Shown here one piece after another: positions 1-64,000 of a stretch of 64,000 bases of DNA (positions are counted from its first letter, which is position 1; each line of letters starts with the position of its first letter). Origin of the DNA: Natrialba taiwanensis DSM 12281 (GTDB lineage: Archaea; Halobacteriota; Halobacteria; Halobacteriales; Natrialbaceae); assembly GCF_000337595.1 (NCBI RefSeq), contig NZ_AOIL01000001.1, positions 5,498 to 69,497 of the forward strand, in the 5' to 3' direction. The position numbers and the translations under genes are program-made. Below the pieces are notes generated by a model. That model saw only the letters and a program-made list of their open reading frames with translations. It ran no database searches and was not told the origin of the DNA.

Positions 1-1
1 T

Positions 2-76
2 GAATACGAGCACACACCGCTTGTGACGGCTGAGAACACGCTCACGCTGTTGAAGAATGAGACGGGAATCGGGTGA
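2..76 (+). CDS. C-terminal tail of an unidentified protein (cut by window edge)
   Basis: An open frame enters from the left edge and ends at a TGA after 24 codons, with residues ending in TLLKNETGIG. Too little is present to assign a family. It could equally be a chance open frame, because nothing upstream is visible. Confidence 0.2.
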   Translation, partial: EYEHTPLVTAENTLTLLKNETGIG

Positions 77-491
77 AAAGTCACTCTACCCGCACGAAAG
101 AGCTGTTTCTGAGTGGTGACACTGGAGGAGGTCTCGGAAAATCGCCGAACCTACTCTTTGGTTAACAGGAATTAGCGGCTGAGGGGGAGTCTGAAAGATC
201 GTTGATAGACTGATTTGTCCGAATTCACCCACAACAAGCCTGCTAAACGGTCTATAGTCTCATCTTCCAACTTGTCCTGTAGTTACGACTGACAGCATCT
301 GTGCATGACCTGTGTTCTCTCCTCTCCGAAATGAAATATACTGGCTAACGTAGCTTCTCTTCGGAGATCGAATACCCATCGATTACGCTCAGAAGATCCA
401 TAAGCAACGACCGATCCTCCGGGAAAAGCTCGCTACCACCATCCAACCGACTGTTGGGGCTTAGCTAAAGACCAATGAGGCCCGAGTTCAG
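77..491. other. Gene-poor stretch
   Basis: I see no convincing reading frame, RNA gene or repeat here. The stretch lies downstream of the RND exporter gene on the opposite strand and is less GC-rich than the flanking gene. Confidence 0.4.
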
Positions 492-3400
492 TTACTCTTC
501 GGGACGGTCCTGGATCGCTTGCCCGCCGTCGCTGGCTGCGGGACCGCCTGACCGGCTCGGAGCGTCGAAGGAGACGTCCGGACCGAGGTACTTCGTCCAG
601 ACGACGAGCAGGCTCGGGAGCACGAGCACGCTCGCGAGGAACGCGTAGATGATCGTCAGTCCGGTGATAATCCCGAACTGCTGCAGCGGTGGCAGGATGG
701 CGAACGCGAGGACGCCGAAGCCGCCGACGGTCGTCGCCGCGCTGCCAAGCAGTGCGCCACCTGTTCCGGTGACCGTCCGGGACATCGCTTCCCAGACGGA
801 GCCGGTTCGTTTCAGTTCGAGGCTGTACCGCTCGCTCATGTGGATACTGTAGGCGACGCCGAGCCCGACGGTGAGACTCGTGATCATCCCCGTCATGACG
901 TTGAACGGGATGCCCAGCAGGTACATCGTTCCGAGAATCCACGAGACGCTGAAAACGACCGGAAGCAGCGTTACTGCGCCGAGCGTCGCGCTTCCTTCCG
1001 TGATCCGGTAGGCGATCATCAGGAACGCGAAGACGGCGACGAGCGTGATCAGTAGGCTCTCGATGACCGTGTCCATCAACTGCCCCTGAACGATGTCGAA
1101 CAGGATCGTCTGGCCGGTTGCCGTCGCCTCGATCCCGTTTGCGTTCCCGTCGATGCCGTCTGCGATGGATCGCATCTCGGTCGTGACGTCGCTCATGGCC
1201 GCGGTCCCGCTCGTCGAGATGACCATCCGAACGGCCTCGTAGTCGCCGTCATCGGTCTGGTGGATGACGCCGGCCGCTTCGTCGGGAGCGACCTCGAACA
1301 GTTCGTCGTACACCTGTTCGATGTTCCGGTCGGGAATCCCGTCATCGTCACTATCGGCTGCGGCAAACGTCGCGTTGAACGACTCGTTCTCGGCGGCGAC
1401 CTGCTGCATCGTCCCGAGCGGGCTCTGGATGTTGGCCTCACCACTCGAGAGGGTGGCGGCGACCTCGCTGTCTGCAGTCTCGTTCTCGGCGTCCGAGAGC
1501 TGCTGTAACGTCTCCGGATCGGTTACGTTCCCCTCGACGAGGATCTGCGCTTGTGAGTCCTCCCGAACGAAGTTTTCGTTGACGAACTCGAGATTCTCCT
1601 TCATCGAGTACTCGCCAGGCTCGAGCGGTCCGGGAAGGTTGTTCGTCCACTCCGGTGGGTCCTCCGCGATGAAGTCCTCCTGATTGAAGCTGGTATCGAC
1701 CTGCGTCGCGCCGTATGCACCGCCTGCACTCACGAGGACTGCGATCAGGATGATGACGATCGGTATCCGTCGTGCCGCCGTCGAACCGGTGGATAAGACC
1801 TGGCTAAACCGGCCGCCACCCGTCCCGAACGCGCGCTTTTTCCGATCGAATCCACGGTTTTCGAGAAATCCGTCGAGTTCAACTTTGAGTGCCGGAATCA
1901 AGACGCCGAAGACGAGCAGGGCGGCCGTGATACCGACCGCGCTCACGATCCCAAAGTCTTGAATCGGCGGGACCGGACTCGTGAGATTCGAGAGGAAGCC
2001 GATCGCTGTTGTCGCGGTCACCAACACGAGTGCAATGCCGACGCCGGCCAGTGCCACTCGCATCGAGCCGCGGGCGTCATCGTCGCCGTACGCACCACCG
2101 CTCTGACGCTGTTCGCGGTGGCGCATGAAGATGTGGATCGCGTAGTCTATCGAGAGCCCGATGAGCAGGACCGGAACGGCGATGAACATCTGGTTGAAGT
2201 CGATACCGGCCCAGCCCATGAAGCCGAACGTCCAGATGAGGACGGCGGCGATGCCGACTAGCCCGAGGAGGATATCCAAGAGATCGCGGTAGGCGACGAT
2301 CAGCGCGACGACGACGAACAGCAAGGCGAGCGGCCCGACGATCGCGAGGCTATCGCCCATCGAATTGTTGATCTCTTCGCCCATGATTCCGCCGCCGAAG
2401 ACGATAACGTCCGATGTGTCACCGTCGGCGCCGTCGTTCGCCAGGGATTGCATCGCGAGTTGTGCGTCGACGAGTTCATCGGATGCCATCCCGCCTTGAC
2501 CGCCATCCCCGCCGTCGGTCTGGTGAGTAACCAACAGCATCGTCGCGTTCGCACTCGTCGAACCTGCGTCGTAGCTCGTCGGCATGAACGCCAACCCGTT
2601 CATCTGCTCGGATGAATTCTCGCTCAGTACGGTTTCGAGCGTCTGCTCGTACGCCGTGGCGTTCATCGCATCGATCGCGTCGATCTGTTCTTGCAGCGTG
2701 GGCGAGGTGGCGTTCTCCAGGGCTGCTTGTTGTGCCTCTAGTTGGCTGCCGAGTTCAGTCAGCCGCTCGCTCTGTGATTCGAGATCCGTGCTGCGCTGTT
2801 CGAGCGCCGTGTACTCGTCAGCGAGGACGCCCTGGGTGCCGCGTTGGTACGCCGTTTCGATCTGGGACTCGTTGTCGGCGGTCCGAAGGAGCTGTGCCGA
2901 CTCATTGAACGTTGCGTACTGCGTCTCGTCGAGTTCAACCGACGAGTTTGCACGGACGGTTTCGAACTGCGCTCGCGGCGATGCCGACTGGTCTGTACGA
3001 AGCGTCTCGAGGGCCGCCCGGAGATCCCGTTGCGTCGCGTTCAGCTCGCCCCGTCGTTGTTCCAGCGCAGCGCGTTCCTCCTGAACGGTTCCGTTCAACT
3101 GCTCGAACTCCGCGGCCGTCGCCTCGAGTTCGCGCTGTTGGTCGCTGGTGAGAGACGAAATCGCGACGAGATTCGCCACGCCAACCGTGGGTTGCTCGTC
3201 GGCGAGGGTCCGGTTGATCGTCTCGTTCTCCCGGAACGACTGTTGCAGTCGGAGCGTCTCGAGCAGCGACTCTTGAGTGAGCGTGTTGTCCCCTTTGACG
3301 ATCACTTGCGCTGTCGTCGTATTGTTCGCACCAGTCGAGAAGTTCTCCTCGATGTAGTTCAGCTTCTCCGATTCTGCAGTGTCACTCTGGAACTGATCGA

Positions 3401-3524
3401 GCGAGGACGACTGTTCGATCATTCCAGCACCGGCACCCGTGACCACCGTGAGCACGAGCATGAGGGCGATCACGGCCCGACTGTGGCTCGTGACCATCGC
3501 CGCGAAGCGATCGAGCCAGCTCAT
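492..3524 (-). CDS. RND/MMPL-family transporter
   Basis: This 1,010-residue membrane protein belongs to the RND superfamily (MMPL type), which exports hydrophobic or lipid-like substrates using ion gradients. One membrane helix lies near residues 17-35, blocks of helices near 393-560 and 815-990, and another near 590-610, giving the expected two repeats. The motif GLSIDYAIHIFMR (near 455) and its second-half partner GLGVAYSIHMSERY are the MMPL-like helix signatures. The first outer loop (about 36-390) carries a Gln/Glu-rich coiled coil near 120-180 and many N-x-S/T sequons; the second loop contains a DSDDDGIPD acidic turn. The start ATG overlaps the stop of a tiny upstream frame. A TetR gene is divergent, with matching palindromes in between, so TetR-type repression is likely. 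The substrate is unknown. Confidence 0.9.
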   Translation of the reverse strand: MSWLDRFAAMVTSHSRAVIALMLVLTVVTGAGAGMIEQSSSLDQFQSDTAESEKLNYIEENFSTGANNTTTAQVIVKGDNTLTQESLLETLRLQQSFRENETINRTLADEQPTVGVANLVAISSLTSDQQRELEATAAEFEQLNGTVQEERAALEQRRGELNATQRDLRAALETLRTDQSASPRAQFETVRANSSVELDETQYATFNESAQLLRTADNESQIETAYQRGTQGVLADEYTALEQRSTDLESQSERLTELGSQLEAQQAALENATSPTLQEQIDAIDAMNATAYEQTLETVLSENSSEQMNGLAFMPTSYDAGSTSANATMLLVTHQTDGGDGGQGGMASDELVDAQLAMQSLANDGADGDTSDVIVFGGGIMGEEINNSMGDSLAIVGPLALLFVVVALIVAYRDLLDILLGLVGIAAVLIWTFGFMGWAGIDFNQMFIAVPVLLIGLSIDYAIHIFMRHREQRQSGGAYGDDDARGSMRVALAGVGIALVLVTATTAIGFLSNLTSPVPPIQDFGIVSAVGITAALLVFGVLIPALKVELDGFLENRGFDRKKRAFGTGGGRFSQVLSTGSTAARRIPIVIILIAVLVSAGGAYGATQVDTSFNQEDFIAEDPPEWTNNLPGPLEPGEYSMKENLEFVNENFVREDSQAQILVEGNVTDPETLQQLSDAENETADSEVAATLSSGEANIQSPLGTMQQVAAENESFNATFAAADSDDDGIPDRNIEQVYDELFEVAPDEAAGVIHQTDDGDYEAVRMVISTSGTAAMSDVTTEMRSIADGIDGNANGIEATATGQTILFDIVQGQLMDTVIESLLITLVAVFAFLMIAYRITEGSATLGAVTLLPVVFSVSWILGTMYLLGIPFNVMTGMITSLTVGLGVAYSIHMSERYSLELKRTGSVWEAMSRTVTGTGGALLGSAATTVGGFGVLAFAILPPLQQFGIITGLTIIYAFLASVLVLPSLLVVWTKYLGPDVSFDAPSRSGGPAASDGGQAIQDRPEE

Positions 3525-3643
3525 CTGCCGAATCGGCCTCCGTGCGCTCTTTCGCTCTCTCCCTTCCTCGGGCTATCTGTCGGGTGGTCGTGACACTGAG
3601 GGCACGAGACACCGCTCGCCCGTTGCCGGTTCTGCACCAGCAT
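3521..3643 (-). CDS. Possible 40-residue CPxC-containing small protein
   Basis: A short frame from ATG at 3643 to TGA at 3523-3521 encodes 40 residues with a single SCPQCHDHP segment, which resembles half of a zinc ribbon. Its start shares one base with the stop of the upstream short frame (TGATG), and its stop overlaps the RND start (ATGA). Such spacing is typical of translational coupling. It may instead be the second half of a frameshifted single gene, or a chance frame. Confidence 0.33.
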   Translation of the reverse strand: MLVQNRQRASGVSCPQCHDHPTDSPRKGESERAHGGRFGR

Positions 3644-3801
3644 CATTCTCCATCACGCTGGCGAGGTGTGACCGCGTACCGGCGGTGCCTGAGACCGGTT
3701 CGTAACGGGTTCGACGCCGCTCTCTGCACCGAATCCGCAGCATCCACGACGCCCCCCGTCGGGTTGCTCGTTTCGATCGCTACTCGCTGTTTCTCGCTCA
3801 T
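3643..3801 (-). CDS. Possible 52-residue leader protein of the RND operon
   Basis: A short frame starts at ATG 3801, directly downstream of palindrome 3806-3823, and ends at TGA 3645-3643. The product begins MSEKQRVAIETSNPTGG, is rich in Arg and Ala, and has no recognised domain. It is the first of three overlapping frames that lead into the RND gene. The basic composition is unusual for a haloarchaeal protein, so coding status is uncertain. Confidence 0.33.
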   Translation of the reverse strand: MSEKQRVAIETSNPTGGVVDAADSVQRAASNPLRTGLRHRRYAVTPRQRDGE

Positions 3802-3805
3802 ATAC

Positions 3806-3823
3806 TGACTGAATATTCAATCA
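3806..3823. promoter_or_regulatory. Putative TetR operator, RND side
   Basis: TGACTGA-ATAT-TCAATCA forms a 7-4-7 inverted repeat with one mismatch, five bases upstream of the first frame of the RND operon. The same architecture recurs at 3902-3919 next to the TetR gene, which supports a shared operator for autoregulation and control of the exporter. Confidence 0.75.
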
Positions 3824-3901
3824 ACTCCCATCAATCTTCTCACTTCGTCTTAGCATACTACCGGTTACCGTGTCGAACAGTTACTGTATCGTCCTCATTC
3901 A

Positions 3902-3919
3902 TGATTGACCATTCAATCA
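3902..3919. promoter_or_regulatory. Putative TetR operator, TetR side
   Basis: TGATTGA-CCAT-TCAATCA has perfect 7-bp arms and a 4-bp spacer. It abuts the TATA box at 3921-3930, where a bound repressor would block transcription factor assembly. Confidence 0.78.
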
Positions 3920-3920
3920 A

Positions 3921-3930
3921 TATTTATATG
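3921..3930 (+). promoter_or_regulatory. TATA box for the TetR transcript
   Basis: TATTTATATG is a good archaeal TATA element. Normal spacing predicts a transcript start near 3950-3956, which coincides with the ATG at 3955. Confidence 0.6.
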
Positions 3931-3954
3931 GAGGGCTACGAGACACTATCTAGA

Positions 3955-4131
3955 ATGGGTGCTATTACAGGAGTAAACCGGAATCAGTACAACTCCGGTG
4001 TTCCGAACGAACGGCTCTATCGGGGCGGGTCTCTATCGTCTATTCGTTCAGAAGATGATTGTGCCGTGTTCCGACAGGATGACACCGGCGACGGGTCGGG
4101 TAACCGCGTCACTGCTATCCGCCACCGATGA
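3955..4131 (+). CDS. Possible 58-residue leader protein upstream of TetR
   Basis: A frame from ATG 3955 encodes 58 residues beginning MGAITGVNRNQYNSG. It ends at a TGA (4129-4131) that overlaps the TetR ATG as ATGA. The ATG falls where a leaderless transcript from the TATA box would begin. No domain is recognisable. It may be translated and coupled to TetR, or be an untranslated leader that happens to be open. Confidence 0.33.
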   Translation: MGAITGVNRNQYNSGVPNERLYRGGSLSSIRSEDDCAVFRQDDTGDGSGNRVTAIRHR

Positions 4132-4739
4132 CGCAACTACCCTCGTTCCTCGACGAGCCTGATGACACTCGCGGGGCCATCATGAAGGCCACGTACGATG
4201 CCCTCTGTAAGCACGGCTACAGCGATCTCACAATCCAACGGATCGGAAACGAGTTCCCGAAGAGTAAATCGCTGTTGTACCACCACTACGATAGCAAAGA
4301 CGACCTTCTCCTCGACTTTCTCGAGTTCATGCTGGCTGAACTCGAGGGACAGATGCCGGCGTACCGAGACCGGAGTGCTGACGAACATATTGCAGACATT
4401 ATCGATCGAACGTTTGCGTTCGGGAGTACCGAAAATAATCCTCACTTCACGCAGGCGCTTCTCGAACTTCGCACACAGGCCGCTCACGACGAAGCCTATC
4501 GCGAGTATTTCACTCGAAGCGATCGATTCGTCCGAAAACACGTCGCACACACGATTCAGTCGGGTATCGAACAGGGTGTCTTTCAGGAGGTCGATCCGCA
4601 GGAAACAGCAGCACTCTTTCAGATCGTGTTCGTCGGCACAATGACACAGCGCGTCACCAGCGATGACGACGACGTGTTGAGAGCGGGTCGTGCCATGTTC
4701 GATCAGTGTCTTCGGGCGCGTCTTCTCCGTCCGGAGTGA
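4128..4739 (+). CDS. TetR/AcrR-family transcriptional regulator
   Basis: This 203-residue repressor has a TetR DNA-binding domain at about residues 15-60. The segment SDLTIQRIGNEFPKSKSLLYHHYDSKDDLL matches the classic TetR helix-turn-helix, shown here in shortened form as KSKSLLYHHYDSKDDLL. The remaining alpha-helical region is the ligand-binding and dimer domain. It is divergent from the RND exporter and flanked by the palindromes at 3806 and 3902, so it probably represses both its own transcript and the exporter until an inducing ligand binds. Confidence 0.9.
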   Translation: MTQLPSFLDEPDDTRGAIMKATYDALCKHGYSDLTIQRIGNEFPKSKSLLYHHYDSKDDLLLDFLEFMLAELEGQMPAYRDRSADEHIADIIDRTFAFGSTENNPHFTQALLELRTQAAHDEAYREYFTRSDRFVRKHVAHTIQSGIEQGVFQEVDPQETAALFQIVFVGTMTQRVTSDDDDVLRAGRAMFDQCLRARLLRPE

Positions 4740-4818
4740 CGAGCGTGGTCGGATCGCCAGCGTCCGCTCAGGGCCTGTGCTCGTCGAACGCGTCTCGGGT
4801 GAGGTGAGAGGATAGCGG

Positions 4819-6051
4819 CTAACTCGGTTCTTCGGCGTCAACATAGACGAGTTCGTCAGCGCTCTCGAGCAGTCGTACTCCCCAGGTGACGGTAATCGGG
4901 ACCAACGCGGTCGTGAAGATTGCGATGAAGACCAGGATCGAGAACAACTGCGAATCGATTACGCCGGCCGAAAGTGCGACCGACGCGATGATGATCTCGA
5001 CGGTTCCGCGGCCGTTCATTCCGAACCCGACGACGAGCCCTTCTCGCGAGGTGAGCAGTGTTGGCAGTGCAAAGAGCCACGAACCGATTATTTTGCCGAG
5101 GAATGCGATGGCGACGAGGACGACGAGAATCCCGAACGAGTCGAAGAAGACGTCGAAGGTGATGTCGAAGCCGACGATCACGAAAAACACCGGGGCGAAA
5201 AACCCCATCGCGAGATCGTAGATGACCGTATGTATGTGCTCGTACAGAGACGGCTCGACGTCCGATTGACGGAGGAACATGCCGGCGACGAACCCGCCGA
5301 TAATCATGTGGAGATCCGCGAGAGTCGCTAATTGAGCGAACAGGAGAGAAACGAGCAGTGCGAACATGAAGGCGGTCGTTTTATCGACGAATCCGTACCG
5401 TTCGCGGCGGTTCTCGATGTACGCCCAGGCGAGCGGGAGGAACCGATAGCCGAGGACGATCGTAACCACGAAAAAGCCCAGCGCTTTCGCCACGATCACA
5501 CTGATTTCCAGCAGGTTGAGTGTGCCTGCCGTGACGTAGCTATCGACGGCGGCAAAGGCGATGAGGACGCCGACATCGGAGGCGAGTGCGCCCCCGAGGA
5601 GGACGTTCGCGATACGGGTATCGAGTAGCTCGAGATCGGCGAGAATTCGGGACTTCGTTGCGAGCGAGGTTGCAGCCATCGCAAGGCCCAGGAATAGTGC
5701 TGCTCCGGTCGATACTCCCAGCCAGATACCTGCGCCGTATCCGAATCCGAACGGAATCACGAACGCCCCGAACGCGATCAACAGTGATTGTGGCCCCAGC
5801 CTGAACAACTCCCGAAGATCGACCTCCATCCCGACGTACACCATCAGGAGAAACACGCCGAGTTCGGAGAGGACATCCAGAAGGTTCGATGGTTGTAACA
5901 GCCCGAGAAGCGGCGGGCCGAAGACGATTCCGGCGAACAACTCGCCCATCATCGTCGGGTAGCCGATTCGTTCGGCTATCCCACCAAATATCCAGGCGAC
6001 TGTAAGCACGAGTAAGAGCCCGAGAACATCGATGCTAACGGTTTCGACCAT
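4819..6051 (-). CDS. Cation:proton antiporter (CPA2/Kef-type)
   Basis: The 410-residue protein has about twelve hydrophobic helices over nearly its full length and the N-terminal pattern GYPTMMGELFAGIVFGPPLLG typical of the CPA2 Na+/H+ or K+/H+ exchanger domain. NGRGTVEIIIAS near residue 335 is a conserved segment of the Kef/NapA group. No C-terminal TrkA-N domain follows, unlike full Kef proteins. I prefer the ATG at 6051 (MVETVSID) over one 45 bases upstream because the upstream residues are polar and atypical. It exchanges Na+ or K+ for protons at the plasma membrane; which ion is not determinable. Confidence 0.88.
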   Translation of the reverse strand: MVETVSIDVLGLLLVLTVAWIFGGIAERIGYPTMMGELFAGIVFGPPLLGLLQPSNLLDVLSELGVFLLMVYVGMEVDLRELFRLGPQSLLIAFGAFVIPFGFGYGAGIWLGVSTGAALFLGLAMAATSLATKSRILADLELLDTRIANVLLGGALASDVGVLIAFAAVDSYVTAGTLNLLEISVIVAKALGFFVVTIVLGYRFLPLAWAYIENRRERYGFVDKTTAFMFALLVSLLFAQLATLADLHMIIGGFVAGMFLRQSDVEPSLYEHIHTVIYDLAMGFFAPVFFVIVGFDITFDVFFDSFGILVVLVAIAFLGKIIGSWLFALPTLLTSREGLVVGFGMNGRGTVEIIIASVALSAGVIDSQLFSILVFIAIFTTALVPITVTWGVRLLESADELVYVDAEEPS

Positions 6052-6327
6052 TATCCGTCTCTCCGTTCGATCGACTGGGGAGCACGTAATCGACACCGTT
6101 CGGGAGCGCCAGTCATATCCAATCCATTACTTTCGAACACTTCAGGTATTTCTCCCGACACCACAGCGACTCTTGTTTCTGTCGGCGTTTCTACGGTGGA
6201 CTCGAGTACGTTGTTGGGTAGTTGGGTCGGTACGGATCACTCCTCTCCGACGCTACGACTCTATTACTGTAGCCGCTGTGGCGCATTCAGGCCGTTCATT
6301 TAGGCACTCATCTCGGATAGAACGCCT

Positions 6328-6597
6328 ATGGCATCCATACCAGATATCGAGATGGTGGACACGGAAGACGAATACATTCACGTCCGCTTTCGCGACCCCG
6401 ATCGATACGACGAGATTCGAACACCTGACTGGGCGGATAATCCAGCAGAGTCCGTTTCCGAGGGAAGTGAGGTGCGAACCGGGAACGTCGAAGGAGAGGA
6501 CGACTGGGAAGTCACGAGTGTCTTGATCAAGAAATCCGTTGGCGAGGAGAAAGCCAAAGAACAGGCCCGCGAAATTGTCGAGAAGATCGAGTCGTAA
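6328..6597 (+). CDS. Conserved-looking small acidic protein
   Basis: An 89-residue protein, strongly acidic, with no membrane segment, no cysteine and a helical charged C-terminus (EEKAKEQAREIVEKIES). Its composition and codon use are those of a real haloarchaeal gene. I do not recognise a domain, and it stands alone between the antiporter and the reductase operon. Confidence 0.7.
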   Translation: MASIPDIEMVDTEDEYIHVRFRDPDRYDEIRTPDWADNPAESVSEGSEVRTGNVEGEDDWEVTSVLIKKSVGEEKAKEQAREIVEKIES

Positions 6598-6728
6598 ACG
6601 CTGCTGTTTGCCGTATCTAAGGAATCGTCACAGCAGACCGTCTGAGGCGGTGCAGGTCGGCCGGACAACGTCGGAGAGTGACTCCCAAAATATTCGGACG
6701 GCGCTGACGATGAGGGGATTCCGCTGCG

Positions 6729-8324
6729 TCAGTGGTCGGCTTCGTGAGGGTTGAGTTCCGTTCCGTAGTTCTCGACATGGTCGGTGTAGTCGATGAAGCG
6801 CGGCGCGTCCGGGTCGAACGGCCGTTCCAGCGCCTCAAACGCGTTCTTTTTATCCCACGACTGGAGTCCGCCGACTGCTGAGCGGTCTTCGAGGTCGTGA
6901 TAGTCAAGGTCGGGCGCTGCGTGCTGCCACGCGTCGAGACCGTGCTCGGTGCGGACGATAACGCTCGAATACTCGTCCGAACTCCCGACCGAGCCGACCG
7001 TCACATCGGCGGCGTACCCGGTGAAATCCGCGCACTCGTCGCACCCCTTCAGCGCGGCCCCGTGGAAGTTCTCGATGTCCTCCGCGAGGAGCTGTTCCCC
7101 GTCCTCGTCGTAGACATACATGTTTCCGTCGAGCACGTCGAGTTTGCCGATTTCGTCGGGGCTGATGTCGCGTTTCGCTTCTAATTGCTCGCCGATGAGT
7201 CTCTGATAGTTGAAGTTCTTCGTACACATCAGGGCGATCGTGTACTCGACACCGCGCACGCCCGCGTTCTGGGACTGATACTCCCACTCGAAGTCCTGGA
7301 GGGCGCGCACACCCTCGATTTCACACGGCGTCCCGACGAGCGCGAGCGAGAGATCCTCGTGATCCTTGTCCGGAAGTTTGTGCTCCCACTGGGCGAGATC
7401 CAAGTTCCCGAGCGCCATCGTCTGGTTGTAGAAACTTCCCGCGTTGTCGATGACTTCCTCGGGAGTGGTGGCGAGGAAGCTCTCTGCCTTCCACGCCTCT
7501 TCGTCGCTCTCGGTGGCGATGAGCGCGCCGTCGATCTCGCCAGCTTCGAGCAGGTGGATCAGCAGCGAGGAAACTACGCCGCCGTCCTGTGCGCCCTCAC
7601 GCCAGTTCGCTTCGACACGTGCGGAAAACTCCGTGATCGGGTCACCAGCGCCCGAGACGTTGTCCTCCCCGCCGGTGATCTTCCACTGGCGCTCGTAGCG
7701 CAGCCCGCCGCGTGGACAGAAGTCCCAGCAAAGCGAACAGCCGGTGCACATCTTGACGAGTTCCGGCAGGCCGTCGTCGCCGATACCGATGGAATCGGAG
7801 GGACACGCGGCGACGCAGGTGCCACACTGAATGCACCGGCCCTCGTCGATGACTGCCGTATCGAGTTCCATGAACCACGTCTTGTCGTCGGGCGTCTCGA
7901 TGTCGTTCATCTCCGAACGGATCGAATACCCCGGTGTATCGACGGCCGCCCCATCGGGAACGTTGACGCGCTCGTCCGGCGACCCCCCGCGTTCCACGTC
8001 TTGACTCACGCCGTCGGCGGGCTGAGTGAACTCGATATCGCCGAGGCTGCCGTTCTCGTCGACGTTCGCCGCCGATGCACCACCGTCAGCGATGGCCCAC
8101 CGGTCACTCGCCATGCCGTCCGACCCGCGTGCACCGCAGGTACACTGCCCGTCAGTGCAGCGGTCGTCACCATCTGTGGCATCGGCCTCGTTTGTGGTGT
8201 GCCCGGTCTGCCGACTCGCGTGGTGGTTATCGCTCCCGCTGACCGGCGGACCGCTCGTGCCATCGTCGCTCGTGTCGGGGACTCCCGGAAGCGGCCGGTC
8301 GCTCCCGTTCTCTCGCTCAGTCAT
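6729..8324 (-). CDS. Ferredoxin-type F420 dehydrogenase (FrhB-like) partner of the siroheme reductase
   Basis: The 531-residue protein has a disordered acidic N-terminus (about 1-145) with an odd Cys trio (C56, C61, C63). Two 4Fe-4S motifs follow, C164-x2-C-x2-C-x3-C and C193-x2-C-x2-C-x3-C. Then comes a FrhB-type coenzyme F420 hydrogenase/dehydrogenase beta region to about residue 500, including the GTPCEIEGVRAL and KGCDECADFTG segments. FrhB proteins use FAD to move electrons between F420H2 and iron-sulfur carriers. The start ATG (8324) overlaps the nitrite reductase stop by 8 bases, so the two are co-translated. The open frame continues far upstream but that part is only a shadow of the reductase. 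Inference: it feeds F420H2 or ferredoxin electrons to the reductase. Confidence 0.85.
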   Translation of the reverse strand: MTERENGSDRPLPGVPDTSDDGTSGPPVSGSDNHHASRQTGHTTNEADATDGDDRCTDGQCTCGARGSDGMASDRWAIADGGASAANVDENGSLGDIEFTQPADGVSQDVERGGSPDERVNVPDGAAVDTPGYSIRSEMNDIETPDDKTWFMELDTAVIDEGRCIQCGTCVAACPSDSIGIGDDGLPELVKMCTGCSLCWDFCPRGGLRYERQWKITGGEDNVSGAGDPITEFSARVEANWREGAQDGGVVSSLLIHLLEAGEIDGALIATESDEEAWKAESFLATTPEEVIDNAGSFYNQTMALGNLDLAQWEHKLPDKDHEDLSLALVGTPCEIEGVRALQDFEWEYQSQNAGVRGVEYTIALMCTKNFNYQRLIGEQLEAKRDISPDEIGKLDVLDGNMYVYDEDGEQLLAEDIENFHGAALKGCDECADFTGYAADVTVGSVGSSDEYSSVIVRTEHGLDAWQHAAPDLDYHDLEDRSAVGGLQSWDKKNAFEALERPFDPDAPRFIDYTDHVENYGTELNPHEADH

Positions 8325-10023
8325 CGGCGGCGACACCTCCGGAAACGTTCGCATCAGCCCGTTGCATGACCGTCTGAAGCCGGTCGTTGTCGACGCGTCG
8401 GCACCACTCATAGAAGCGCTCGCCGTCGTGGCGTTCGTCGGTGTAGGCCGCGAACAACCGCTCGAGAGCCGGAATGACGGCGTCGGCTGGGACGGCAGTC
8501 TCGACCCAGTCGATGAACTCGTTGTCGACGCCCAGCGAACCGCCGAGACCGACGTCCATGCCCTCGACGATGGTATCTCCTTCTTCGTTAGTGCTGTTCT
8601 CGTCGTCGCCGACCTGGACGGTCTCACCGCGGAACCCGATATCCGCGATCTGGGGCTGGGCGCACGAGGCCGAACAGCCCGACATGTGCATCCGCACCAC
8701 GTCGAGGTCGTCGGGGATGTCGATACGGCCGTCGAGTTCACGTGCCCACCGCTTGACGCGCTTTTTCGTCTCGATGATGCCGTAGTTGCAGAACTCGCTG
8801 CCGGTGCAGCCCACCGCGCCGCGTGAGAACGGTCCGGGGTCGGGCTGGTACTCCGCGGCGAACGGTTCGGCGAGCAGGTCGTCGACGTTCTCTTCGGGAA
8901 TGTGGGTGATGAGGAAGTTCTGGTCGGTCGCCAGCCGAATCGTGGTGTCGTCCGTGCCGTACTTTTTGGCTGCGCGGGCGACCTCGACCAACTCGTCGCC
9001 CCCCATTCGGCCCGCGACGACGTTGAATCCGACATAGCGGAGGCCGTCGTCGCGCTGCTCGTGGACACCGACGTGGTCGCCGGTGTACCCTTCGGTGAGG
9101 TCCTCGCCGCGCGACCGGAGGGGGACGGTAGCGCGGTCCCGAATCGCCCGCTCGAAGTTTTCGGGACCCATCTCCTCCACGAGGTAGCGCATCCGACAGA
9201 CGCCGCGGTTGTGCCGGTCGCCGACCTCCTTGAACACCTGAGCGACGGCACGACAGAACTCGACTGCGTCTTCCGGGCGGACGAACACGTCGAGGGGTGA
9301 GGCCATCCGGGGGCCGTCCGAGAGCCCGCCGCCGATGCGGGCGTGGAAGCCGTAGTAGGGTTCGCCGTCGATTTCTTTTCTGGCGGGTGTGAGGCCCACG
9401 TCGTTGATCTGGGATTGGGCGCAATCCTCTCGACACCCCGTGATCGTTAGTTTGAATTTTCGTGGGAGGTTCGCGTACTCCCGATTTTCGGTGAAGAAAT
9501 CGGATACCGCATCGATAACCGGTTGCGCGTCGAAGACCTCGTGGTGGTCGAGACCCGCCGCTGGACATCCCAAGACATTGCGTGCGGAATCGCCACACCC
9601 CTGAACCGTCGTCAGTCCGACTTCATCGTACATCTCCCAGATTTCGGGTACGTCCTCGAGTTCTATCCAGTGCATCTGGAAGTCCTGTCGCGTGGTGATG
9701 TCCACGAACGCGTCGCCCCAGAGGTCATTCTGCTGTGCGCCGCCGAACTCTTCGGGTGCGGTGGCGTATTCGTCAGCAACCTTGCCCACGACCGCAGCCT
9801 GCTCGGGTCGCAGCGCTCCGCCGGGGACCTTCGTGCGGACCATGAAGTAGCCGCGTTGCTTGCCGTGGCTGTACATCCCGGCCCATTTGAGGCGCTCCCA
9901 CTCGCCGTCGCCGGCGCGGTCTTCGATCTCGTCGAACGAGAGACTCTCGTTCGCATACTCCTTGACGTCCTCGATAACGTCGAGCGGGTGTTTTTCTTGT
10001 TTCCAGCGTTCGACTGTATTCAT
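8317..10023 (-). CDS. nirA: Siroheme [4Fe-4S] nitrite/sulfite reductase (NirA-type)
   Basis: This 568-residue enzyme carries the two-fold nitrite/sulfite reductase repeat. The siroheme-iron-sulfur ligands are C406 and C412 in CTGSEFC and C450 and C454 in GCSASC, fitting C-x5-C-xn-C-x3-C. The CTGSEFCNYGIIETK segment is closer to assimilatory ferredoxin-nitrite reductases than to sulfite reductases. A second pseudo-symmetric TGCREDCAQ sits near residue 196-202. The ATG at 10023 gives the family length; a longer open frame upstream lacks homology and lies in the divergent promoter region. It would reduce nitrite to ammonia in the cytoplasm by a six-electron transfer, with the overlapping FrhB-like protein as likely donor. 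Sulfite as substrate is not excluded. Confidence 0.87.
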   Translation of the reverse strand: MNTVERWKQEKHPLDVIEDVKEYANESLSFDEIEDRAGDGEWERLKWAGMYSHGKQRGYFMVRTKVPGGALRPEQAAVVGKVADEYATAPEEFGGAQQNDLWGDAFVDITTRQDFQMHWIELEDVPEIWEMYDEVGLTTVQGCGDSARNVLGCPAAGLDHHEVFDAQPVIDAVSDFFTENREYANLPRKFKLTITGCREDCAQSQINDVGLTPARKEIDGEPYYGFHARIGGGLSDGPRMASPLDVFVRPEDAVEFCRAVAQVFKEVGDRHNRGVCRMRYLVEEMGPENFERAIRDRATVPLRSRGEDLTEGYTGDHVGVHEQRDDGLRYVGFNVVAGRMGGDELVEVARAAKKYGTDDTTIRLATDQNFLITHIPEENVDDLLAEPFAAEYQPDPGPFSRGAVGCTGSEFCNYGIIETKKRVKRWARELDGRIDIPDDLDVVRMHMSGCSASCAQPQIADIGFRGETVQVGDDENSTNEEGDTIVEGMDVGLGGSLGVDNEFIDWVETAVPADAVIPALERLFAAYTDERHDGERFYEWCRRVDNDRLQTVMQRADANVSGGVAADD

Positions 10024-10380
10024 TGGTGTCTCATCTCGTCGATAGTTATCGGTGAATTCCTGAGAACGACTTTCCCAGCGAACTAGCATGAGATATAGAG
10101 GCGTGAGTGTGATTGTCTCTCGGGTTACGGCGAGACCTGACGATACTCGGCGATTGCGGTTGAAATTGCTGCTGACTACGAGACAAGGACAGCCCTCACG
10201 TTCGCTACTGTGTGGTGCTTGCCGATTTCCCGGCCGAATATGGCCGTCTTCACCCCCGCAGGCATCACTCACATCGTTCGTCGTGTGTCCGATACTACCG
10301 TCCCTCTGTAGGTCTCTTCCGAACTGGCTGAGAAATTCCGGTTTCGGAACCCTTGAGAATCACCGTTAGAAATACACTCT
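10024..10380. promoter_or_regulatory. Divergent promoter region, reductase operon and MFS gene
   Basis: This 357-bp intergenic stretch separates oppositely transcribed nirA-like and MFS genes and must hold both promoters. I did not identify a convincing TATA box or operator by eye. The apparent upstream extensions of both genes into it have no family support. Confidence 0.45.
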
Positions 10381-11538
10381 ATGGCTCGCTCTCGGCTCTT
10401 TGCCTCTCTCTGCGGACTTGTCTTTCTCGTCAATCTCGCCAGAATCATCTTCGCCCCACTTCTGGACGTTTTTATCACCGAGTTCCCGATCGGGGAGGCA
10501 ACTGCTGGGCTCATCGTGACGCTCGCGTGGGTCGGCAGCGCGTCACTCCGCCTTCCGACGGGGTGGCTTCTCACGAAGGTGCCGAGACACTACGTCGTAA
10601 TCGCGTCCGGTGCGATTCTTGCGGTCTCCGCCACGATCGCTGCGACGGCGACGACGCTTCCGCATCTCATGGTTGGTGCGTTCTTCATGGGGATGGCTTC
10701 CGGCGTGTATTTCGTCTCGGCGAATCCGCTTTTGAGCGAGTTGTATCCGGAGCGCATCGGCCGTGTCATGGGCGTCCACGGGGCCGCCAATCAGCTCGCC
10801 GCGGTGATCGCTGCGCCGTTCGTCGCGCTGACGCTGCTTGTCGACTGGCGGCTCTCGTTGTGGGCCATTGCCGTCGGCGCTGCGGTGATCACGGTCTACA
10901 CGTGGATCGCCGCGAGTCGAACCGAGATGCCGGGCGCGGGACAGGCCGACCGCAATTTCGTCGCTGGCGCGCTTTCAGAGTGGCGGATCATCGTGACGGC
11001 ACTGGCTATCGTCGGGCTGGCCGTCTTCGTCTGGCAGGGAGTGTTCAACTTCTACGAACTGTACATGCAGTCGAAGGGGCTTTCCGATCGAGCGGCGGGG
11101 GCAATGCTCACGATCGTCTTCGCCGCCGGCGTTCCGGCGTTTTACTTCGGCGGCGATCTGGCCGACCGCCTCCCACACGTCCCGTATCTGCTCGGTATCG
11201 TCGGGACGTTTTCCGCGACGCTGCTCGTATTGACGCGACTCGAGAGTCTCCCCGCGCTCGTCGTGGGTTCCGCGTTCATCGGCCTCGTCGTCCACATGTT
11301 GTACCCGGCCGTCGACACGTACCTTCTCGATACGCTCCCGGACTCGACGCGGGGGAGCGCCTACGCCGTGTTCAGTTCAATCTGGATGTTCTCGCAGGCG
11401 CTCGGCTCGTCGGCCCTGGGCATCCTCCTCGAACGAGGCTACGCCTACGATACGGTGTTCAGCGGCGCTGCGCTCTTTCTCGGCGCAACGATTCTCGTTC
11501 TCGTCCTCTTAGAGCGGACGGACCGACTCCCGAGTTAA
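10381..11538 (+). CDS. Major facilitator superfamily transporter
   Basis: The 385-residue protein has about twelve hydrophobic helices. The loop 2 segment RLPTGWLLTKVPRHYV resembles the MFS G-x-L-x-D-R/K-x-G-R-R/K motif in weak form. Its position divergent to a nitrite-reductase-type gene suggests it could move nitrate, nitrite or a related anion, but the sequence lacks a nitrate signature that I can recognise. It acts in the plasma membrane. Confidence 0.8.
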   Translation: MARSRLFASLCGLVFLVNLARIIFAPLLDVFITEFPIGEATAGLIVTLAWVGSASLRLPTGWLLTKVPRHYVVIASGAILAVSATIAATATTLPHLMVGAFFMGMASGVYFVSANPLLSELYPERIGRVMGVHGAANQLAAVIAAPFVALTLLVDWRLSLWAIAVGAAVITVYTWIAASRTEMPGAGQADRNFVAGALSEWRIIVTALAIVGLAVFVWQGVFNFYELYMQSKGLSDRAAGAMLTIVFAAGVPAFYFGGDLADRLPHVPYLLGIVGTFSATLLVLTRLESLPALVVGSAFIGLVVHMLYPAVDTYLLDTLPDSTRGSAYAVFSSIWMFSQALGSSALGILLERGYAYDTVFSGAALFLGATILVLVLLERTDRLPS

Positions 11539-11604
11539 CGCGGCTTTCATTTCCTGCACTCGGCCCCTGTACCCGGCTCCTGCACTCGACTCTCGAGTTC
11601 GGAA

Positions 11605-14340
11605 TCAGCGCCGAACTCTTCCGAGCAGTTCGTAGTCGTGATCGGGGGTATACCGCCGGAACAGCAGGCTGTTCGACAGCACGGACACACTGGAGAACGC
11701 CATCGCCGCCGCAGCCAGAACCGGTTGCAACAATCCAAGAGAGGCCAGCGGAATGAGCGTTGTGTTGTAGCCGAGCGCCCACACGAGGTTCTGTTTGATC
11801 TTCTGGATCGTTGCATCGGAGATGCGAATCGCCTTTACGACGTCGAGTGGGTCGTCGCGCATCAGCGTCACGTCGGCGGCCTCGATGGCGACATCAGTCC
11901 CGGAGCCGATAGCCGTCCCGACGTGGGCGACGGCCAAGGCTGGAGCGTCGTTGACCCCGTCGCCGACCATCATCGCCTGCCGGCCGTCGGCTTGAATCGC
12001 CGCGACCGCGTCGGACTTGTCCTCGGGGAGCACCTCGGCCCGAACGTTCTCCGGTTTGATCCCGACCCGTTCGGCGACCGACCGAGCGGTCCGCTCGTTG
12101 TCGCCGGTGATCATCATCACCTCGGTCCCGCGCTCGGAGAGTTCAGTGACTGCCGCTCTCGCACTGTCTTTGACGGTGTCGGCATCGGCGACGACGCCGA
12201 CGAGTTCACCGTCGTTGTCGGTGTCGCTGCCATCGTTGTTCTCAGGTTTGCCATCGCCGGTTCCGGCCGGCATGCGAGCGACGAGCATCGCGGTCTTGCC
12301 CTCGTTCTCGAGCCGCTCCATCGTCTCGACGGCCGACGAGGGGTCGATGCCGTTGTTTCGCAGGAGGGTGCGGTTGCCGACGAGTACCTCGTCGGAACCG
12401 ACGGTTGCGCGAACGCCCTGCCCCGGGACGTTCTCGAACGCGTCGGGTTCTGCGAGTTCGAGGCCGCGTTCGTTCGCCCCCTCGACGATAGCTTGGGCGA
12501 GCGGGTGTTCGCTGCCGCGTTCGGCTGTCGCCGCGAGCCGGAGCACGTCGTCTTCGGTGAGTCGGTCCTCGCCCGCTACCCGATCCGCCGACGGGGCGTT
12601 CGGGTCGCTCTCCTCGCTTGCTTCGTTTGCGTTACTCGTCTCGCTTGCGAGACCGCCGTCGACCGCCGCCTCGCCGCCGTCCGTCACAGAACGACTCTCC
12701 CCGTCGAGCGCGATGACATCGGTCAACTCCATCTCGCCCTCGGTGAGCGTTCCCGTCTTGTCGAAGACGACCGTATCGACGTCTTTCGTCCGTTCGAGGA
12801 TATCACCGCCCGTGAACAGGACGCCGTTTTTCGCCCCGATAGTCGTCCCGACCATCGTCGCCGCGGGCGTCGCAAGCCCGAGCGCACAGGGGCAGGCGAT
12901 GAGCACTGACGATGCGAACACGACGATCGCGAACTCGAAGACCGAGACGCTTCCACCAGCCGGTGCCGGTCCGCCGGCGACCTGGCTCCACAGCGGGAGC
13001 CAGTCGACGACCCCTGCCAGCATTTCGGGGAACAGGAACCAGACGAACCCCCAGAACAGGGCGTTCGCGATGACCGTCGGGACGAAGTACGCCGAGATCC
13101 TGTCGGCGAGATTCTGAATGTCCGGCTGGCGGGACTGGGCTTCCTTGACCGTCTGGACGATCTGCTGGAGCGCCGTCTCGTCGCCGACTTTCGTCGCCTC
13201 AACGACGAGCACCCCGTTCTCGTTGATCGTCGAGCCGACAACCTCGTCGCCGGCTTCCTTCTCGACGGGGACCGACTCGCCGGTCACCATCGACTCGTCG
13301 ACCGCCGACTGCCCGTCGACGACCACGCCGTCAGTCGGAACCTTCTCGCCCGGACGGATCTTCATCCGGTCGCCGACCGTCACCGCGTCGAGCGGCACCT
13401 CGGACTCCTCGCCGTTCTCGTCGACGACCGTCGCCGTCTCGGCTTCCAGTTCCAGCAGCGCCCGGAGCGCGTCGCTGGCCTGGCCCTTCGAACGAGCCTC
13501 GAGATAGTTCCCGAGCGTGATGAACACCAGGATCAACGCCGCGGTGTCGAAGTACAGACTCCCGGCTAACAGCCCGAGCAGGACGACGACGCTGTACACG
13601 TACGCCGTCGACGACCCCAGCGCGATCAGCACGTCCATGTTCGCCCGTCGATTCTTCACGAGCGCCGTGTACGAGTTCTCGTAGAACTCCCGCCCGAGCA
13701 CGATCTGTACCGGCGTCGCGAGCAGGAACTCGATCCACCCGAACTCGACGCCGAACACCTCGTTCGGGAGCACCCCGCCGCCGAGCAGGAACTTCTCGGC
13801 GATGAAAAAGAGCAGCGGTGCCGAGAGCACGGCTCCGAAGAGGGTCAACTGGAGTTGACGTTGTATCTCCGCCTGTCGCGCGTCGTCGCGGCGTTCCTGA
13901 TCCGACTGCTCCCCGTCATCGTCGCGGACGGGCGTGTATCCAGCTTCGTCGATTGCATCGTAGAGCGCCCCTCTGGATACGTCCGCCGGATTGAACTCGA
14001 CTTGCGCCTCGTCGGTTGCGTAATTCGCCTCCGCGCTGATCACGCCGGGAACGGCTTCAAGCGCGTCCTCGTTGGTGGCGGCGCAGTTCGCACACGTCAT
14101 GTCCGAAATCCCGATCGAAGCGGTCGCACGCTCGGCGTGGTAGCCGGCGTCGTCGATCGCGTCGTATAGCGCGCCGAGCGATACCGCGTCGGGATTGTAT
14201 TCGACGGTTCCTTCGTCGGTGGCGAAGTTGATGTTCGCCGCCGAGACCCCGTCGAGTTCTTCCAGGGCGTCGGTGATCGCCTGCGAGCAGTTCGCACAGC
14301 TCATGCCCTGGATTTCGAGGTGCATAGTTCGAGTGTCCAT
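11605..14340 (-). CDS. copA: Copper-translocating P1B-type ATPase
   Basis: The 911-residue pump has two N-terminal heavy-metal-associated domains with CANC motifs (C15/C18 and C83/C86). Eight membrane helices follow, with the intramembrane [14 protein letters not shown] metal site and the P-type signatures DKTGTLTEG (phosphorylated Asp), SEHPLAQAI (nucleotide-binding HP), TGDN and [10 protein letters not shown]. The CPC plus C-terminal NxxY and MxxSS-like segments ([21 protein letters not shown]) place it in the Cu+ exporting CopA group. An acidic Asp/Asn/Glu-rich insertion lies in the nucleotide domain around residues 535-570. It lies 87 bp downstream of the copper regulator on the same strand and should export Cu+ from the cytoplasm. 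Confidence 0.95.
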
Positions 14341-14427
14341 TATCAGACTAGACGGGTGCCGTACTTACCCGCTTTTCTGATAGCAATCCAAAGGTGATAC
14401 CTAGAGATTCTTTGGAATCCTAAGCAG

Positions 14428-15015
14428 CTAGACGCCCTCCTCGAGCCGGTCATAGCGCTCTACGAACTGGCTTCGACAGGACGGACAACAGAAGTGATAC
14501 ACCTGCTCGTCGATTCGAGTCGATTCCCCCTCGCTATCGACGGTGTTGCCACACTCTGCGCACGTAAGCGCGAACTCGGTTCCACCGTGGGAGGGATGCC
14601 ATTCGGCGGCGTCGATCAACGTCACTGTGTAGTCAACATCGTGGCCGTCGAACAGGTCATCGAGCCATCGTCGGACGTTTTGAACCTGTGCGCGGGCGTA
14701 AAACCAGAGTTCACCGTCGGCGGTGACGAACACGTGTTCGACCGCGTCGGCTTCGCCAACCCGAGCTTTGCAGTCCTCGACGTCACCGCTGGCAACCGTC
14801 GCCTGGACGAATACCGGAACGCCAGCTTGTAACTGAGAGCGGTCAACGTCGACGGTAAAGCGATTGATCACCCCTACCTCCTGGAGCCGCTGGACGCGAT
14901 CCGACACCGCGGGCCCGGAGAGTCCGACTTCGGCGGCGATGTCGCTGAACGGACGTCTGGCGTCCTCACCGAGGAGTTGTAGGATCTCGATGTCGGTTTC
15001 GTCGAGCGTTCGCAT
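14428..15015 (-). CDS. Lrp/AsnC-type regulator with C-terminal TRASH metal-binding domain
   Basis: The 195-residue protein starts with an Lrp/AsnC helix-turn-helix (about 1-55, DETDIEILQLLGEDARRPFSDIAAEVGLS in abbreviated form), followed by an alpha/beta region. It ends in a TRASH domain whose ligands are C152-x2-C155 and C176-C177-x2-C180. Halobacterium has a known regulator of this architecture that controls a copper ATPase. Here the gene directly precedes copA on the same strand, so it very likely senses Cu ions and regulates copA. The ATG at 15015 begins the HTH exactly; upstream extension adds unrelated basic residues. Confidence 0.9.
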   Translation of the reverse strand: MRTLDETDIEILQLLGEDARRPFSDIAAEVGLSGPAVSDRVQRLQEVGVINRFTVDVDRSQLQAGVPVFVQATVASGDVEDCKARVGEADAVEHVFVTADGELWFYARAQVQNVRRWLDDLFDGHDVDYTVTLIDAAEWHPSHGGTEFALTCAECGNTVDSEGESTRIDEQVYHFCCPSCRSQFVERYDRLEEGV

Positions 15016-15284
15016 AGCTCGAGTTCGGTCTCGAGACTCAATACGCCGTCGATTAGACTTTCGAAGGCAAACCCGATACGCCATCTCACTTTGGATTCTA
15101 ACGTCTCCTGGTCCTCCGGTCGGACTGCAGTCCACTCGCCCGCCGGGGGATCGTGGGACTCGGTTCTCGAGAAAGAGAGTGGGAAAGAAGACCCCGAGAA
15201 AGAGGAGCCCTCAAGATGAGGAGATTGCAGGCCCGCGCTCACGACGGGCCGAAGTATATGGGTCACTCGGTAGCAGTGTGAGCA

Positions 15285-16082
15285 ATGGGTCTGCCCGAGA
15301 ACCTCGCGCTCGTCTTCGTCGCCGGGTTGATCACGGCGCTGGCAACGGGCATCGGTGCCCTTCCGTTTTTCTTCTTCGGGTCGGTCAGCGACCGCCAAAA
15401 CATCATCCTCTGGGGACTCGCCTCGGGAATCATGCTCGCGGCCTCCGTGTTCGGTCTCGTCGATGAGGGACTCGCCGAGGGAAGCCCCGTCGAAACCCTC
15501 GTCGGCCTAGCCGCCGGCGTCGTACTCGTCGTCGTCGCTCACGAGTTCATCGTCGACGCCGATATCGACCCCCGGGAGTACGAGGAGGCGGATTTCAGAC
15601 GTCTCGTTCTCATTCTGGGCGTGCTCACCGTCCACAGCTTTCCCGAGGGCGTCGCCATCGGCGTTTCGTTCGCCGACCTCGGTCTCGACGGCGGGTTCGA
15701 GATCCTCGGCATGACGATCCCGCTGCTGGCAGTGTTCATGACCGTTGCAATCTCCATCCATAACGTGCCCGAAGGAACGGCGATTTCGATTCCGCTCACG
15801 TCGCTGGGTGTCCCGAACTGGAAGCTGGTCTGGTGGGCAGTCTTTTCGAGTCTTCCCCAGCCGATCGGGGCCGTGCTGGCCTTCGCTTTCGTTCGCGTCG
15901 CCCGCGAGTTCCTCGCCGTCGGCTTCGGCTTTGCCGCCGGGGCGATGATCTACCTCGTGCTCTCGCAGTTCGTCCCCGAGGCACTGTCGATCGGCACCCG
16001 GCTCCCCAACGGCGGCAAACCTGAACTCGTCGGCGGGATCGTGCTCGGGGTCTTACTGATGATCCCGCTGGTACTTATCTGA
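15285..16082 (+). CDS. ZIP-family metal transporter
   Basis: The 265-residue membrane protein has about eight hydrophobic helices. Two conserved ZIP metal-site helices are present, HSFPEGVAIGVSF near residue 116 and HNVPEGTAISIPL near residue 155. ZIP proteins import Zn, Fe or Mn into the cytoplasm. It is divergent from the copper regulator, which could link it to metal homeostasis, though its promoter shows no obvious shared site. Its end overlaps the convergent protease gene by 8 bp. Confidence 0.88.
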   Translation: MGLPENLALVFVAGLITALATGIGALPFFFFGSVSDRQNIILWGLASGIMLAASVFGLVDEGLAEGSPVETLVGLAAGVVLVVVAHEFIVDADIDPREYEEADFRRLVLILGVLTVHSFPEGVAIGVSFADLGLDGGFEILGMTIPLLAVFMTVAISIHNVPEGTAISIPLTSLGVPNWKLVWWAVFSSLPQPIGAVLAFAFVRVAREFLAVGFGFAAGAMIYLVLSQFVPEALSIGTRLPNGGKPELVGGIVLGVLLMIPLVLI

Positions 16083-17181
16083 GCGGCGACTGCGATCGTT
16101 CGGGCCGAGCGGTAAGCGTCAGGTCGACCGTCTGTTCGGCTCCGTCCCGGAGGACGGTCACCTGGATCGAATCCTCGGGACGCGTTTCCAGGGCGAGGTA
16201 TCCCGCCAGGTCCTCGAACGTGTCCATCGCTGTTCCCTCGATTTCGAGGATAACGTCGCCGCCGACGGGGATGCGAGTTCCGTTGACGGATCGGATCGAA
16301 CTCGGTCGCAACATGCCGTCCGCCGGCCCGCCTCGAATCGTCTGAACGACTAACTGCCCGCGAGAGTCGTGCATACCGTTCGCCTCGGCGATCGACGGCG
16401 TCACGTTTTCGAGCGAGACGCCCATGTAGGCGTGGTCGTACGTTCCCGTGTCGATAAGTTTCGGAACGACGCGTCGGGTGAGCGCGGCAGAGATGCCAAA
16501 CGCGATGTTATCGCCTTGTTTCGAGTTCACGACGCCGAGAACGGCTCCGTCCAGCGACATCAACGGCCCGCCGCTGTTGCCGGGGTTCACCGCAGCATCC
16601 GTCTGAATCGAGTCGGGAATCCGGTAGCCGGAGGGGGATGGAATCAATCGATCGGTGCCGCTGATGATCCCCGTCGTCACCGTTTCGTCGAGGTTGTACG
16701 GGTTTCCGATGGAGACGGCTTCCTATCCGACTACCGGGGTGTCCGCTACAAAGGACAGCGGGCGTGCCGAATCTGGCATGGACTCGGCCCGGATAACGGC
16801 GAGGTCGCTGTGTGCGTCCGTTCCTCGGACGCTTCCGTCGCTCCAGGTTCCATCGGAATATCGTAGTTGGGCCGTCTCCGCATTTCCGACGACGTGGGCG
16901 TTCGTGACGACGTGATCTTCGTCGTACTGGAATCCCGTTCCCCGTCCGGTCTCCGTCTGAACCAGCACGACTGAGGAGATCGTCTCTCGGTAGACCGCCG
17001 TGTAATCGTTTTCAGCGGCCCGCGGTTGTGTCTCCGATTTGGTCGACTCTGTCGAGGGATCGGATCGTGACGGGTCGTCCTCGGCGCGAAAGAGCGACGA
17101 ACTACAGCCCGAAAGTCCGGTTGCGAGCGACACGCTACTGAACGCGAGAAATCTCCGACGTGTGGATGTCTGCATGGACAT
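16075..17181 (-). pseudogene. HtrA/DegP-type Tat lipoprotein protease interrupted by an in-frame TAG
   Basis: Read through one TAG, this is a 368-codon S1C (HtrA) protease. It begins with a twin-arginine signal TRRRFLAF and a lipobox LSGC (C26), so it would sit outside the membrane as a lipoprotein. The catalytic triad is intact: H96 in TNAHVV, D126 in HSDLAV and S203 in GNSGGP. A PDZ domain occupies about residues 260-350. Codon 153 (16725-16723) is TAG between PVVG and EAVSIGNP, and both sides are in the same frame, so one substitution, not a frameshift, breaks it. The upstream piece alone lacks the catalytic Ser. A recent nonsense mutation or a base error is most likely. Upstream start MQTSTRR (17175) is also possible. 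Confidence 0.8.
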
Positions 17182-18532
17182 CTCAATCTCGAACTACGGT
17201 CCCGCTCGTTGTATATATTAGGCTCTGTTGAACTCTCTTAATTCGACACGTTGCTGAAACAGTCGTTAGGTAGATGTGCGACGGGAGTGCCGGTCTTGTG
17301 ATGTCCAAGTGTATCTCATAATATGTGCAATACTATGTCGACGTTTGACACCGATCTATGCGTCCTGGTGGGAACCCCCACTCTTTTCTGGATACTTTGG
17401 GTGTTTCCCGATGAGAGACATCCTCTCCGGCAGTAAATTGCTTCATATCTGCTAGAACACATCGTCTTAGTCCGATATTGCTGAAATCCCTCCCTGGAAA
17501 ATCGTTAGTACTGTGCTTACTACTGCAGAATAACGGGAAATACGGTCATCCTCTCTCATTTGCCGACTGCCTTTCCTGGGTATTATTCCGCCATAGTATT
17601 GCAAATAATGATCTATACACTATTCGGCAGTCTTCGCTGAACGCTTCGTAATCGCGACTGTGGATAGTGAGCGTCTCTTCATGGACCGCCGAGTTCTCCG
17701 AAGCGACAAGAAGCGGGGCGTTTGTAATTTCGTGATCACCGGTAACGCTGCAACGCTCCAGCGATCGGGGCCTCGCTTTCGTTCCAATACCACGAGTTCA
17801 GCTCTAGCCTGAGTGAGGAACGCGCTAGACCTGCCAGTGACGGCGGACTACGGATCTTGAAGGTGTCCGATTCGATTTACAATAGTACATGGGTAAAGGC
17901 ATGTGTAGCACTGTTTCAGTGTGTGGGTCGCCGGTTCGTGGTGCGGCAGTAACTCCCGACCTGGTTCCGTCGGTTCCCCGGCCGCTTCCGAGGTTGAACT
18001 CTCCCGCTGGCTACCGGCACGAAATGAGTGACCGTTCGTAAAGCCGCTTGAGACATGAACGACCAATTGTTGGAAATCTGTCTGTTCCTTCAGTACATGT
18101 CGATTTGCTGTTGTTTATACCCCGGCCCTCTCGGGTGTTTCCCAGAATAGAGTTGTGAAAAAATAATACATAAGATAGACTACCTCTGTGGCGGATGTCT
18201 TTGCTTGGACGTATCAATGGTACTCAGTTACCGTCGCTGGCTCGGCAGTCTGACAGCCATTAATCCCATTGCTCTCATCGCCCTTATCGCTCGAACGATC
18301 CACGGTGCGCTCCGCTCTCAATCATGGCGTTGTGTTTATAACTAGTAGAAAAATATAATAGATTCTGGATAAACCTATGGTAATAGCGCATAGTGGTGCG
18401 GCGGCTGTAGAACGACCGTCGAAGCGGCAGTGCCGGAACACCGGAACACGACGAGCGGAGTTCTGGACGGAGAGAGTCGGCCGACGTGTTCACCGCCGGA
18501 GGGCCGCGCCCGGGCGCTATCGGGAGACAGTT
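17182..18532. other. Gene-poor AT-richer region upstream of the glucanase locus
   Basis: I find no convincing gene in this 1.35-kb stretch. GGCTCTGTTGAA at about 17220-17231 resembles an insertion-sequence terminus, but I found no inverted partner. A TATA-like AAATATAATA lies near 18350-18360 and may drive the GH81 gene. The open frame from 18377 into the GH81 gene adds 52 basic residues that do not look like haloarchaeal protein. Confidence 0.45.
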
Positions 18533-21157
18533 ATGAACGATAAACAACCGTCGGATGGCGAGGGCATCGACAGCGAACTACACTCGAGCGACATCTCGCG
18601 CAGGGACTACTGCAAACTGATCAGCGCCGCTTCAGCGGCAGGAGCGGTCGGTGCAGTCGGCACAGTTGGCGCGAGTAGTCATGTTCCGGTCGGCAATGGC
18701 AGCTACACGACAGCGTTGCCGTCTGGAGCGGAGGCACCACAGGCAGCTATCTGGACGACATCGGAGTTTGGCGGCGAGCCGGTTCCGACCAACGACTGGT
18801 GGTCGAGTCTCGTCTGGAACTCGTTCTCCGAGAACATGTTCTCTCAGCCGCTGATGCTTCGGGCGGAAGAGGACGGTCTTCTCGTCAAGAATCCGACCGA
18901 GTGGATCGATGGGTCGACAACAGTAATGGACAATCGGGGGCGCGATCTGACGATCGGACATGCGGGTACCGATAGCTTCGGCGACGCGCGCCTCGACGAT
19001 CACGGCGACTGGTCGGTCGATGCGGTCTGGGGCGATGGAACCGCCACCACACTGCGTGCAACGTTCGCGCAGGGATCACCGTTCGTGTTCTGCGAATACG
19101 GTGGCGGCGGCGCTGAGATCGGTTTTGACGATGTGCCGGCGGTTTGGGCCGACGAGGGCAACGTTCTCGGCGTCACGGTCTCCGGTCATCACTACGGGTT
19201 GTTCGCCCCCTCGGGAACGAGCTGGACGGGCGTCGGTACCGACACGCTCGCCAACGACCTCGGCGGCGCGGGATACTGCTCAATCGCGGCTCTCCCCGAG
19301 ACCGGATCCCTCGAGACGTTCGAGGAGTACGCGTACAATTTCGTCACCGACACCCAGGTCGACTGGGAGTACGATCAGGCAAACGCTGCGGTCCACACGA
19401 ACTACAGCTTCGAGACCGCCGATCGGCCCGAGAGTGCGGCGGCGGGAACGATCACAGCCCTGCATCCCCACCAGTGGAAATACAGCGACGACGAGACGTT
19501 GGGCACGACCTACACGTCCCCGCGCGGGGAGATGCACGTCGTTGCCGGACCGTCGTTCTCGACGACCTACGACTACGGCGGCATGCTCCCGTTCTTGCCC
19601 GACGAAGGAGAGTACGATACCGCGGAACTACGGGGATATATCGACGAGATCGATACCGCGATCGACGGGCCAGACACGTACAACGTCGGCAAGGACTACG
19701 GCCGACTGGTCGAGAGCAAGGCGCTTGCCGAACGGTTCGGTCCGAGCGACACGCGTGACGATATCGTCGGCTCACTTCGCGACCACCTCGAGCGGTGGCT
19801 TCAGGCCGAGAGCGGATCGGACGAACTGTTCTACTACGACGACAACTGGGGGACCCTGCTCGGGTATCCCGAGAGCCACGGCTCGGCGTCGTCGCTGTCC
19901 GATCACCACTTCCACTACGGGTACTACGTCCGTGCCGCCGCCGAGATTGCGCGTACGAACCCCGAATGGGCTGACGAATCCGAGTGGGGCGGCATGATCG
20001 AGCACCTGATTCGCGACTACGCAACCCCCGACCGCGAAGACGATATGTTTCCCTTTGCCCGGAACTTCAGCCCCTACTGCGGGCACTCCTGGGCGGAAGG
20101 AGGCGGCGCAGAGTTCGCCGACGGGAACAATCAGGAATCCTCCTCCGAAGCGCTCAACGCGTACGCGGCGATCATCGAGTGGGGCGAATACACCGACAAC
20201 GCGGAACTGCGGGACTTCGGCGTCTACCTGTACACGACCGAACTCCACGCTGTCCACGAGTACTGGTTCGACGCCGACGACACGAATCACCCCGACTCGT
20301 GGGACTACGACACCGCCGGGATGGTGTGGGGCAACGGCTACGCCTACGCCACCTGGTGGACCGCGGACGAGGAGGCGATCCACGGTATCAACTGGCTCCC
20401 GCTCGCCGGCTACTCACTCCACCTGGGGTGGGACGATGCGGTTCCCGAAGCGAACTACGACGAACTCGTCGCGAACAAGGGGACCGACGAGTTCAGCTAC
20501 TGGCCGGATCTCATGTGGATGTACCGGGCGTTCTCCGACGGGCAGGATGCCGTCGACAAGTTCGAGGCGCGAAAGGGCGAGTACGAGGTTGAGGGTGGCC
20601 ACACCCGTGCCCAGACGTACCACTGGATCTACAACCTTCATGCGATGGGCGCACCGGATGGCGACATCACCGCTGATACACCGTTCTACCAGGTGTTTAG
20701 CGACGGGACCCAGCGGACCTACGTCGCCTACAATGCTGGCGACTCCGAGCAGACCGTCTCCTTCTCCGATGGGATGCAGTTGTCCGTCCCGGCGAACTCG
20801 ATGGCGACGGCTACCGGTGATGATGGTGGTGATGGCGGCGACGGTGGTGATGGTGGCGACGGCGGCGACGGTGGCGGTGATGATGGAGAGACCTATTCCG
20901 GAGACGCCGGTGGTGGATGGACTGCTACCGTTTCGGACGGCGGTCACTGGGAGTTCGATCCGAACAACGCTGCCGACTGGGCGGACGTGCAGTTCGACGA
21001 CGGCGGCTGGGTCGGGTATCGCATGGCGGCCGACGGGGGAACCCACGTCCACACTCGTGACGCCGCCGATGATGGCGACTCGATCGATGTCCGGTTCGTC
21101 TGGGACGACGGGGCTGGTGGGCAGTACGTCTCTGCTGCGTTCACACACCAGTACTGA
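18533..21157 (+). CDS. Secreted GH81 endo-beta-1,3-glucanase
   Basis: The 874-residue protein begins with a twin-arginine-like signal (SRRDYCK near residue 22, then an Ala/Gly-rich hydrophobic stretch). A GH81 catalytic region follows from about residue 60 to 735: VPTNDWWSSL near its start and DGNNQESSSEA near residue 530, which contains the conserved catalytic-region glutamates. A DGG-repeat linker then joins an about 85-residue C-terminal beta-rich module with many Trp, probably carbohydrate-binding. GH81 enzymes cleave beta-1,3-glucans such as laminarin or curdlan internally. I chose the ATG at 18533 because it places the Tat signal at the N-terminus. A TrmB-type regulator follows 105 bp downstream. 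Confidence 0.88.
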   Translation: MNDKQPSDGEGIDSELHSSDISRRDYCKLISAASAAGAVGAVGTVGASSHVPVGNGSYTTALPSGAEAPQAAIWTTSEFGGEPVPTNDWWSSLVWNSFSENMFSQPLMLRAEEDGLLVKNPTEWIDGSTTVMDNRGRDLTIGHAGTDSFGDARLDDHGDWSVDAVWGDGTATTLRATFAQGSPFVFCEYGGGGAEIGFDDVPAVWADEGNVLGVTVSGHHYGLFAPSGTSWTGVGTDTLANDLGGAGYCSIAALPETGSLETFEEYAYNFVTDTQVDWEYDQANAAVHTNYSFETADRPESAAAGTITALHPHQWKYSDDETLGTTYTSPRGEMHVVAGPSFSTTYDYGGMLPFLPDEGEYDTAELRGYIDEIDTAIDGPDTYNVGKDYGRLVESKALAERFGPSDTRDDIVGSLRDHLERWLQAESGSDELFYYDDNWGTLLGYPESHGSASSLSDHHFHYGYYVRAAAEIARTNPEWADESEWGGMIEHLIRDYATPDREDDMFPFARNFSPYCGHSWAEGGGAEFADGNNQESSSEALNAYAAIIEWGEYTDNAELRDFGVYLYTTELHAVHEYWFDADDTNHPDSWDYDTAGMVWGNGYAYATWWTADEEAIHGINWLPLAGYSLHLGWDDAVPEANYDELVANKGTDEFSYWPDLMWMYRAFSDGQDAVDKFEARKGEYEVEGGHTRAQTYHWIYNLHAMGAPDGDITADTPFYQVFSDGTQRTYVAYNAGDSEQTVSFSDGMQLSVPANSMATATGDDGGDGGDGGDGGDGGDGGGDDGETYSGDAGGGWTATVSDGGHWEFDPNNAADWADVQFDDGGWVGYRMAADGGTHVHTRDAADDGDSIDVRFVWDDGAGGQYVSAAFTHQY
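20818..20889 (+). repeat. DGG-repeat linker coding tandem repeat
   Basis: About 70 bases of imperfect 9-bp GAYGGYGGY units encode an Asp-Gly-Gly linker between the GH81 catalytic domain and its C-terminal module. Such repeats change length easily by slippage and simply act as a flexible acidic spacer. Confidence 0.8.
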
Positions 21158-21262
21158 CCGGTTCCGATCGGCTGGATAGAGACCGGCTGCATCGGTGGCG
21201 AAGACATCGATTCGGCCCGATTTTGCAAAAGACTGATTAGCGGGTGCTCCAGTGGTGGGGGC

Positions 21263-22399
21263 ATGGACAGGGATCCACTCCGGGACGCGCTACAGGACGC
21301 GGGGTTGACCTCGTACCAGGCCGACGCATACATCACGCTACTTGAGCAAGGAATGATGCCGGCGGTGGCGGTCGCCAAGCGCTGTTCCGTCCCGGTGTCC
21401 CAGATCTACGATGTCCTTCGTGCTCTCGAGCGGATGGACTACATCGAGACGTTCGACCAGGACAAACTCCACGCCCGCCCGCGGGAGCCGATCACCGTCC
21501 TCCGCGAACTCCGGTCCCGGAGCGAGCTGATGAACTCGGCGGCGGATGCGATCGAGGATCGGTGGGAGCAACCGGCAGTTAGCGACCACAAGGTAAGCGT
21601 CGTCAAACACGAGGAGACGGTCGTCGACCGGGCGCGCGACCTGATTCGAGACGCGGAGAGTTTCATCGAACTGTCGGCGACCGTCGACCAATTCCGGACC
21701 CTCACGAACGCCCTGGAGGACGCCCGCGATCGCGGCGTCATCACGAAGGTAGCGGTATACGGGGTCGATCTGGAAGCGCAACTCGCGACCGTCTCGTTCG
21801 AAGAAACGGTGACAGAACTCCGCGCGTGCCGAATCCCGGGGCCGTTCCTGCTCGTGGCAGACCGCACGCAGACGTGCTTTACGCCGAACGATTGGGCCAA
21901 CAGACCGTTCGGCGTCCTGATCGACGACTACATTCTCTCGTTTATCTTCCACTGGTACTTCCAGACGGGCGTCTGGGCGCTCTGGGAGACGGTGTACGAG
22001 GACACCGACCCGCCTTACATCTACATGACTCTCGAAGAGTTCGTCCAGGACGTCGCGCCGCTCTGGCGGGACGGAGCGACCGTCGCAGTGACGGTCGAGG
22101 GGACGTGGGCCGACACGAACGACGCCTGCAAGATCACCGGGATCGTCACCGACATCGGATACCCAGGCGTCTATCGGTCCGAGGGCCGCCCGTCGTTCGA
22201 GGAGCTAGCCGGCTTTCTGCAACTGACGCTGGCCGTCGATGGCGACCTGTACAGCGTCGGCGGATGGGGGACCGTTTACGAGGATATCGAGGCGGTCCAA
22301 ATTACGCTCGAGGCCATCGAGTTCGACGAACCGAACAGTGGGGAGAGCGTCGACGGCAACGACGTGTCGGCGGCCGCGCTCGAATCGGAAGACGATTGA
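21263..22399 (+). CDS. TrmB-family sugar-responsive transcriptional regulator
   Basis: The 378-residue protein has an N-terminal TrmB winged helix (residues 1-80, GLTSYQADAYITLLE and VPVSQIYDVLRALE) and a C-terminal effector region containing the phospholipase-D-like and sugar-binding parts of TrmB proteins. TrmB proteins bind maltose, trehalose, glucose or related sugars and control sugar uptake and central metabolism. Its place between the GH81 and GH16 genes suggests that it senses a beta-glucan breakdown product and controls this locus. Confidence 0.87.
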   Translation: MDRDPLRDALQDAGLTSYQADAYITLLEQGMMPAVAVAKRCSVPVSQIYDVLRALERMDYIETFDQDKLHARPREPITVLRELRSRSELMNSAADAIEDRWEQPAVSDHKVSVVKHEETVVDRARDLIRDAESFIELSATVDQFRTLTNALEDARDRGVITKVAVYGVDLEAQLATVSFEETVTELRACRIPGPFLLVADRTQTCFTPNDWANRPFGVLIDDYILSFIFHWYFQTGVWALWETVYEDTDPPYIYMTLEEFVQDVAPLWRDGATVAVTVEGTWADTNDACKITGIVTDIGYPGVYRSEGRPSFEELAGFLQLTLAVDGDLYSVGGWGTVYEDIEAVQITLEAIEFDEPNSGESVDGNDVSAAALESEDD

Positions 22400-22501
22400 T
22401 CGACGACGCTTCTCGAACCCGATTGTGACCGCCCCAGTGAACTCGTCGGACTGGCGTTTGACTCGGATCCGCACGCGAGTGCCGACCCGGTCGCGAGTTC
22501 A

Positions 22502-22870
22502 CTACAGCGTGATCGCGTTGAAGTTCCAGGAGCCGGTTTCGGCGGCGATCCGGACCGTGCTCTGGGTATCGACTGCGACGCCGGTGGCGACGGTAACGTC
22601 GGTCCAGTCGTGCCAGCCGCCGGTGGCCGGCACGTCCACCGTCCCGGAGACGTTCTGGCCGTCGTCGGCCTCGTAGGTGGCGTGGGCGAATTCCGCGACG
22701 TTAGGGCCGTCGGTTCCCGGCGCAACATTGTGTTCGACGGTCGGCTTATCGTCGGCGTAGTCCGCGGGCACGTTCGGGATGGTTCCGCGGTGACGACCGA
22801 TATCCGCCTCGCTACTCGTTGGTCGATGCTGCTCGTCCGTTCCGCGATTGTTCTCCGTCATGGTGGGCAC
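22502..22870 (-). pseudogene. Fragment of a CBM6-type carbohydrate-binding domain
   Basis: A 122-residue frame ends with GTVDVPATGGWHDWTDVTV and an AETGSWNFNAITL tail, which is the C-terminal half of a CBM6-type module. The matching stretch occurs intact in the neighbouring GH16 enzyme (TGGWQEWTTI ... AETGDWNFNYLEL). The preceding approximately 75 residues have no signal peptide and no recognisable domain. It is probably the leftover end of a lost secreted glycoside hydrolase; a real small protein cannot be excluded. Confidence 0.6.
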
Positions 22871-23092
22871 TCGTTCGTTGGCCTGGAGACAGCGATGCGC
22901 TGAGGAACTATCCTCTCGTTCACTGCTCCGCCCAACTACTGCAACAGTATACGACAGTCATATATAGTCTATTTTATCAGTCATGTGATGTTGAGCGCAA
23001 TCATCGGGAACTCACGCTCGCCTCTCAATCCGCCATAGTACCTCCTTTCCCAATCGGTACATCCAAGTGCCGGCGATGGATCACCCCTGTTA

Positions 23093-23332
23093 ATGGCTGG
23101 CACCTATTCGGATCGGTTCTGGAAGACGATCTGTGAGTACCGCTCCGCCGTCGTACTCCTCTTGGGTCTTGAAGCCGTCCTGCTCGCACTCTTGGTGATC
23201 GCGCTGTGGCTACAGCCGCCGGGATCCGAAACCAGGGCCGTACTCCTTGCCGATTTCGTCCTCGTCGGGACCGGCTTTTTTGCCGCGGCCTCCGTGCTCT
23301 ACCGCTGTCGGCAGCGCCAGCACGGTCGCTGA
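23093..23332 (+). CDS. Small membrane protein with two predicted helices
   Basis: A 79-residue protein has hydrophobic helices at about residues 18-41 and 49-68, with a short basic tail RCRQRQHGR. It starts at an ATG two bases after a TAA stop-like triplet and ends just before the GH16 gene upstream region. No family is recognised. Codon use and hydrophobicity suggest a real gene. Confidence 0.55.
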   Translation: MAGTYSDRFWKTICEYRSAVVLLLGLEAVLLALLVIALWLQPPGSETRAVLLADFVLVGTGFFAAASVLYRCRQRQHGR

Positions 23333-23610
23333 ACACCCCTCCGTGAGTGACGAGACCCGCGTTCTCGGTTGCCGCTACGACGAGGTGTCGAGTCAGAAGC
23401 AACCGTCGTCAGCACGAAAGACAAGCCGTACGAACTGCCCAAAAACATCAATTATAAAGAATTACCTTTATCACTGACGTAATTGTGACATCTATTGTGT
23501 CTTCCGGTGGCTCGTGTCGAGTCGGTGAGTCGATAGAGTGACACCACCGCAAGCGTGGTCGGAAGACGCCGATCCGCCGGGAGACAGCGGATACAATCCA
23601 ATTGCAAACG

Positions 23611-25464
23611 ATGACAGACCAACGACACACAGCACGGAGCGCAGAGGATTCGACAGACGCGACCATTCCGCGCAGGCGGTTTCTGGGTGCGGCTGCGGTC
23701 GCCGCGGCCGGTACCGGTCTTGCGAGTTCAGTCGCGAGTGCGGCTCCCGGTGACGTCGCGTTCGCGGTCAACGCCGGCGGGAGCGCCTACACGGCTGCGG
23801 ACGGGACTGACTACCGGGCGGATACGAGTTATAGTGGCGGGAGCATTGCACAGTCGAGCGATTCGATCGCTGGTACCGCCGACGACGACCTCTACCGGAG
23901 CGAGCGATACGGCGAGTTCAGCTACGATATTGAACTCGCTGCCGGGACGTACGACGTGGAACTCCACTTCGCCGAGACGTACTGGGAGGCGAGCGGCGAT
24001 CGCGTGTTCGACGTTTCGGTAGCGGGTACCGATGCGGTCGCCGATCTCGACATCTACGCCGAGGTCGGTCACGACGCGGCGCTGGTGCGGACAGTTTCTG
24101 GCGTCGGTGTTTCCGGCGGGACGCTCACGATATCGGCTACTGGCGATGTCGACAACGCCGTGATCAACGCGATCAGGGTGGTCGAAGCCACCGGTGACGG
24201 CTCGTCCGGCCAGCAGCCGTACGGCGGATCGGCGTGGACGATTCCCGGTCGCATCGAGGCCGAAGACTACGATACCGGTGGCGAAGGTGTCGCCTATCAC
24301 GACACCACATCGGGGAACGCCGGCGGCGCGTACCGCGACGACGATGTCGATATCGAGTCCGCAACCGAAGGCGGGTACAACGTCGGCTGGATCGCGGCCG
24401 ACGAGTGGCTCGAGTACACCGTTGACGTCGACGGTGACGATACCTACGACCTGGATCTTCGAGTCGCCTCGACCTCGGGCGGACGGGTTCGCGTCGAGGT
24501 CGACGGGACCGACGTCACCGGCTCGATCGAGTTCGATGCCACCGGCGGCTGGCAAGAGTGGACGACTATTGCCGCCGGTTCGGTCAATCTGGCCGCCGGT
24601 CAACACGTCGTTCGAGTCTACGCGGAGACCGGTGACTGGAACTTCAACTATCTCGAGTTGCGCCCCGCGGGCGATGACGCTGGGGCGACCTATCCCGACG
24701 ATCCAGGGAACCTCGACGGCCGGTCCTGGGACCAGTTCTTCGCCGACCACTTCGACGGCGACTCGCTCGATACGAGCGTCTGGGTGGATCAGGAGGGGAA
24801 TGGCCACGACTACGGCGCCCCCGGCTGGGGGAACAGCGAGGAGCAGTATTACAGCCAGGACAACAGGTGGGTTGAGAATAGTAATCTGGTCGTCGAGATT
24901 CGCGAGGAACAGGCGTCGGACGAACACGGAACGTACGACTATACGTCGGGGAAGCTGGTGACCCAGGGGAATCTGGACTTCCAGTACGGTCGCGTCGACT
25001 TCCGTTCGAAGCTCGTCGAGGACCAGGGACTGTGGCCGGCCCACTGGATGTTACCGGCCGGCGACACGGCCTGGCCGGACGACGGCGAGATCGACATCAT
25101 GGAACTGGTCGGTAACGAACCCGCGGCGGTCCACGGAACCGTCCACGGACCCAGTTACTCGGGCGGCGGCTCCATCGGCGGGGACTATCACCTCGACAGT
25201 GGCGTCTTCGCCGACGACTTCCACGTCTTCTCCGTCGTGTGGGACCCCGGTGTGATCAAGTGGTACGTCGACGGCGAGCACTTTTTCACGGTCACCCGCG
25301 AGGACGTCGAGAGCGGCGGTAACGACTGGGTGTTCGACGACGGCCCCTTCTGGTTGATTCTCAATTGCGCCGTCGGCGGCGAGTGGCCCGGCTCGCCCGA
25401 CGAAACGACGACCTTCCCGCAGCGGATGGAGATCGACTACGTTCGACTGTTCACCGAAGCGTAA
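23611..25464 (+). CDS. Secreted GH16 beta-glucanase with malectin and CBM6 domains
   Basis: The 617-residue protein has a Tat signal (RRRFLGAAAVAAAG at 21-34) and a malectin-like di-glucose-binding domain (about 47-192). A CBM6 domain follows (about 205-351), with RIEAEDYDTGGEGVAYHD and its closing WNFNYLEL. The GH16 catalytic domain (about 372-617) carries GEIDIMELVG, giving the conserved E493-x-D495-x2-E498 nucleophile/acid-base pattern. GH16 enzymes hydrolyse beta-1,3 or mixed beta-1,3/1,4 glucans outside the cell. The first codon could be the TTG at 23602, but ATG 23611 is the normal choice. Confidence 0.9.
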   Translation: MTDQRHTARSAEDSTDATIPRRRFLGAAAVAAAGTGLASSVASAAPGDVAFAVNAGGSAYTAADGTDYRADTSYSGGSIAQSSDSIAGTADDDLYRSERYGEFSYDIELAAGTYDVELHFAETYWEASGDRVFDVSVAGTDAVADLDIYAEVGHDAALVRTVSGVGVSGGTLTISATGDVDNAVINAIRVVEATGDGSSGQQPYGGSAWTIPGRIEAEDYDTGGEGVAYHDTTSGNAGGAYRDDDVDIESATEGGYNVGWIAADEWLEYTVDVDGDDTYDLDLRVASTSGGRVRVEVDGTDVTGSIEFDATGGWQEWTTIAAGSVNLAAGQHVVRVYAETGDWNFNYLELRPAGDDAGATYPDDPGNLDGRSWDQFFADHFDGDSLDTSVWVDQEGNGHDYGAPGWGNSEEQYYSQDNRWVENSNLVVEIREEQASDEHGTYDYTSGKLVTQGNLDFQYGRVDFRSKLVEDQGLWPAHWMLPAGDTAWPDDGEIDIMELVGNEPAAVHGTVHGPSYSGGGSIGGDYHLDSGVFADDFHVFSVVWDPGVIKWYVDGEHFFTVTREDVESGGNDWVFDDGPFWLILNCAVGGEWPGSPDETTTFPQRMEIDYVRLFTEA

Positions 25465-25629
25465 GCACGAATCGAGACGATAATCGGTGGGGGGATCTCT
25501 TATTCAGTGGTGTGCCACCGGCGGAACGGGCATCCCATTGTGAGGGCAACAGCTGACCGAGACCGCTTCATTTATTCGAGAAGCCCACGCGAGAACCATG
25601 TCACTGAAACGGACGGCCGCGAACCGCCG

Positions 25630-26382
25630 TTACCGCTCGTCGGCGTCGAGGCTGGCTCCCTCGAGCGGCTCGCTGTGCCAGTATTCGCTGTCTTCCCCGC
25701 TACGAAAGCAGGACGCTCGGTGGGACGCCTTGCCGACCGAGCGCCTGTCAGGTGTCGTTTCACGGCAGTGTTCGGTCGCGTACGGACACCGCGTGTGGAA
25801 CCGACAGCCGGCGGGCGGATCGACCGGATCGGGGATATCGAGCTCCCGAACCGGCGGCTCTGCCGGACCCTCCTCAATGCCGAGGGAAGGAGTCGTCCAC
25901 TTCAACACCTTCGTATAGGGGTGCTGTGGGTTTCGGAGCACTTCTTCCGCATCACCGAGTTCAACGAGTTCACCGAGGTACATCACGCCGAGTCGACCGT
26001 CGGCGTGCTCGGCTAAGTAGCGAGCGTTCGAAAGGTCGTGTGAGATAAAGAGAAAGGACGTGTCGAACGCGTCCTGGAGCTCGAGCATCAGGTCCATCAC
26101 TTCGACACGCAGTGAGACATCGAGCGCGCTCACGGCCTCGTCGGCCAAGATGAGGTCCGGATTCATCAACAGCGCTCGAACCAGTGCGACGCGCTGTTTC
26201 TCCCCGCCGCTCAGTTGATGGGGATACCGCCGGGCGTAGTCGTGGGGCGGCGTCATCCCGACGCGCTCTAACATCGCGAGGATTCGCGCCTCGCGGTCTT
26301 CGGGACCCAGCTCTGACTGGACCGTCTTCAGCGGTTCGGCAAGCGATGCCTCGACGGTTCGGTGTGGATTCAGCGACGATCC
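25630..26382 (-). pseudogene. 5'-truncated oligopeptide/sugar ABC transporter ATPase
   Basis: The remaining about 250 residues are the C-terminal part of a Dpp/Opp-type ABC ATPase. They contain the signature HQLSGGEKQRVALVRALL, a Walker B-like LILADEA (normally DEP), a D-loop SALD and the switch HDLS. A Cys-rich C-terminal segment RCPYATEHC is typical of the oligopeptide ATPase tail. The Walker A half is missing: homology begins abruptly near GSSLNPHRTV, and the upstream residues are unrelated. The protein cannot bind ATP normally, so this is a deletion remnant. In haloarchaeal glucan loci such ATPases usually import oligosaccharides. Confidence 0.82.
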
Positions 26383-26584
26383 GGATTTCACTGCGTGTCC
26401 GTGCGCCCCGAATGGAAACGGCGGGAATCGGTGGCCGGATATGAAGTGTCGCTGACCAGCGTGTTCGACTGCGGGAAACAAGCGGCTGACCACGTGCGGT
26501 AATCGTTTCTCCTACTCGCCGATCCGTCGCATTCCGGATGGTGAGGGATACATTTATTTACTACCTCTCCAGATACCTACATCC

Positions 26585-28810
26585 ATGACAAGCCTAGAGG
26601 ACAGTGAGTCATACCTAGATCCATCGCTCCCGATCGAAGAGCGCGTCGTAGACCTCCTCGACCGGATGACGCTCGAAGAGAAGATCGGCCAGCTAGCTGG
26701 TTCCTACATCGGGGTGCTCGCTGATGGCCCCCGCGGGGTCGACAATGTTATCGACGAAATCGACGAGTATCACATCGGCGCAGCTGCCCCCTTCGGCTGG
26801 GGCGGCTCGCCCAACGAGTCGACTGAGGAGGCCACCGACGCGGCTCGCCGGCTGCAAAAGCACGCCCTTGAATCGACGCGACTCGGTGTCCCGCTGCTGT
26901 TCGCCGCCGACGCGATTCACGGTCACGCCTACATCAAGGAATCGACGGTTTTCCCGAACAACCTCGGTGCAGCGGCGACGTGGAGTCCCGATCTCGTCGA
27001 GCGTGCCGCCGAAATCACCGCGACGGAGATGCGAGCAACGGGGGCTGCCCAGAACTACAGCCCGACGTGCGATGTCGTTCGCGATCCGCGGTGGGGACGA
27101 ACCGGAGAGACGTTCGGCGAGAGCCCGTTCCTCGTCGGGGCGCTGGCAAGCAGCGAGATCCGAGGCTATCAGGGTAGTGGCCCCGGAGACGCCGTGCTCG
27201 CGACGGCAAAACACTTCCCGGCCTACGGATCACCGACGCGCGGTGAGGACGCCGCACCGGTCGATGTCTCCCCGTCCACGCTCCGACAGATGCTCCTCCC
27301 GCCGTTCGAGGCAGTCCTCAACGAGGACGTTGGGGCAGTAATGCCGTGCTATAACTCGATTGACGGCGAACCGGCTCACGGGTCCCGCCGATATCTGACC
27401 GACCTCCTTCGGGAGGAACTGAACTTCAACGGAATCGTTGTCTCCGACTGGAACGGCATTACCCAGTTGTACGAGGACCACCGCACGGCGGGAACCCCGA
27501 TCGAGGCAGCACGTCAAACGCGCCTTGCGGGCCTCGACATTGGCTCGGTTGCCGGTGGCGAACACGCACAGCACATCCGGGACCTCGTCGAGCAGGGCGC
27601 AGTGTCCGAACAAGTGATCGAGGACAGCGCCGAACGAGTGCTGCGGGCGAAGTTCGCTCTCGGTCTCTTCGAGGATCCGTATCCGGACCCCGATGCTGAA
27701 GACGTACTGGGCGCTCCCGCCCATCTCGACACCGCTCGCGAGGCCGTTCGGAAGTCGCTTACCCTGTTGCAAAACGAGGAGGACGTACTCCCCCTCGACG
27801 ATAGCGTCGACGAGGTATTCGTGACCGGCCCGAACGCCGACGAGATTGTCCACCAGAACGGCGGCTGGAGTTGCAACGCGGACACCGGCGTTCCCGGGAC
27901 GACGATTCTTGAGGGAATCTCCGATACCGTCGATACCGACACGGTCGTCACCCACGAACCCGGCAGCGGGATCTCCACTCCTGGCGATGTCGATGCCGCC
28001 GCAGAACGCGCCGCCGAAGCGGATATCGCCGTGGTCGCCCTCGGCGAGGACTGGTATCTCCACGAGTTCGGCCCGTCCGCGGAGACCGAGGGGGAGACCG
28101 GCGAGTTCCCGACGCGGAACGAACTCTCGCTTCCGGACGCACAGCGTGACCTCGTCGCGGCAGTATCCGCGACCGGCACACCGATCGTTGCAGTCCTCGT
28201 CACCGGTCGCCCGCTGGCGGTCGAGTGGTTGGCAGCGGAAGTTCCGGCGATTCTCATGGCGTACTATCCCGGTCGAGTCGGCGGCGAGGTGATCGCAGAG
28301 ACCCTGTTCGGGAACGCCGAACCCGGCGGGCGGCTTCCGATTTCGATCCCGCGCTCGGCGGAGACGCTCCCGACGTACTTCAACCACCTCCCCCATCCAC
28401 AACCGATCGGGGCAGACGAGCACCCGGCATCGTACGATCCGCTGTTCGAGTTCGGCCACGGACTCAGCTACACCACTATCGAGTACGAGTCGGTCGACGT
28501 CTCCCGTGACGCGGTCCGTCCGGACGAGGAGCTTACGGTTCGAGCCACCGTGGCCAACACCGGCGATCGGCACGGAAGCGAGGTCGTCCAGGTGTTTGGC
28601 CGAGACGAGTTCAGTTCGGTCGTAACGCCCGTCCGCGAACTGTGGGCGTTCGAGCGCGTTGAACTCGATCCCGGGGAGCGAGCGGAGGTGGAACTTCGGA
28701 TTAGCGCGGACGAGATCGGACGCTTCGAGCGATCTCGCGGTGAGCGAATCCAGGAGGGACGTCTCCGGCTCTTCGTTGCGGATCGAACGTTCGACCTCGA
28801 CGTTCGGTGA
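26585..28810 (+). CDS. GH3 beta-glucosidase
   Basis: The 741-residue enzyme has no signal peptide and is probably cytoplasmic. The N-terminal GH3 barrel includes RWGRTGETFGESP (about 169-181), KHFPAYG (209-215) and VVSDWNG with the predicted nucleophile D288. A GH3 C-terminal domain follows with NGGWSCNAD and PGRVGGEVIAETLFG, and a fibronectin-type C-terminal domain to the end. GH3 enzymes remove terminal glucose from beta-glucan oligosaccharides, completing the work of GH81 and GH16. A TTTATTTA-type TATA element lies about 30 bp before the ATG. A T-tract follows the stop. Confidence 0.9.
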   Translation: MTSLEDSESYLDPSLPIEERVVDLLDRMTLEEKIGQLAGSYIGVLADGPRGVDNVIDEIDEYHIGAAAPFGWGGSPNESTEEATDAARRLQKHALESTRLGVPLLFAADAIHGHAYIKESTVFPNNLGAAATWSPDLVERAAEITATEMRATGAAQNYSPTCDVVRDPRWGRTGETFGESPFLVGALASSEIRGYQGSGPGDAVLATAKHFPAYGSPTRGEDAAPVDVSPSTLRQMLLPPFEAVLNEDVGAVMPCYNSIDGEPAHGSRRYLTDLLREELNFNGIVVSDWNGITQLYEDHRTAGTPIEAARQTRLAGLDIGSVAGGEHAQHIRDLVEQGAVSEQVIEDSAERVLRAKFALGLFEDPYPDPDAEDVLGAPAHLDTAREAVRKSLTLLQNEEDVLPLDDSVDEVFVTGPNADEIVHQNGGWSCNADTGVPGTTILEGISDTVDTDTVVTHEPGSGISTPGDVDAAAERAAEADIAVVALGEDWYLHEFGPSAETEGETGEFPTRNELSLPDAQRDLVAAVSATGTPIVAVLVTGRPLAVEWLAAEVPAILMAYYPGRVGGEVIAETLFGNAEPGGRLPISIPRSAETLPTYFNHLPHPQPIGADEHPASYDPLFEFGHGLSYTTIEYESVDVSRDAVRPDEELTVRATVANTGDRHGSEVVQVFGRDEFSSVVTPVRELWAFERVELDPGERAEVELRISADEIGRFERSRGERIQEGRLRLFVADRTFDLDVR

Positions 28811-28845
28811 TGCACTGACTGCCGGTCGTTTCTTGCGGAAGTGGT

Positions 28846-28868
28846 CCTTCTTTTTTCTTTTTTCTTTT
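28846..28868 (+). terminator. T-rich archaeal terminator after GH3
   Basis: CTTCTTTTTTC followed by further T-rich runs lies 36-58 bases after the GH3 stop. Pyrimidine-rich T-tracts of this kind terminate archaeal transcription without a hairpin. Confidence 0.65.
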
Positions 28869-29469
28869 CCGACAGTCGAGTTCGTTACGACCCTACTCTA
28901 GTGACTGTGTCGCTGACGAGGAGGAGCTATGGCGGCAGTCCTTGTTCAATAGATGTTTAAATTTTTACTTTGCGAGAAATATATGGAGAGTGTTACCTAT
29001 TTATTGCAGAATCTAGATCGAGAACCGCACTACAGTAGGCGATTAAATTGATATAATACTCGTGATTGCAAGATAATGGGTGAAATATGATATGTATTTT
29101 GGAGAGTACTATCTATGAAAGAGGCGAGATCCTGCGCGCCATCGAGTACACCGGTTCTCGGCCTCCCTTTAGAATAGATGGTCTTCTAACTCTATACTGG
29201 AACAATCCAGTCGATTCGGTGAGCGGTCCCTCTCTTCGGTCCGCTCTGCTTGTGCTACTGGCCGAACGTGTAGGACTCACACCCAGTCCATTTACAGAGC
29301 GGCACGTGTAATGTAATCTCGGGATATGTTTACAGGCGTACTACTGTATATTCCTTTGGCTCTGTGGATCGCAGACGACCCGAAAGAAGGACGGCTGTGA
29401 GAGTGACATCTATTCGTGATTGATACACGCATCTACTACCTATTATTTTTTGACTGTGCTCCATCAGTT
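28869..29469. other. AT-rich gene-poor stretch before the dead IS6 element
   Basis: This 600-bp region is clearly more AT-rich than its surroundings and full of short, unlikely frames. One open frame near 29087-29311 has no recognisable domain. I see no gene that I can support. Confidence 0.45.
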
Positions 29470-30202
29470 GGCACTGTCTAGTTGAGCCAGTTTGAGAAGC
29501 GAGTAGGGCATGAATTTGATTTGGATCGATGCTCGCAGACCGGTTCAGCAAGAGCGACGAGACGAATTGAGAAGAATCTTGAGAGAACGAGTGGACGGCC
29601 GTTGGAACGTTTGCCGTCCGCCTCAATCAGACTGATTGTTCACTCGAGAACCAACAACGATTCTTACGGAATGAGGCGTTGGATGTTCTCACGGAGTAAT
29701 GTATGGTTGATATGTATGATAGTTTATGTAGAATGTGATCCGCCGATGGAAAGCCGCCGCAGGTCGCTGTCGACGAGACTGCTGTCAAGATTAATGAAGA
29801 GCTGTCTTGTCTATATACTACAATACATATCGCAACAACGTTGATCCTTGATGTCGCGTTGTGTGGTCTGTCTAGCACTGCTCCAGCGGCTGCATTTTGT
29901 ATAAAACCTGCGAGAAATACGATCTCTTCGAGATTAAACTTCTTATCAATCAATTCAGTTACTGGTGTGTCTTCTCACGGTTAGGGTTGAGCTGCCGGTT
30001 AACTATATCGCCTGAGACGCATCGAAAAGTGGTTTTACACCCCCAAAATACGTATCGACTGCTTGCAGAAATCGTGGGTGTGCAGTCGGGCGAGCGTCTG
30101 CAAGTGTCTTGAATATTTTGGACATTTCTATAACCATCAAAGACCGCATCGATCGCTCGATGGAGGAACGCCATCTGACGAGGTGCTAAACTGGACAGTG
30201 TC
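29470..30202 (+). mobile_element. Degenerate IS6-family insertion sequence (733 bp)
   Basis: The left end GGCACTGTCTAGTTGAG (29470-29486) and the reverse complement of the right end GACACTGTCCAGTTTAG (30186-30202) match at 14 of 17 bases, giving terminal inverted repeats. The length fits IS6-family elements. The transposase inside is broken. The 8 bases flanking each side are not identical, so the original target duplication is lost or never present. Confidence 0.82.
29529..30192 (+). pseudogene. Decayed IS6-family transposase
   Basis: The remnant reads MLADRFSKSDETN then has stops, continues in frame as FAVRLNQTDCSLEN, reaches the DDE start region QVAVDETAVKINEE, and later shifts frame. Downstream pieces are EKYDLFEIKLLINQF, SRLGLSCRL, RIEKWFY and, near the end, YNHQRPHRSLDGGTP followed by SDEVLN. 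Comparable intact haloarchaeal transposases have VDETAVKIN, LVDQFGY and YNxQRPHxxLDGxTP in this order. Several in-frame stops and at least two frameshifts make it nonfunctional. Confidence 0.82.
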
Positions 30203-30350
30203 TTCTCATTTCATCTCTTACTTTTCGACAGTATCACACCAACCGGGTGACTGCTGCTCGCAGCCGGTGATCCCTCTATCTCTGCCGGTTCAGTTCGATT
30301 GCCGTGTCGACAGTATCGGTATCGAACGGGACTGTACGGTCGAACTCGTG

Positions 30351-30890
30351 CTACTCGAGTTCAGTGGTGGCGTCGGGTGTGGGTGTTGGTTGTTCGGTTT
30401 CGTGTTTGTGTTTGCGGTCCGTGGCCGGTTCTCGGTCGTGGCTGGGTCGCTGGATCGCTCGGAACGCGAGAAGACCGAGTGCTGCCATCCAGAGGAGAGC
30501 TGTCGCGGTCGGACTGTGAACCGCGAGTCCGAGACTAGGATTCCACGTCGTCTTCAGCGGGAACAGCCACCGAATTCCCATCGGGGAGAGCGAATCGATC
30601 GCGAGGTGTGAGCCGATGGCCAACCCGCCGGCCAGTGTAACCGATCGGTTGCGATTGACGAGGTAGAGTCCTGCGAGGAGTCCAATCGCGAAAAGCGGTG
30701 TGTGCGTCAGCCCACGGTGCACGAACGGCCACCCCCAGTCAGCGGGGAACAGAAAGTCACTGTCCGGGAGGAGTCCGAGAACGAGTCCAAGCCGCGGGTC
30801 GACATCGGTACACCCGCGAACAAGCGCGTACCCAATGAAAGAGTGCGTGGCGAACGCACTTAGGAGAAATAGTACTCGTCCGAGTTCCAT
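30351..30890 (-). CDS. YdjM-like membrane-bound metal-dependent hydrolase (DUF457)
   Basis: The 179-residue protein has about four hydrophobic helices and the HRGLTHTPLFAI motif (near 59-70) of the YdjM/DUF457 family. LPDSD and HLAIDSLSPMGI supply further conserved acidic and His residues. Family members are described as predicted membrane metal-dependent hydrolases, and the real substrate is unknown. A long hydrophilic His/Lys/Glu-rich tail follows the last helix. It lies next to the arylsulfotransferase-like gene on the same strand. Confidence 0.82.
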   Translation of the reverse strand: MELGRVLFLLSAFATHSFIGYALVRGCTDVDPRLGLVLGLLPDSDFLFPADWGWPFVHRGLTHTPLFAIGLLAGLYLVNRNRSVTLAGGLAIGSHLAIDSLSPMGIRWLFPLKTTWNPSLGLAVHSPTATALLWMAALGLLAFRAIQRPSHDREPATDRKHKHETEQPTPTPDATTELE

Positions 30891-30968
30891 ATCCGTTTAT
30901 GCGCTCTTTCGGAGGACTCGCTCACATAGTTTGCGGTCGTAAGTTCCGGGTGGTGGCGCTATCTCCCG

Positions 30969-32387
30969 TCAGTTACCACCGTTCCGGTAAAACGGTCGTC
31001 GGAACCGGATGCCGGCGTCGTGGAGCTGCCACCGGATTTCCAGACCGACCCACACGATCCCGGTGAGGAGTGCGATTCCGACCGCGGCGAACTCGGACGA
31101 TCCCATCCAGACGGGGCTCGCGAACAGGAGCCCGTTGTATATCCGGTGTGGAAGGGTCGATTCGATGAAATTACCGATGGAACCGAGCGGATCGAAACTG
31201 ACGAGACTTCCACCATCACCACCGCCACCGCCGCTGCTCTCGGCTTCGGTCTGGGACTCGAGGCCGAGTTCGCTGGCACTCTGCCCGCCGTCGCTTTCGT
31301 CTCCGGTTTCGAGCCGTTCGGCCTCGTAGGGGAGTGTCGAGCCGACTTCCCAGACGATGTCGCCGGACTCGTTGAGTTCCATCACGCGGTTGCCGTGCGT
31401 GTCGGTGACGAGCGTGTTTCCGTTCGGAAGGCGGTCCGCGTCGCGAGGCCACTGCATCTGGTTGTCGGACCATTCCCAGGAGCGAGTCCACTCGCTGCCG
31501 TTGCGCTGGAACTCTTGAATGCGTCCGTTTTCGGAGTCGGCGACGACGACGGCCGGGCCGCCCTCGCTCTCGGGGATGTAGTCCGGATTGTGCTGTTCGT
31601 ACTGGATGTCGTATTCGTTTTCGTCTCCGAGCGTCCAGTCTTCGACGAGTCCTTCCTGCGGATCGAGGAAGACGACCTGGTCCTGATTCCGCAGACTGGC
31701 CATGAGATTGCCCGCCATTTCGCCCTCCTCGATGTACTCCACGTCGTTGATGTGTGCCCAGTCACCCGGGTAGGGGCCTCCTTCTTCGACGGGGAAGTCG
31801 CTCTGGGCGTCCCAGAGCCAGTCGACGACTTCCGTCTCGGTGTTCACGATGAACACCTGGTCCGCGACGATGTCGGCGATCGCGATATGAGTCTCGTTGA
31901 TGCGATCGGCGTCGTGCCACTCGCCGGCGGTTTCCTGGTGATCGTATCGTTCGTAGAGGACGTCGACCTCGCCGGTCGAGAGGTTGGCGCGCTCGACGAC
32001 GTTCAGCGCACACGGCGGCGCGGAACACGTCGGCCCTTCGGTGTGGATCGTGTCGGTCGCCGTGTACTCGATCGTCATCGACTCGTTTTCGACGGGATCG
32101 ACGTCGAAGTACTTCGTTCGCGTGTTGTTGTAATAGACCGGTTCGCCGTCGGGTGCGTACGCGGTGATCGTGCCGGCGCGTCCCGACTCGGTAATGACGG
32201 TGTGGTTCTCTGTCGGCGGTGCCTCGGGCAACTCGTCTTCGGACGCCGTTGAGAGCCCGCCCGAAGTCGCCGCGCTGGCGACGACGGCAGCCGAAACGAG
32301 GATGAGGACGGTAAACGCGATTCGAAGCCGATTTCGCGAAAGGGCAGCGCGAACGCGATCGAGCGACGGTAGTTGTCGGTCCGTCAC
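30969..32387 (-). CDS. Arylsulfotransferase (ASST)-like membrane protein
   Basis: The 472-residue protein has a membrane anchor at about residues 20-42. A region rich in beta-propeller repeats follows, containing DWAHINDVEYIEEG, MASLRNQDQVVFLDP and PNGNTLVTDTHGNRVMELN. A Gly-rich linker and a C-terminal helix near residues 420-440 complete it. The arrangement matches the arylsulfotransferase (ASST) or NHL-type propeller family in haloarchaea. TCSAPPC near residue 122 may form a disulfide. The propeller would lie outside the cell. Whether it truly transfers sulfate is not shown by the sequence. Confidence 0.75.
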   Translation of the reverse strand: MTDRQLPSLDRVRAALSRNRLRIAFTVLILVSAAVVASAATSGGLSTASEDELPEAPPTENHTVITESGRAGTITAYAPDGEPVYYNNTRTKYFDVDPVENESMTIEYTATDTIHTEGPTCSAPPCALNVVERANLSTGEVDVLYERYDHQETAGEWHDADRINETHIAIADIVADQVFIVNTETEVVDWLWDAQSDFPVEEGGPYPGDWAHINDVEYIEEGEMAGNLMASLRNQDQVVFLDPQEGLVEDWTLGDENEYDIQYEQHNPDYIPESEGGPAVVVADSENGRIQEFQRNGSEWTRSWEWSDNQMQWPRDADRLPNGNTLVTDTHGNRVMELNESGDIVWEVGSTLPYEAERLETGDESDGGQSASELGLESQTEAESSGGGGGDGGSLVSFDPLGSIGNFIESTLPHRIYNGLLFASPVWMGSSEFAAVGIALLTGIVWVGLEIRWQLHDAGIRFRRPFYRNGGN

Positions 32388-32485
32388 GGCAGATCCACCT
32401 CCGGGAGTTCACGGCGCAGTCGGGGAGTCATCGAGTGTCATTTCACGAGGCGAGATACTAGTACTTTTGCTACTATCTTCCGGTA

Positions 32486-33604
32486 TCAGCGTTCGGTGTC
32501 GCCGCTGCTCTCGGGAGTCGCGTTCGGTTCCGACTGCGACGGCCGTTTCCCAGCCGCTGCTATGTCCAATGGATCCTCAATATCGCCCATAACGGCCTCC
32601 AGAAGATCGGTTACGGTCACCAGTCCGACGACGTCGCCGTCTTCGATCACGAGCGCGAGTTCTTGTGATTCGGCCTGGAACTGGTCGATTGCGTCGCTGA
32701 CATCCGTATCGGGTGAGAGCGTCATCGGCGGTGCAGCGACCGCCTCGAAGTCGATCTCGCCGGCGGCTAACTCCTCGCGGTGTCTGGCGAAGATCGGGAA
32801 GTAGACGATGCCGCGAAAGTCAGTCAGTTCCGAGCCGACAAGCGGATAGCGCGTTTGCGGGTTGGTTTCCATTCGGCGACGGTTTTCCTCGAAGTCCCCT
32901 TCCGTCGACAGTGCGACGATCTCCTCGGGGGGAATCATCACCTCGCGAACCGGCTGTTCGCCGATCTGCAGCGCGTTCATCACCTCTTCTCGGCGCTCCT
33001 CACTGAGGTCGCTCTGATCGAGAACCGTTCCGAGTTGGTTGCGGAGGTCGGCCCGGGATTGGATCACGTCTTCTTCGGTTTCGAGCCACGCGCCAGTCAT
33101 CTCGATACCGAACAGGTTGAGCGTCCGCTTTGCGACCCAGTCGCCGAACCGGATCAGCGGCGAGATTACCCACGCGAACCAGTATAACGTCCCGGAGCCG
33201 TACTGACAGACCTGCTTTGAACGCTCCACACCGAGATACGTCGGCGTTTGCTCGCCGTGGGTGAGGTGGACCATGTTGATGAGAAAGAACGCGAAAAGCG
33301 ATCCAGCACCGACCGACGCAAGGAACGTATTCTGGAAGAAGGGTTCGAAAACGGCTGCGAGCCCCGGTTCAGCGATGATACCGAGCGCAATACTGGTCCC
33401 GGAGATCCAGATCTGGCAGGTCGTCAGATAGAGTTCGAGATCGTCAGTCATCTCCCACGCTCGCCGCAAGCCCGGCGTATCGAACTCGGACTTGGGATAT
33501 TGCCGAGCGCGCGTCAGTCCGAACTCGATCGCGACGAAGTACGCGTTTATCAGGATGAGCAGTACGCCTGCAAGTATTCGTCCGACGATCTCCAACGAGT
33601 TCAT
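32486..33604 (-). CDS. CNNM/HlyC-CorC-type DUF21 and CBS-domain membrane protein
   Basis: The 372-residue protein has an N-terminal DUF21 membrane domain (about 1-170, several helices starting RILAGVLLILINAYFVAIEFGLTRAR) and a tandem CBS pair at about residues 210-345. The segment GEQPVREVMIPPEEIVALS precedes the CBS domains as in the whole family. Members transport Mg2+ or other divalent ions or sense ionic state. A short Pro/Ser/Glu-rich tail ends it. It lies 98 bp upstream (in transcription order) of the arylsulfotransferase-like gene on the same strand. Confidence 0.87.
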   Translation of the reverse strand: MNSLEIVGRILAGVLLILINAYFVAIEFGLTRARQYPKSEFDTPGLRRAWEMTDDLELYLTTCQIWISGTSIALGIIAEPGLAAVFEPFFQNTFLASVGAGSLFAFFLINMVHLTHGEQTPTYLGVERSKQVCQYGSGTLYWFAWVISPLIRFGDWVAKRTLNLFGIEMTGAWLETEEDVIQSRADLRNQLGTVLDQSDLSEERREEVMNALQIGEQPVREVMIPPEEIVALSTEGDFEENRRRMETNPQTRYPLVGSELTDFRGIVYFPIFARHREELAAGEIDFEAVAAPPMTLSPDTDVSDAIDQFQAESQELALVIEDGDVVGLVTVTDLLEAVMGDIEDPLDIAAAGKRPSQSEPNATPESSGDTER

Positions 33605-33899
33605 TATCGTATCATCGACCAGTGGGATCTAAATCAATGGGGATGAATTATCATCATTCCCTTCCAAAACCGTTCGCGATTGCGTCCAAAACGAACGATT
33701 TCGTTCGGCCTGAACTCGCTCTCGTCCGTCCGAGTCGCTTGGCTGTTCGATTTTCGAGCGGGGGACCGAATCCGCCTCTGCACCCACCGGCAACTCGTTC
33801 GGAGCGCTGTCACGCCATCCCTCTCTCTCTCGGAGATCCTCTCCGGTTCGCTGTCGTTGCCGGTGTAAGGGTAATAGGTCTCGCAGCCGTCGATCACGT

Positions 33900-35414
33900 A
33901 TGGAGACGGATACCGCGGCGTTCGACTTCCTCGTCGTCGGATCGGGTTCCGGACTCGACGTAGCGAGTGCCGCAGCGAACCGTGGCCAGTCAGTCGCAGT
34001 CGTCGAAAAGGGACCCCTCGGCGGCACCTGTCTCAATCGCGGCTGCATTCCGTCGAAGAAACTGCTGTACCACGCGGAGGTTCGACAGACCATCGAGCGC
34101 GCCGACGAGTTCGGGATCGACGCCGAGGTGACCGGCGTCGACTTCACCGAGATCGTCCGCGAGGTCAACGAGGACGTGTCAGGGAGCTCGGACTCGATTT
34201 ACCGCGGCGTGCAGGCCTCGGAGCAGCACACGCTGTTCGAGGGGGAGTGTCGCTTCGTCGACGACCGGACGGTCGAACTCGTCGACGGGCCCGACGCCGG
34301 TGCACGCGCCCGCGCTGACACGGTTCTCATCGCGGCCGGAACGCGACCGGCCATCCCGCCGATCGACGGCATCGACGCCGTCGACTCCCTCACCAGTCGG
34401 GACGCCCTCCAACTCGAGACGCCGCCCGATCACCTCGTCATCGTCGGCGGCGGGTTCATCGCGGCTGAACTCGCGCACTTCTTCGGGACGTTCGGCAGCG
34501 ATGTATCGATCGTGGGTCGCCGCCAGTACCTGCTTCCGGAGAGCGACGAAGATAGTGCGGCCGCGCTCACCGAGCGTTACGACGAGCGCTTCGACGTGCA
34601 CACGGGGTACGAGGCCGTCGCCGCCTCGCAATCCGGCGAGGAGGTAACTATCGAGGCGCGGCCGTACCCGCCGGCGTGGGACGATCCGTCGGCGCGCGAT
34701 CCCGTCACCGTGACCGGCGACACCGTGCTCGTCGCGGCGGGCCGACAGCCGAACTCGGATACGCTGAACCTCGGTGCCACCGGCGTCGAAACCGACGAGT
34801 TCGGCTTTATCGAGACGGACGAGTACCTGCGCACGACGGCGGACGGAATCTGGGCACTCGGAGACATCGTCGGGGAGTACCTGCTGAAGCACAACGCGAA
34901 CCACGAGGCTCGGGCCGTCGTTCGAAACCTGTTCGGCGACGAACTCGAGCCGGTCGATTACACGGCGATGCCCTTCGCCGTCTTCTCCTCGCCGGAAGTG
35001 GCCGGCGTGGGGGTCCGCGAACAGACGCTCCGCGAGGCGGATCGAGAGTACGCGACGCGGACGTATCGCTACGAGGATACCGCCCGCGGGCAGGCGATGC
35101 ACGCCAAGGGGTTCGTCAAGGTCGTTGCCGAACCGGACGGGGGGCTACTCGGCTGTCACATCGTCGGGCCCGAGGCGTCGAATCTCATCGAGGAGGTCGT
35201 CGTCGCGATGACGGCGGGGACGGGGTCTGTCTGGGATATCCGCGAGTCGGTCCACATCCATCCGGCGCTGTCGGAGGTCGTCGACCGGGCGTTCGCCGGG
35301 CAGTTCACGCGTCACGGGGGAACACACGAGCACGATCACGAACAGCAGCACGGTCACGAGCACCATCCCCAGCACGATCAGCAGCAGTCTCACGACCACG
35401 ATCACGAGCACTAG
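33900..35414 (+). CDS. Flavin disulfide reductase with a His-rich C-terminal tail
   Basis: This 504-residue FAD-dependent pyridine nucleotide-disulfide oxidoreductase has an N-terminal GSGSGLD dinucleotide site and the redox pair C44/C49 in GGTCLNRGCIPSKK. A central NAD(P)H site VIVGGGFIAAELAHF (about 181-195) and a C-terminal dimer domain with HIHPALSEVV carry the catalytic His-Glu pair. It resembles dihydrolipoamide dehydrogenase, mycothione reductase and MerA; the MerA C-terminal Cys pair is absent. In Halobacterium a MerA-like protein was identified as bis-gamma-glutamylcystine reductase, so that role is plausible here. The last approximately 33 residues are mostly His, Glu, Asp and Gln, probably metal-binding. 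Confidence 0.85.
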   Translation: METDTAAFDFLVVGSGSGLDVASAAANRGQSVAVVEKGPLGGTCLNRGCIPSKKLLYHAEVRQTIERADEFGIDAEVTGVDFTEIVREVNEDVSGSSDSIYRGVQASEQHTLFEGECRFVDDRTVELVDGPDAGARARADTVLIAAGTRPAIPPIDGIDAVDSLTSRDALQLETPPDHLVIVGGGFIAAELAHFFGTFGSDVSIVGRRQYLLPESDEDSAAALTERYDERFDVHTGYEAVAASQSGEEVTIEARPYPPAWDDPSARDPVTVTGDTVLVAAGRQPNSDTLNLGATGVETDEFGFIETDEYLRTTADGIWALGDIVGEYLLKHNANHEARAVVRNLFGDELEPVDYTAMPFAVFSSPEVAGVGVREQTLREADREYATRTYRYEDTARGQAMHAKGFVKVVAEPDGGLLGCHIVGPEASNLIEEVVVAMTAGTGSVWDIRESVHIHPALSEVVDRAFAGQFTRHGGTHEHDHEQQHGHEHHPQHDQQQSHDHDHEH

Positions 35415-35602
35415 CGTTCTCACGACCGCCCCGACCACGAGCGCGAACACCGCAATCACCAGCGTGGGAGCAGTTACGAGATCCAGGACGACTACAGTCG
35501 TAACCGACGATCCGAATGGAGTTATGTTAACAGTATCTGTATTTACTATACACGAAAAGTTTTAGGTCCCGCTGATCAACTGTTCGCATAGGCCCTGGTA
35601 TC

Positions 35603-36781
35603 ATGTCACGAGCTATTTTCGACACTTCCGAATACGACCGTCGGCTCGATCGGACGAAAGCGCGCTTGCGCGAGGAGAACCTCGACGCGCTCGTCGTCGC
35701 CGACCCCGCCAACATGAACTACCTCACCGGCTACGACGGCTGGTCGTTCTACGTTCACCAGGCGGTCATCGTGACGGCCGACCGCGACGAACCGGTCTGG
35801 GTCGGCCGCGAGATGGACGCCGACGGCGCGCGAGCGACGACTATTCTCTCCGCAGATAGTATCCAGTCGTACAGCGACGACCACGTCCACTCGCCGTACG
35901 ACCTCCACCCGATGGACTACGTCGCGGGCGTCCTCGACGAACTCGACGTCGACGACGGCCGCATCGGACTTGAGATGGACGCCTCCTACTTCACCGCGAA
36001 ATCCTACACGCGTCTGCAGGAAAACCTCCCCGCGGCCGAGTTCAGCGACGCGACGCTGCTTGTCAACTGGGCCCGGGTCAAGAAATCCGAGCAGGAACTC
36101 GCGTACATGCGCGAGGCCGCCCGCATCTCGGAGAACGCCATGCAGGCCGGAATCGACGCCATTGAGGAGGGCGTCCCCGAGTACGAGGCCGCGGCCGCGA
36201 TTTACGACGCGCTCATCACCGGCACCGACGAGTTCGGCGGCGACTACCCCTCGATCGTCCCCCTGATGCCCTCGGGCGACCACACCGGCACGCCGCACCT
36301 GACCTGGACCGACCGCCCGTTCGAGGACGGCGACCCGGTTATCATCGAACTCTCGGGCTGTCGTCACCGCTACCACTCGCCGCTCGCCCGAACGACGTTC
36401 GTCGGCGACCCGCCGGCTGAACTCGAGCGGACTGCGGATATCGTCATCGAGGGAATCGAGGCTGCGCTCGACGCCGCCGAACCGGGCGTCACCTGCGAGG
36501 CCGTCGAGAAGGCCTGGCGAGAGACCATCGCGCAGTACGACATCGAGAAGGAAGATCGCATCGGGTACTCGATGGGACTGGGTTACCCGCCGGACTGGGG
36601 CGAGCACACGGCGAGCATCCGACCCGGTGACGAGACCGTTCTCGAGGAGGACATGACCTTCCACATGATCCCGGGCATCTGGACCGAGGATATTGGAATG
36701 GAAATCAGCGAGACGTTCCACATGACGAGCTCCGGCGCGGAGACGCTGGCGGACTTCCCACGACAGCTGTTTACGGCGTAG
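35603..36781 (+). CDS. doeA: Ectoine hydrolase (M24 family)
   Basis: The 392-residue M24 (creatinase/prolidase-like) protein has the DoeA-type N-terminal segment NMNYLTGYDGWSFYVHQ (about 37-53), DLHPMDYVAG and LLVNWARVKKSEQELAYMREA. These features separate DoeA from ordinary Xaa-Pro peptidases. The catalytic pita-bread region has SGDHTGTPH (near 228), HSPLARTTF and GYSMGLGYPPDWGE. It should open the ectoine ring to N-acetyl-diaminobutyrate in the cytoplasm. The gene stands alone; other likely ectoine-pathway genes lie 8-28 kb downstream. A TATA-like TTACTATA is near 35543-35550. Confidence 0.85.
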   Translation: MSRAIFDTSEYDRRLDRTKARLREENLDALVVADPANMNYLTGYDGWSFYVHQAVIVTADRDEPVWVGREMDADGARATTILSADSIQSYSDDHVHSPYDLHPMDYVAGVLDELDVDDGRIGLEMDASYFTAKSYTRLQENLPAAEFSDATLLVNWARVKKSEQELAYMREAARISENAMQAGIDAIEEGVPEYEAAAAIYDALITGTDEFGGDYPSIVPLMPSGDHTGTPHLTWTDRPFEDGDPVIIELSGCRHRYHSPLARTTFVGDPPAELERTADIVIEGIEAALDAAEPGVTCEAVEKAWRETIAQYDIEKEDRIGYSMGLGYPPDWGEHTASIRPGDETVLEEDMTFHMIPGIWTEDIGMEISETFHMTSSGAETLADFPRQLFTA

Positions 36782-37068
36782 TCGCGTTCACCCCTTTGAG
36801 ACCCTCTTCTCGGGCGCTTGTTTCATCGGTACTCTCCAGGCGACTTCCAACTCCCCGGCTCACTGTGACGAATCGTCTCTCCGATCATGGATTCCTTGTA
36901 GCGTTGGAGCGAGTCGTTGAGTAGAGCTACCAGAGGGTAAAAATGTAAACACTACTACGGTATTCTGGTTACATGATGTACTATTTAAGCCATCTTGATT
37001 CATTCATATAGTATATGATGGAATTATACCCGCTGTTTATTTATTGGATGATTACTAATTGTCCATTG

Positions 37069-39402
37069 ATGTCTCGAAAAGACATAGCTAGAAGTAATAG
37101 CGATAGCGACGAAGTTACGAACAACGATCGCACTCTCTTGGATCGGCGAGGATGGTTGAAGATGGGCAGTTCAGTCCTCGGAGCATCGATGATCGGCCTG
37201 ACTCAGGGAGTAACACAGACCGCTGCGTCTTCCGGTTCGACAACGCAAAACTCGGGTGACTACTACAATCTAGTCGATGAGGTTCCGAATAGGGCCTACA
37301 ACTTGTGGAAGGAGTCCTACGACGATATCCGTGAGGATGTCGATGCTACTGTCGTTTCTGCCGATGACTACGACGGCCGGAACGGGGATATCTCTGACTT
37401 AATTGAGAGCGCTTCTAACAATGGCGAAATCATCGATCTCGGATCCGGAACCTACGAGATGCATTCCTCTGTCGACTCCACCGGATCGATGGTTGCCATC
37501 GCGGGTGACGGTGCGACGATCTATGCTGTCGGTGACCAGAGTGAGTACTCCTCATCGATCATTTTCCCGCTCGGTGGCGAGGATCGGATCCTGATGCAGG
37601 GCTTCAACGTCGATATCTCGGAGGGGCCGGACCTCGCACTCATCACCACCTACGGAGCAATTCAAGAAGAAGGATTCTTCGAGGATATCTCGTTCTTCGG
37701 CCAGCGGACCCGGACGCAGGACGGTGGCTTCAACAACACCGTCGCAATCGATAGCGCTTCCGGTGTCGAGACGCTCATCCATCGCCTCGAGATGCCCGAC
37801 GGTGGTCTCGAGGGCGACGGCGAAAAGGACGAGGCGATCGGTATTTCGGTCGAGGGCCACGAGGGGTATAACGTCTGGAAGGACTGTTATGCCGAACAGT
37901 GGGAATCAAACGGCTTCTACCTCGATGCTGGGGAAAACGTCGTTTGGAACTGTCACGCCAAGGATAACGCTCGTGGCAACATCCGCATCAGCGACGGCGA
38001 TGTCGTCGTCGGCGGCACTGCCGAGGTAACGAGTGAGCGCGACTCTCAGCTTGCCCAGCCGTTTGTCCATCAAGACGGTGAGGCCAGTGTTACCGGCCTC
38101 GAAATCATCGTCGATGGCGATTCCTGGGGCAATGCTGCAGTCCAGTTGCGTAGCGATCAGATTCACTGCGAGTTCGAGAAGTTGGTCGTCCACATCCGTG
38201 GCGGCTCCGAACTCCCTGTCCGCATCGACAGTACCGTCAACGGCGAGGGGTCGGCTACCTTCAGGGACTGTTACATCTACGACGAGGGGAGTCAGGATCA
38301 CACGTTCCACGTGCCGTGGAAAAACGACGGCTACTGCTATCTCGAGGAGGATGTTCGCGTTGACTCTACCATGGGCGACGAGTTCACCATCGGTTCCTCG
38401 GGTGAACTCCATTATGAGGGCGAGCAATATTCTAACACCACGCTGTCAGCCGATGATCTCGGCCTTGAGAGTCCCCTTGTTGATGACGGAAGCCTCCCGT
38501 CGTTCTACTTCGATTACGAGAACAATGAAGATGGAACTGAGGGGTGGCTAGATCTCGGGTCGGATGACGACTACAGCCAACCGACAAATGAAGCTGGTAT
38601 TCTTTTCCAGGCGAAAGAAAACATCGAGAGGATCGAAGCACGTCTTTCTGAAAACACGGATCGGCATCAAACGGCCTATCTCCGAGATAGTGCTGCAGAG
38701 GTCGTTACCCAGACGGATATTTCCAACCTGAGTGCCGGCGACTCGTTCGTTCTTGCACCAGCTGACGGAATAAACGCTGACAACACGTATTCGGTTACAG
38801 TTGATGCCGATGGCGATTATTGGGATCGCGGCGAGGACAGTAACCCGGAGTACAAGTATGAGAATGAATCCTGGGAGGTAACTGCTGGAGTCTACTCTAG
38901 TGGCCAATCTACGACTCAAAACGTTCGCTATGCGGTTACTGAAATCCGAGCGGGAGATGGAAATCTCGGGACCTCAATCTCGCTACCCAGCCCTGAATCG
39001 AGGGATAGCAACTCGAGCTTCAATGGCCTCTATTTCAATGTTCAACGAGAGGTTTCCGGGGTTCGCTGTACGATCGCTGATGGGGAAAACGCACCAGAGG
39101 GCTACTCTGAAGCGTTCTGTATTGACGGCTGGGGTGAGATAATCTCTGACGTGGCCGACGTATCCGACGTGGGCCCGGGTGAGTCATTCGAGATCATACT
39201 GGACGAGCCGACTGATACTGACTTCGGCGTCGGTCTCAGAAATCCGGACGGCAACTACTACCGAAGTCGATACGAGTCACCGGAGTACCCGTACACGGGT
39301 GATGAAATCGACGTTGATGCGGGGGTATTCGATACCGGTCCATCGCTGACAGATACCGTCCTCTACAACATCGAGTACGTTGTGCCGATCCTGCCAGAGT
39401 AA
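37069..39402 (+). CDS. Secreted parallel beta-helix protein with duplicated C-terminal module
   Basis: The 777-residue protein has a Tat-type signal (DRRGWLKMGSSVLGASMIGL near residue 28-47). A pectate-lyase-like parallel beta-helix occupies about residues 110-470. Two related beta-rich modules follow (about 505-640 and 660-770): both hold a P-E-Y-x-Y plus V-x-A-G-V sequence (NPEYKYE...VTAGVYSSG; SPEYPYT...VDAGVFDTG). The helix probably binds or cleaves polysaccharide, but no catalytic residues are evident. Start ATG 37069 was chosen because the 18 residues before it are hydrophobic and non-signal. Its surroundings are AT-rich, suggesting transfer. Confidence 0.75.
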   Translation: MSRKDIARSNSDSDEVTNNDRTLLDRRGWLKMGSSVLGASMIGLTQGVTQTAASSGSTTQNSGDYYNLVDEVPNRAYNLWKESYDDIREDVDATVVSADDYDGRNGDISDLIESASNNGEIIDLGSGTYEMHSSVDSTGSMVAIAGDGATIYAVGDQSEYSSSIIFPLGGEDRILMQGFNVDISEGPDLALITTYGAIQEEGFFEDISFFGQRTRTQDGGFNNTVAIDSASGVETLIHRLEMPDGGLEGDGEKDEAIGISVEGHEGYNVWKDCYAEQWESNGFYLDAGENVVWNCHAKDNARGNIRISDGDVVVGGTAEVTSERDSQLAQPFVHQDGEASVTGLEIIVDGDSWGNAAVQLRSDQIHCEFEKLVVHIRGGSELPVRIDSTVNGEGSATFRDCYIYDEGSQDHTFHVPWKNDGYCYLEEDVRVDSTMGDEFTIGSSGELHYEGEQYSNTTLSADDLGLESPLVDDGSLPSFYFDYENNEDGTEGWLDLGSDDDYSQPTNEAGILFQAKENIERIEARLSENTDRHQTAYLRDSAAEVVTQTDISNLSAGDSFVLAPADGINADNTYSVTVDADGDYWDRGEDSNPEYKYENESWEVTAGVYSSGQSTTQNVRYAVTEIRAGDGNLGTSISLPSPESRDSNSSFNGLYFNVQREVSGVRCTIADGENAPEGYSEAFCIDGWGEIISDVADVSDVGPGESFEIILDEPTDTDFGVGLRNPDGNYYRSRYESPEYPYTGDEIDVDAGVFDTGPSLTDTVLYNIEYVVPILPE

Positions 39403-39664
39403 TCACTGTTCGGCGAGCCTTTACAATTTGAAAAATATTTACAAATATATTTAGCATCCCATGCACATGGGTGGGAAATATAGTAGTTTGCAGAAGTTTT
39501 TACTCACACTTCGTCAGCAGCCGGGAGGAAGCACCCGAAATCACTCTTCTTGAGATCTGCTGTGAGCAAAGACTTCCAGTCGTTACTATAGAACTCGCTT
39601 GATGATGGGTCTTCTCTCGCAGCTATTGATAATGTAGACTGGTAGGCTGCACTCGCGTGCTGCT
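39403..39664. other. AT-rich noncoding stretch
   Basis: Immediately after the beta-helix gene the sequence is rich in A/T, with ATATTTACAAATATATTT near 39438-39455. No gene or RNA is recognised. Confidence 0.4.
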
Positions 39665-39880
39665 CTACATCAGTTCACTGATTGCTTCATCGTTGCTCTC
39701 GAAGTCCTCAACGGATGCCGGCGTGGCGAGCGTAGCCATTCGCGTACAGTGCTGGAGCAGTTTGAGGTGGCGGTGGTCGCCGATTTCCGAGGGGACGAAT
39801 CAGATGGTGTCGCCGAATTTCAGATACCGTCGGCGATCAGCATCGTATTGGGCGTACCAAGTGTCCTTCTGTTCGACCGG
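39665..39880 (-). pseudogene. Remnant of an unidentified protein gene
   Basis: On the minus strand, a stretch with protein-like composition reads FVPSEIGDHRHLKLLQHCTRM then ATLATPASVEDFESNDE and ISELM, ending at TAG 39667-39665. An in-frame TGA interrupts FGDTI*FVPSE. The stretch before it (YAQYDADRRYLKFGD) is in the same frame. I do not recognise the family. It has the look of the end of a degraded gene. Confidence 0.45.
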
Positions 39881-40033
39881 AGAGGTTCGCGAATGGGATC
39901 ATCCTCATCTCCCTCTCTGCTCACCTAGTGATCCGGATCGGTGTTGTCCCGACCAGAGCCCGTGATTGAACGCTGGCGATACTGACTTGGCACGACCCCC
40001 AAGCCTAAAAGAGTCTCTCACCGATTCATCTGT

Positions 40034-40834
40034 ATGAACGATTCCTTCGAAGATATCCAGTTTCTCGCGCGGGCACAGACGCGCATCCACGCGCTGCAGT
40101 TGCTGGCGGAGCAACCACGGGATCGAGATGAACTCATCGACCAGCTTGATATATCACGGGCTACGTTGAGCCGCTTACTTCGGCAGTTCGAAGACCGAAA
40201 ATGGGTTTCACAAGACGGAGCACAGTATCGCACAACTCGGTTCGGCTCAGCTATGGCCGAAGATATCACGCAGTTACTCGATACCGCTACAACGATTCGT
40301 CACTTTCAGGGAATTGCTCAGTATCTGCCGTTCGATGAACTGGGCATCGAGTTTTATCAACTCCGGGGAGCACGGCTCACCGAAGCGACCACCTCCGACC
40401 CCGCTGCGCCCGCACGGCGTGTCGGTCAGTTGCTCGACTCTGCTGATCGGACACGTATCCTCAAACAGGCAATCGACCCAAACGCCTCACGCCCCCACTA
40501 CGAGGCGGTTATTCAGGGGCAGCAACGAACAGCGGTCATACTCACTCACGAGGCAATTGATACCGTTAACGAGAGTCGTACCACGAGACAGTGGTTCCAA
40601 GAGATGATTGCAAACGAAGTGCCGGTCTATCGGTACGACGGAAATATGCCGATCAACCTGAAAATCATCGATGAGACAGTCGTACTCAGCGTTACTGATG
40701 CAAACGGATTATTCCCGGCACTCATCGAAACCGACGATGACGAGATCTTTTCGTGGGCGGTTGAAACATTCGAATCATACGGTGATCAAGCGACACTAGT
40801 AGACCAGGACGCGTTTCGGCCTCCAGCCGACTAG
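40034..40834 (+). CDS. Helix-turn-helix transcriptional regulator (FilR1-like)
   Basis: The 266-residue protein has an ArsR-type winged helix at about residues 8-70 (RIHALQLLAEQ, DELIDQLDISRATLSRLLRQFEDRKWV). The C-terminal alpha/beta region from about 100 is like the predicted effector domain of archaeal FilR1-type regulators. It is followed 154 bp downstream by an SDR gene and then LtrA. The signal it senses is unknown. Confidence 0.8.
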   Translation: MNDSFEDIQFLARAQTRIHALQLLAEQPRDRDELIDQLDISRATLSRLLRQFEDRKWVSQDGAQYRTTRFGSAMAEDITQLLDTATTIRHFQGIAQYLPFDELGIEFYQLRGARLTEATTSDPAAPARRVGQLLDSADRTRILKQAIDPNASRPHYEAVIQGQQRTAVILTHEAIDTVNESRTTRQWFQEMIANEVPVYRYDGNMPINLKIIDETVVLSVTDANGLFPALIETDDDEIFSWAVETFESYGDQATLVDQDAFRPPAD

Positions 40835-40988
40835 AGACGAACTCGACGAGATGCCGTTGAACTCACGTCGGAAAAACTGCCATAATCATATAATATCTGT
40901 CTTATTGTCGATGAGTATTTCAGACGGTGCAATATCGTCGGCTTATTGCAGTGAGAATCACTATTCCGTGTCCGTCCGATGAAAGCAT

Positions 40989-41807
40989 ATGGCTCAGAAC
41001 CAATCCGGTCAACAAACCGGCGCATCGCTCGACGTTGCAGACGATGTTCAAGAACTGATGAGCAACCGTCCGCTTGAGGGTGATGTCGCGCTCGTTACTG
41101 GCGGTTCCGGCGCGATGGGGAGCAATATGGCTGTAGCACTCGGTGCTCTCGGCGCAGACGTCGCCGTCCACTACCATAGTAGCAAGGCTGATGCGACCGC
41201 CGTCGTGGATGCAGTCGAAGGATACGACAGCACGGCCGTACCCGTACAGGCTGACGTAACAGACGTCGCTGACGTAGAGGAGATGTATCAGCAGGTGATC
41301 GATGAGTTTGGCCGGCTGGACATTCTCATCAACACCGCTGGTGTGATGCTGAAGAAACCACTTGAAGAGGTGAGCGAGGACGAGTACGATCGGATGTTCG
41401 ACATCCATACGAAGGGCACGTTCTTCAATTTCCGCGAGGCAGCCCGATGTATGAACGATGACGGCCGTATTCTCAACTTCTCGACGACGTTGACGGGAGT
41501 GATGACGGGACAGTACTCCGTCTATGCTGGCGCGAAGGCAGCGACCGAACAGTTCACAAAGATGCTTGCCAAGGAGGTCGGTAATCGAGGAATCACCGTC
41601 AACACGGTCGCTCCTGGTCCAGCGGATACCTCATTCTACTATCCCGACGAGACAGAAGAGTCCACCGAGAGATACAAATCGATGAGCATCGGCAATCGCC
41701 TCACGGAGGTGGGCGATGTGGTACCGCTACTGGCGTTTCTCTCCTCGGAAGAGGCGGGCTGGATCACGGGCCAAACAATCCGAATTAACGGCGGGTTGGC
41801 GGACTAA
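40989..41807 (+). CDS. SDR-family oxidoreductase
   Basis: The 272-residue short-chain dehydrogenase/reductase has a Rossmann nucleotide site TGGSGAMG (about 37-44), the helical stretch NTAGVM around 115, and the catalytic YSVYAGAKAA containing Y-x3-K near residue 178-182. The C-terminal LSSEEAGWITGQTIRINGG is typical of 3-oxoacyl-ACP-reductase-like SDRs. The substrate is not determinable. The first approximately 30 residues are Gln-rich and disordered. Confidence 0.87.
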   Translation: MAQNQSGQQTGASLDVADDVQELMSNRPLEGDVALVTGGSGAMGSNMAVALGALGADVAVHYHSSKADATAVVDAVEGYDSTAVPVQADVTDVADVEEMYQQVIDEFGRLDILINTAGVMLKKPLEEVSEDEYDRMFDIHTKGTFFNFREAARCMNDDGRILNFSTTLTGVMTGQYSVYAGAKAATEQFTKMLAKEVGNRGITVNTVAPGPADTSFYYPDETEESTERYKSMSIGNRLTEVGDVVPLLAFLSSEEAGWITGQTIRINGGLAD

Positions 41808-41890
41808 CCGATACGGGAGTTCACTTTAAAGCACAGTATTTAACATAATGATGTCATGAGCGACCAAAGACAGAACTATACTAGCTATCA

Positions 41891-43084
41891 ATGAGCACGA
41901 CTGATTCAGGATCGGCATTCCAACCGGGTCCGACCGATGTGAGTGATCAAGGGAAAGCTGCGTCGACGTTAGAGCTATTCTTCGATTTGGTGTTCGTCTT
42001 CGCGTTCACGCAGGTCACAAGCTTTCTTGTCGACCATCTCACGTGGGTCGGCCTCGCGCGCGGTGTAGCGATACTCGCAGCGGTGTGGTGGGCATGGGTC
42101 GTCTATTCGTGGCTAACGGGTGCTGCATCCGCTGAAGAGACCATATCTGAGCGAGTGATACTCCTTGCTGCGATGACGTCGATGGTCGTCGTTGCACTCT
42201 CGATTCCTGGTGCGTTCGGCGAGACGGCGCTAGTGTTTGGAGTCGCGTACTTCCTCGTCCGATTCCTTCACGTTCTCCTGTACATCCTCACTGCCTCGTC
42301 CGAAACACGCGACGCAGTGGTCCGAGTTGCGCCCGGATTCCTCGGTGGTCCGGCACTGATCCTTGCTGCTAGTTTCTTCGCTGACCCGCTGGCGAGCGTT
42401 CTCTGGGCCGCAGCACTTGCCATCGACTACGGAATCGTATTCGTCCGTGGCGTCGAAGGATTCGAGTGCGATGTCGGGCATTTCGTCGAGCGTCACCAAC
42501 TCATCATGATCATCGCGTTAGGTGAGTCGATCGTGGCGATCGGTATCGGTGTCGGGACAGAAGGACTTACCAGCGGCCCGGTGGTGCTTCTCTCCGTTCT
42601 TCTCGGATTCACGCTTATCGTCGCGCTGTGGTGGCTGTACTTCGATTATATTATCCTCGCCGCGGGGCAAAAGCTCGCCGAGACGAGCGGCTACGAGCGA
42701 ACGCGACTGGCACGCGATTCATACAGTGTTCTCCATCTCCCGATAGTTGGGAGCATTATCTTCATCGCTCTCGGCATTGAACAGACACTCGCCCATCTTA
42801 CCGAACCGCTCGGACTGATCGCTGCCGTCGGGCTGTGTGGCGGTAGCGCACTCTACCTCTTCGGGCACAACGCCTGGAGGTATCACGATCACGGGACTGT
42901 GAGCGTTGCCCGACTCATTGTGACAGTTATCACCGTGGGATTACTCTTCGTGGCAGTTCGGGTTCCAGCTTTTGTCGCTCTTACGGTACTCACGGCCCTC
43001 TTCGTCGGACTTGCAGCCTACGAGACTATCTTTTCTGCGGACCGGAACGCAATCCGGGGACGCCACCTTTCCAAGAGTGATTGA
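41891..43084 (+). CDS. Low-temperature requirement A (LtrA)-like membrane protein
   Basis: The 397-residue protein has about ten to eleven hydrophobic helices. LELFFDLVFVFAFTQVTSFL near residue 25 and FVERHQLIMIIALGESIVAIG near 200 are hallmark LtrA segments. The function of LtrA proteins is not well established; they were first seen as required for growth of Listeria at low temperature. The gene follows the SDR with 83 bp spacing on the same strand. Confidence 0.87.
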   Translation: MSTTDSGSAFQPGPTDVSDQGKAASTLELFFDLVFVFAFTQVTSFLVDHLTWVGLARGVAILAAVWWAWVVYSWLTGAASAEETISERVILLAAMTSMVVVALSIPGAFGETALVFGVAYFLVRFLHVLLYILTASSETRDAVVRVAPGFLGGPALILAASFFADPLASVLWAAALAIDYGIVFVRGVEGFECDVGHFVERHQLIMIIALGESIVAIGIGVGTEGLTSGPVVLLSVLLGFTLIVALWWLYFDYIILAAGQKLAETSGYERTRLARDSYSVLHLPIVGSIIFIALGIEQTLAHLTEPLGLIAAVGLCGGSALYLFGHNAWRYHDHGTVSVARLIVTVITVGLLFVAVRVPAFVALTVLTALFVGLAAYETIFSADRNAIRGRHLSKSD

Positions 43085-43201
43085 TCCCTCCGCCGGATTC
43101 TGGTGGGTTTCCTCATTGTCCCATGATGATTCCCGCTAGATATCGTGGTCCGCGTTCACTCTAATTTCTGGAAGATATCCAACGAAATAATAATAATATC
43201 T

Positions 43202-44182
43202 TTACTGAGAGACGACGTTCTCGAGTTCAGAACCGCCGTTCTCGAGCGCGCCAACGTTGTGCGCGACGATGTCGGCCAGCCGATCCCAGTGTTTCGGCGT
43301 GTGCCCGCCCGTGTGGGGAGTCAGCAGACAGTTTTCGAGATCCCAGAGCTCGTGATCGTTCGGCAGCGGTTCGGGTTCGGTCACGTCGAGTGCGGCCCCC
43401 TGAATGCCGTTCGACTGCAGTGCCGAGACAAGCGCGTCGGTGTCGACGAGGCCGCCGCGCGCGGCGTTGACGACGACGGCGTTCGGGGGCAGCGTCGCCA
43501 GTTCGTCCGCGCCGACGAGTCCTCGCGTCAGGTCGTTCAGCGGACAGGCGAGCACGACGTACTCGCTGCGGGCGAACGCCTCGTGAACGTCTTCTTCCTC
43601 GAACCCGAGCACCTCGTCCGTCGGACCGCCTTTCGAGGGTGTGTAGCGGATACCGATCGTCTCGACCTCGAAGCCCGCGAGTCGCTGGACGATCTCCTGA
43701 CCGATCGAGCCGAGTCCCACCACTGTGACGGTGCTCCCAGTGAACTCGTGGGACTGGAAGTGTCGCCACTCGCTGTTTTGCTTGCGCCGCCACCCCTCGT
43801 GGAGGTTGCGCGCGAAGACGAGCATATTGGCGATCGACTGTTCGGCGATTCCGGGGGCGTGGATGCCGCCCGCGTTCGTCACGGCGACGCCGTGCTCGGC
43901 GAGCGCCTCCATCGGCACGTGGTCGGTGCCGGCGAACGTACACGCGAAGAGTTCGAGTCGCTCGGCCCGGTCGAGGAGGTCTTCTTCGATCGTGATCCCC
44001 GTCACGACCCGCGCTTGCGGGACGAGTTCACGCTCCTCGGCGGGCGTCCGTGCGAGCGCGACGGTGTGGTTCGGCAGTCGCTCGCGCAGCGTTTCGGCGT
44101 ACGATTCCATCGATAGCCCTTCCGTTCCCTCGCGGAGAACGACGACATCTGCGTTCGTGCTCGTACTCGTACTCGTGCTCAT
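43202..44182 (-). CDS. D-2-hydroxyacid dehydrogenase family protein
   Basis: The 326-residue NAD(P)-dependent enzyme has the Rossmann motif VVGLGSIGQEI (about 141-151), the active-site Arg in NAARGGLVD and a C-terminal TPHTGGHTPKHW that contributes the His. It belongs to the phosphoglycerate dehydrogenase-like D-2-hydroxyacid group. The chosen ATG 44182 precedes a Ser/Thr run. It is divergent from an M20 gene with a 144-bp promoter region holding an ATTGTGTAT site, suggesting shared control. The physiological substrate is unknown. Confidence 0.85.
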   Translation of the reverse strand: MSTSTSTSTNADVVVLREGTEGLSMESYAETLRERLPNHTVALARTPAEERELVPQARVVTGITIEEDLLDRAERLELFACTFAGTDHVPMEALAEHGVAVTNAGGIHAPGIAEQSIANMLVFARNLHEGWRRKQNSEWRHFQSHEFTGSTVTVVGLGSIGQEIVQRLAGFEVETIGIRYTPSKGGPTDEVLGFEEEDVHEAFARSEYVVLACPLNDLTRGLVGADELATLPPNAVVVNAARGGLVDTDALVSALQSNGIQGAALDVTEPEPLPNDHELWDLENCLLTPHTGGHTPKHWDRLADIVAHNVGALENGGSELENVVSQ

Positions 44183-44285
44183 ATGATCCTCCGTCGCAGT
44201 AGCGTGTTCTCGCCACTGAAACGACTCGTACCCAACGGTTGTCATCGCCTCTCTTATTCTTTTTGTGTACCTACCATCAACACTG

Positions 44286-44300
44286 ATTGTGTATAATTAA
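44286..44300 (+). promoter_or_regulatory. ATTGTGTAT promoter element with TATA box (M20/dehydrogenase)
   Basis: ATTGTGTATAATTAA combines the 9-bp element shared with three other promoters in this region and a TATA-like TATAATTA. Normal spacing predicts a start near 44318-44322, close to the M20 start codon, giving a leaderless or nearly leaderless transcript. Confidence 0.55.
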
Positions 44301-44326
44301 GTTAGTGGAGTGAGTCAGTGTCTGGC

Positions 44327-45664
44327 ATGAACGAACCGATACGAGATCGTCTCGTGACCCTCCGTCGGAACCTTCACCGCCACCCGGAGCCGGCGTGGCG
44401 CGAGTTCTACACGACCGCTCGCCTCGTCGAGGAAATTCGAGCGATCGGCGTCGACGAACTGGCCGTCGGGCCGGACGCCTACGATCCCGCGGATCGGATG
44501 GCCGTTCCCGATGCCGACCTCGATTCGTGGATCGATCGCGCTCGCGAGCGGGGCGCGGATCCGGCGCTGCTCGATCGGATGACCGGTGGCAACACGGGCG
44601 CGGTCGCCGTTCTCGACCGCGGCGAGGGGCCCTCGATCGGACTGCGGGTCGATATCGACGCGCTGTTCATCGAGGAGTCGACCGCCGAGGAACACGATCC
44701 GGCCGCGGAGGGGTTCCGATCGGAGATCGACGGCGCGATGCACGCCTGCGGGCACGACGTGCACATGACGTGGGGGTTGGCCGTTCTCGAAGCCATCGCA
44801 GAAAGCGACTTTGCGGGTCGGCTGATCGTCTTCTTTCAGCCCGCCGAGGAGACCAGCGGCGGCGGCTGTCCGATGGCGAAAAGCGAGTTCGCGGACGGGC
44901 TGGACTACCTGCTCGCCGTGCACGTCGGCCTCGATCATCCGACGGGCGAGGTCGTCGCCGGGATCGAGAAGCCACTGGCCATGTGCCACGTTGACGCGAC
45001 GATCCACGGTGCCTCTGCGCACGCGGGGAAAGCGCCGAACGAGGGGGCAAACGCCATGCATGCGATGGGGACGGCGATCGAGAACGCCTACGGGATTCCC
45101 CGCCACAGCGACGGCATGACGCGGGTGAATATCGGGAAAGCCGAAGCGGGTACCGCGAGCAACGTTATCGCCGAGCGCGCCCACATGGCAGCCGAAGCGC
45201 GCGGCGAGACGACCGAGCTGATGGAGTTCATGAAGGACCGGCTGGAGCGAACCGTCAAATCGGCTGCGACGATGCACGACTGCCGGGCCGAGGTCGAAGT
45301 CGTTAGCGAATCGCCGCGTGCGGACAGCGATCCCGAGTTGCAGGCGCTCGTCAGCGAGGTCGCCGACGGCGCGTCGGGTATCGAGCGCGTGCTGCCGGCC
45401 GCCGACTTCGGCGCGAGCGAGGACGCGACGTTCCTGATGGAGCGCGTCCAGCGCGACGGCGGGCTCGCGACGTACCTCATCGTCGGGACCGATCACCCGA
45501 CCAGCCACCACACGCCGACGTTCGACGTCGACGAGGCGAGTCTCGAACACGGGGTCGACGTGCTCGTCGAGACGATCCGTGAACTCGAGTCCCGGCACCC
45601 GGTCCCACACGTCGATCCCGCTGACGGAGACGCCCCCATCGCGGAGACGGAGGGGCGCGAATGA
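44327..45664 (+). CDS. M20-family amidohydrolase, candidate N-acetyl-diaminobutyrate deacetylase
   Basis: The 445-residue M20D (AbgA/HmrA-like) metallo-amidohydrolase has N-terminal NLHRHPEPAWREFYTTARL, metal ligands in HACGHDVHM (near 138-146), the PAEETSGGG Glu pair and H-rich HVGLDHPTGE. Near the end, GTDHPTSHHTP supplies a metal His. The family deacylates N-acyl amino acids. A paralogue with the same layout is at 59541-60827. In an ectoine context it could deacetylate N-acetyl-diaminobutyrate (a DoeB2-like role), which is inference. GTG 44318 is an alternative start. Its stop overlaps the next gene's start as ATGA. Confidence 0.85.
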   Translation: MNEPIRDRLVTLRRNLHRHPEPAWREFYTTARLVEEIRAIGVDELAVGPDAYDPADRMAVPDADLDSWIDRARERGADPALLDRMTGGNTGAVAVLDRGEGPSIGLRVDIDALFIEESTAEEHDPAAEGFRSEIDGAMHACGHDVHMTWGLAVLEAIAESDFAGRLIVFFQPAEETSGGGCPMAKSEFADGLDYLLAVHVGLDHPTGEVVAGIEKPLAMCHVDATIHGASAHAGKAPNEGANAMHAMGTAIENAYGIPRHSDGMTRVNIGKAEAGTASNVIAERAHMAAEARGETTELMEFMKDRLERTVKSAATMHDCRAEVEVVSESPRADSDPELQALVSEVADGASGIERVLPAADFGASEDATFLMERVQRDGGLATYLIVGTDHPTSHHTPTFDVDEASLEHGVDVLVETIRELESRHPVPHVDPADGDAPIAETEGRE

Positions 45665-46947
45665 GCGGACACAACGACCTCGTCACGCTCGCGGATGTCG
45701 AGGACGCCCGTGCGCGGATCGACGATGTCGTCCATCGAACGCCGCTCGACACGTCGCGAACGTTCGCCAAACTGAGCGGCGCAGCGTCCGTCGGGCTCAA
45801 ACTCGAGAACGTCCAGCGGACGGGCTCGTTCAAGATCCGCGGCGCGTACAACAAGCTGGCGCAGTTGGATGTCCAGGAACGGGAGGCGGGCGTCATCTCC
45901 GCGAGTGCGGGCAACCACGCCCAGGGCGTCGCGCTGGCGGGGCGATTGCTCGACATCGAGACAACCATCGTCGTCCCCGAAGTCACGCCCGCCGCGAAGA
46001 TAGAGGCTACCCGTGGCTACGGTGCCGAGGTCGTTGTCGAGGGCGATATCTACGAACGAGCCTACGAGTTCGCACTCGACCGAGCCGACGAAACCGGAGA
46101 GACGTTCGTCCATCCCTTCGACGACGAGGCGATCATCGCCGGCCAGGGGACGATCGGACTCGAACTGTGCGACCAGTATCCCGAGATAGAGACGGTGCTC
46201 GTCGCGATCGGCGGCGGCGGCCTCATCTCGGGCGTCGGCACGGCACTCGAGGCCGCCGAGCACGACGTTCGCGTTATCGGCGTCCAGCCCGAGGGTGCCG
46301 CCCACGCGAAACGGACGCTCGAGACCGCAGCAGACGCTCGGGACGACGAGGGCGCGGGCATACACGAACTCGCGGACGTGGATACCGTTGCGGAGGGGAT
46401 CGCGGACACCCGGATGCTCGAGACCACGGCCACGACCGCCCGCGCGGTCGTCGACGACGTGGTGACGGTCACGGACCGCGAAACCGCGACCGCCGTCACC
46501 CTGCTGGCGGAGCGAGCCAAGACCGTCGCCGAGGGTGCCGGTGCCGCCCCGCTCGCGGCCGCGCTGTCGGACGAGACCGGGCTCGCTCTCGAAGACGAAC
46601 ACGTCGGCGTTATCATCTCCGGCGGCAACGTGAACCTCACCGAGCACGCCGACCTGACCCGGACCGGTCTGCACGAACTCGGACGCTACGTCGAGGCGCG
46701 GCTGGCCCTCGACGGCTGGCCGACGACCGTCGGCAACGTAGTCGAAACGATCGAGGCCGAAGGGGCCGAACTCGACGCGTTAGAGCGTGCCCGCCGCGGC
46801 GCAGGGACGGGAACCGGGACGGTCGACCGTCCGAACCGCGTTCCAGTGACGATCGGACTCGAAGGGAGCAGCCCCGAGCATCTCGACGGCGTGCTCTCCG
46901 CGCTGGCTGAACTCGACGCGGTTTCGGTCGTCGAGCGCTCGACGTAG
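45661..46947 (+). CDS. Threonine ammonia-lyase-like PLP enzyme with ACT-type C-terminus
   Basis: The 428-residue PLP-fold protein carries the lysine site GSFKIRGAYNK (near residue 56-66), SAGNHAQGVAL (80-90) and the phosphate-binding IGGGGLISG (about 180-188). The C-terminal approximately 85 residues look like an ACT domain of the IlvA/TdcB group. It deaminates threonine or serine to 2-oxoacids through reactive enamine intermediates. Hydroxyectoine degraders use a related dehydratase, EutB, which is shorter and lacks ACT, so the biosynthetic or catabolic role here is not settled. It is translationally coupled to the M20 gene. Confidence 0.87.
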   Translation: MSGHNDLVTLADVEDARARIDDVVHRTPLDTSRTFAKLSGAASVGLKLENVQRTGSFKIRGAYNKLAQLDVQEREAGVISASAGNHAQGVALAGRLLDIETTIVVPEVTPAAKIEATRGYGAEVVVEGDIYERAYEFALDRADETGETFVHPFDDEAIIAGQGTIGLELCDQYPEIETVLVAIGGGGLISGVGTALEAAEHDVRVIGVQPEGAAHAKRTLETAADARDDEGAGIHELADVDTVAEGIADTRMLETTATTARAVVDDVVTVTDRETATAVTLLAERAKTVAEGAGAAPLAAALSDETGLALEDEHVGVIISGGNVNLTEHADLTRTGLHELGRYVEARLALDGWPTTVGNVVETIEAEGAELDALERARRGAGTGTGTVDRPNRVPVTIGLEGSSPEHLDGVLSALAELDAVSVVERST

Positions 46948-46970
46948 CCGTTTCCGTGTGGCGTCCCCCG

Positions 46971-47615
46971 CTATAGGTACGCGGCAAACGCGTCCGCGAG
47001 CTTTTCCTCGGCCCGTCTGAGGTGGTGCTCTGCCGTTCGGCGACCGACTCCGACCGTCTCCGCGATTTCGGCGGTCGTCGTCTCGCGCGGAATCTCATAG
47101 TATCCCTGGTCATGAGCGGCGAGGAAGACGGCGCGCTGGCGATCGGAGAGCGTTGGCAGGAACGAGCCCACCGACAGCACCGGCGTCTCCGAGGCGACGG
47201 TTTGGAGTTCCTTCTTCGATTCGACGGTTACGGTGTGATCGTCGGCAACATCGGCGTAGAACGCCGTCAGATTTGCGGAGTCGAGCGCGAGAACTCGAAC
47301 GACCTTCGCGCCGTCCTCGTATCGCAACGGCGGTAACAGGAGACAGTCGTTTGCCGCGAGCGGGGCCTCGATGTAGCTCTCGCCGTGCTGTTTCAGGCAC
47401 GCCTCGGTGATGACTGTTCGGTCGTTTCCGTTTCTGATCTGTTCTTGCACCCCGACTTCCGAGTTCACGTAGGCCACCACGTCGTCCTGGCGTTCGCCGG
47501 TGACGTGAAGCAGGTCGCAGTGGTCGTTACACCAGAGTTCGATACTCGTGTTGTTGTTCGCCGTCGAGTTCGAATAGGGGTCGTCGCTCTGGATGCGAAA
47601 GACGGCCTTGTACAC
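46971..47615 (-). CDS. Bacterioopsin-activator-type HTH regulator
   Basis: The 214-residue protein has an about 150-residue N-terminal sensing region and a C-terminal HTH-10 domain (about 155-214). [23 protein letters not shown] followed by [27 protein letters not shown] is the classic Bat-type DNA-binding pattern, given here in split form. It is divergent from hutU with about 80 bp in between, so it is the best local candidate regulator of the hut operon, possibly sensing histidine or urocanate. It is convergent with the threonine lyase gene (23-bp gap). Confidence 0.88.
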
Positions 47616-47698
47616 GGGTGTCCGTCGCGCCGTCGCTTAAAAAACCTTTTCCAAATGGAGAACCGATCCTATCGGGTTCCCCGTTGTTAGACGTACGC

Positions 47699-49444
47699 AT
47701 GGAACAGTCAACGGAGCGTTCCGATCACGAAATCGGCGAGCCATCGTCACAGTGGCTCGAGTATCAGGGTGCACCGACCGGGACGGACCTCGAATGCAAC
47801 GGCTGGCGGCAGGAGGCGGCGCTTCGCCTGCTCAACAACAATCTCGATCCCGACGTCGGCGAGCGCCCGGAAGATCTCGTCGTCTACGGTGGGACCGGCC
47901 GGGCGGCTCGAAGCTGGGACGCCTACGATTCCATTCTCGACGCACTCCGAGATCTCGAGCGCGACGAAACGTTGCTCGTCCAATCGGGGAAACCGGTCGG
48001 TCGGTTCACGACCCACGAGCGAGCGCCGCGAGTGCTGATCGCGAACTCGAACCTCGTCGGCAAGTGGGACGACTGGGAGCACTTCCACGAACTCGAGTCG
48101 AAGGGGTTGATCATGTACGGGCAGATGACCGCCGGCTCCTGGGCCTATATCGGTACGCAGGGTATCATCCAGGGAACCTTCGAGACGCTGGCCGAGGTCG
48201 CGCGCCAGCACTTCCCCGAGAGCGAGGGCTTGCGCGGAACGATCACCGTCACCGGCGGCCTCGGCGGCATGGGCGGAGCCCAACCGCTCGCCGTGACGAT
48301 GAACCACGGCGTCTGTATCGCCGCCGAGGTGGACGAACGCCGCATCGACAGGCGACTCGAGACCGACTACTGCATGGAAACGACCGACGATCTCGACGAG
48401 GCCATCGAAATGGCTCGGGAGGCCGCAGCCGACGGTGAGCCGCTCTCTATCGGCCTCCACATGAACGCCGCGGACATGTTCGACGGAATGCTCGAACGCG
48501 AGTTCGTGCCCGATATCGTCACCGATCAGACGAGCGCCCACGACGAACTCGAGGGCTACTATCCGGCGGGCTATACCGTCGACGAGGCCGACCGACTCCG
48601 CGAGACGGACCCCGAGACCTACGTCGCGGAGAGCCTCGACACCATGACGCGCCACGTCGAGGGAATCCTCGAAATGCAAGAACGTGGCGCGGTCGCGTTC
48701 GAGTACGGCAACAACATCCGCGGGCAGGTACAGGATCACCGGGACGTGGAGAACGCCTTCGACTTCCCCGGCTTCGTGCCGGCGTACATCCGACCGCTGT
48801 TTTGCCGCGGGAAGGGGCCGTTCCGCTGGGTCGCCCTCTCCGGCGACGAGGCGGACATTCACCGTACCGACGACGCCGTGCGCGATCTGTTTCCGGACAA
48901 GGAGAACCTCCACCGCTGGATCGATCTCGCACAGGAGCAGGTGTCCTTCCAGGGGCTCCCGAGTCGCGTCTGCTGGCTCGGATACCGCGCCGAGGACGAC
49001 CCCGACGGGCTCACCGAGCGCGCACGGTTCGCACTTCAGATCAACGAACTCGTCGCCGACGGCGAGATCACGGCACCGATCGTCGTCACGCGCGATCATC
49101 TCGACGCGGGAAGCGTCGCCAGCCCGAACCGGGAGACCGAGGCGATGCGGGACGGCTCCGACGCCGTCGCGGACTGGCCGATCTTGAACGCCCTTCTCAA
49201 CTGCGCCGCCGGGGCCGATATCGTGAGCGTCCACGACGGCGGCGGCGTCGGTATCGGCAACGCCGTCCACGCCAACAACCACGTCGTCCTCGACGGGTCG
49301 GATCTGGCCGCGGAAAAAGCGCGGCGCGTCTTTACGACCGATCCCGGCATGGGTGTGATTCGCCACGCCGACGCCGGTTACGAGGACGCGATCGACGAGG
49401 CTTCGGCATCGAACGTCCGCGTTCCAATGCACGATCACGAATGA
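47699..49444 (+). CDS. hutU: Urocanate hydratase
   Basis: The 581-residue protein has urocanase signatures: [17 protein letters not shown] (about 62-78), [17 protein letters not shown] (about 182-198) at the tightly bound NAD+ site, [10 protein letters not shown] and [14 protein letters not shown] near the end. It converts urocanate to imidazolonepropionate in histidine breakdown. ATG 47699 agrees with family length; the longer open frame upstream adds a basic stretch with no homology. It starts the operon hutU-G-I-H, in which each following gene overlaps the previous one. Confidence 0.96.
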
Positions 49445-50355
49445 CTTCGTTTACCACGCCAGAGGACTGGTCGGGTCCGTCGCCGGACCCGGTCGACGAA
49501 CAGATCGGTGATGTCGTTACCGGAACGACCGTCGACGACGCCGACGAGTTCAACGCGGTGATCGTCGGCGAACCGTACGACGGTGGTGTCATCTCCCGAG
49601 ACGGTGCTGCCGAGGGACCGGACGCTATCAGGGAATCACTCGCGGCGGTGAAGAGCCATCACTTCGACGCCGGACCGCTGTGCGATATCGGCGATGTCGG
49701 CGACGTGGCGATTCCGGACGGCTCCGTCGCCACGGTACAGCACGCGGTCCGCGAGGCCGCAGCGTCGGTCCACGACAGCGATGCGTTCCCCGTCTTTCTC
49801 GGCGGCGACAACTCGCTGACCTTCGCGAACGTCGCGCCGCTGCTCGAGGACGCGAGCGTCGGCGTCGTCAACTTCGACGCCCACCTCGACGTGCGCGAGT
49901 TCGGGGAGCGACCGACCAGCGGGACGCCCTACCGCCAGTTGTACGACGCCGGACTGGACGGCTACGCCTGCGTCGGCGCGCGGCACTTCGAAACGAGTTC
50001 GGCGTATCACGATTTCGTGCGCGAACGCGACGGAGAGATCGTGACCGCCGAGGAGGTCGCAGACGACCTCCTGCAGGCCGTCGACCGGGCACTCTCAGCG
50101 CTCGACGGCGTCGACCGGCTCTACTGTAGCGTCGACATCGACGTTCTCGATGCACCCTACTGTGGGTCCAGCGCCCCGACGCCGGGCGGGTTGACGCCGC
50201 GGGAACTGTTCCGCCTCGTTCGGCTCGTCGCCAGCGACGACCGACTTGCCGGACTCGAGGTCGTCGAGTGTGCGCCGCCGCTGGATACCGATGGCCGAAC
50301 GGTCGACGCCGCCGCGCGGACGATCGCACACTTCCTCGCGGGGTGGAACGCATGA
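49441..50355 (+). CDS. hutG: Formimidoylglutamase (ureohydrolase family)
   Basis: The 304-residue ureohydrolase-family protein has metal motifs GGDNS (about 121-125), NFDAHLDVR (about 143-151) and CSVDIDVLD (about 225-233), all in the correct order. The usual GGDHS His is Asn here. It lies inside the hut operon and most likely hydrolyses formiminoglutamate to glutamate and formamide. It begins at an ATG overlapping the hutU stop (ATGA). Confidence 0.92.
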
Positions 50356-51593
50356 CCGATCTCGTCGTCCACGACGCCGCACAGATCGTGACCCCGACCG
50401 GCAGTGATGACGGTAGTGCTCCCAGTCATGGCGAACTCGAAGTCATCGAAAACGGTGCCGTCGCGATCGAAGACGGCGTCGTCGTCGCCGTCGGCCCCAC
50501 GGCAGACGTAACGCGTGCACACCCGCCGGAGAACGCGGCGGAGTCCGTCGACGCTACCGGGCAGACGGTCCTGCCGGGCTTCGTCGATCCCCATACGCAC
50601 GCCGTCTTCGCCGGCGACCGGGTCGACGAGTTCACCGCGAAGCTCGCGGGCGCGAGCTACCAGGACATCTTAGAGGAGGGTGGCGGAATCCTGCGGACGG
50701 TTCGGGCGACCTGCGACGCGGAGCGCGATGAACTCGTCGCGAACCTGCTCGACCAGTTCGATACCATGCTCGCCCACGGGACGACGACGGTTGAGGTGAA
50801 GTCAGGCTACGGACTCGACGTCGAGACGGAACTGAAGCTGCTCGAAGCGATCGACGAGGCGGCCGACCAGCACCCAATCGATGTCGTCCCGACGTTTATG
50901 GGCGCACACGCGGTTCCCGAAGGCGCGGACACCGAAGAGTACGTCGACCGCGTGATCGAGGAGCAACTGCCGGCGGTCGCAGACGCCGGCCTCGCCGAGT
51001 TCTGTGACGTGTTCTGCGAGGCGGGCGTCTTCTCGGTTCCACAGTCCCGGCGCGTTCTCGAGGCGGGCCAGGAACTGGGTCTGACGCCGAAGATCCACGC
51101 CGAGGAGTTCGAGCGACTCGGCGGGTCGCAACTGGCCGCTGACTGCGGTGCAGCCAGCGCCGACCACCTGTTACAGGCGACCGACGAGGATATCGAAGCG
51201 CTCGGTGAGGCGGGCGTGACGCCGGTACTCCTGCCGGGGACGGCGTTCTCGCTCGGCGCGCCATATGCGGACGCGGCGGCCTTCGAGGCAGCGGACGTGC
51301 CGGTCGCCCTCGCCACGGACTTCAACCCGAATTGCTTCTCACAGAGCATGGAATCCGTCATCGAACTCGCCTGTAACGGCATGCGAATGACACCGACCGC
51401 GGCTATCCGCGGTGCAACCGCCACTGCCGCCCGCGCCGTCGACCGCACCGACGGCACGGGCACCATTCGAGAGGGCGCACCCGGCGACCTCGCCATTGCA
51501 ACCGTGACCAACTATCAACACATCCCGTACAACTTCGGCGTCTCGAACGTACAAACAGTCATCACGGACGGAACGGTGGTCCACCGTGACTGA
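50352..51593 (+). CDS. hutI: Imidazolonepropionase
   Basis: The 413-residue amidohydrolase-superfamily protein has the N-terminal metal site [13 protein letters not shown] (about 78-90), further segments [21 protein letters not shown] (given shortened), [12 protein letters not shown] with metal His, and ATDFNPN near residue 318 with the catalytic Asp. It hydrolyses imidazolonepropionate to formiminoglutamate. It overlaps hutG by 4 bases (ATGA). Confidence 0.95.
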
Positions 51594-53160
51594 CGACCCA
51601 GTTATCGTCGACGGCGAAACGCTCACGCCGGCAGCCGTCGAACGCGTCGCCCGAGCGGACGCATCCGTCTCGGTCCCCGAGTCCGCCCGCGAGCGTGTTC
51701 GCGAATCGCGCGAACGCATCGTCGACATCGTCGACTCCGGGCAGGCCGTCTACGGCGTCAACACCGGTTTCGGTGAACTCGTCCAGGAACGCATCCCCGC
51801 GGACGACATCGAAACGCTCCAGCAGAATCTCATTCGGAGTCACGCCGCGGGCACCGGCGATGAACTCGATCGATCGGAAGTCCGAGCGATGCTCGTAACC
51901 CGACTCAACGCCCTTGTGAAAGGCTACAGTGGTGTCCGGGAACGCATCGTCGATCTGCTCGTCGGGATGCTAAACAACGGCGTTCACCCCGTCGTGAGAG
52001 CCAAGGGGAGCCTCGGTGCAAGCGGCGATCTCGCGCCGCTTGCCCACCTCGCGCTCGTCCTCATCGGCGAGGGTGAAGCCACCGTCGGCGACGACCGACT
52101 GCCCGGCGACGAAGCGCTGGCGCGAGCTGAACTCGAACCGGTGACGCTCCGGGCGAAGGAGGGGTTAGGGCTCATCAACGGTACGCAGCTAACCGTCGGC
52201 CTGGCCGCGCTCGTCGTCCGCGATGCCGAGCGAGCGATGCGCGCGGCGGATATCGCCGGTGCGATGACGACGGAGGCGACGATGAGTACCACTGCGAGTT
52301 CACATCCGAGTATCCAGAACGTTCGCCCACACCGAGGGCAAACTGAAAGCGCCGAGAATATCCGTCGGCTGACCCGCGATTCCGAAATCGTCGAGTCCCA
52401 CCGCAACTGCGATCGGGTGCAGGACGCGTACTCGCTCCGGTGTCTCCCGCAGGTTCACGGCGCGGTTCGAGATTCGATCCAGCACCTTCGCGAGGCCGTC
52501 GAGACGGAACTCAACAGTGCGACGGACAACCCGCTTGTGTTCCCCGCCGACGAAGCGGACGACCGCGCCAGCGGGACCGATCGGGCGGCGGTTCTCTCGG
52601 GCGGCAACTTCCACGGCCAACCGCTGGCGCTGCGGCTGGATTACGCCACGAGCGCCCTGGCTGAACTCGCGTCGATTTCGGAACGGCGGATGGATCGGCT
52701 GCTCAATCCGAACGTTCAAGAAGCGCACTTGCCGCCGTTCCTGACAGAAGGGAGCGGCCTTCGATCGGGGTACATGATCGCCCAGTACACGGCGGCGGAC
52801 CTCGTGAGTACGAATCGGTCCCAGGGTCGGCCGTCGACGGATAGTATCCCGGTTAGCGGGAACCAGGAAGACCACGTGAGTATGAGCGCCCAGAGCGGTC
52901 ACATCGCCAGAGAAACGGTCTCGTCTACGCTCCGCGTCGTCGGTATCGAACTGCTCTGTGCGGCGCAGGCGCTCGATTTCGTCGCTGAACTCGATCCCGG
53001 AATCGGAACGCACGCGGCCTATCGGACCGTCCGCGAACACGTCTCTCATCTCGACGAGGACCGGCCGCTTCACGGGGACATCGATCGAATGCTGGCGCTT
53101 CTCCGGTCGGACCAACTGTTCGAGAACGTCGAGACGGCGATCGACGCCGGACTGGCGTAG
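51586..53160 (+). CDS. hutH: Histidine ammonia-lyase
   Basis: The 524-residue lyase has catalytic Tyr in YGVNTGFGEL (Y56) and the MIO-forming triad A145-S146-G147 in GSLGASGDLAPLAH. It also has the QDAYSLRC and conserved SGNFHGQPLALRLD-like segments (LSGGNFHGQPLA here). It converts histidine to urocanate plus ammonia, the first step of the pathway. The start is a GTG that overlaps the hutI end by 8 bases. Confidence 0.96.
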   Translation: MTDDPVIVDGETLTPAAVERVARADASVSVPESARERVRESRERIVDIVDSGQAVYGVNTGFGELVQERIPADDIETLQQNLIRSHAAGTGDELDRSEVRAMLVTRLNALVKGYSGVRERIVDLLVGMLNNGVHPVVRAKGSLGASGDLAPLAHLALVLIGEGEATVGDDRLPGDEALARAELEPVTLRAKEGLGLINGTQLTVGLAALVVRDAERAMRAADIAGAMTTEATMSTTASSHPSIQNVRPHRGQTESAENIRRLTRDSEIVESHRNCDRVQDAYSLRCLPQVHGAVRDSIQHLREAVETELNSATDNPLVFPADEADDRASGTDRAAVLSGGNFHGQPLALRLDYATSALAELASISERRMDRLLNPNVQEAHLPPFLTEGSGLRSGYMIAQYTAADLVSTNRSQGRPSTDSIPVSGNQEDHVSMSAQSGHIARETVSSTLRVVGIELLCAAQALDFVAELDPGIGTHAAYRTVREHVSHLDEDRPLHGDIDRMLALLRSDQLFENVETAIDAGLA

Positions 53161-53358
53161 CGACACTGTTTTTAGTGTGCTGCTGCGACCCACTACCAAA
53201 GCCGTGAGTCGATCGAGGGGATTTAAAGGCCTGCCCGAATGGAAACTGCTGCTATTTGCAGTAATCTTCGACTATTATTCATAGAGTATGATAACAGGGT
53301 ACACAGTGTGCGACCGACCGACTCGTCTTCCGGATCGTCTTGCTAATACGGTGATCCA

Positions 53359-54834
53359 ATGGTAGCGTTCGAGCCGCGACTGTTCGAGGATATCGATCCC
53401 GACGAACGTCCCTCGCTCGCGGCGGCGCTCGTTCCCATCGCGGGCATGATCGTCTTCCTCAGCGTCGGCATCGTCGCGTTCGGCCTGGACCCGCAATTCC
53501 CGCTCCTCTGGGGGATCGCCTTCACCGGGCTGTTCGCCCGGTATCACCTCGGTCTCTCTTGGGACGACCTGTACGACGGGATCACGGATAGTCTCCTCAT
53601 GGGGATGAAGGTGATCATCATTATGTTCATCGTCTACGCGCTCATCTCCTCGTGGATTCAAGCCGGGACGATTCCGGGCCTGATGTACTACGGGTTGGAA
53701 TTTCTCACGCCCGCGGTGTTTCTCCCGGTAACTGCCATCCTCGCCGCGATCATCTCCTTTGCGGTCGGCTCGTCGTGGACGACGGCGGGCGCCCTCGGCG
53801 TCGCGTTCATCGGTATCGGGTCCGGACTCGGCATTCCCGAGCCGATGACCGCCGGGGCGATCCTCAGCGGAGCCTACGCGGGCGACAAGCAGTCCCCGCT
53901 CTCGGATACGACGAACCTCGCCGCCGCGGTGACGAACACCGATCTGTACGACCACATTAACGCGATGCGGGCCGGAACCCTCGTCGCGTTCGGCCTCTCG
54001 GTTGTGCTGTACACCGCCATCGGACTGAACGCCGCCGGATCGATTCCTGCCGGCCGCCTCGCCTCGATCCAAACGGCTCTCCAGGGGAGTTACGTTATCT
54101 CGCCGCTCGTCTTCCTGCCGATCGTCGTCACCTTCGGGCTCGCGATCTACGGTATTCCGGCGCTCCCCGCGCTCGGAACCGGCGTCTTCGCGGGCGTGTT
54201 CACGTCGATGCTCGTCCAAGGTACCGGCTTCGCCGCCGCGTGGTCGGCCGCCCAGTCCGGGACCGGACCCGAAACGGGCATGGTACTCGTAGACAAACTC
54301 CTCGATACTTCGGGGATGATCGACGGTGCCTGGATCGTGACGATCGCCATCGCCGCGCTCTCGCTCGGCGGCATGCTCGAGCGGACCGGGATTCTCGCCG
54401 TCCTCGCCCACCACCTTGGCCGGCTCTGTCGCGGGGTCGCGAGTTTGACGGGCGTCACCGCCCTCTCCGCGGTCTCTATGAATATCCTCGCCGCCGAGCA
54501 GTACGTGAGCATCGTCGTTCCGGGAATGACCCTCCGGAACCTCTACGAGGAACAGGGGCTGAAAGCGAAGAACCTCTCGCGCGCTATCGAGGCGTCCGGG
54601 ACGACGACGAGTGCGCTTATCCCCTGGGGCAGCGGCGGCCTGTTTATGGCCGGGACGCTCGGCGTTTCCACGCTGGAATATGCCCCCTACTACTTCTTTG
54701 GTTTCCTCTCCCCGCTTGTCCTTCTGATCATGGGTCTTACCGGGTGGCAGATCGTCTACAAGGAAGGGAGCGGTGCCGATGAGACCGCATCACCGGGTAG
54801 CGGCGTCGGCACCGGCGTCCCCGGCGAAGACTGA
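53359..54834 (+). CDS. nhaC: Na+/H+ antiporter, NhaC family
   Basis: The 491-residue membrane protein has about eleven helices and typical NhaC segments: FAVGSSWTTAGALGVAF near residue 134, SGAYAGDKQSPLSDTTNLAA near 170-190 and ALIPWGSGG near 420. NhaC-type proteins exchange Na+ for protons, and some family members instead exchange amino acids or related solutes. It follows hutH by about 200 bp on the same strand. Its place between the hut operon and the solute-catabolic genes may point to solute transport, which is inference. Confidence 0.88.
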   Translation: MVAFEPRLFEDIDPDERPSLAAALVPIAGMIVFLSVGIVAFGLDPQFPLLWGIAFTGLFARYHLGLSWDDLYDGITDSLLMGMKVIIIMFIVYALISSWIQAGTIPGLMYYGLEFLTPAVFLPVTAILAAIISFAVGSSWTTAGALGVAFIGIGSGLGIPEPMTAGAILSGAYAGDKQSPLSDTTNLAAAVTNTDLYDHINAMRAGTLVAFGLSVVLYTAIGLNAAGSIPAGRLASIQTALQGSYVISPLVFLPIVVTFGLAIYGIPALPALGTGVFAGVFTSMLVQGTGFAAAWSAAQSGTGPETGMVLVDKLLDTSGMIDGAWIVTIAIAALSLGGMLERTGILAVLAHHLGRLCRGVASLTGVTALSAVSMNILAAEQYVSIVVPGMTLRNLYEEQGLKAKNLSRAIEASGTTTSALIPWGSGGLFMAGTLGVSTLEYAPYYFFGFLSPLVLLIMGLTGWQIVYKEGSGADETASPGSGVGTGVPGED

Positions 54835-54942
54835 GCCATCCGGCCTCCACGCCACCGGCACCGGTACCAATACTGGGACCAGAACTGGAACCGACACGCA
54901 GAATCACGTTTTCCCCGAGTGACGCGATATCGCACAACGAGT

Positions 54943-56319
54943 TCAGCGGAGCGCTTTCGCGCTCGCATCAACCGCGGCGGCGTCGATCGCGTCGAGAAAG
55001 ATCCCGATCCCGAGTTCGATTTCGCGTTCGCTCGAATCGAGCGGCGGGAGCAGACGGATCGTTTTCTCGCCGCAGCCGAGCGTCAGCAGTCCGCGTTCCA
55101 GTGACGCCGTCACGACGGCGTCCCGTCGGTCGGCCGTATCGAACTCGACGGCGAGCATCAGCCCCTTTCCGCGGACGTCCTCGACAGAGGCGGGCGAGTC
55201 GTCACGAAGCAGTTCGTTGGCCTGCTCGCCGCGCCGGGTCGCGTTCGCGAGCAGGTCGTGTTCCTGAATGGCCTCGAGCGTGAACGTCCCCATCATCGAT
55301 CCGAGCAGATCGCCGCCGCCGAACGTCGACCCGAGTCGGTTTTTCTCCGCGGGGAAGATCTCGGACCGAGAGATCGTCGCACCGACTCGCAGGGCCTTCG
55401 CGCTGGCGATCACGTCGGGTTCGATCGGGTAGTGGTCCGCGGCCCAGATCTCGCCGGTGCGCCCGATACCCGACTGGATCTCGTCGACGACCAGCGGAAT
55501 CTCGTAGTCGTCGGTTACGGCAGCGACCTCTTGCATGAATGCCTCGCTGGGGAAGCGGTAGCCGCCGACGCCCTGAATCGGCTCGAGGGTAAGAAACGCG
55601 ATTTCGTCGGGATTGATGCGGCCGCCCTCCGGTGCGAGCATGGTCCGTAGCTGAGACCCCTCGCCGGCGAAAAAGCCACACTCACAGTTGCAGTCGCCGT
55701 CATCCTCGCCGGTGCAGTCACAGAACGGCACCGTCTCGATCCCGCTTAGCTGGGGATAGTGTCGCGTATAGACCTCCTTCGACTTCGTGATTGACAGCGT
55801 CCCGAACGTCCGCCCGTGGAAACTCCCGTCGAACGCGACGCCGTACTTCGAGGGGGCACGGTAGTTGTGAGTGATCTTCATCGCGTTCTCCATGGCCTCC
55901 GCACCCGAGTTCGAGAGGAAGACAGTGTCCATGCCGTACTGACTCGAGACCTCGGTCAGTTTGTCCATCAGATGGCTCGACCCCGGAACGGCCGATTCCT
56001 CTGGTGTGGGACCGGCACCGAAGTACATGTCCTGGCCGGCGATCTTCATCGGTTCGACGAGGTCGAATTCCCGTAATTTGGCGGTAACCTTCTCGTTGTT
56101 GTAGCCGAGCGGTGCCGCCCCGATATGGCAGGTGAAATCGAGCAACACGTTGCCGTCGACGTCGGTGACGAACGGCCCGTCAGCCTCGCGCGTCACGTCC
56201 CAGACGAACTCGTGGGAGTACTCGCTCGGAGCCGCGTTCTTGCCGTGGAACTCGACCCACTTGCGCGCGTTTGACCCGGGAAAGGCGTCCACGTCCGGTT
56301 TCGCTGTATCCCTATCCAT
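54943..56319 (-). CDS. Class III PLP aminotransferase with Cys-rich insertion
   Basis: The 458-residue enzyme is a class III (fold type I) aminotransferase: FLSNSGAEAMENAMKI (about 134-149), FHGRTFGTLSITKSK, LVVDEIQSGIGRTGEIWAADHY (given in part; D279 is the PLP-nitrogen ligand) and ASAKALR with the PLP lysine K308. An insertion at residues 200-214 holds five cysteines (C200, C202, C210, C212, C214) in 15 residues, probably a metal site or redox switch. The substrate is a diamine or omega-amino acid by family, possibly lysine, 4-aminobutyrate or diaminobutyrate. ATG 56319 overlaps an ATTGTGTAT element, and ATTTAA at -31 to -26 fits a leaderless promoter. Confidence 0.85.
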   Translation of the reverse strand: MDRDTAKPDVDAFPGSNARKWVEFHGKNAAPSEYSHEFVWDVTREADGPFVTDVDGNVLLDFTCHIGAAPLGYNNEKVTAKLREFDLVEPMKIAGQDMYFGAGPTPEESAVPGSSHLMDKLTEVSSQYGMDTVFLSNSGAEAMENAMKITHNYRAPSKYGVAFDGSFHGRTFGTLSITKSKEVYTRHYPQLSGIETVPFCDCTGEDDGDCNCECGFFAGEGSQLRTMLAPEGGRINPDEIAFLTLEPIQGVGGYRFPSEAFMQEVAAVTDDYEIPLVVDEIQSGIGRTGEIWAADHYPIEPDVIASAKALRVGATISRSEIFPAEKNRLGSTFGGGDLLGSMMGTFTLEAIQEHDLLANATRRGEQANELLRDDSPASVEDVRGKGLMLAVEFDTADRRDAVVTASLERGLLTLGCGEKTIRLLPPLDSSEREIELGIGIFLDAIDAAAVDASAKALR

Positions 56320-56326
56320 ACACAAT
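56318..56326 (-). promoter_or_regulatory. ATTGTGTAT element overlapping the aminotransferase start
   Basis: On the minus strand the exact 9-mer ATTGTGTAT runs into the ATG. A TATA-like ATTTAA lies 26-31 bases upstream. A regulator bound here would block the start of a leaderless transcript. Confidence 0.5.
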
Positions 56327-56472
56327 TTATGTTTATGACGTACATTAAATCTTGTTACCACCGGTGTTTCGGATCGGAGCCGGAACGGCTAGCAGTCGGT
56401 TGACGAAAAAACCGGCGGGAAGACAGTTGAGTGAGTCAATCGGCGCGCTCTCGACTGATCGACGGGGTGGAA

Positions 56473-58116
56473 TCAGTCGTCGTCCATTTCCGCGGGACCG
56501 CCGGGGCCGGCCGGGGATTCGGAGTCCGTTTTCCGGCTCGAGCCGATGAGGACGGTTTCGTCCTGCAGTAATACCCGGCCGTAGCTCGAACTGAAGTCCT
56601 TGATGAGTGAGAGCATCGCGGCGAAGCAGACGAACGCGAACGGCGCACCGGTGATGATGACCGCGTTCTGCAGGGCGCCCGTCCCGCTCTCGCCGCCGAT
56701 GATCATGAGGATCGCGGCGGTCAGACCGAGGACGACGCCCCAGAAGACCCGGTTGATGCTCGAGGGCCTCGCTTTCCCGCCGGTGGTCATCATCGAGACG
56801 GCGAGTGTCGAGGAGTCCGCCGACGTGATGAAGAACGTCGTCACGAGGATCATGAACGCGATCATGAACACGGTCCCGAAGGGGAACGCCTCGAAGAGGA
56901 TGAAGCCCGAAACCTCCGGCGTATTGTTGGCGACCACCGTACTGAAGTCGGCCGTTCCGGTGTGATGGTATCGCAGCGCGGTGCCGCCGACGAACGTGAA
57001 CCACGGGATGGTCGCGGCCGAGGTCGCACCGATACCCGTAAACGCGACTTCGCGGACGGTGCGGCCCTTGGAGATCCGGGCGATGAACAGTCCGGCGAAG
57101 GGGGACCACGAGAGCGCCCACGCCCAGTAGAAGACCGTCCAGTCGTTCATCCACGTCGTTCCCCCGTCGGTACCGGTGCCGGTGTAGAGGCTCATGGACG
57201 TGAAATCGGCGATCATGCCGCCCATCGCCTGCGAGCCGAGCAAGAGCAAGAACAGCGTCGGCCCCAGGATGAACGTCGCGAGCATGAGCGCGACGAACAG
57301 GACCATGTTGAAGTTCGACAGCCGGCGGATCCCCCTGTCGACCCCGAGCACCATCGAAATCGTAAACAGGAGCGTCATCGTCGTCACCACGAGGAGGATG
57401 CCGACGTTCCCCAGATCGATTCCCCACTGGTAGTTGAGGCCGGCGATGAACTGGCTCCCGATGAAGCCGAGCGAGGTCGCTACACCCCCGATCGTCGCGA
57501 ACACGGCGAGAATGTCGACGACCTTCGCAAACGGCCCGTCGAGGTTCTCCGCACCGATGATCGGCGTCAACGCCGAGGAGACCCGAAGCGGGACGTTCTC
57601 GTAGTTGTACGCGAAGTACGCGATGGCAAGCCCCATGATCGTGAACACGGCCAGTTGCGGCAGCGCCCAGTGGAACAACGTCTGCTGGATCGCGATCGGT
57701 ACCGCCTCGCTCGTCCCTCCTTCGACGCCGAACAGTGGTGATGGGTTATCGTAGTAAAACAGCGCCTCCGTCGGTCCCCAGAACACGACTCCCGCTGCGA
57801 ACCCCGCGGAGTACAACATCGCAAAAAACGACAGGAAGCTGTACTCGGGTTCCTCGTCTCCCATCTTGATCTTCCCCCACGGCCCGATGATCAGAAAGAG
57901 GAGAAACAGGACGATCAGAAAGACGATTACCAGCAGTGCCCAGTTCAAGTACTCGACAACCCAGCCGTACACGGTGTTGATCGTCTCTGTAACGGCACTC
58001 TGGTTGATGAAGAACGCCGCGATCACCCCGACCGTCAACAGCGCACCGAACGCGAAGACGACCGGATCGATCTCTTCGAAGAACTCGTCGACCACTCCCT
58101 CCTCGGCGTCGCTCAT
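56473..58116 (-). CDS. BCCT-family solute transporter
   Basis: The 547-residue protein has twelve hydrophobic helices and the BCCT signature NDWTVFYWAWALSWSPFAG (about 304-322) followed by GLFIARISKGRTVREV. BCCT carriers import betaine, choline, carnitine or ectoine at the plasma membrane. The glycine-rich TM3 segment that is GMGIG in BetP reads GFAAG here, so coupling-ion use may differ. ATG 58116 (MSDAEEG) is preferred because the longer frame from 58236 adds a Cys/Trp-containing basic stretch. It lies beside the aminotransferase on the same strand, consistent with uptake of a compatible solute for catabolism. Confidence 0.88.
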   Translation of the reverse strand: MSDAEEGVVDEFFEEIDPVVFAFGALLTVGVIAAFFINQSAVTETINTVYGWVVEYLNWALLVIVFLIVLFLLFLIIGPWGKIKMGDEEPEYSFLSFFAMLYSAGFAAGVVFWGPTEALFYYDNPSPLFGVEGGTSEAVPIAIQQTLFHWALPQLAVFTIMGLAIAYFAYNYENVPLRVSSALTPIIGAENLDGPFAKVVDILAVFATIGGVATSLGFIGSQFIAGLNYQWGIDLGNVGILLVVTTMTLLFTISMVLGVDRGIRRLSNFNMVLFVALMLATFILGPTLFLLLLGSQAMGGMIADFTSMSLYTGTGTDGGTTWMNDWTVFYWAWALSWSPFAGLFIARISKGRTVREVAFTGIGATSAATIPWFTFVGGTALRYHHTGTADFSTVVANNTPEVSGFILFEAFPFGTVFMIAFMILVTTFFITSADSSTLAVSMMTTGGKARPSSINRVFWGVVLGLTAAILMIIGGESGTGALQNAVIITGAPFAFVCFAAMLSLIKDFSSSYGRVLLQDETVLIGSSRKTDSESPAGPGGPAEMDDD

Positions 58117-58573
58117 CGTCCCACCCCCTGTTCCGAGCGATAAGCAACCTCGTTGCTGTCTCTCGTCCACCCAGTTGCCATGCTGCGCGATAGCATACCG
58201 AATCAGTTGATACCATACACAATAAACGTTTCTCACTTTCGTCAGTCATATACGGATTGTGTTCATAAGTCCCGAGAAGAACCCATCTCGAGTTCTCGAC
58301 TTGCTTGGATGGATGTTCGGCATACCCTCGATTTCCGCTATAGATCGAAACCATTGAGTACTCTCCGTGGACGAAACCCGAGAGACGCGACGTGATTCGA
58401 TCGTCACATTCAGCTACGGCTGCGCTACAAACAGACGAGAGACGGTCTGAGAATCCTATCTACGAGACCAATTACAAATATTGACTACCGACCGGGTGTG
58501 TATATCCCGTGACGAACCGGGCGGAAGCGACTCTTTTGGGTGGCACCGAATCGAAGCGGGAATCGCGGGTCGC
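58117..58573. promoter_or_regulatory. Promoter and leader region of the BCCT gene
   Basis: The 457-bp stretch has a GTATATGAC TATA-like site near 58246-58254 (minus strand) and an ATTGTGTAT element at 58215-58223. These predict a transcript start near 58220 and a leader of about 100 bases before ATG 58116. The remainder has no gene that I can support. Confidence 0.5.
58215..58223 (-). promoter_or_regulatory. ATTGTGTAT element upstream of the BCCT gene
   Basis: This exact 9-mer, in the context TTTATTGTGTATGG, sits about 25-30 bases downstream of a TATA-like GTATATG. The position, at the predicted transcript start, resembles the site in front of the neighbouring aminotransferase. Confidence 0.5.
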
Positions 58574-59221
58574 TCAGTTCGTCAATTCCTCGAGTTTTTG
58601 CGCGCGAGTCTCGGCACTCTCGTCTACGCGCGCCCCGAACTCGTCGACCCGATCCTTGATCTCCTCGCGCGTCGCCTCGGGCGAGAACCCGTCGGACATC
58701 GTCAACAGTCGCACGAACGCCCGGAGTTCTTCGTCGGTAAGCTGGGCAAACTCCTCGTTGTCGAGTTTCTCGATTACCTCGTCCACATCGATCTGCCCGA
58801 CCGGGTCGACGTTGAACTCGACGTTGACCATCCGGTAGTTCGAGCCGGCCAGGCGCTGTTCGGCCTTGCCCACGCCCTCCGAAAGCATGTCCTTGAACGG
58901 CGTGTGATAGCCCATCGTTCCCAGGTGGAGGAACGCGAGCATATCGGTGATCCCCTGCGTATAGGCGTCTCGGTCCTCGTTGTCCGGGTCGAATACGGTT
59001 TCCCGGTCGCGTTCCTCCATGTATTCAAAGAGGATACTGAAGTCGAGAATCGCGTTTCGAACCCGACGCCGGATTCGGTTCCGCTTTTGTTTTTTCGAGT
59101 GATCGGTGTAATCCGTTTTCCGTCCGAGCAGGAAGTCGCGGTCGGAGGGTGTGAGTATGCCACGCGGCCGATCCGAGTCCGCTGCTGTTCGAAGGGACGC
59201 CGGCACATCGTCCTGGCTCAT
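58574..59221 (-). CDS. Conserved haloarchaeal-type protein of unknown function
   Basis: The 215-residue soluble, charged protein begins with a segment near residues 23-60 (TPSDRDFLLGRKTDY then a Lys/Arg-rich DHSKKQKRNRIRRRVRNAI) that looks DNA- or RNA-binding. An alpha-helical region follows, and the protein ends in an acidic helix. There is no membrane segment or known catalytic motif. I cannot assign a function. It lies between the BCCT and M20 genes on the same strand. Confidence 0.72.
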   Translation of the reverse strand: MSQDDVPASLRTAADSDRPRGILTPSDRDFLLGRKTDYTDHSKKQKRNRIRRRVRNAILDFSILFEYMEERDRETVFDPDNEDRDAYTQGITDMLAFLHLGTMGYHTPFKDMLSEGVGKAEQRLAGSNYRMVNVEFNVDPVGQIDVDEVIEKLDNEEFAQLTDEELRAFVRLLTMSDGFSPEATREEIKDRVDEFGARVDESAETRAQKLEELTN

Positions 59222-59540
59222 ACCGGATACACAGAGAGCCCGCGAATTAATCCTTCTGATTCAGCCAACATGATATTCTAAAGACATTCTTGGCGGTCGG
59301 CGGCTCTCCTGGCAACCCAAGCCGTCACTGCGTGGTCGAGTTCAGTCGACCGATGGTTCTGTCTATTTATACGCTGTTGCACAAAGTCAGGCAGTATCGG
59401 AGATAAGGAACCGGGATGTGAGCGTCTACACCGAGTTCACGCAAGTGATGAGACGGCTGTGTTTCGCAGTACCGGAGCAGACGACAGCCTTCGGTTGCTG
59501 GCTGATGCTCACGAAACGGAGTTCACGATTATAGAACTCG
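59222..59540. other. Gene-poor spacer
   Basis: The 319-bp spacer between the unknown protein and the M20 gene shows no convincing coding frame, RNA or repeat. Confidence 0.45.
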
Positions 59541-60827
59541 TCACCGCAACGGGTGCCGGCGCGAACACTCGCGGATCGCATCCGACAGCACTCGTACGCC
59601 GAGCTCGAGACTCTCCTCGTCGATATCGAACGTCGGCGTGTGGTGGTTCGTCGGGTGATCAGTTCCGATGAGGACGTACGACGCGAGGCCGCCGGCCCGC
59701 TGAACCCGGTCCATGAGGTAGGTAACGTCTTCGCTGACGCCGAACTCCGTCGTTTCGATCACGTGGTCGACGCCGTCGACTGGTCGGGCGGCCGACCCGA
59801 CGAGTTCACGTAGCGCGGGATCGCTGTCCGTTCGTGGTGACTCGCTGATAACCCGTGGCGTCACGTCGCAATCGTGCATCTCCGCGGCAGCGTAGAGGAC
59901 GCGCTCGAGTTCGGTGCGCATGTACTCCATCAGCCCGGTGGTTTCACCGCGGACCTCGGCCTCGATCGTGAGTTCTTCGGCGATGACGTTGCTCGCGGTG
60001 CCGCCCTCGATGTAGCCGACGTTGACGCGGGTCATACCGTCGCTGTGGCGAGGGATCGCGTATGCGTTCTGGATGGCCGTTGCCGCCGCTTGCATCGTAT
60101 TGCCACCTTCGTTGGGTGCCTTTCCGGCGTGGGCGCTCGCTCCTTCGAACGTGGCCGTCAGGTGGGCCATTGCCAGCGGTTTTTCGACGCCGGCGACGAT
60201 TTCGCCGGTCGGGTGATCGAGGCCGATGTGCGTCGCAAACAGGTAGTCCACGTCGTCGGCGTAGCCGCCTTCGGCCATCGCCTTCCCGCCGCCGGAGATC
60301 TCCTCGGCCGGCTGGAAGAAGACCTTCAACGTCCCAGCAAAGTCGCTGTCTTTGATCGCTTCGATCGTCCCGAGTGCGATCGCAATATGGGCGTCGTGCC
60401 CGCAGGCGTGCATGTAGCCCTCGTTTGCCGATCGGAATCCCTCCACAGCAGGCCGGTGATCGTCTTCCGCCGACTCCGTCATCGAAATCGCGTCGAGATC
60501 AACTCGCAACCCGACGGTCGGTCCCGCTCCCCGTTCGAGAACGGCGACCGCACCGGTGTGGCCACTGGCGGTCCGCTCGAGAATATCCGACTGCACGCCC
60601 GCCTCGCGCGCCTGCTCGACCCAGGGCTCGAGTTCAGCGTCCGACGGGACGGCCATTCGCTCGTCGGTCGCAAGCGCCTCCCGTCCGACCGCGATTTCGT
60701 CCACGCCGATACGTTCGAGTTCGGACACGACGCGAGCCGTCGTCCTGAACTCGCGCCAGCCGGGTTCCGGATGCCGGTGGAACGCTCGCCGAAGGTCGGT
60801 TACGCTAGTGCGCACGTCGTAGGACAT
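59541..60827 (-). CDS. M20-family amidohydrolase, second copy
   Basis: The 428-residue enzyme is a clear paralogue of the protein at 44327-45664. It has FHRHPEPGWREFRTTARVV, MHACGHDAHIAIAL (metal His/Asp near 137), PAEEISGGGKAMAEGGY, THIGLDHPTGE and a terminal GTDHPTNHHTP. The family hydrolyses N-acyl amino acids with a di-zinc centre. Two copies in one island suggest different substrates or isoforms for the ectoine and related pathways. ATG 60827 (MSYDVRTS) is chosen because the longer frame adds unrelated residues. The promoter holds an ATTGTGTGT variant site. Confidence 0.86.
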   Translation of the reverse strand: MSYDVRTSVTDLRRAFHRHPEPGWREFRTTARVVSELERIGVDEIAVGREALATDERMAVPSDAELEPWVEQAREAGVQSDILERTASGHTGAVAVLERGAGPTVGLRVDLDAISMTESAEDDHRPAVEGFRSANEGYMHACGHDAHIAIALGTIEAIKDSDFAGTLKVFFQPAEEISGGGKAMAEGGYADDVDYLFATHIGLDHPTGEIVAGVEKPLAMAHLTATFEGASAHAGKAPNEGGNTMQAAATAIQNAYAIPRHSDGMTRVNVGYIEGGTASNVIAEELTIEAEVRGETTGLMEYMRTELERVLYAAAEMHDCDVTPRVISESPRTDSDPALRELVGSAARPVDGVDHVIETTEFGVSEDVTYLMDRVQRAGGLASYVLIGTDHPTNHHTPTFDIDEESLELGVRVLSDAIRECSRRHPLR

Positions 60828-60885
60828 TCGTGACGCGTGTAAGCACACCGGATACTTAATAGTGGTCGGTAATCATAGACTGCTT

Positions 60886-60894
60886 ACACACAAT
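60886..60894 (-). promoter_or_regulatory. ATTGTGTGT variant element upstream of the second M20 gene
   Basis: On the minus strand, TTAATTGTGTGTAAGC contains a one-base variant of the shared 9-mer, about 60 bases upstream of ATG 60827. The flanking AT-rich TATACATTAATT suggests an overlapping TATA box. Confidence 0.42.
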
Positions 60895-61062
60895 TAATGT
60901 ATATCCGGCCAGAGTCATCGTCTCACTGCGTTAAAACAGCCGTTTCCGATCCGATTCTCGGCCGACACACGGGAGATCGATTCCTGAGAGTTTGCCGTCG
61001 ACGCGGGTCGGTTGGCGTATCGTGGCCGTGGACTCATTTATCGGACTGTTGAATTACGTCTC

Positions 61063-62259
61063 ATGCCAGATGAGCACAATCGTTCGGCGTGGATTCGTGA
61101 GCAGCCCGGCCTAACCGCACTTGCGCTGTTAAGCGCGCTTCTCGCACTGTTCGTTCTCCTGCCGTACCTCCAATTCGTCCTGTTCGGCGTGGTTCTCGCT
61201 TACATCCTCTTTCCGGTCCAGGAACGTCTCGAACAGTACATCAGGCCGACGATCGCGGCGATTACCATCGTCGTAGCCACACTACTCATCGTCCTGATTC
61301 CACTCATCTACGTCATCACGATCGCCGTCCGACAGGCACTGGATGTCGTCAACTCCATCAATCAAGGTGCACTCGATGTCGCGACGATCGAGGACGCCCT
61401 CGAGTTCAACGGCTACGCCGTCGACCTCGTCGAACTCTACCAATCGAATCAGGATCGGATCGCGACGGGACTCGAGCAACTCGCGATGGGAGTCCTCGAT
61501 TTCGCCGGCAGCCTGCCGAGCCTGTTCATCGGGTTGACGATCACGCTGTTCATCCTCTTCGCGCTGTTACGGGACGGAAAGCGGCTTCTCGTATGGGTCC
61601 AGTGGGTACTCCCGGTCGACGACACGATTCTGGATGAACTCCGGACGGGGCTGGACCAGCTCATGTGGGCTTCGGTCGTCGGAAACGTCGCCGTCGCGGC
61701 CATTCAGGCGGTACTGCTCGGTGTCGGGCTTTTCGTCGCCGGTGTCCCAGCCGTTATCTTTCTTACCGTTGCAACGTTCGTTCTGACGTTGCTGCCGCTC
61801 GTCGGCGCGTTCGGGATTTGGATTCCGGCGGCGGCGTATCTCGCCGCAGTCGGGCGGGTGACCGCCGCCGCAGCAATGGTCGTCTACGGGCTGTTCGTCA
61901 CCTTCTCGGATTCGTACTTCCGCCCTGCGCTGATCGGTCAGACCAGCGCTTACAACGCTGCTATCGTCATCGTCGGCATCTTCGGCGGGCTCGTCGTCTT
62001 CGGCGCTGTCGGGCTCTTTATCGGCCCCGTCGCCCTCGGCGGCGCAAAGCTCGTCCTCGATTGCTTCGCTCGAGAACGGACCGGTATGCCAACTCCCGAC
62101 GCGCAACGGGAGCAGACAACACCCAGGGCCGAATCCGCGCCGGCGGCCGCCGAATCAGAGACGACACTCGACACCGCGGATGCAACAGCCGAAACCGAAC
62201 TCGAAGAGTCGGAGAAAACGAACGCCGACACCGACACTGAGAATCGTTCCGAGGACTGA
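61063..62259 (+). CDS. AI-2E family transporter (PerM-like)
   Basis: The 398-residue membrane protein has about seven to eight helices, and the AI-2E core pattern ALLRDGKRLLVW near 170 and a C-terminal VFGAVGLFIGPVALGGAKLVLD segment that is diagnostic of the family. The C-terminal approximately 60 residues are acidic, Glu/Thr/Ala-rich and probably disordered. Some family members export small molecules and others are proposed cation exchangers, so the substrate is open. ATG 61063 fits the family N-terminus. Confidence 0.85.
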   Translation: MPDEHNRSAWIREQPGLTALALLSALLALFVLLPYLQFVLFGVVLAYILFPVQERLEQYIRPTIAAITIVVATLLIVLIPLIYVITIAVRQALDVVNSINQGALDVATIEDALEFNGYAVDLVELYQSNQDRIATGLEQLAMGVLDFAGSLPSLFIGLTITLFILFALLRDGKRLLVWVQWVLPVDDTILDELRTGLDQLMWASVVGNVAVAAIQAVLLGVGLFVAGVPAVIFLTVATFVLTLLPLVGAFGIWIPAAAYLAAVGRVTAAAAMVVYGLFVTFSDSYFRPALIGQTSAYNAAIVIVGIFGGLVVFGAVGLFIGPVALGGAKLVLDCFARERTGMPTPDAQREQTTPRAESAPAAAESETTLDTADATAETELEESEKTNADTDTENRSED

Positions 62260-62350
62260 ACTCGTCTCGAACCATTCCGCTTTCCTTCCGGAGTTCAGCC
62301 GTGTGGTATCGGTGTCGAAGGGGAGTCGACCGGTCGGTATTCGGCAGCGG

Positions 62351-62740
62351 TCAGCCGAGATACGCGGTCGCGTCCATCTCGACCCGAACATCCTCGGGAA
62401 GCCGCGAAACTTCGACGCAGACGCGTGCGGGCGGCTCCTCGCCGAACTGTTCGCCGTAGGCGGTGTTGACCTGTTCGTAGTCGTCGAGTTCGGTCAGGTA
62501 GACGGTCACCTTCACGACGTCGTCCAGTCCGTCGCCGCCGGCTTCGTCGACGACGGCGGCGATATTTTCGAGCACTCGGTTCGTCTGCGCCCGGATATCG
62601 CCGTCGACGGGGTCGCCGGTTTCCGGGTCGACGGGTCCGTAGCCGGAGACGTAGAGCGTGTCGCCGGCGTGGACACCCTGCGAGTAGGGATTATCGTTGC
62701 TCGGTGCACCGTCGGTTTCGATGGGGTCGGTGTCAGTCAT
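62351..62740 (-). CDS. RidA-family enamine/imine deaminase
   Basis: The 129-residue protein has RidA (YjgF/UK114) features: PYSQGVHAGDTLYVSG near 18-33, a middle QTNRVLENIAAVVDEAGG and the C-terminal RVCVEVSRLPEDVRVEMDATA containing the conserved catalytic Arg-Glu region. It hydrolyses reactive enamine/imine products of PLP lyases. The gene lies 24 bp downstream (in transcription) of the class III aminotransferase, so it is probably in an operon and may quench imines made by it or by the nearby threonine lyase. Confidence 0.9.
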   Translation of the reverse strand: MTDTDPIETDGAPSNDNPYSQGVHAGDTLYVSGYGPVDPETGDPVDGDIRAQTNRVLENIAAVVDEAGGDGLDDVVKVTVYLTELDDYEQVNTAYGEQFGEEPPARVCVEVSRLPEDVRVEMDATAYLG

Positions 62741-62764
62741 GGGTTTCCTCCGAAGAAATCGAGT

Positions 62765-64000
62765 TCAGGCGGCCTGCATCGTGTCTTCGGTCGTGTGTTC
62801 GATCGCATCGACGACGATGTCGAGTGCCGTCGCCGCGAGGTCGTGTGTCAGGACGAGCGGCGGGAGGAGGCGGAGCACGTTCCCGTGGCGGCCGGCCGTC
62901 CAGACGAGGACGCCGTGTTCGAAGCAGTACTGCTGGATCGCATCGACGAGGTCGCCGTCCGGCTTGCCGTCGGCGTCGACGAACTCGGCTCCGATGAACA
63001 GCCCCTTGCCGCGGATATCGGCGAGCCGATCCGTTTCGTCGGCGGCTTCGCGGAGTCGTCCCTGGATGAACTCGCCGAGGTCGCGAGCGTGGGCCAGCAG
63101 GTCGTGGTCCTGCATGTACTCGATGGCGCGGGTACCGGCGCGCATGCCGACGACGTGGCCGCGATACGTGCCGGCGTGGTCGCCCGAGCCCCAGGTGTCG
63201 AGTTCTTCCTTGTACATCGTCGCCGAGAGCGGGAAGCCGACGCCGCCGAGTGCTTTCGCGGAGGTCATGACATCCGGTGTGACGTCCTCCCAGTCGCTGG
63301 CCCACCACTGGCCGGTGCGACCGAGGCCGCTCTGGATTTCGTCGAAAACGAGCGTGACATCGTTGTCGTCCGCGATATCACGCAGTCCTTGGAGGAATCC
63401 CGCCGGAGGGGTGACGATGCCGCCTTCGCCCTGGATCGGTTCGACGACGATGGCGGCCGGATTCGCCAGGCCGCCGTAGGGGTCTTCGACGATGGCCTGT
63501 ACCTCCTCGAGTGCGTGATCGACCGCCGCCTCGGACGTCTTGTCCTGTCGGAAGGGGAAGGGATACGGCGCGTGGACGACGTCCGAGAGCAGTGGCGCGT
63601 AGTGTTTCTTGAGCTTCGTGTTCGACGTGACGCTCATCGCGCCGGTCGTTGCGCCGTGATAGGAACCGCGGAAGGCGATAAGCCCGTCCCCGTCGGAGTT
63701 GTACTTGGAGAGTTTGATCGACGCTTCGATGGCGTCGCTGCCCGTCGGGCCACCGAAGACGACGCGATTGTTCCCTTGAAGCCCGCTGGGTGCGATCTCA
63801 TCGAGTTTCTCGATCAGTTCGAGTCGCGCCTCCGTCGGGAAGTCGACGGTGTGAACGAACTTGTCGGCCTGTTCGTGGACGGCCTCGAGCACGTACGGAT
63901 TTGCGTGACCGACGTTGAGCACGCCGATTCCCGCAAAGAGGTCGATGTACGTGTTCCCGTCGGCGTCGCGAACCGTCGCGCCGTTTCCCTCCTCGAAAGC
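62765..64000 (-). CDS. Class III aminotransferase, EctB/DoeD-like (N-terminus cut by window edge)
   Basis: At least 412 codons run from the right edge to the stop at 62765; the N-terminal end is outside. Landmarks include [65 protein letters not shown] (given in part), and [15 protein letters not shown] with the PLP lysine. The GPTGxDAxEA pattern is that of diaminobutyrate-2-oxoglutarate transaminases (EctB/Dat/DoeD) more than of GABA or ornithine aminotransferases. In degradation, DoeD-type enzymes convert diaminobutyrate to aspartate semialdehyde. It is followed by RidA. The exact substrate is inference. Confidence 0.85.

Follow-up and report, generated by a model that had tools for sequence, protein, structure and literature searches.

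Which electron donor and which substrate are served by a siroheme reductase whose gene runs into that of an FrhB-type flavin/iron-sulfur protein? The question is raised by a gene pair in the haloarchaeon Natrialba taiwanensis DSM 12281 (genome of 4.6 Mb in 70 contigs), located in the 64,000-nucleotide stretch of contig NZ_AOIL01000001.1 that we analyzed and refer to as the window. The idea that such a pair forms a two-protein F420 sulfite reductase is not new. It was predicted in 2012 by Susanti and Mukhopadhyay (PMC3448663), who named the putative enzyme aFsr, with aSir as the alpha subunit and a homologue of Fsr-N as the beta subunit, and listed Halogeometricum, Halorhabdus, Halalkalicoccus, and Haloterrigena as hosts. 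A 2022 paper on an ANME nitrite reductase still lists aFsr-beta within a putative enzyme, and we found no activity data on any aFsr in the open-licence literature. Reviews call the role of F420 in haloarchaea undetermined or enigmatic (PMC8498797, PMC8305020), and the pair is a concrete and widespread candidate use of it. The window adds a Natrialba member, in which an aSir/NirA-type gene adjoins an Fsr-N-type gene and which resembles the 2012 aFsr in components, organism class, and proposed function, with no difference that matters. What is new here is the class-wide pairing of the two genes, the split in residues between the haloarchaeal NirA groups, and a control based on linkage to nasA, which sharpen the 2012 suggestion into a test of how haloarchaea use F420. 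Judged by sequence, the two proteins probably make up, as its two subunits, an assimilatory sulfite reductase that depends on F420H2 (aFsr), for which we infer complex formation, F420H2 as the donor, sulfite as the main substrate, and an assimilatory role.

The coordinates of both proteins given in a preliminary description of the locus are exact, as is the overlap of 8 bases, which holds the frhB start and the nirA stop (Table 1). The open frame of aFsr-alpha extends back to a GTG at 10272; the listed ATG is the likely start because at most named loci the alignment with the homologue begins at residue 1 of the ATG-initiated protein. The haloarchaeal origin proposed from the letters alone agrees with the nearest named relatives of aFsr-beta, which are found in Natrialba aegyptia (96% identity) and N. 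asiatica (94%). The pair is present in three of the seven Natrialba genomes sampled.

Table 1. Features of the aFsr gene pair in window coordinates.
Feature	Position	Strand	Details
aFsr-alpha gene	8317..10023	(-)	NirA-type, 568 aa; ATG at 10023, TGA at 8317
aFsr-beta gene	6729..8324	(-)	FrhB-type, 531 aa; ATG at 8324, TGA at 6729
Overlap of both reading frames	8317..8324	(-)	8 bases, ATGACTGA; sequence read directly
C-x4-C-x-C motif, aFsr-beta N-terminus	8136..8159	(-)	residues 56-63, in low-complexity acidic extension
Two ferredoxin-type 4Fe-4S motifs, aFsr-beta	7713..7835	(-)	residues 164-204: C164/167/170/174, C193/196/199/203
Third [4Fe-4S] cluster, FrhB core of aFsr-beta	7030..7325	(-)	C334, C367, C428, C431
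Conserved residues of aFsr-alpha			Tyr51, Cys143, Lys189-x-Lys191, CX5C 406-412, CX3C 450-454; invariant or almost invariant across 96 orthologues

Pfam domains bear out the earlier assignment of a NirA-type reductase and an FrhB-like protein. aFsr-alpha contains the PF01077 (2e-52) and PF03460 (7e-32) repeats together with the CX5C and CX3C ligands of the siroheme-linked cluster that are the hallmark of NirA/aSir proteins. Its best PDB match is the plant nitrite reductase 3b0l (E = 2e-86) and its best matches are NirA, whereas Fsr is reached at E = 8e-10 only; against the NCBIfam model NF007125 it scores 393 bits, under the cut-off of 594. The ferredoxin nitrite reductases of plants (2akj, 3b0g) and NirA of Mycobacterium tuberculosis (1zj8) share the NirA fold and the same cluster ligands, but they draw on ferredoxin and lack an FrhB partner, and the plant enzymes have Asn where the window reductase has Lys191. 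The Tyr51-Cys143 pair presumably resembles the Cys-Tyr pair of the M. tuberculosis enzyme.

aFsr-beta consists of an FrhB domain (PF04432, 8e-31; PF04422, 7e-22) preceded by an N-terminal ferredoxin domain with two [4Fe-4S] motifs, which is matched by 4Fe-4S dicluster domains; the four core-cluster cysteines and the fold likewise place it in the FrhB family. Its PDB matches include CODH-zeta (8riu, E = 6e-41) and Fsr (7np8, E = 1e-35). The two 4Fe-4S motifs described previously are both present, but the cluster sites total three. All eight cysteines of the ferredoxin motifs are invariant in 118 homologues, and the four of the FrhB core, which align with the cysteines of Fsr, CODH-zeta, and FwdI, likewise never vary among 98 proteins of type i and 20 of type ii (types are defined below), giving 12 of 12 conserved cluster cysteines. 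The cluster ligands of FrhB and its Ser-Val loop beside F420 have been described (PMC3591093). The AlphaFold model of aFsr-beta is of moderate quality (mean pLDDT 61), with much of the core at 70-93 and a poor ferredoxin domain. A C-x(3-6)-C-x-C motif is found in 79 of the 98 type-i FrhB proteins, and the long acidic N-terminal extension is absent from type ii.

Two solved systems are instructive for comparison. In methanogen Fsr (7np8, 7npa), a two-cluster ferredoxin domain and an F420H2-oxidase domain likewise feed a siroheme sulfite reductase, but in Fsr all parts are fused into a single chain, the reductase part of which is Dsr-like, has a single repeat, and carries an inserted ferredoxin domain, whereas the window encodes two chains and a two-repeat reductase of the NirA/aSir type. 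The earlier phrase for the locus, the logic of Fsr in two proteins, is thus an apt one, and an assimilatory-type reductase with a partner of the FrhB/Fsr-N type is supported. CODH-zeta (8riu) from Ca. Ethanoperedens and FwdI (8rja) are stand-alone ferredoxin-FrhB subunits docked on another redox enzyme, as aFsr-beta probably is, and are closest to it in sequence among solved structures, but their partner is CODH or formylmethanofuran dehydrogenase and they run in the F420-reducing direction.

The association of the two genes extends across the class. When a class-wide sample of 392 haloarchaeal genomes was searched for the C-terminal domain of FrhB (PF04432), an FrhB gene was found in 126. Haloferax volcanii gave no PF04432 hit. 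A NirA gene (70-96% identical) lies directly upstream on the same strand in 79 of the 80 named loci retrieved via the FrhB protein; the genome of the lone exception (L133) also has a complete pair (L136), and another FrhB copy that stands alone (L079) belongs to a genome in which other FrhB and NirA copies lie elsewhere. By a hand count from the result tables, every one of the 126 FrhB-positive genomes has a NirA-family gene, which is a type-i reductase of at least 72% identity in 118 and the rhodanese-fused type ii in the other eight. None of 20 sampled FrhB-less genomes has a type-i reductase: 12 have only a NirA relative of 44-47% identity and eight have none. These counts of FrhB-positive and FrhB-less genomes indicate that type i goes hand in hand with FrhB. 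The pairing is all but obligatory for the type-i reductase, its arrangement is not due to chance, and it is old; this kind of aFsr is present in about one third of haloarchaeal species. In one of the 118 genomes the type-i reductase is split over two frames (G322:C1:3519641-3521343), reflecting a pseudogene or a sequencing error. No natural NirA-FrhB fusion was found in the genomes searched; one candidate, an open frame of 1108 aa, lies in a different frame from the FrhB match of its genome.

The haloarchaeal NirA proteins fall into four groups, each of which is its own clade in the family tree; support labels moved on re-rooting, and the branching order of the groups was not used. Type i is the FrhB-paired NirA of the window. 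Type ii, found in sister operons at L040-L059 (for example, L040:6460-8871 and L040:8873-10129), is a protein of about 800 aa in which two N-terminal rhodanese domains (PF00581 twice) are fused to a homologous reductase, about 50% identical, followed by an FrhB gene; this FrhB is shorter (about 415 aa) and has no long N-terminal extension. Type iii is a NirA without an FrhB partner, represented in the N. taiwanensis genome by a second Lys-type NirA with sulfite-type residues (C55, L007:6613-8388, + strand). It may be the ferredoxin-dependent counterpart of aFsr, because its relative is the sole NirA-family gene in 12 of the 20 FrhB-less genomes. Type iv adjoins nasA, and its copy in the same genome (C51) forms a NasA + NirA pair at L008:7747-12229 on the - strand, the nasA of which passes the NCBI model of haloarchaeal NasA (NF041323) with 1222 bits.

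These groups differ at the active site when aligned on the window aFsr-alpha. Lys189-x-Lys191 is kept as Lys-x-Lys throughout type i and in every common variant listed for types i, ii, and iii, whereas type iv has Lys-x-Asn, as does plant nitrite reductase, and carries Phe and Gly at the positions of the Tyr and Cys. Lys191 occupies the position of plant Asn226; wild-type plant nitrite reductase is Lys-x-Asn, and the tobacco PDB entry 3vlx, which we take to be the N226K mutant, has Lys there. The genomic context splits in the same manner: nasA is within the retrieved flanks of 18 of the 21 type-iv loci and in those of none of the 140 other NirA loci, including the 99 of type i. Both features of the plant/NasD-type ferredoxin nitrite reductases, the Asn at tobacco position 226 and the linkage to nitrate reductase, are therefore lacking in type i. 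Type ii points to sulfur chemistry, as its architecture suggests that an F420-linked reductase receives sulfite derived from thiosulfate. A 2024 paper recorded rhodanese-NirA fusions in 19 of the 529 NirA proteins it covered and tentatively linked them to sulfur metabolism (PMC11237513); we found no paper in the open-licence literature that joins this fusion with FrhB. Because of the Lys-x-Lys residues, the nasA-linked paralogue, and the rhodanese-fused sister pair, sulfite is the better guess, and we hold with good confidence that it is the main substrate of the window pair. Of the two substrates proposed in the preliminary description, sulfite is accordingly favored and nitrite weakened as the main one, with nitrite reduction a possible side activity. 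The automatic annotation of aFsr-alpha-type genes as nitrite reductases is corrected by this reading.

What the sulfite reduction is for is less firmly indicated. The enzyme could chiefly detoxify sulfite, or recover sulfite released from thiosulfate, instead of serving sulfate assimilation. The tandem rhodanese domains fused to the type-ii reductase fit this alternative, as do separate rhodanese genes near six of the 99 type-i loci and a search of the N. taiwanensis genome for a clear PAPS reductase, which returned only weak PAPS_reduct-domain proteins. One such protein (C12, L203:1360-2331, + strand) resembles CysD/CysH and falls below all NCBI cut-offs. However, no rhodanese gene was found near the other 93 type-i loci, and type i is the sole NirA-family gene found in 16 of the 126 genomes, which suits a biosynthetic need. 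We consider a detoxifying or recovering role doubtful, if the most credible of the alternatives, and prefer an assimilatory one. The weak PAPS_reduct-domain matches and the second Lys-type NirA (C55) do count against the aFsr reading.

The identity of the donor depends on aFsr-beta. Its closest solved relatives, CODH-zeta (8riu) and Fsr, are proven F420 enzymes, and in a Foldseek search F420-dependent FrhB-family chains occupy ranks 1-12, with the ferredoxin-dependent HCAR at rank 13 and lower. Ser445-Val446, which corresponds to S209-V210 beside F420 in FrhB, is invariant in all 98 type-i proteins. The host can probably both make and reduce F420, because its genome has genes for CofD and for two homologues of F420:NADP oxidoreductase (npdG) that score above cut-off. 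The proposed contacts of FrhB with F420 are less uniform: the lysine of the IGKGK turn, thought to hold the F420 phosphate, is Lys in 60 of the 98 type-i proteins and Asn in the window protein, and Phe, Val, or Ile stands at the position of Lys75 of FrhB, although the proven F420 enzyme 8riu likewise has no Lys75. Because these lysines are only partly kept, F420H2 stays a candidate donor, if a well-favored one. The alternative is a flavin subunit fed by NAD(P)H, or by reduced ferredoxin as in HCAR. HCAR, which has the FrhB fold and uses ferredoxin, is a significant Foldseek match, and the loss of the phosphate-binding lysine in the window protein would be compatible with such a donor. Against this, the nearest relatives by both sequence and fold are F420 enzymes, the genes to make and reduce F420 are at hand, and an FAD partner would presumably be superfluous for a reductase that can take electrons from ferredoxin by itself. 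A donor other than F420H2 is therefore unlikely.

Least likely of all is that the pair chiefly reduces nitrite with F420H2, for nitrogen assimilation or nitrite detoxification. In favor of this reading, the nearest overall sequence match is to the ferredoxin nitrite reductases of plants, F420H2-driven nitrite reduction has been described for Fsr and for ANME FsrII (PMC9295563, PMC10202398), and Fsr enzymes of methanogens with nas operons keep the Lys-x-Lys pair yet serve as nitrite reductases (PMC13381448), so that residues by themselves cannot exclude nitrite. Against it, nasA adjoins no type-i locus, type ii bears sulfur-transfer domains, and the simplest candidate for handling nitrite in N. 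taiwanensis is the type-iv enzyme, with its plant-type residues and linkage to nasA.

For F420H2-dependent sulfite reduction, we propose an electron relay modeled on that of Fsr (PMC10229431). Hydride from F420H2 would reduce the FAD of aFsr-beta. Single electrons would then leave the flavin by way of the core [4Fe-4S] cluster, follow the pair of ferredoxin-type clusters, and cross the subunit interface to reach the [4Fe-4S]-siroheme of aFsr-alpha. There, sulfite would undergo six-electron reduction to sulfide, feeding cysteine synthesis. Because the NirA subunit is without the inserted ferredoxin domain that carries the relay onward in the Fsr reductase, the ferredoxin domain of aFsr-beta would occupy the docking site used by plant ferredoxin. 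By extension, chances seem evenly balanced that sulfur assimilation in about one third of haloarchaeal species has F420H2 as its dedicated reductant, and that the rhodanese sister enzyme splits thiosulfate and reduces its sulfite to sulfide in one F420-driven complex; if so, F420 would have a physiological role in haloarchaea. The pair is adjoined in the window by genes for a divergent MFS transporter (10381-11538) and a copper-type P-type ATPase (11605-14340), which we do not regard as parts of the system because, among the type-i loci compared, this neighborhood is kept only in Natrialba.
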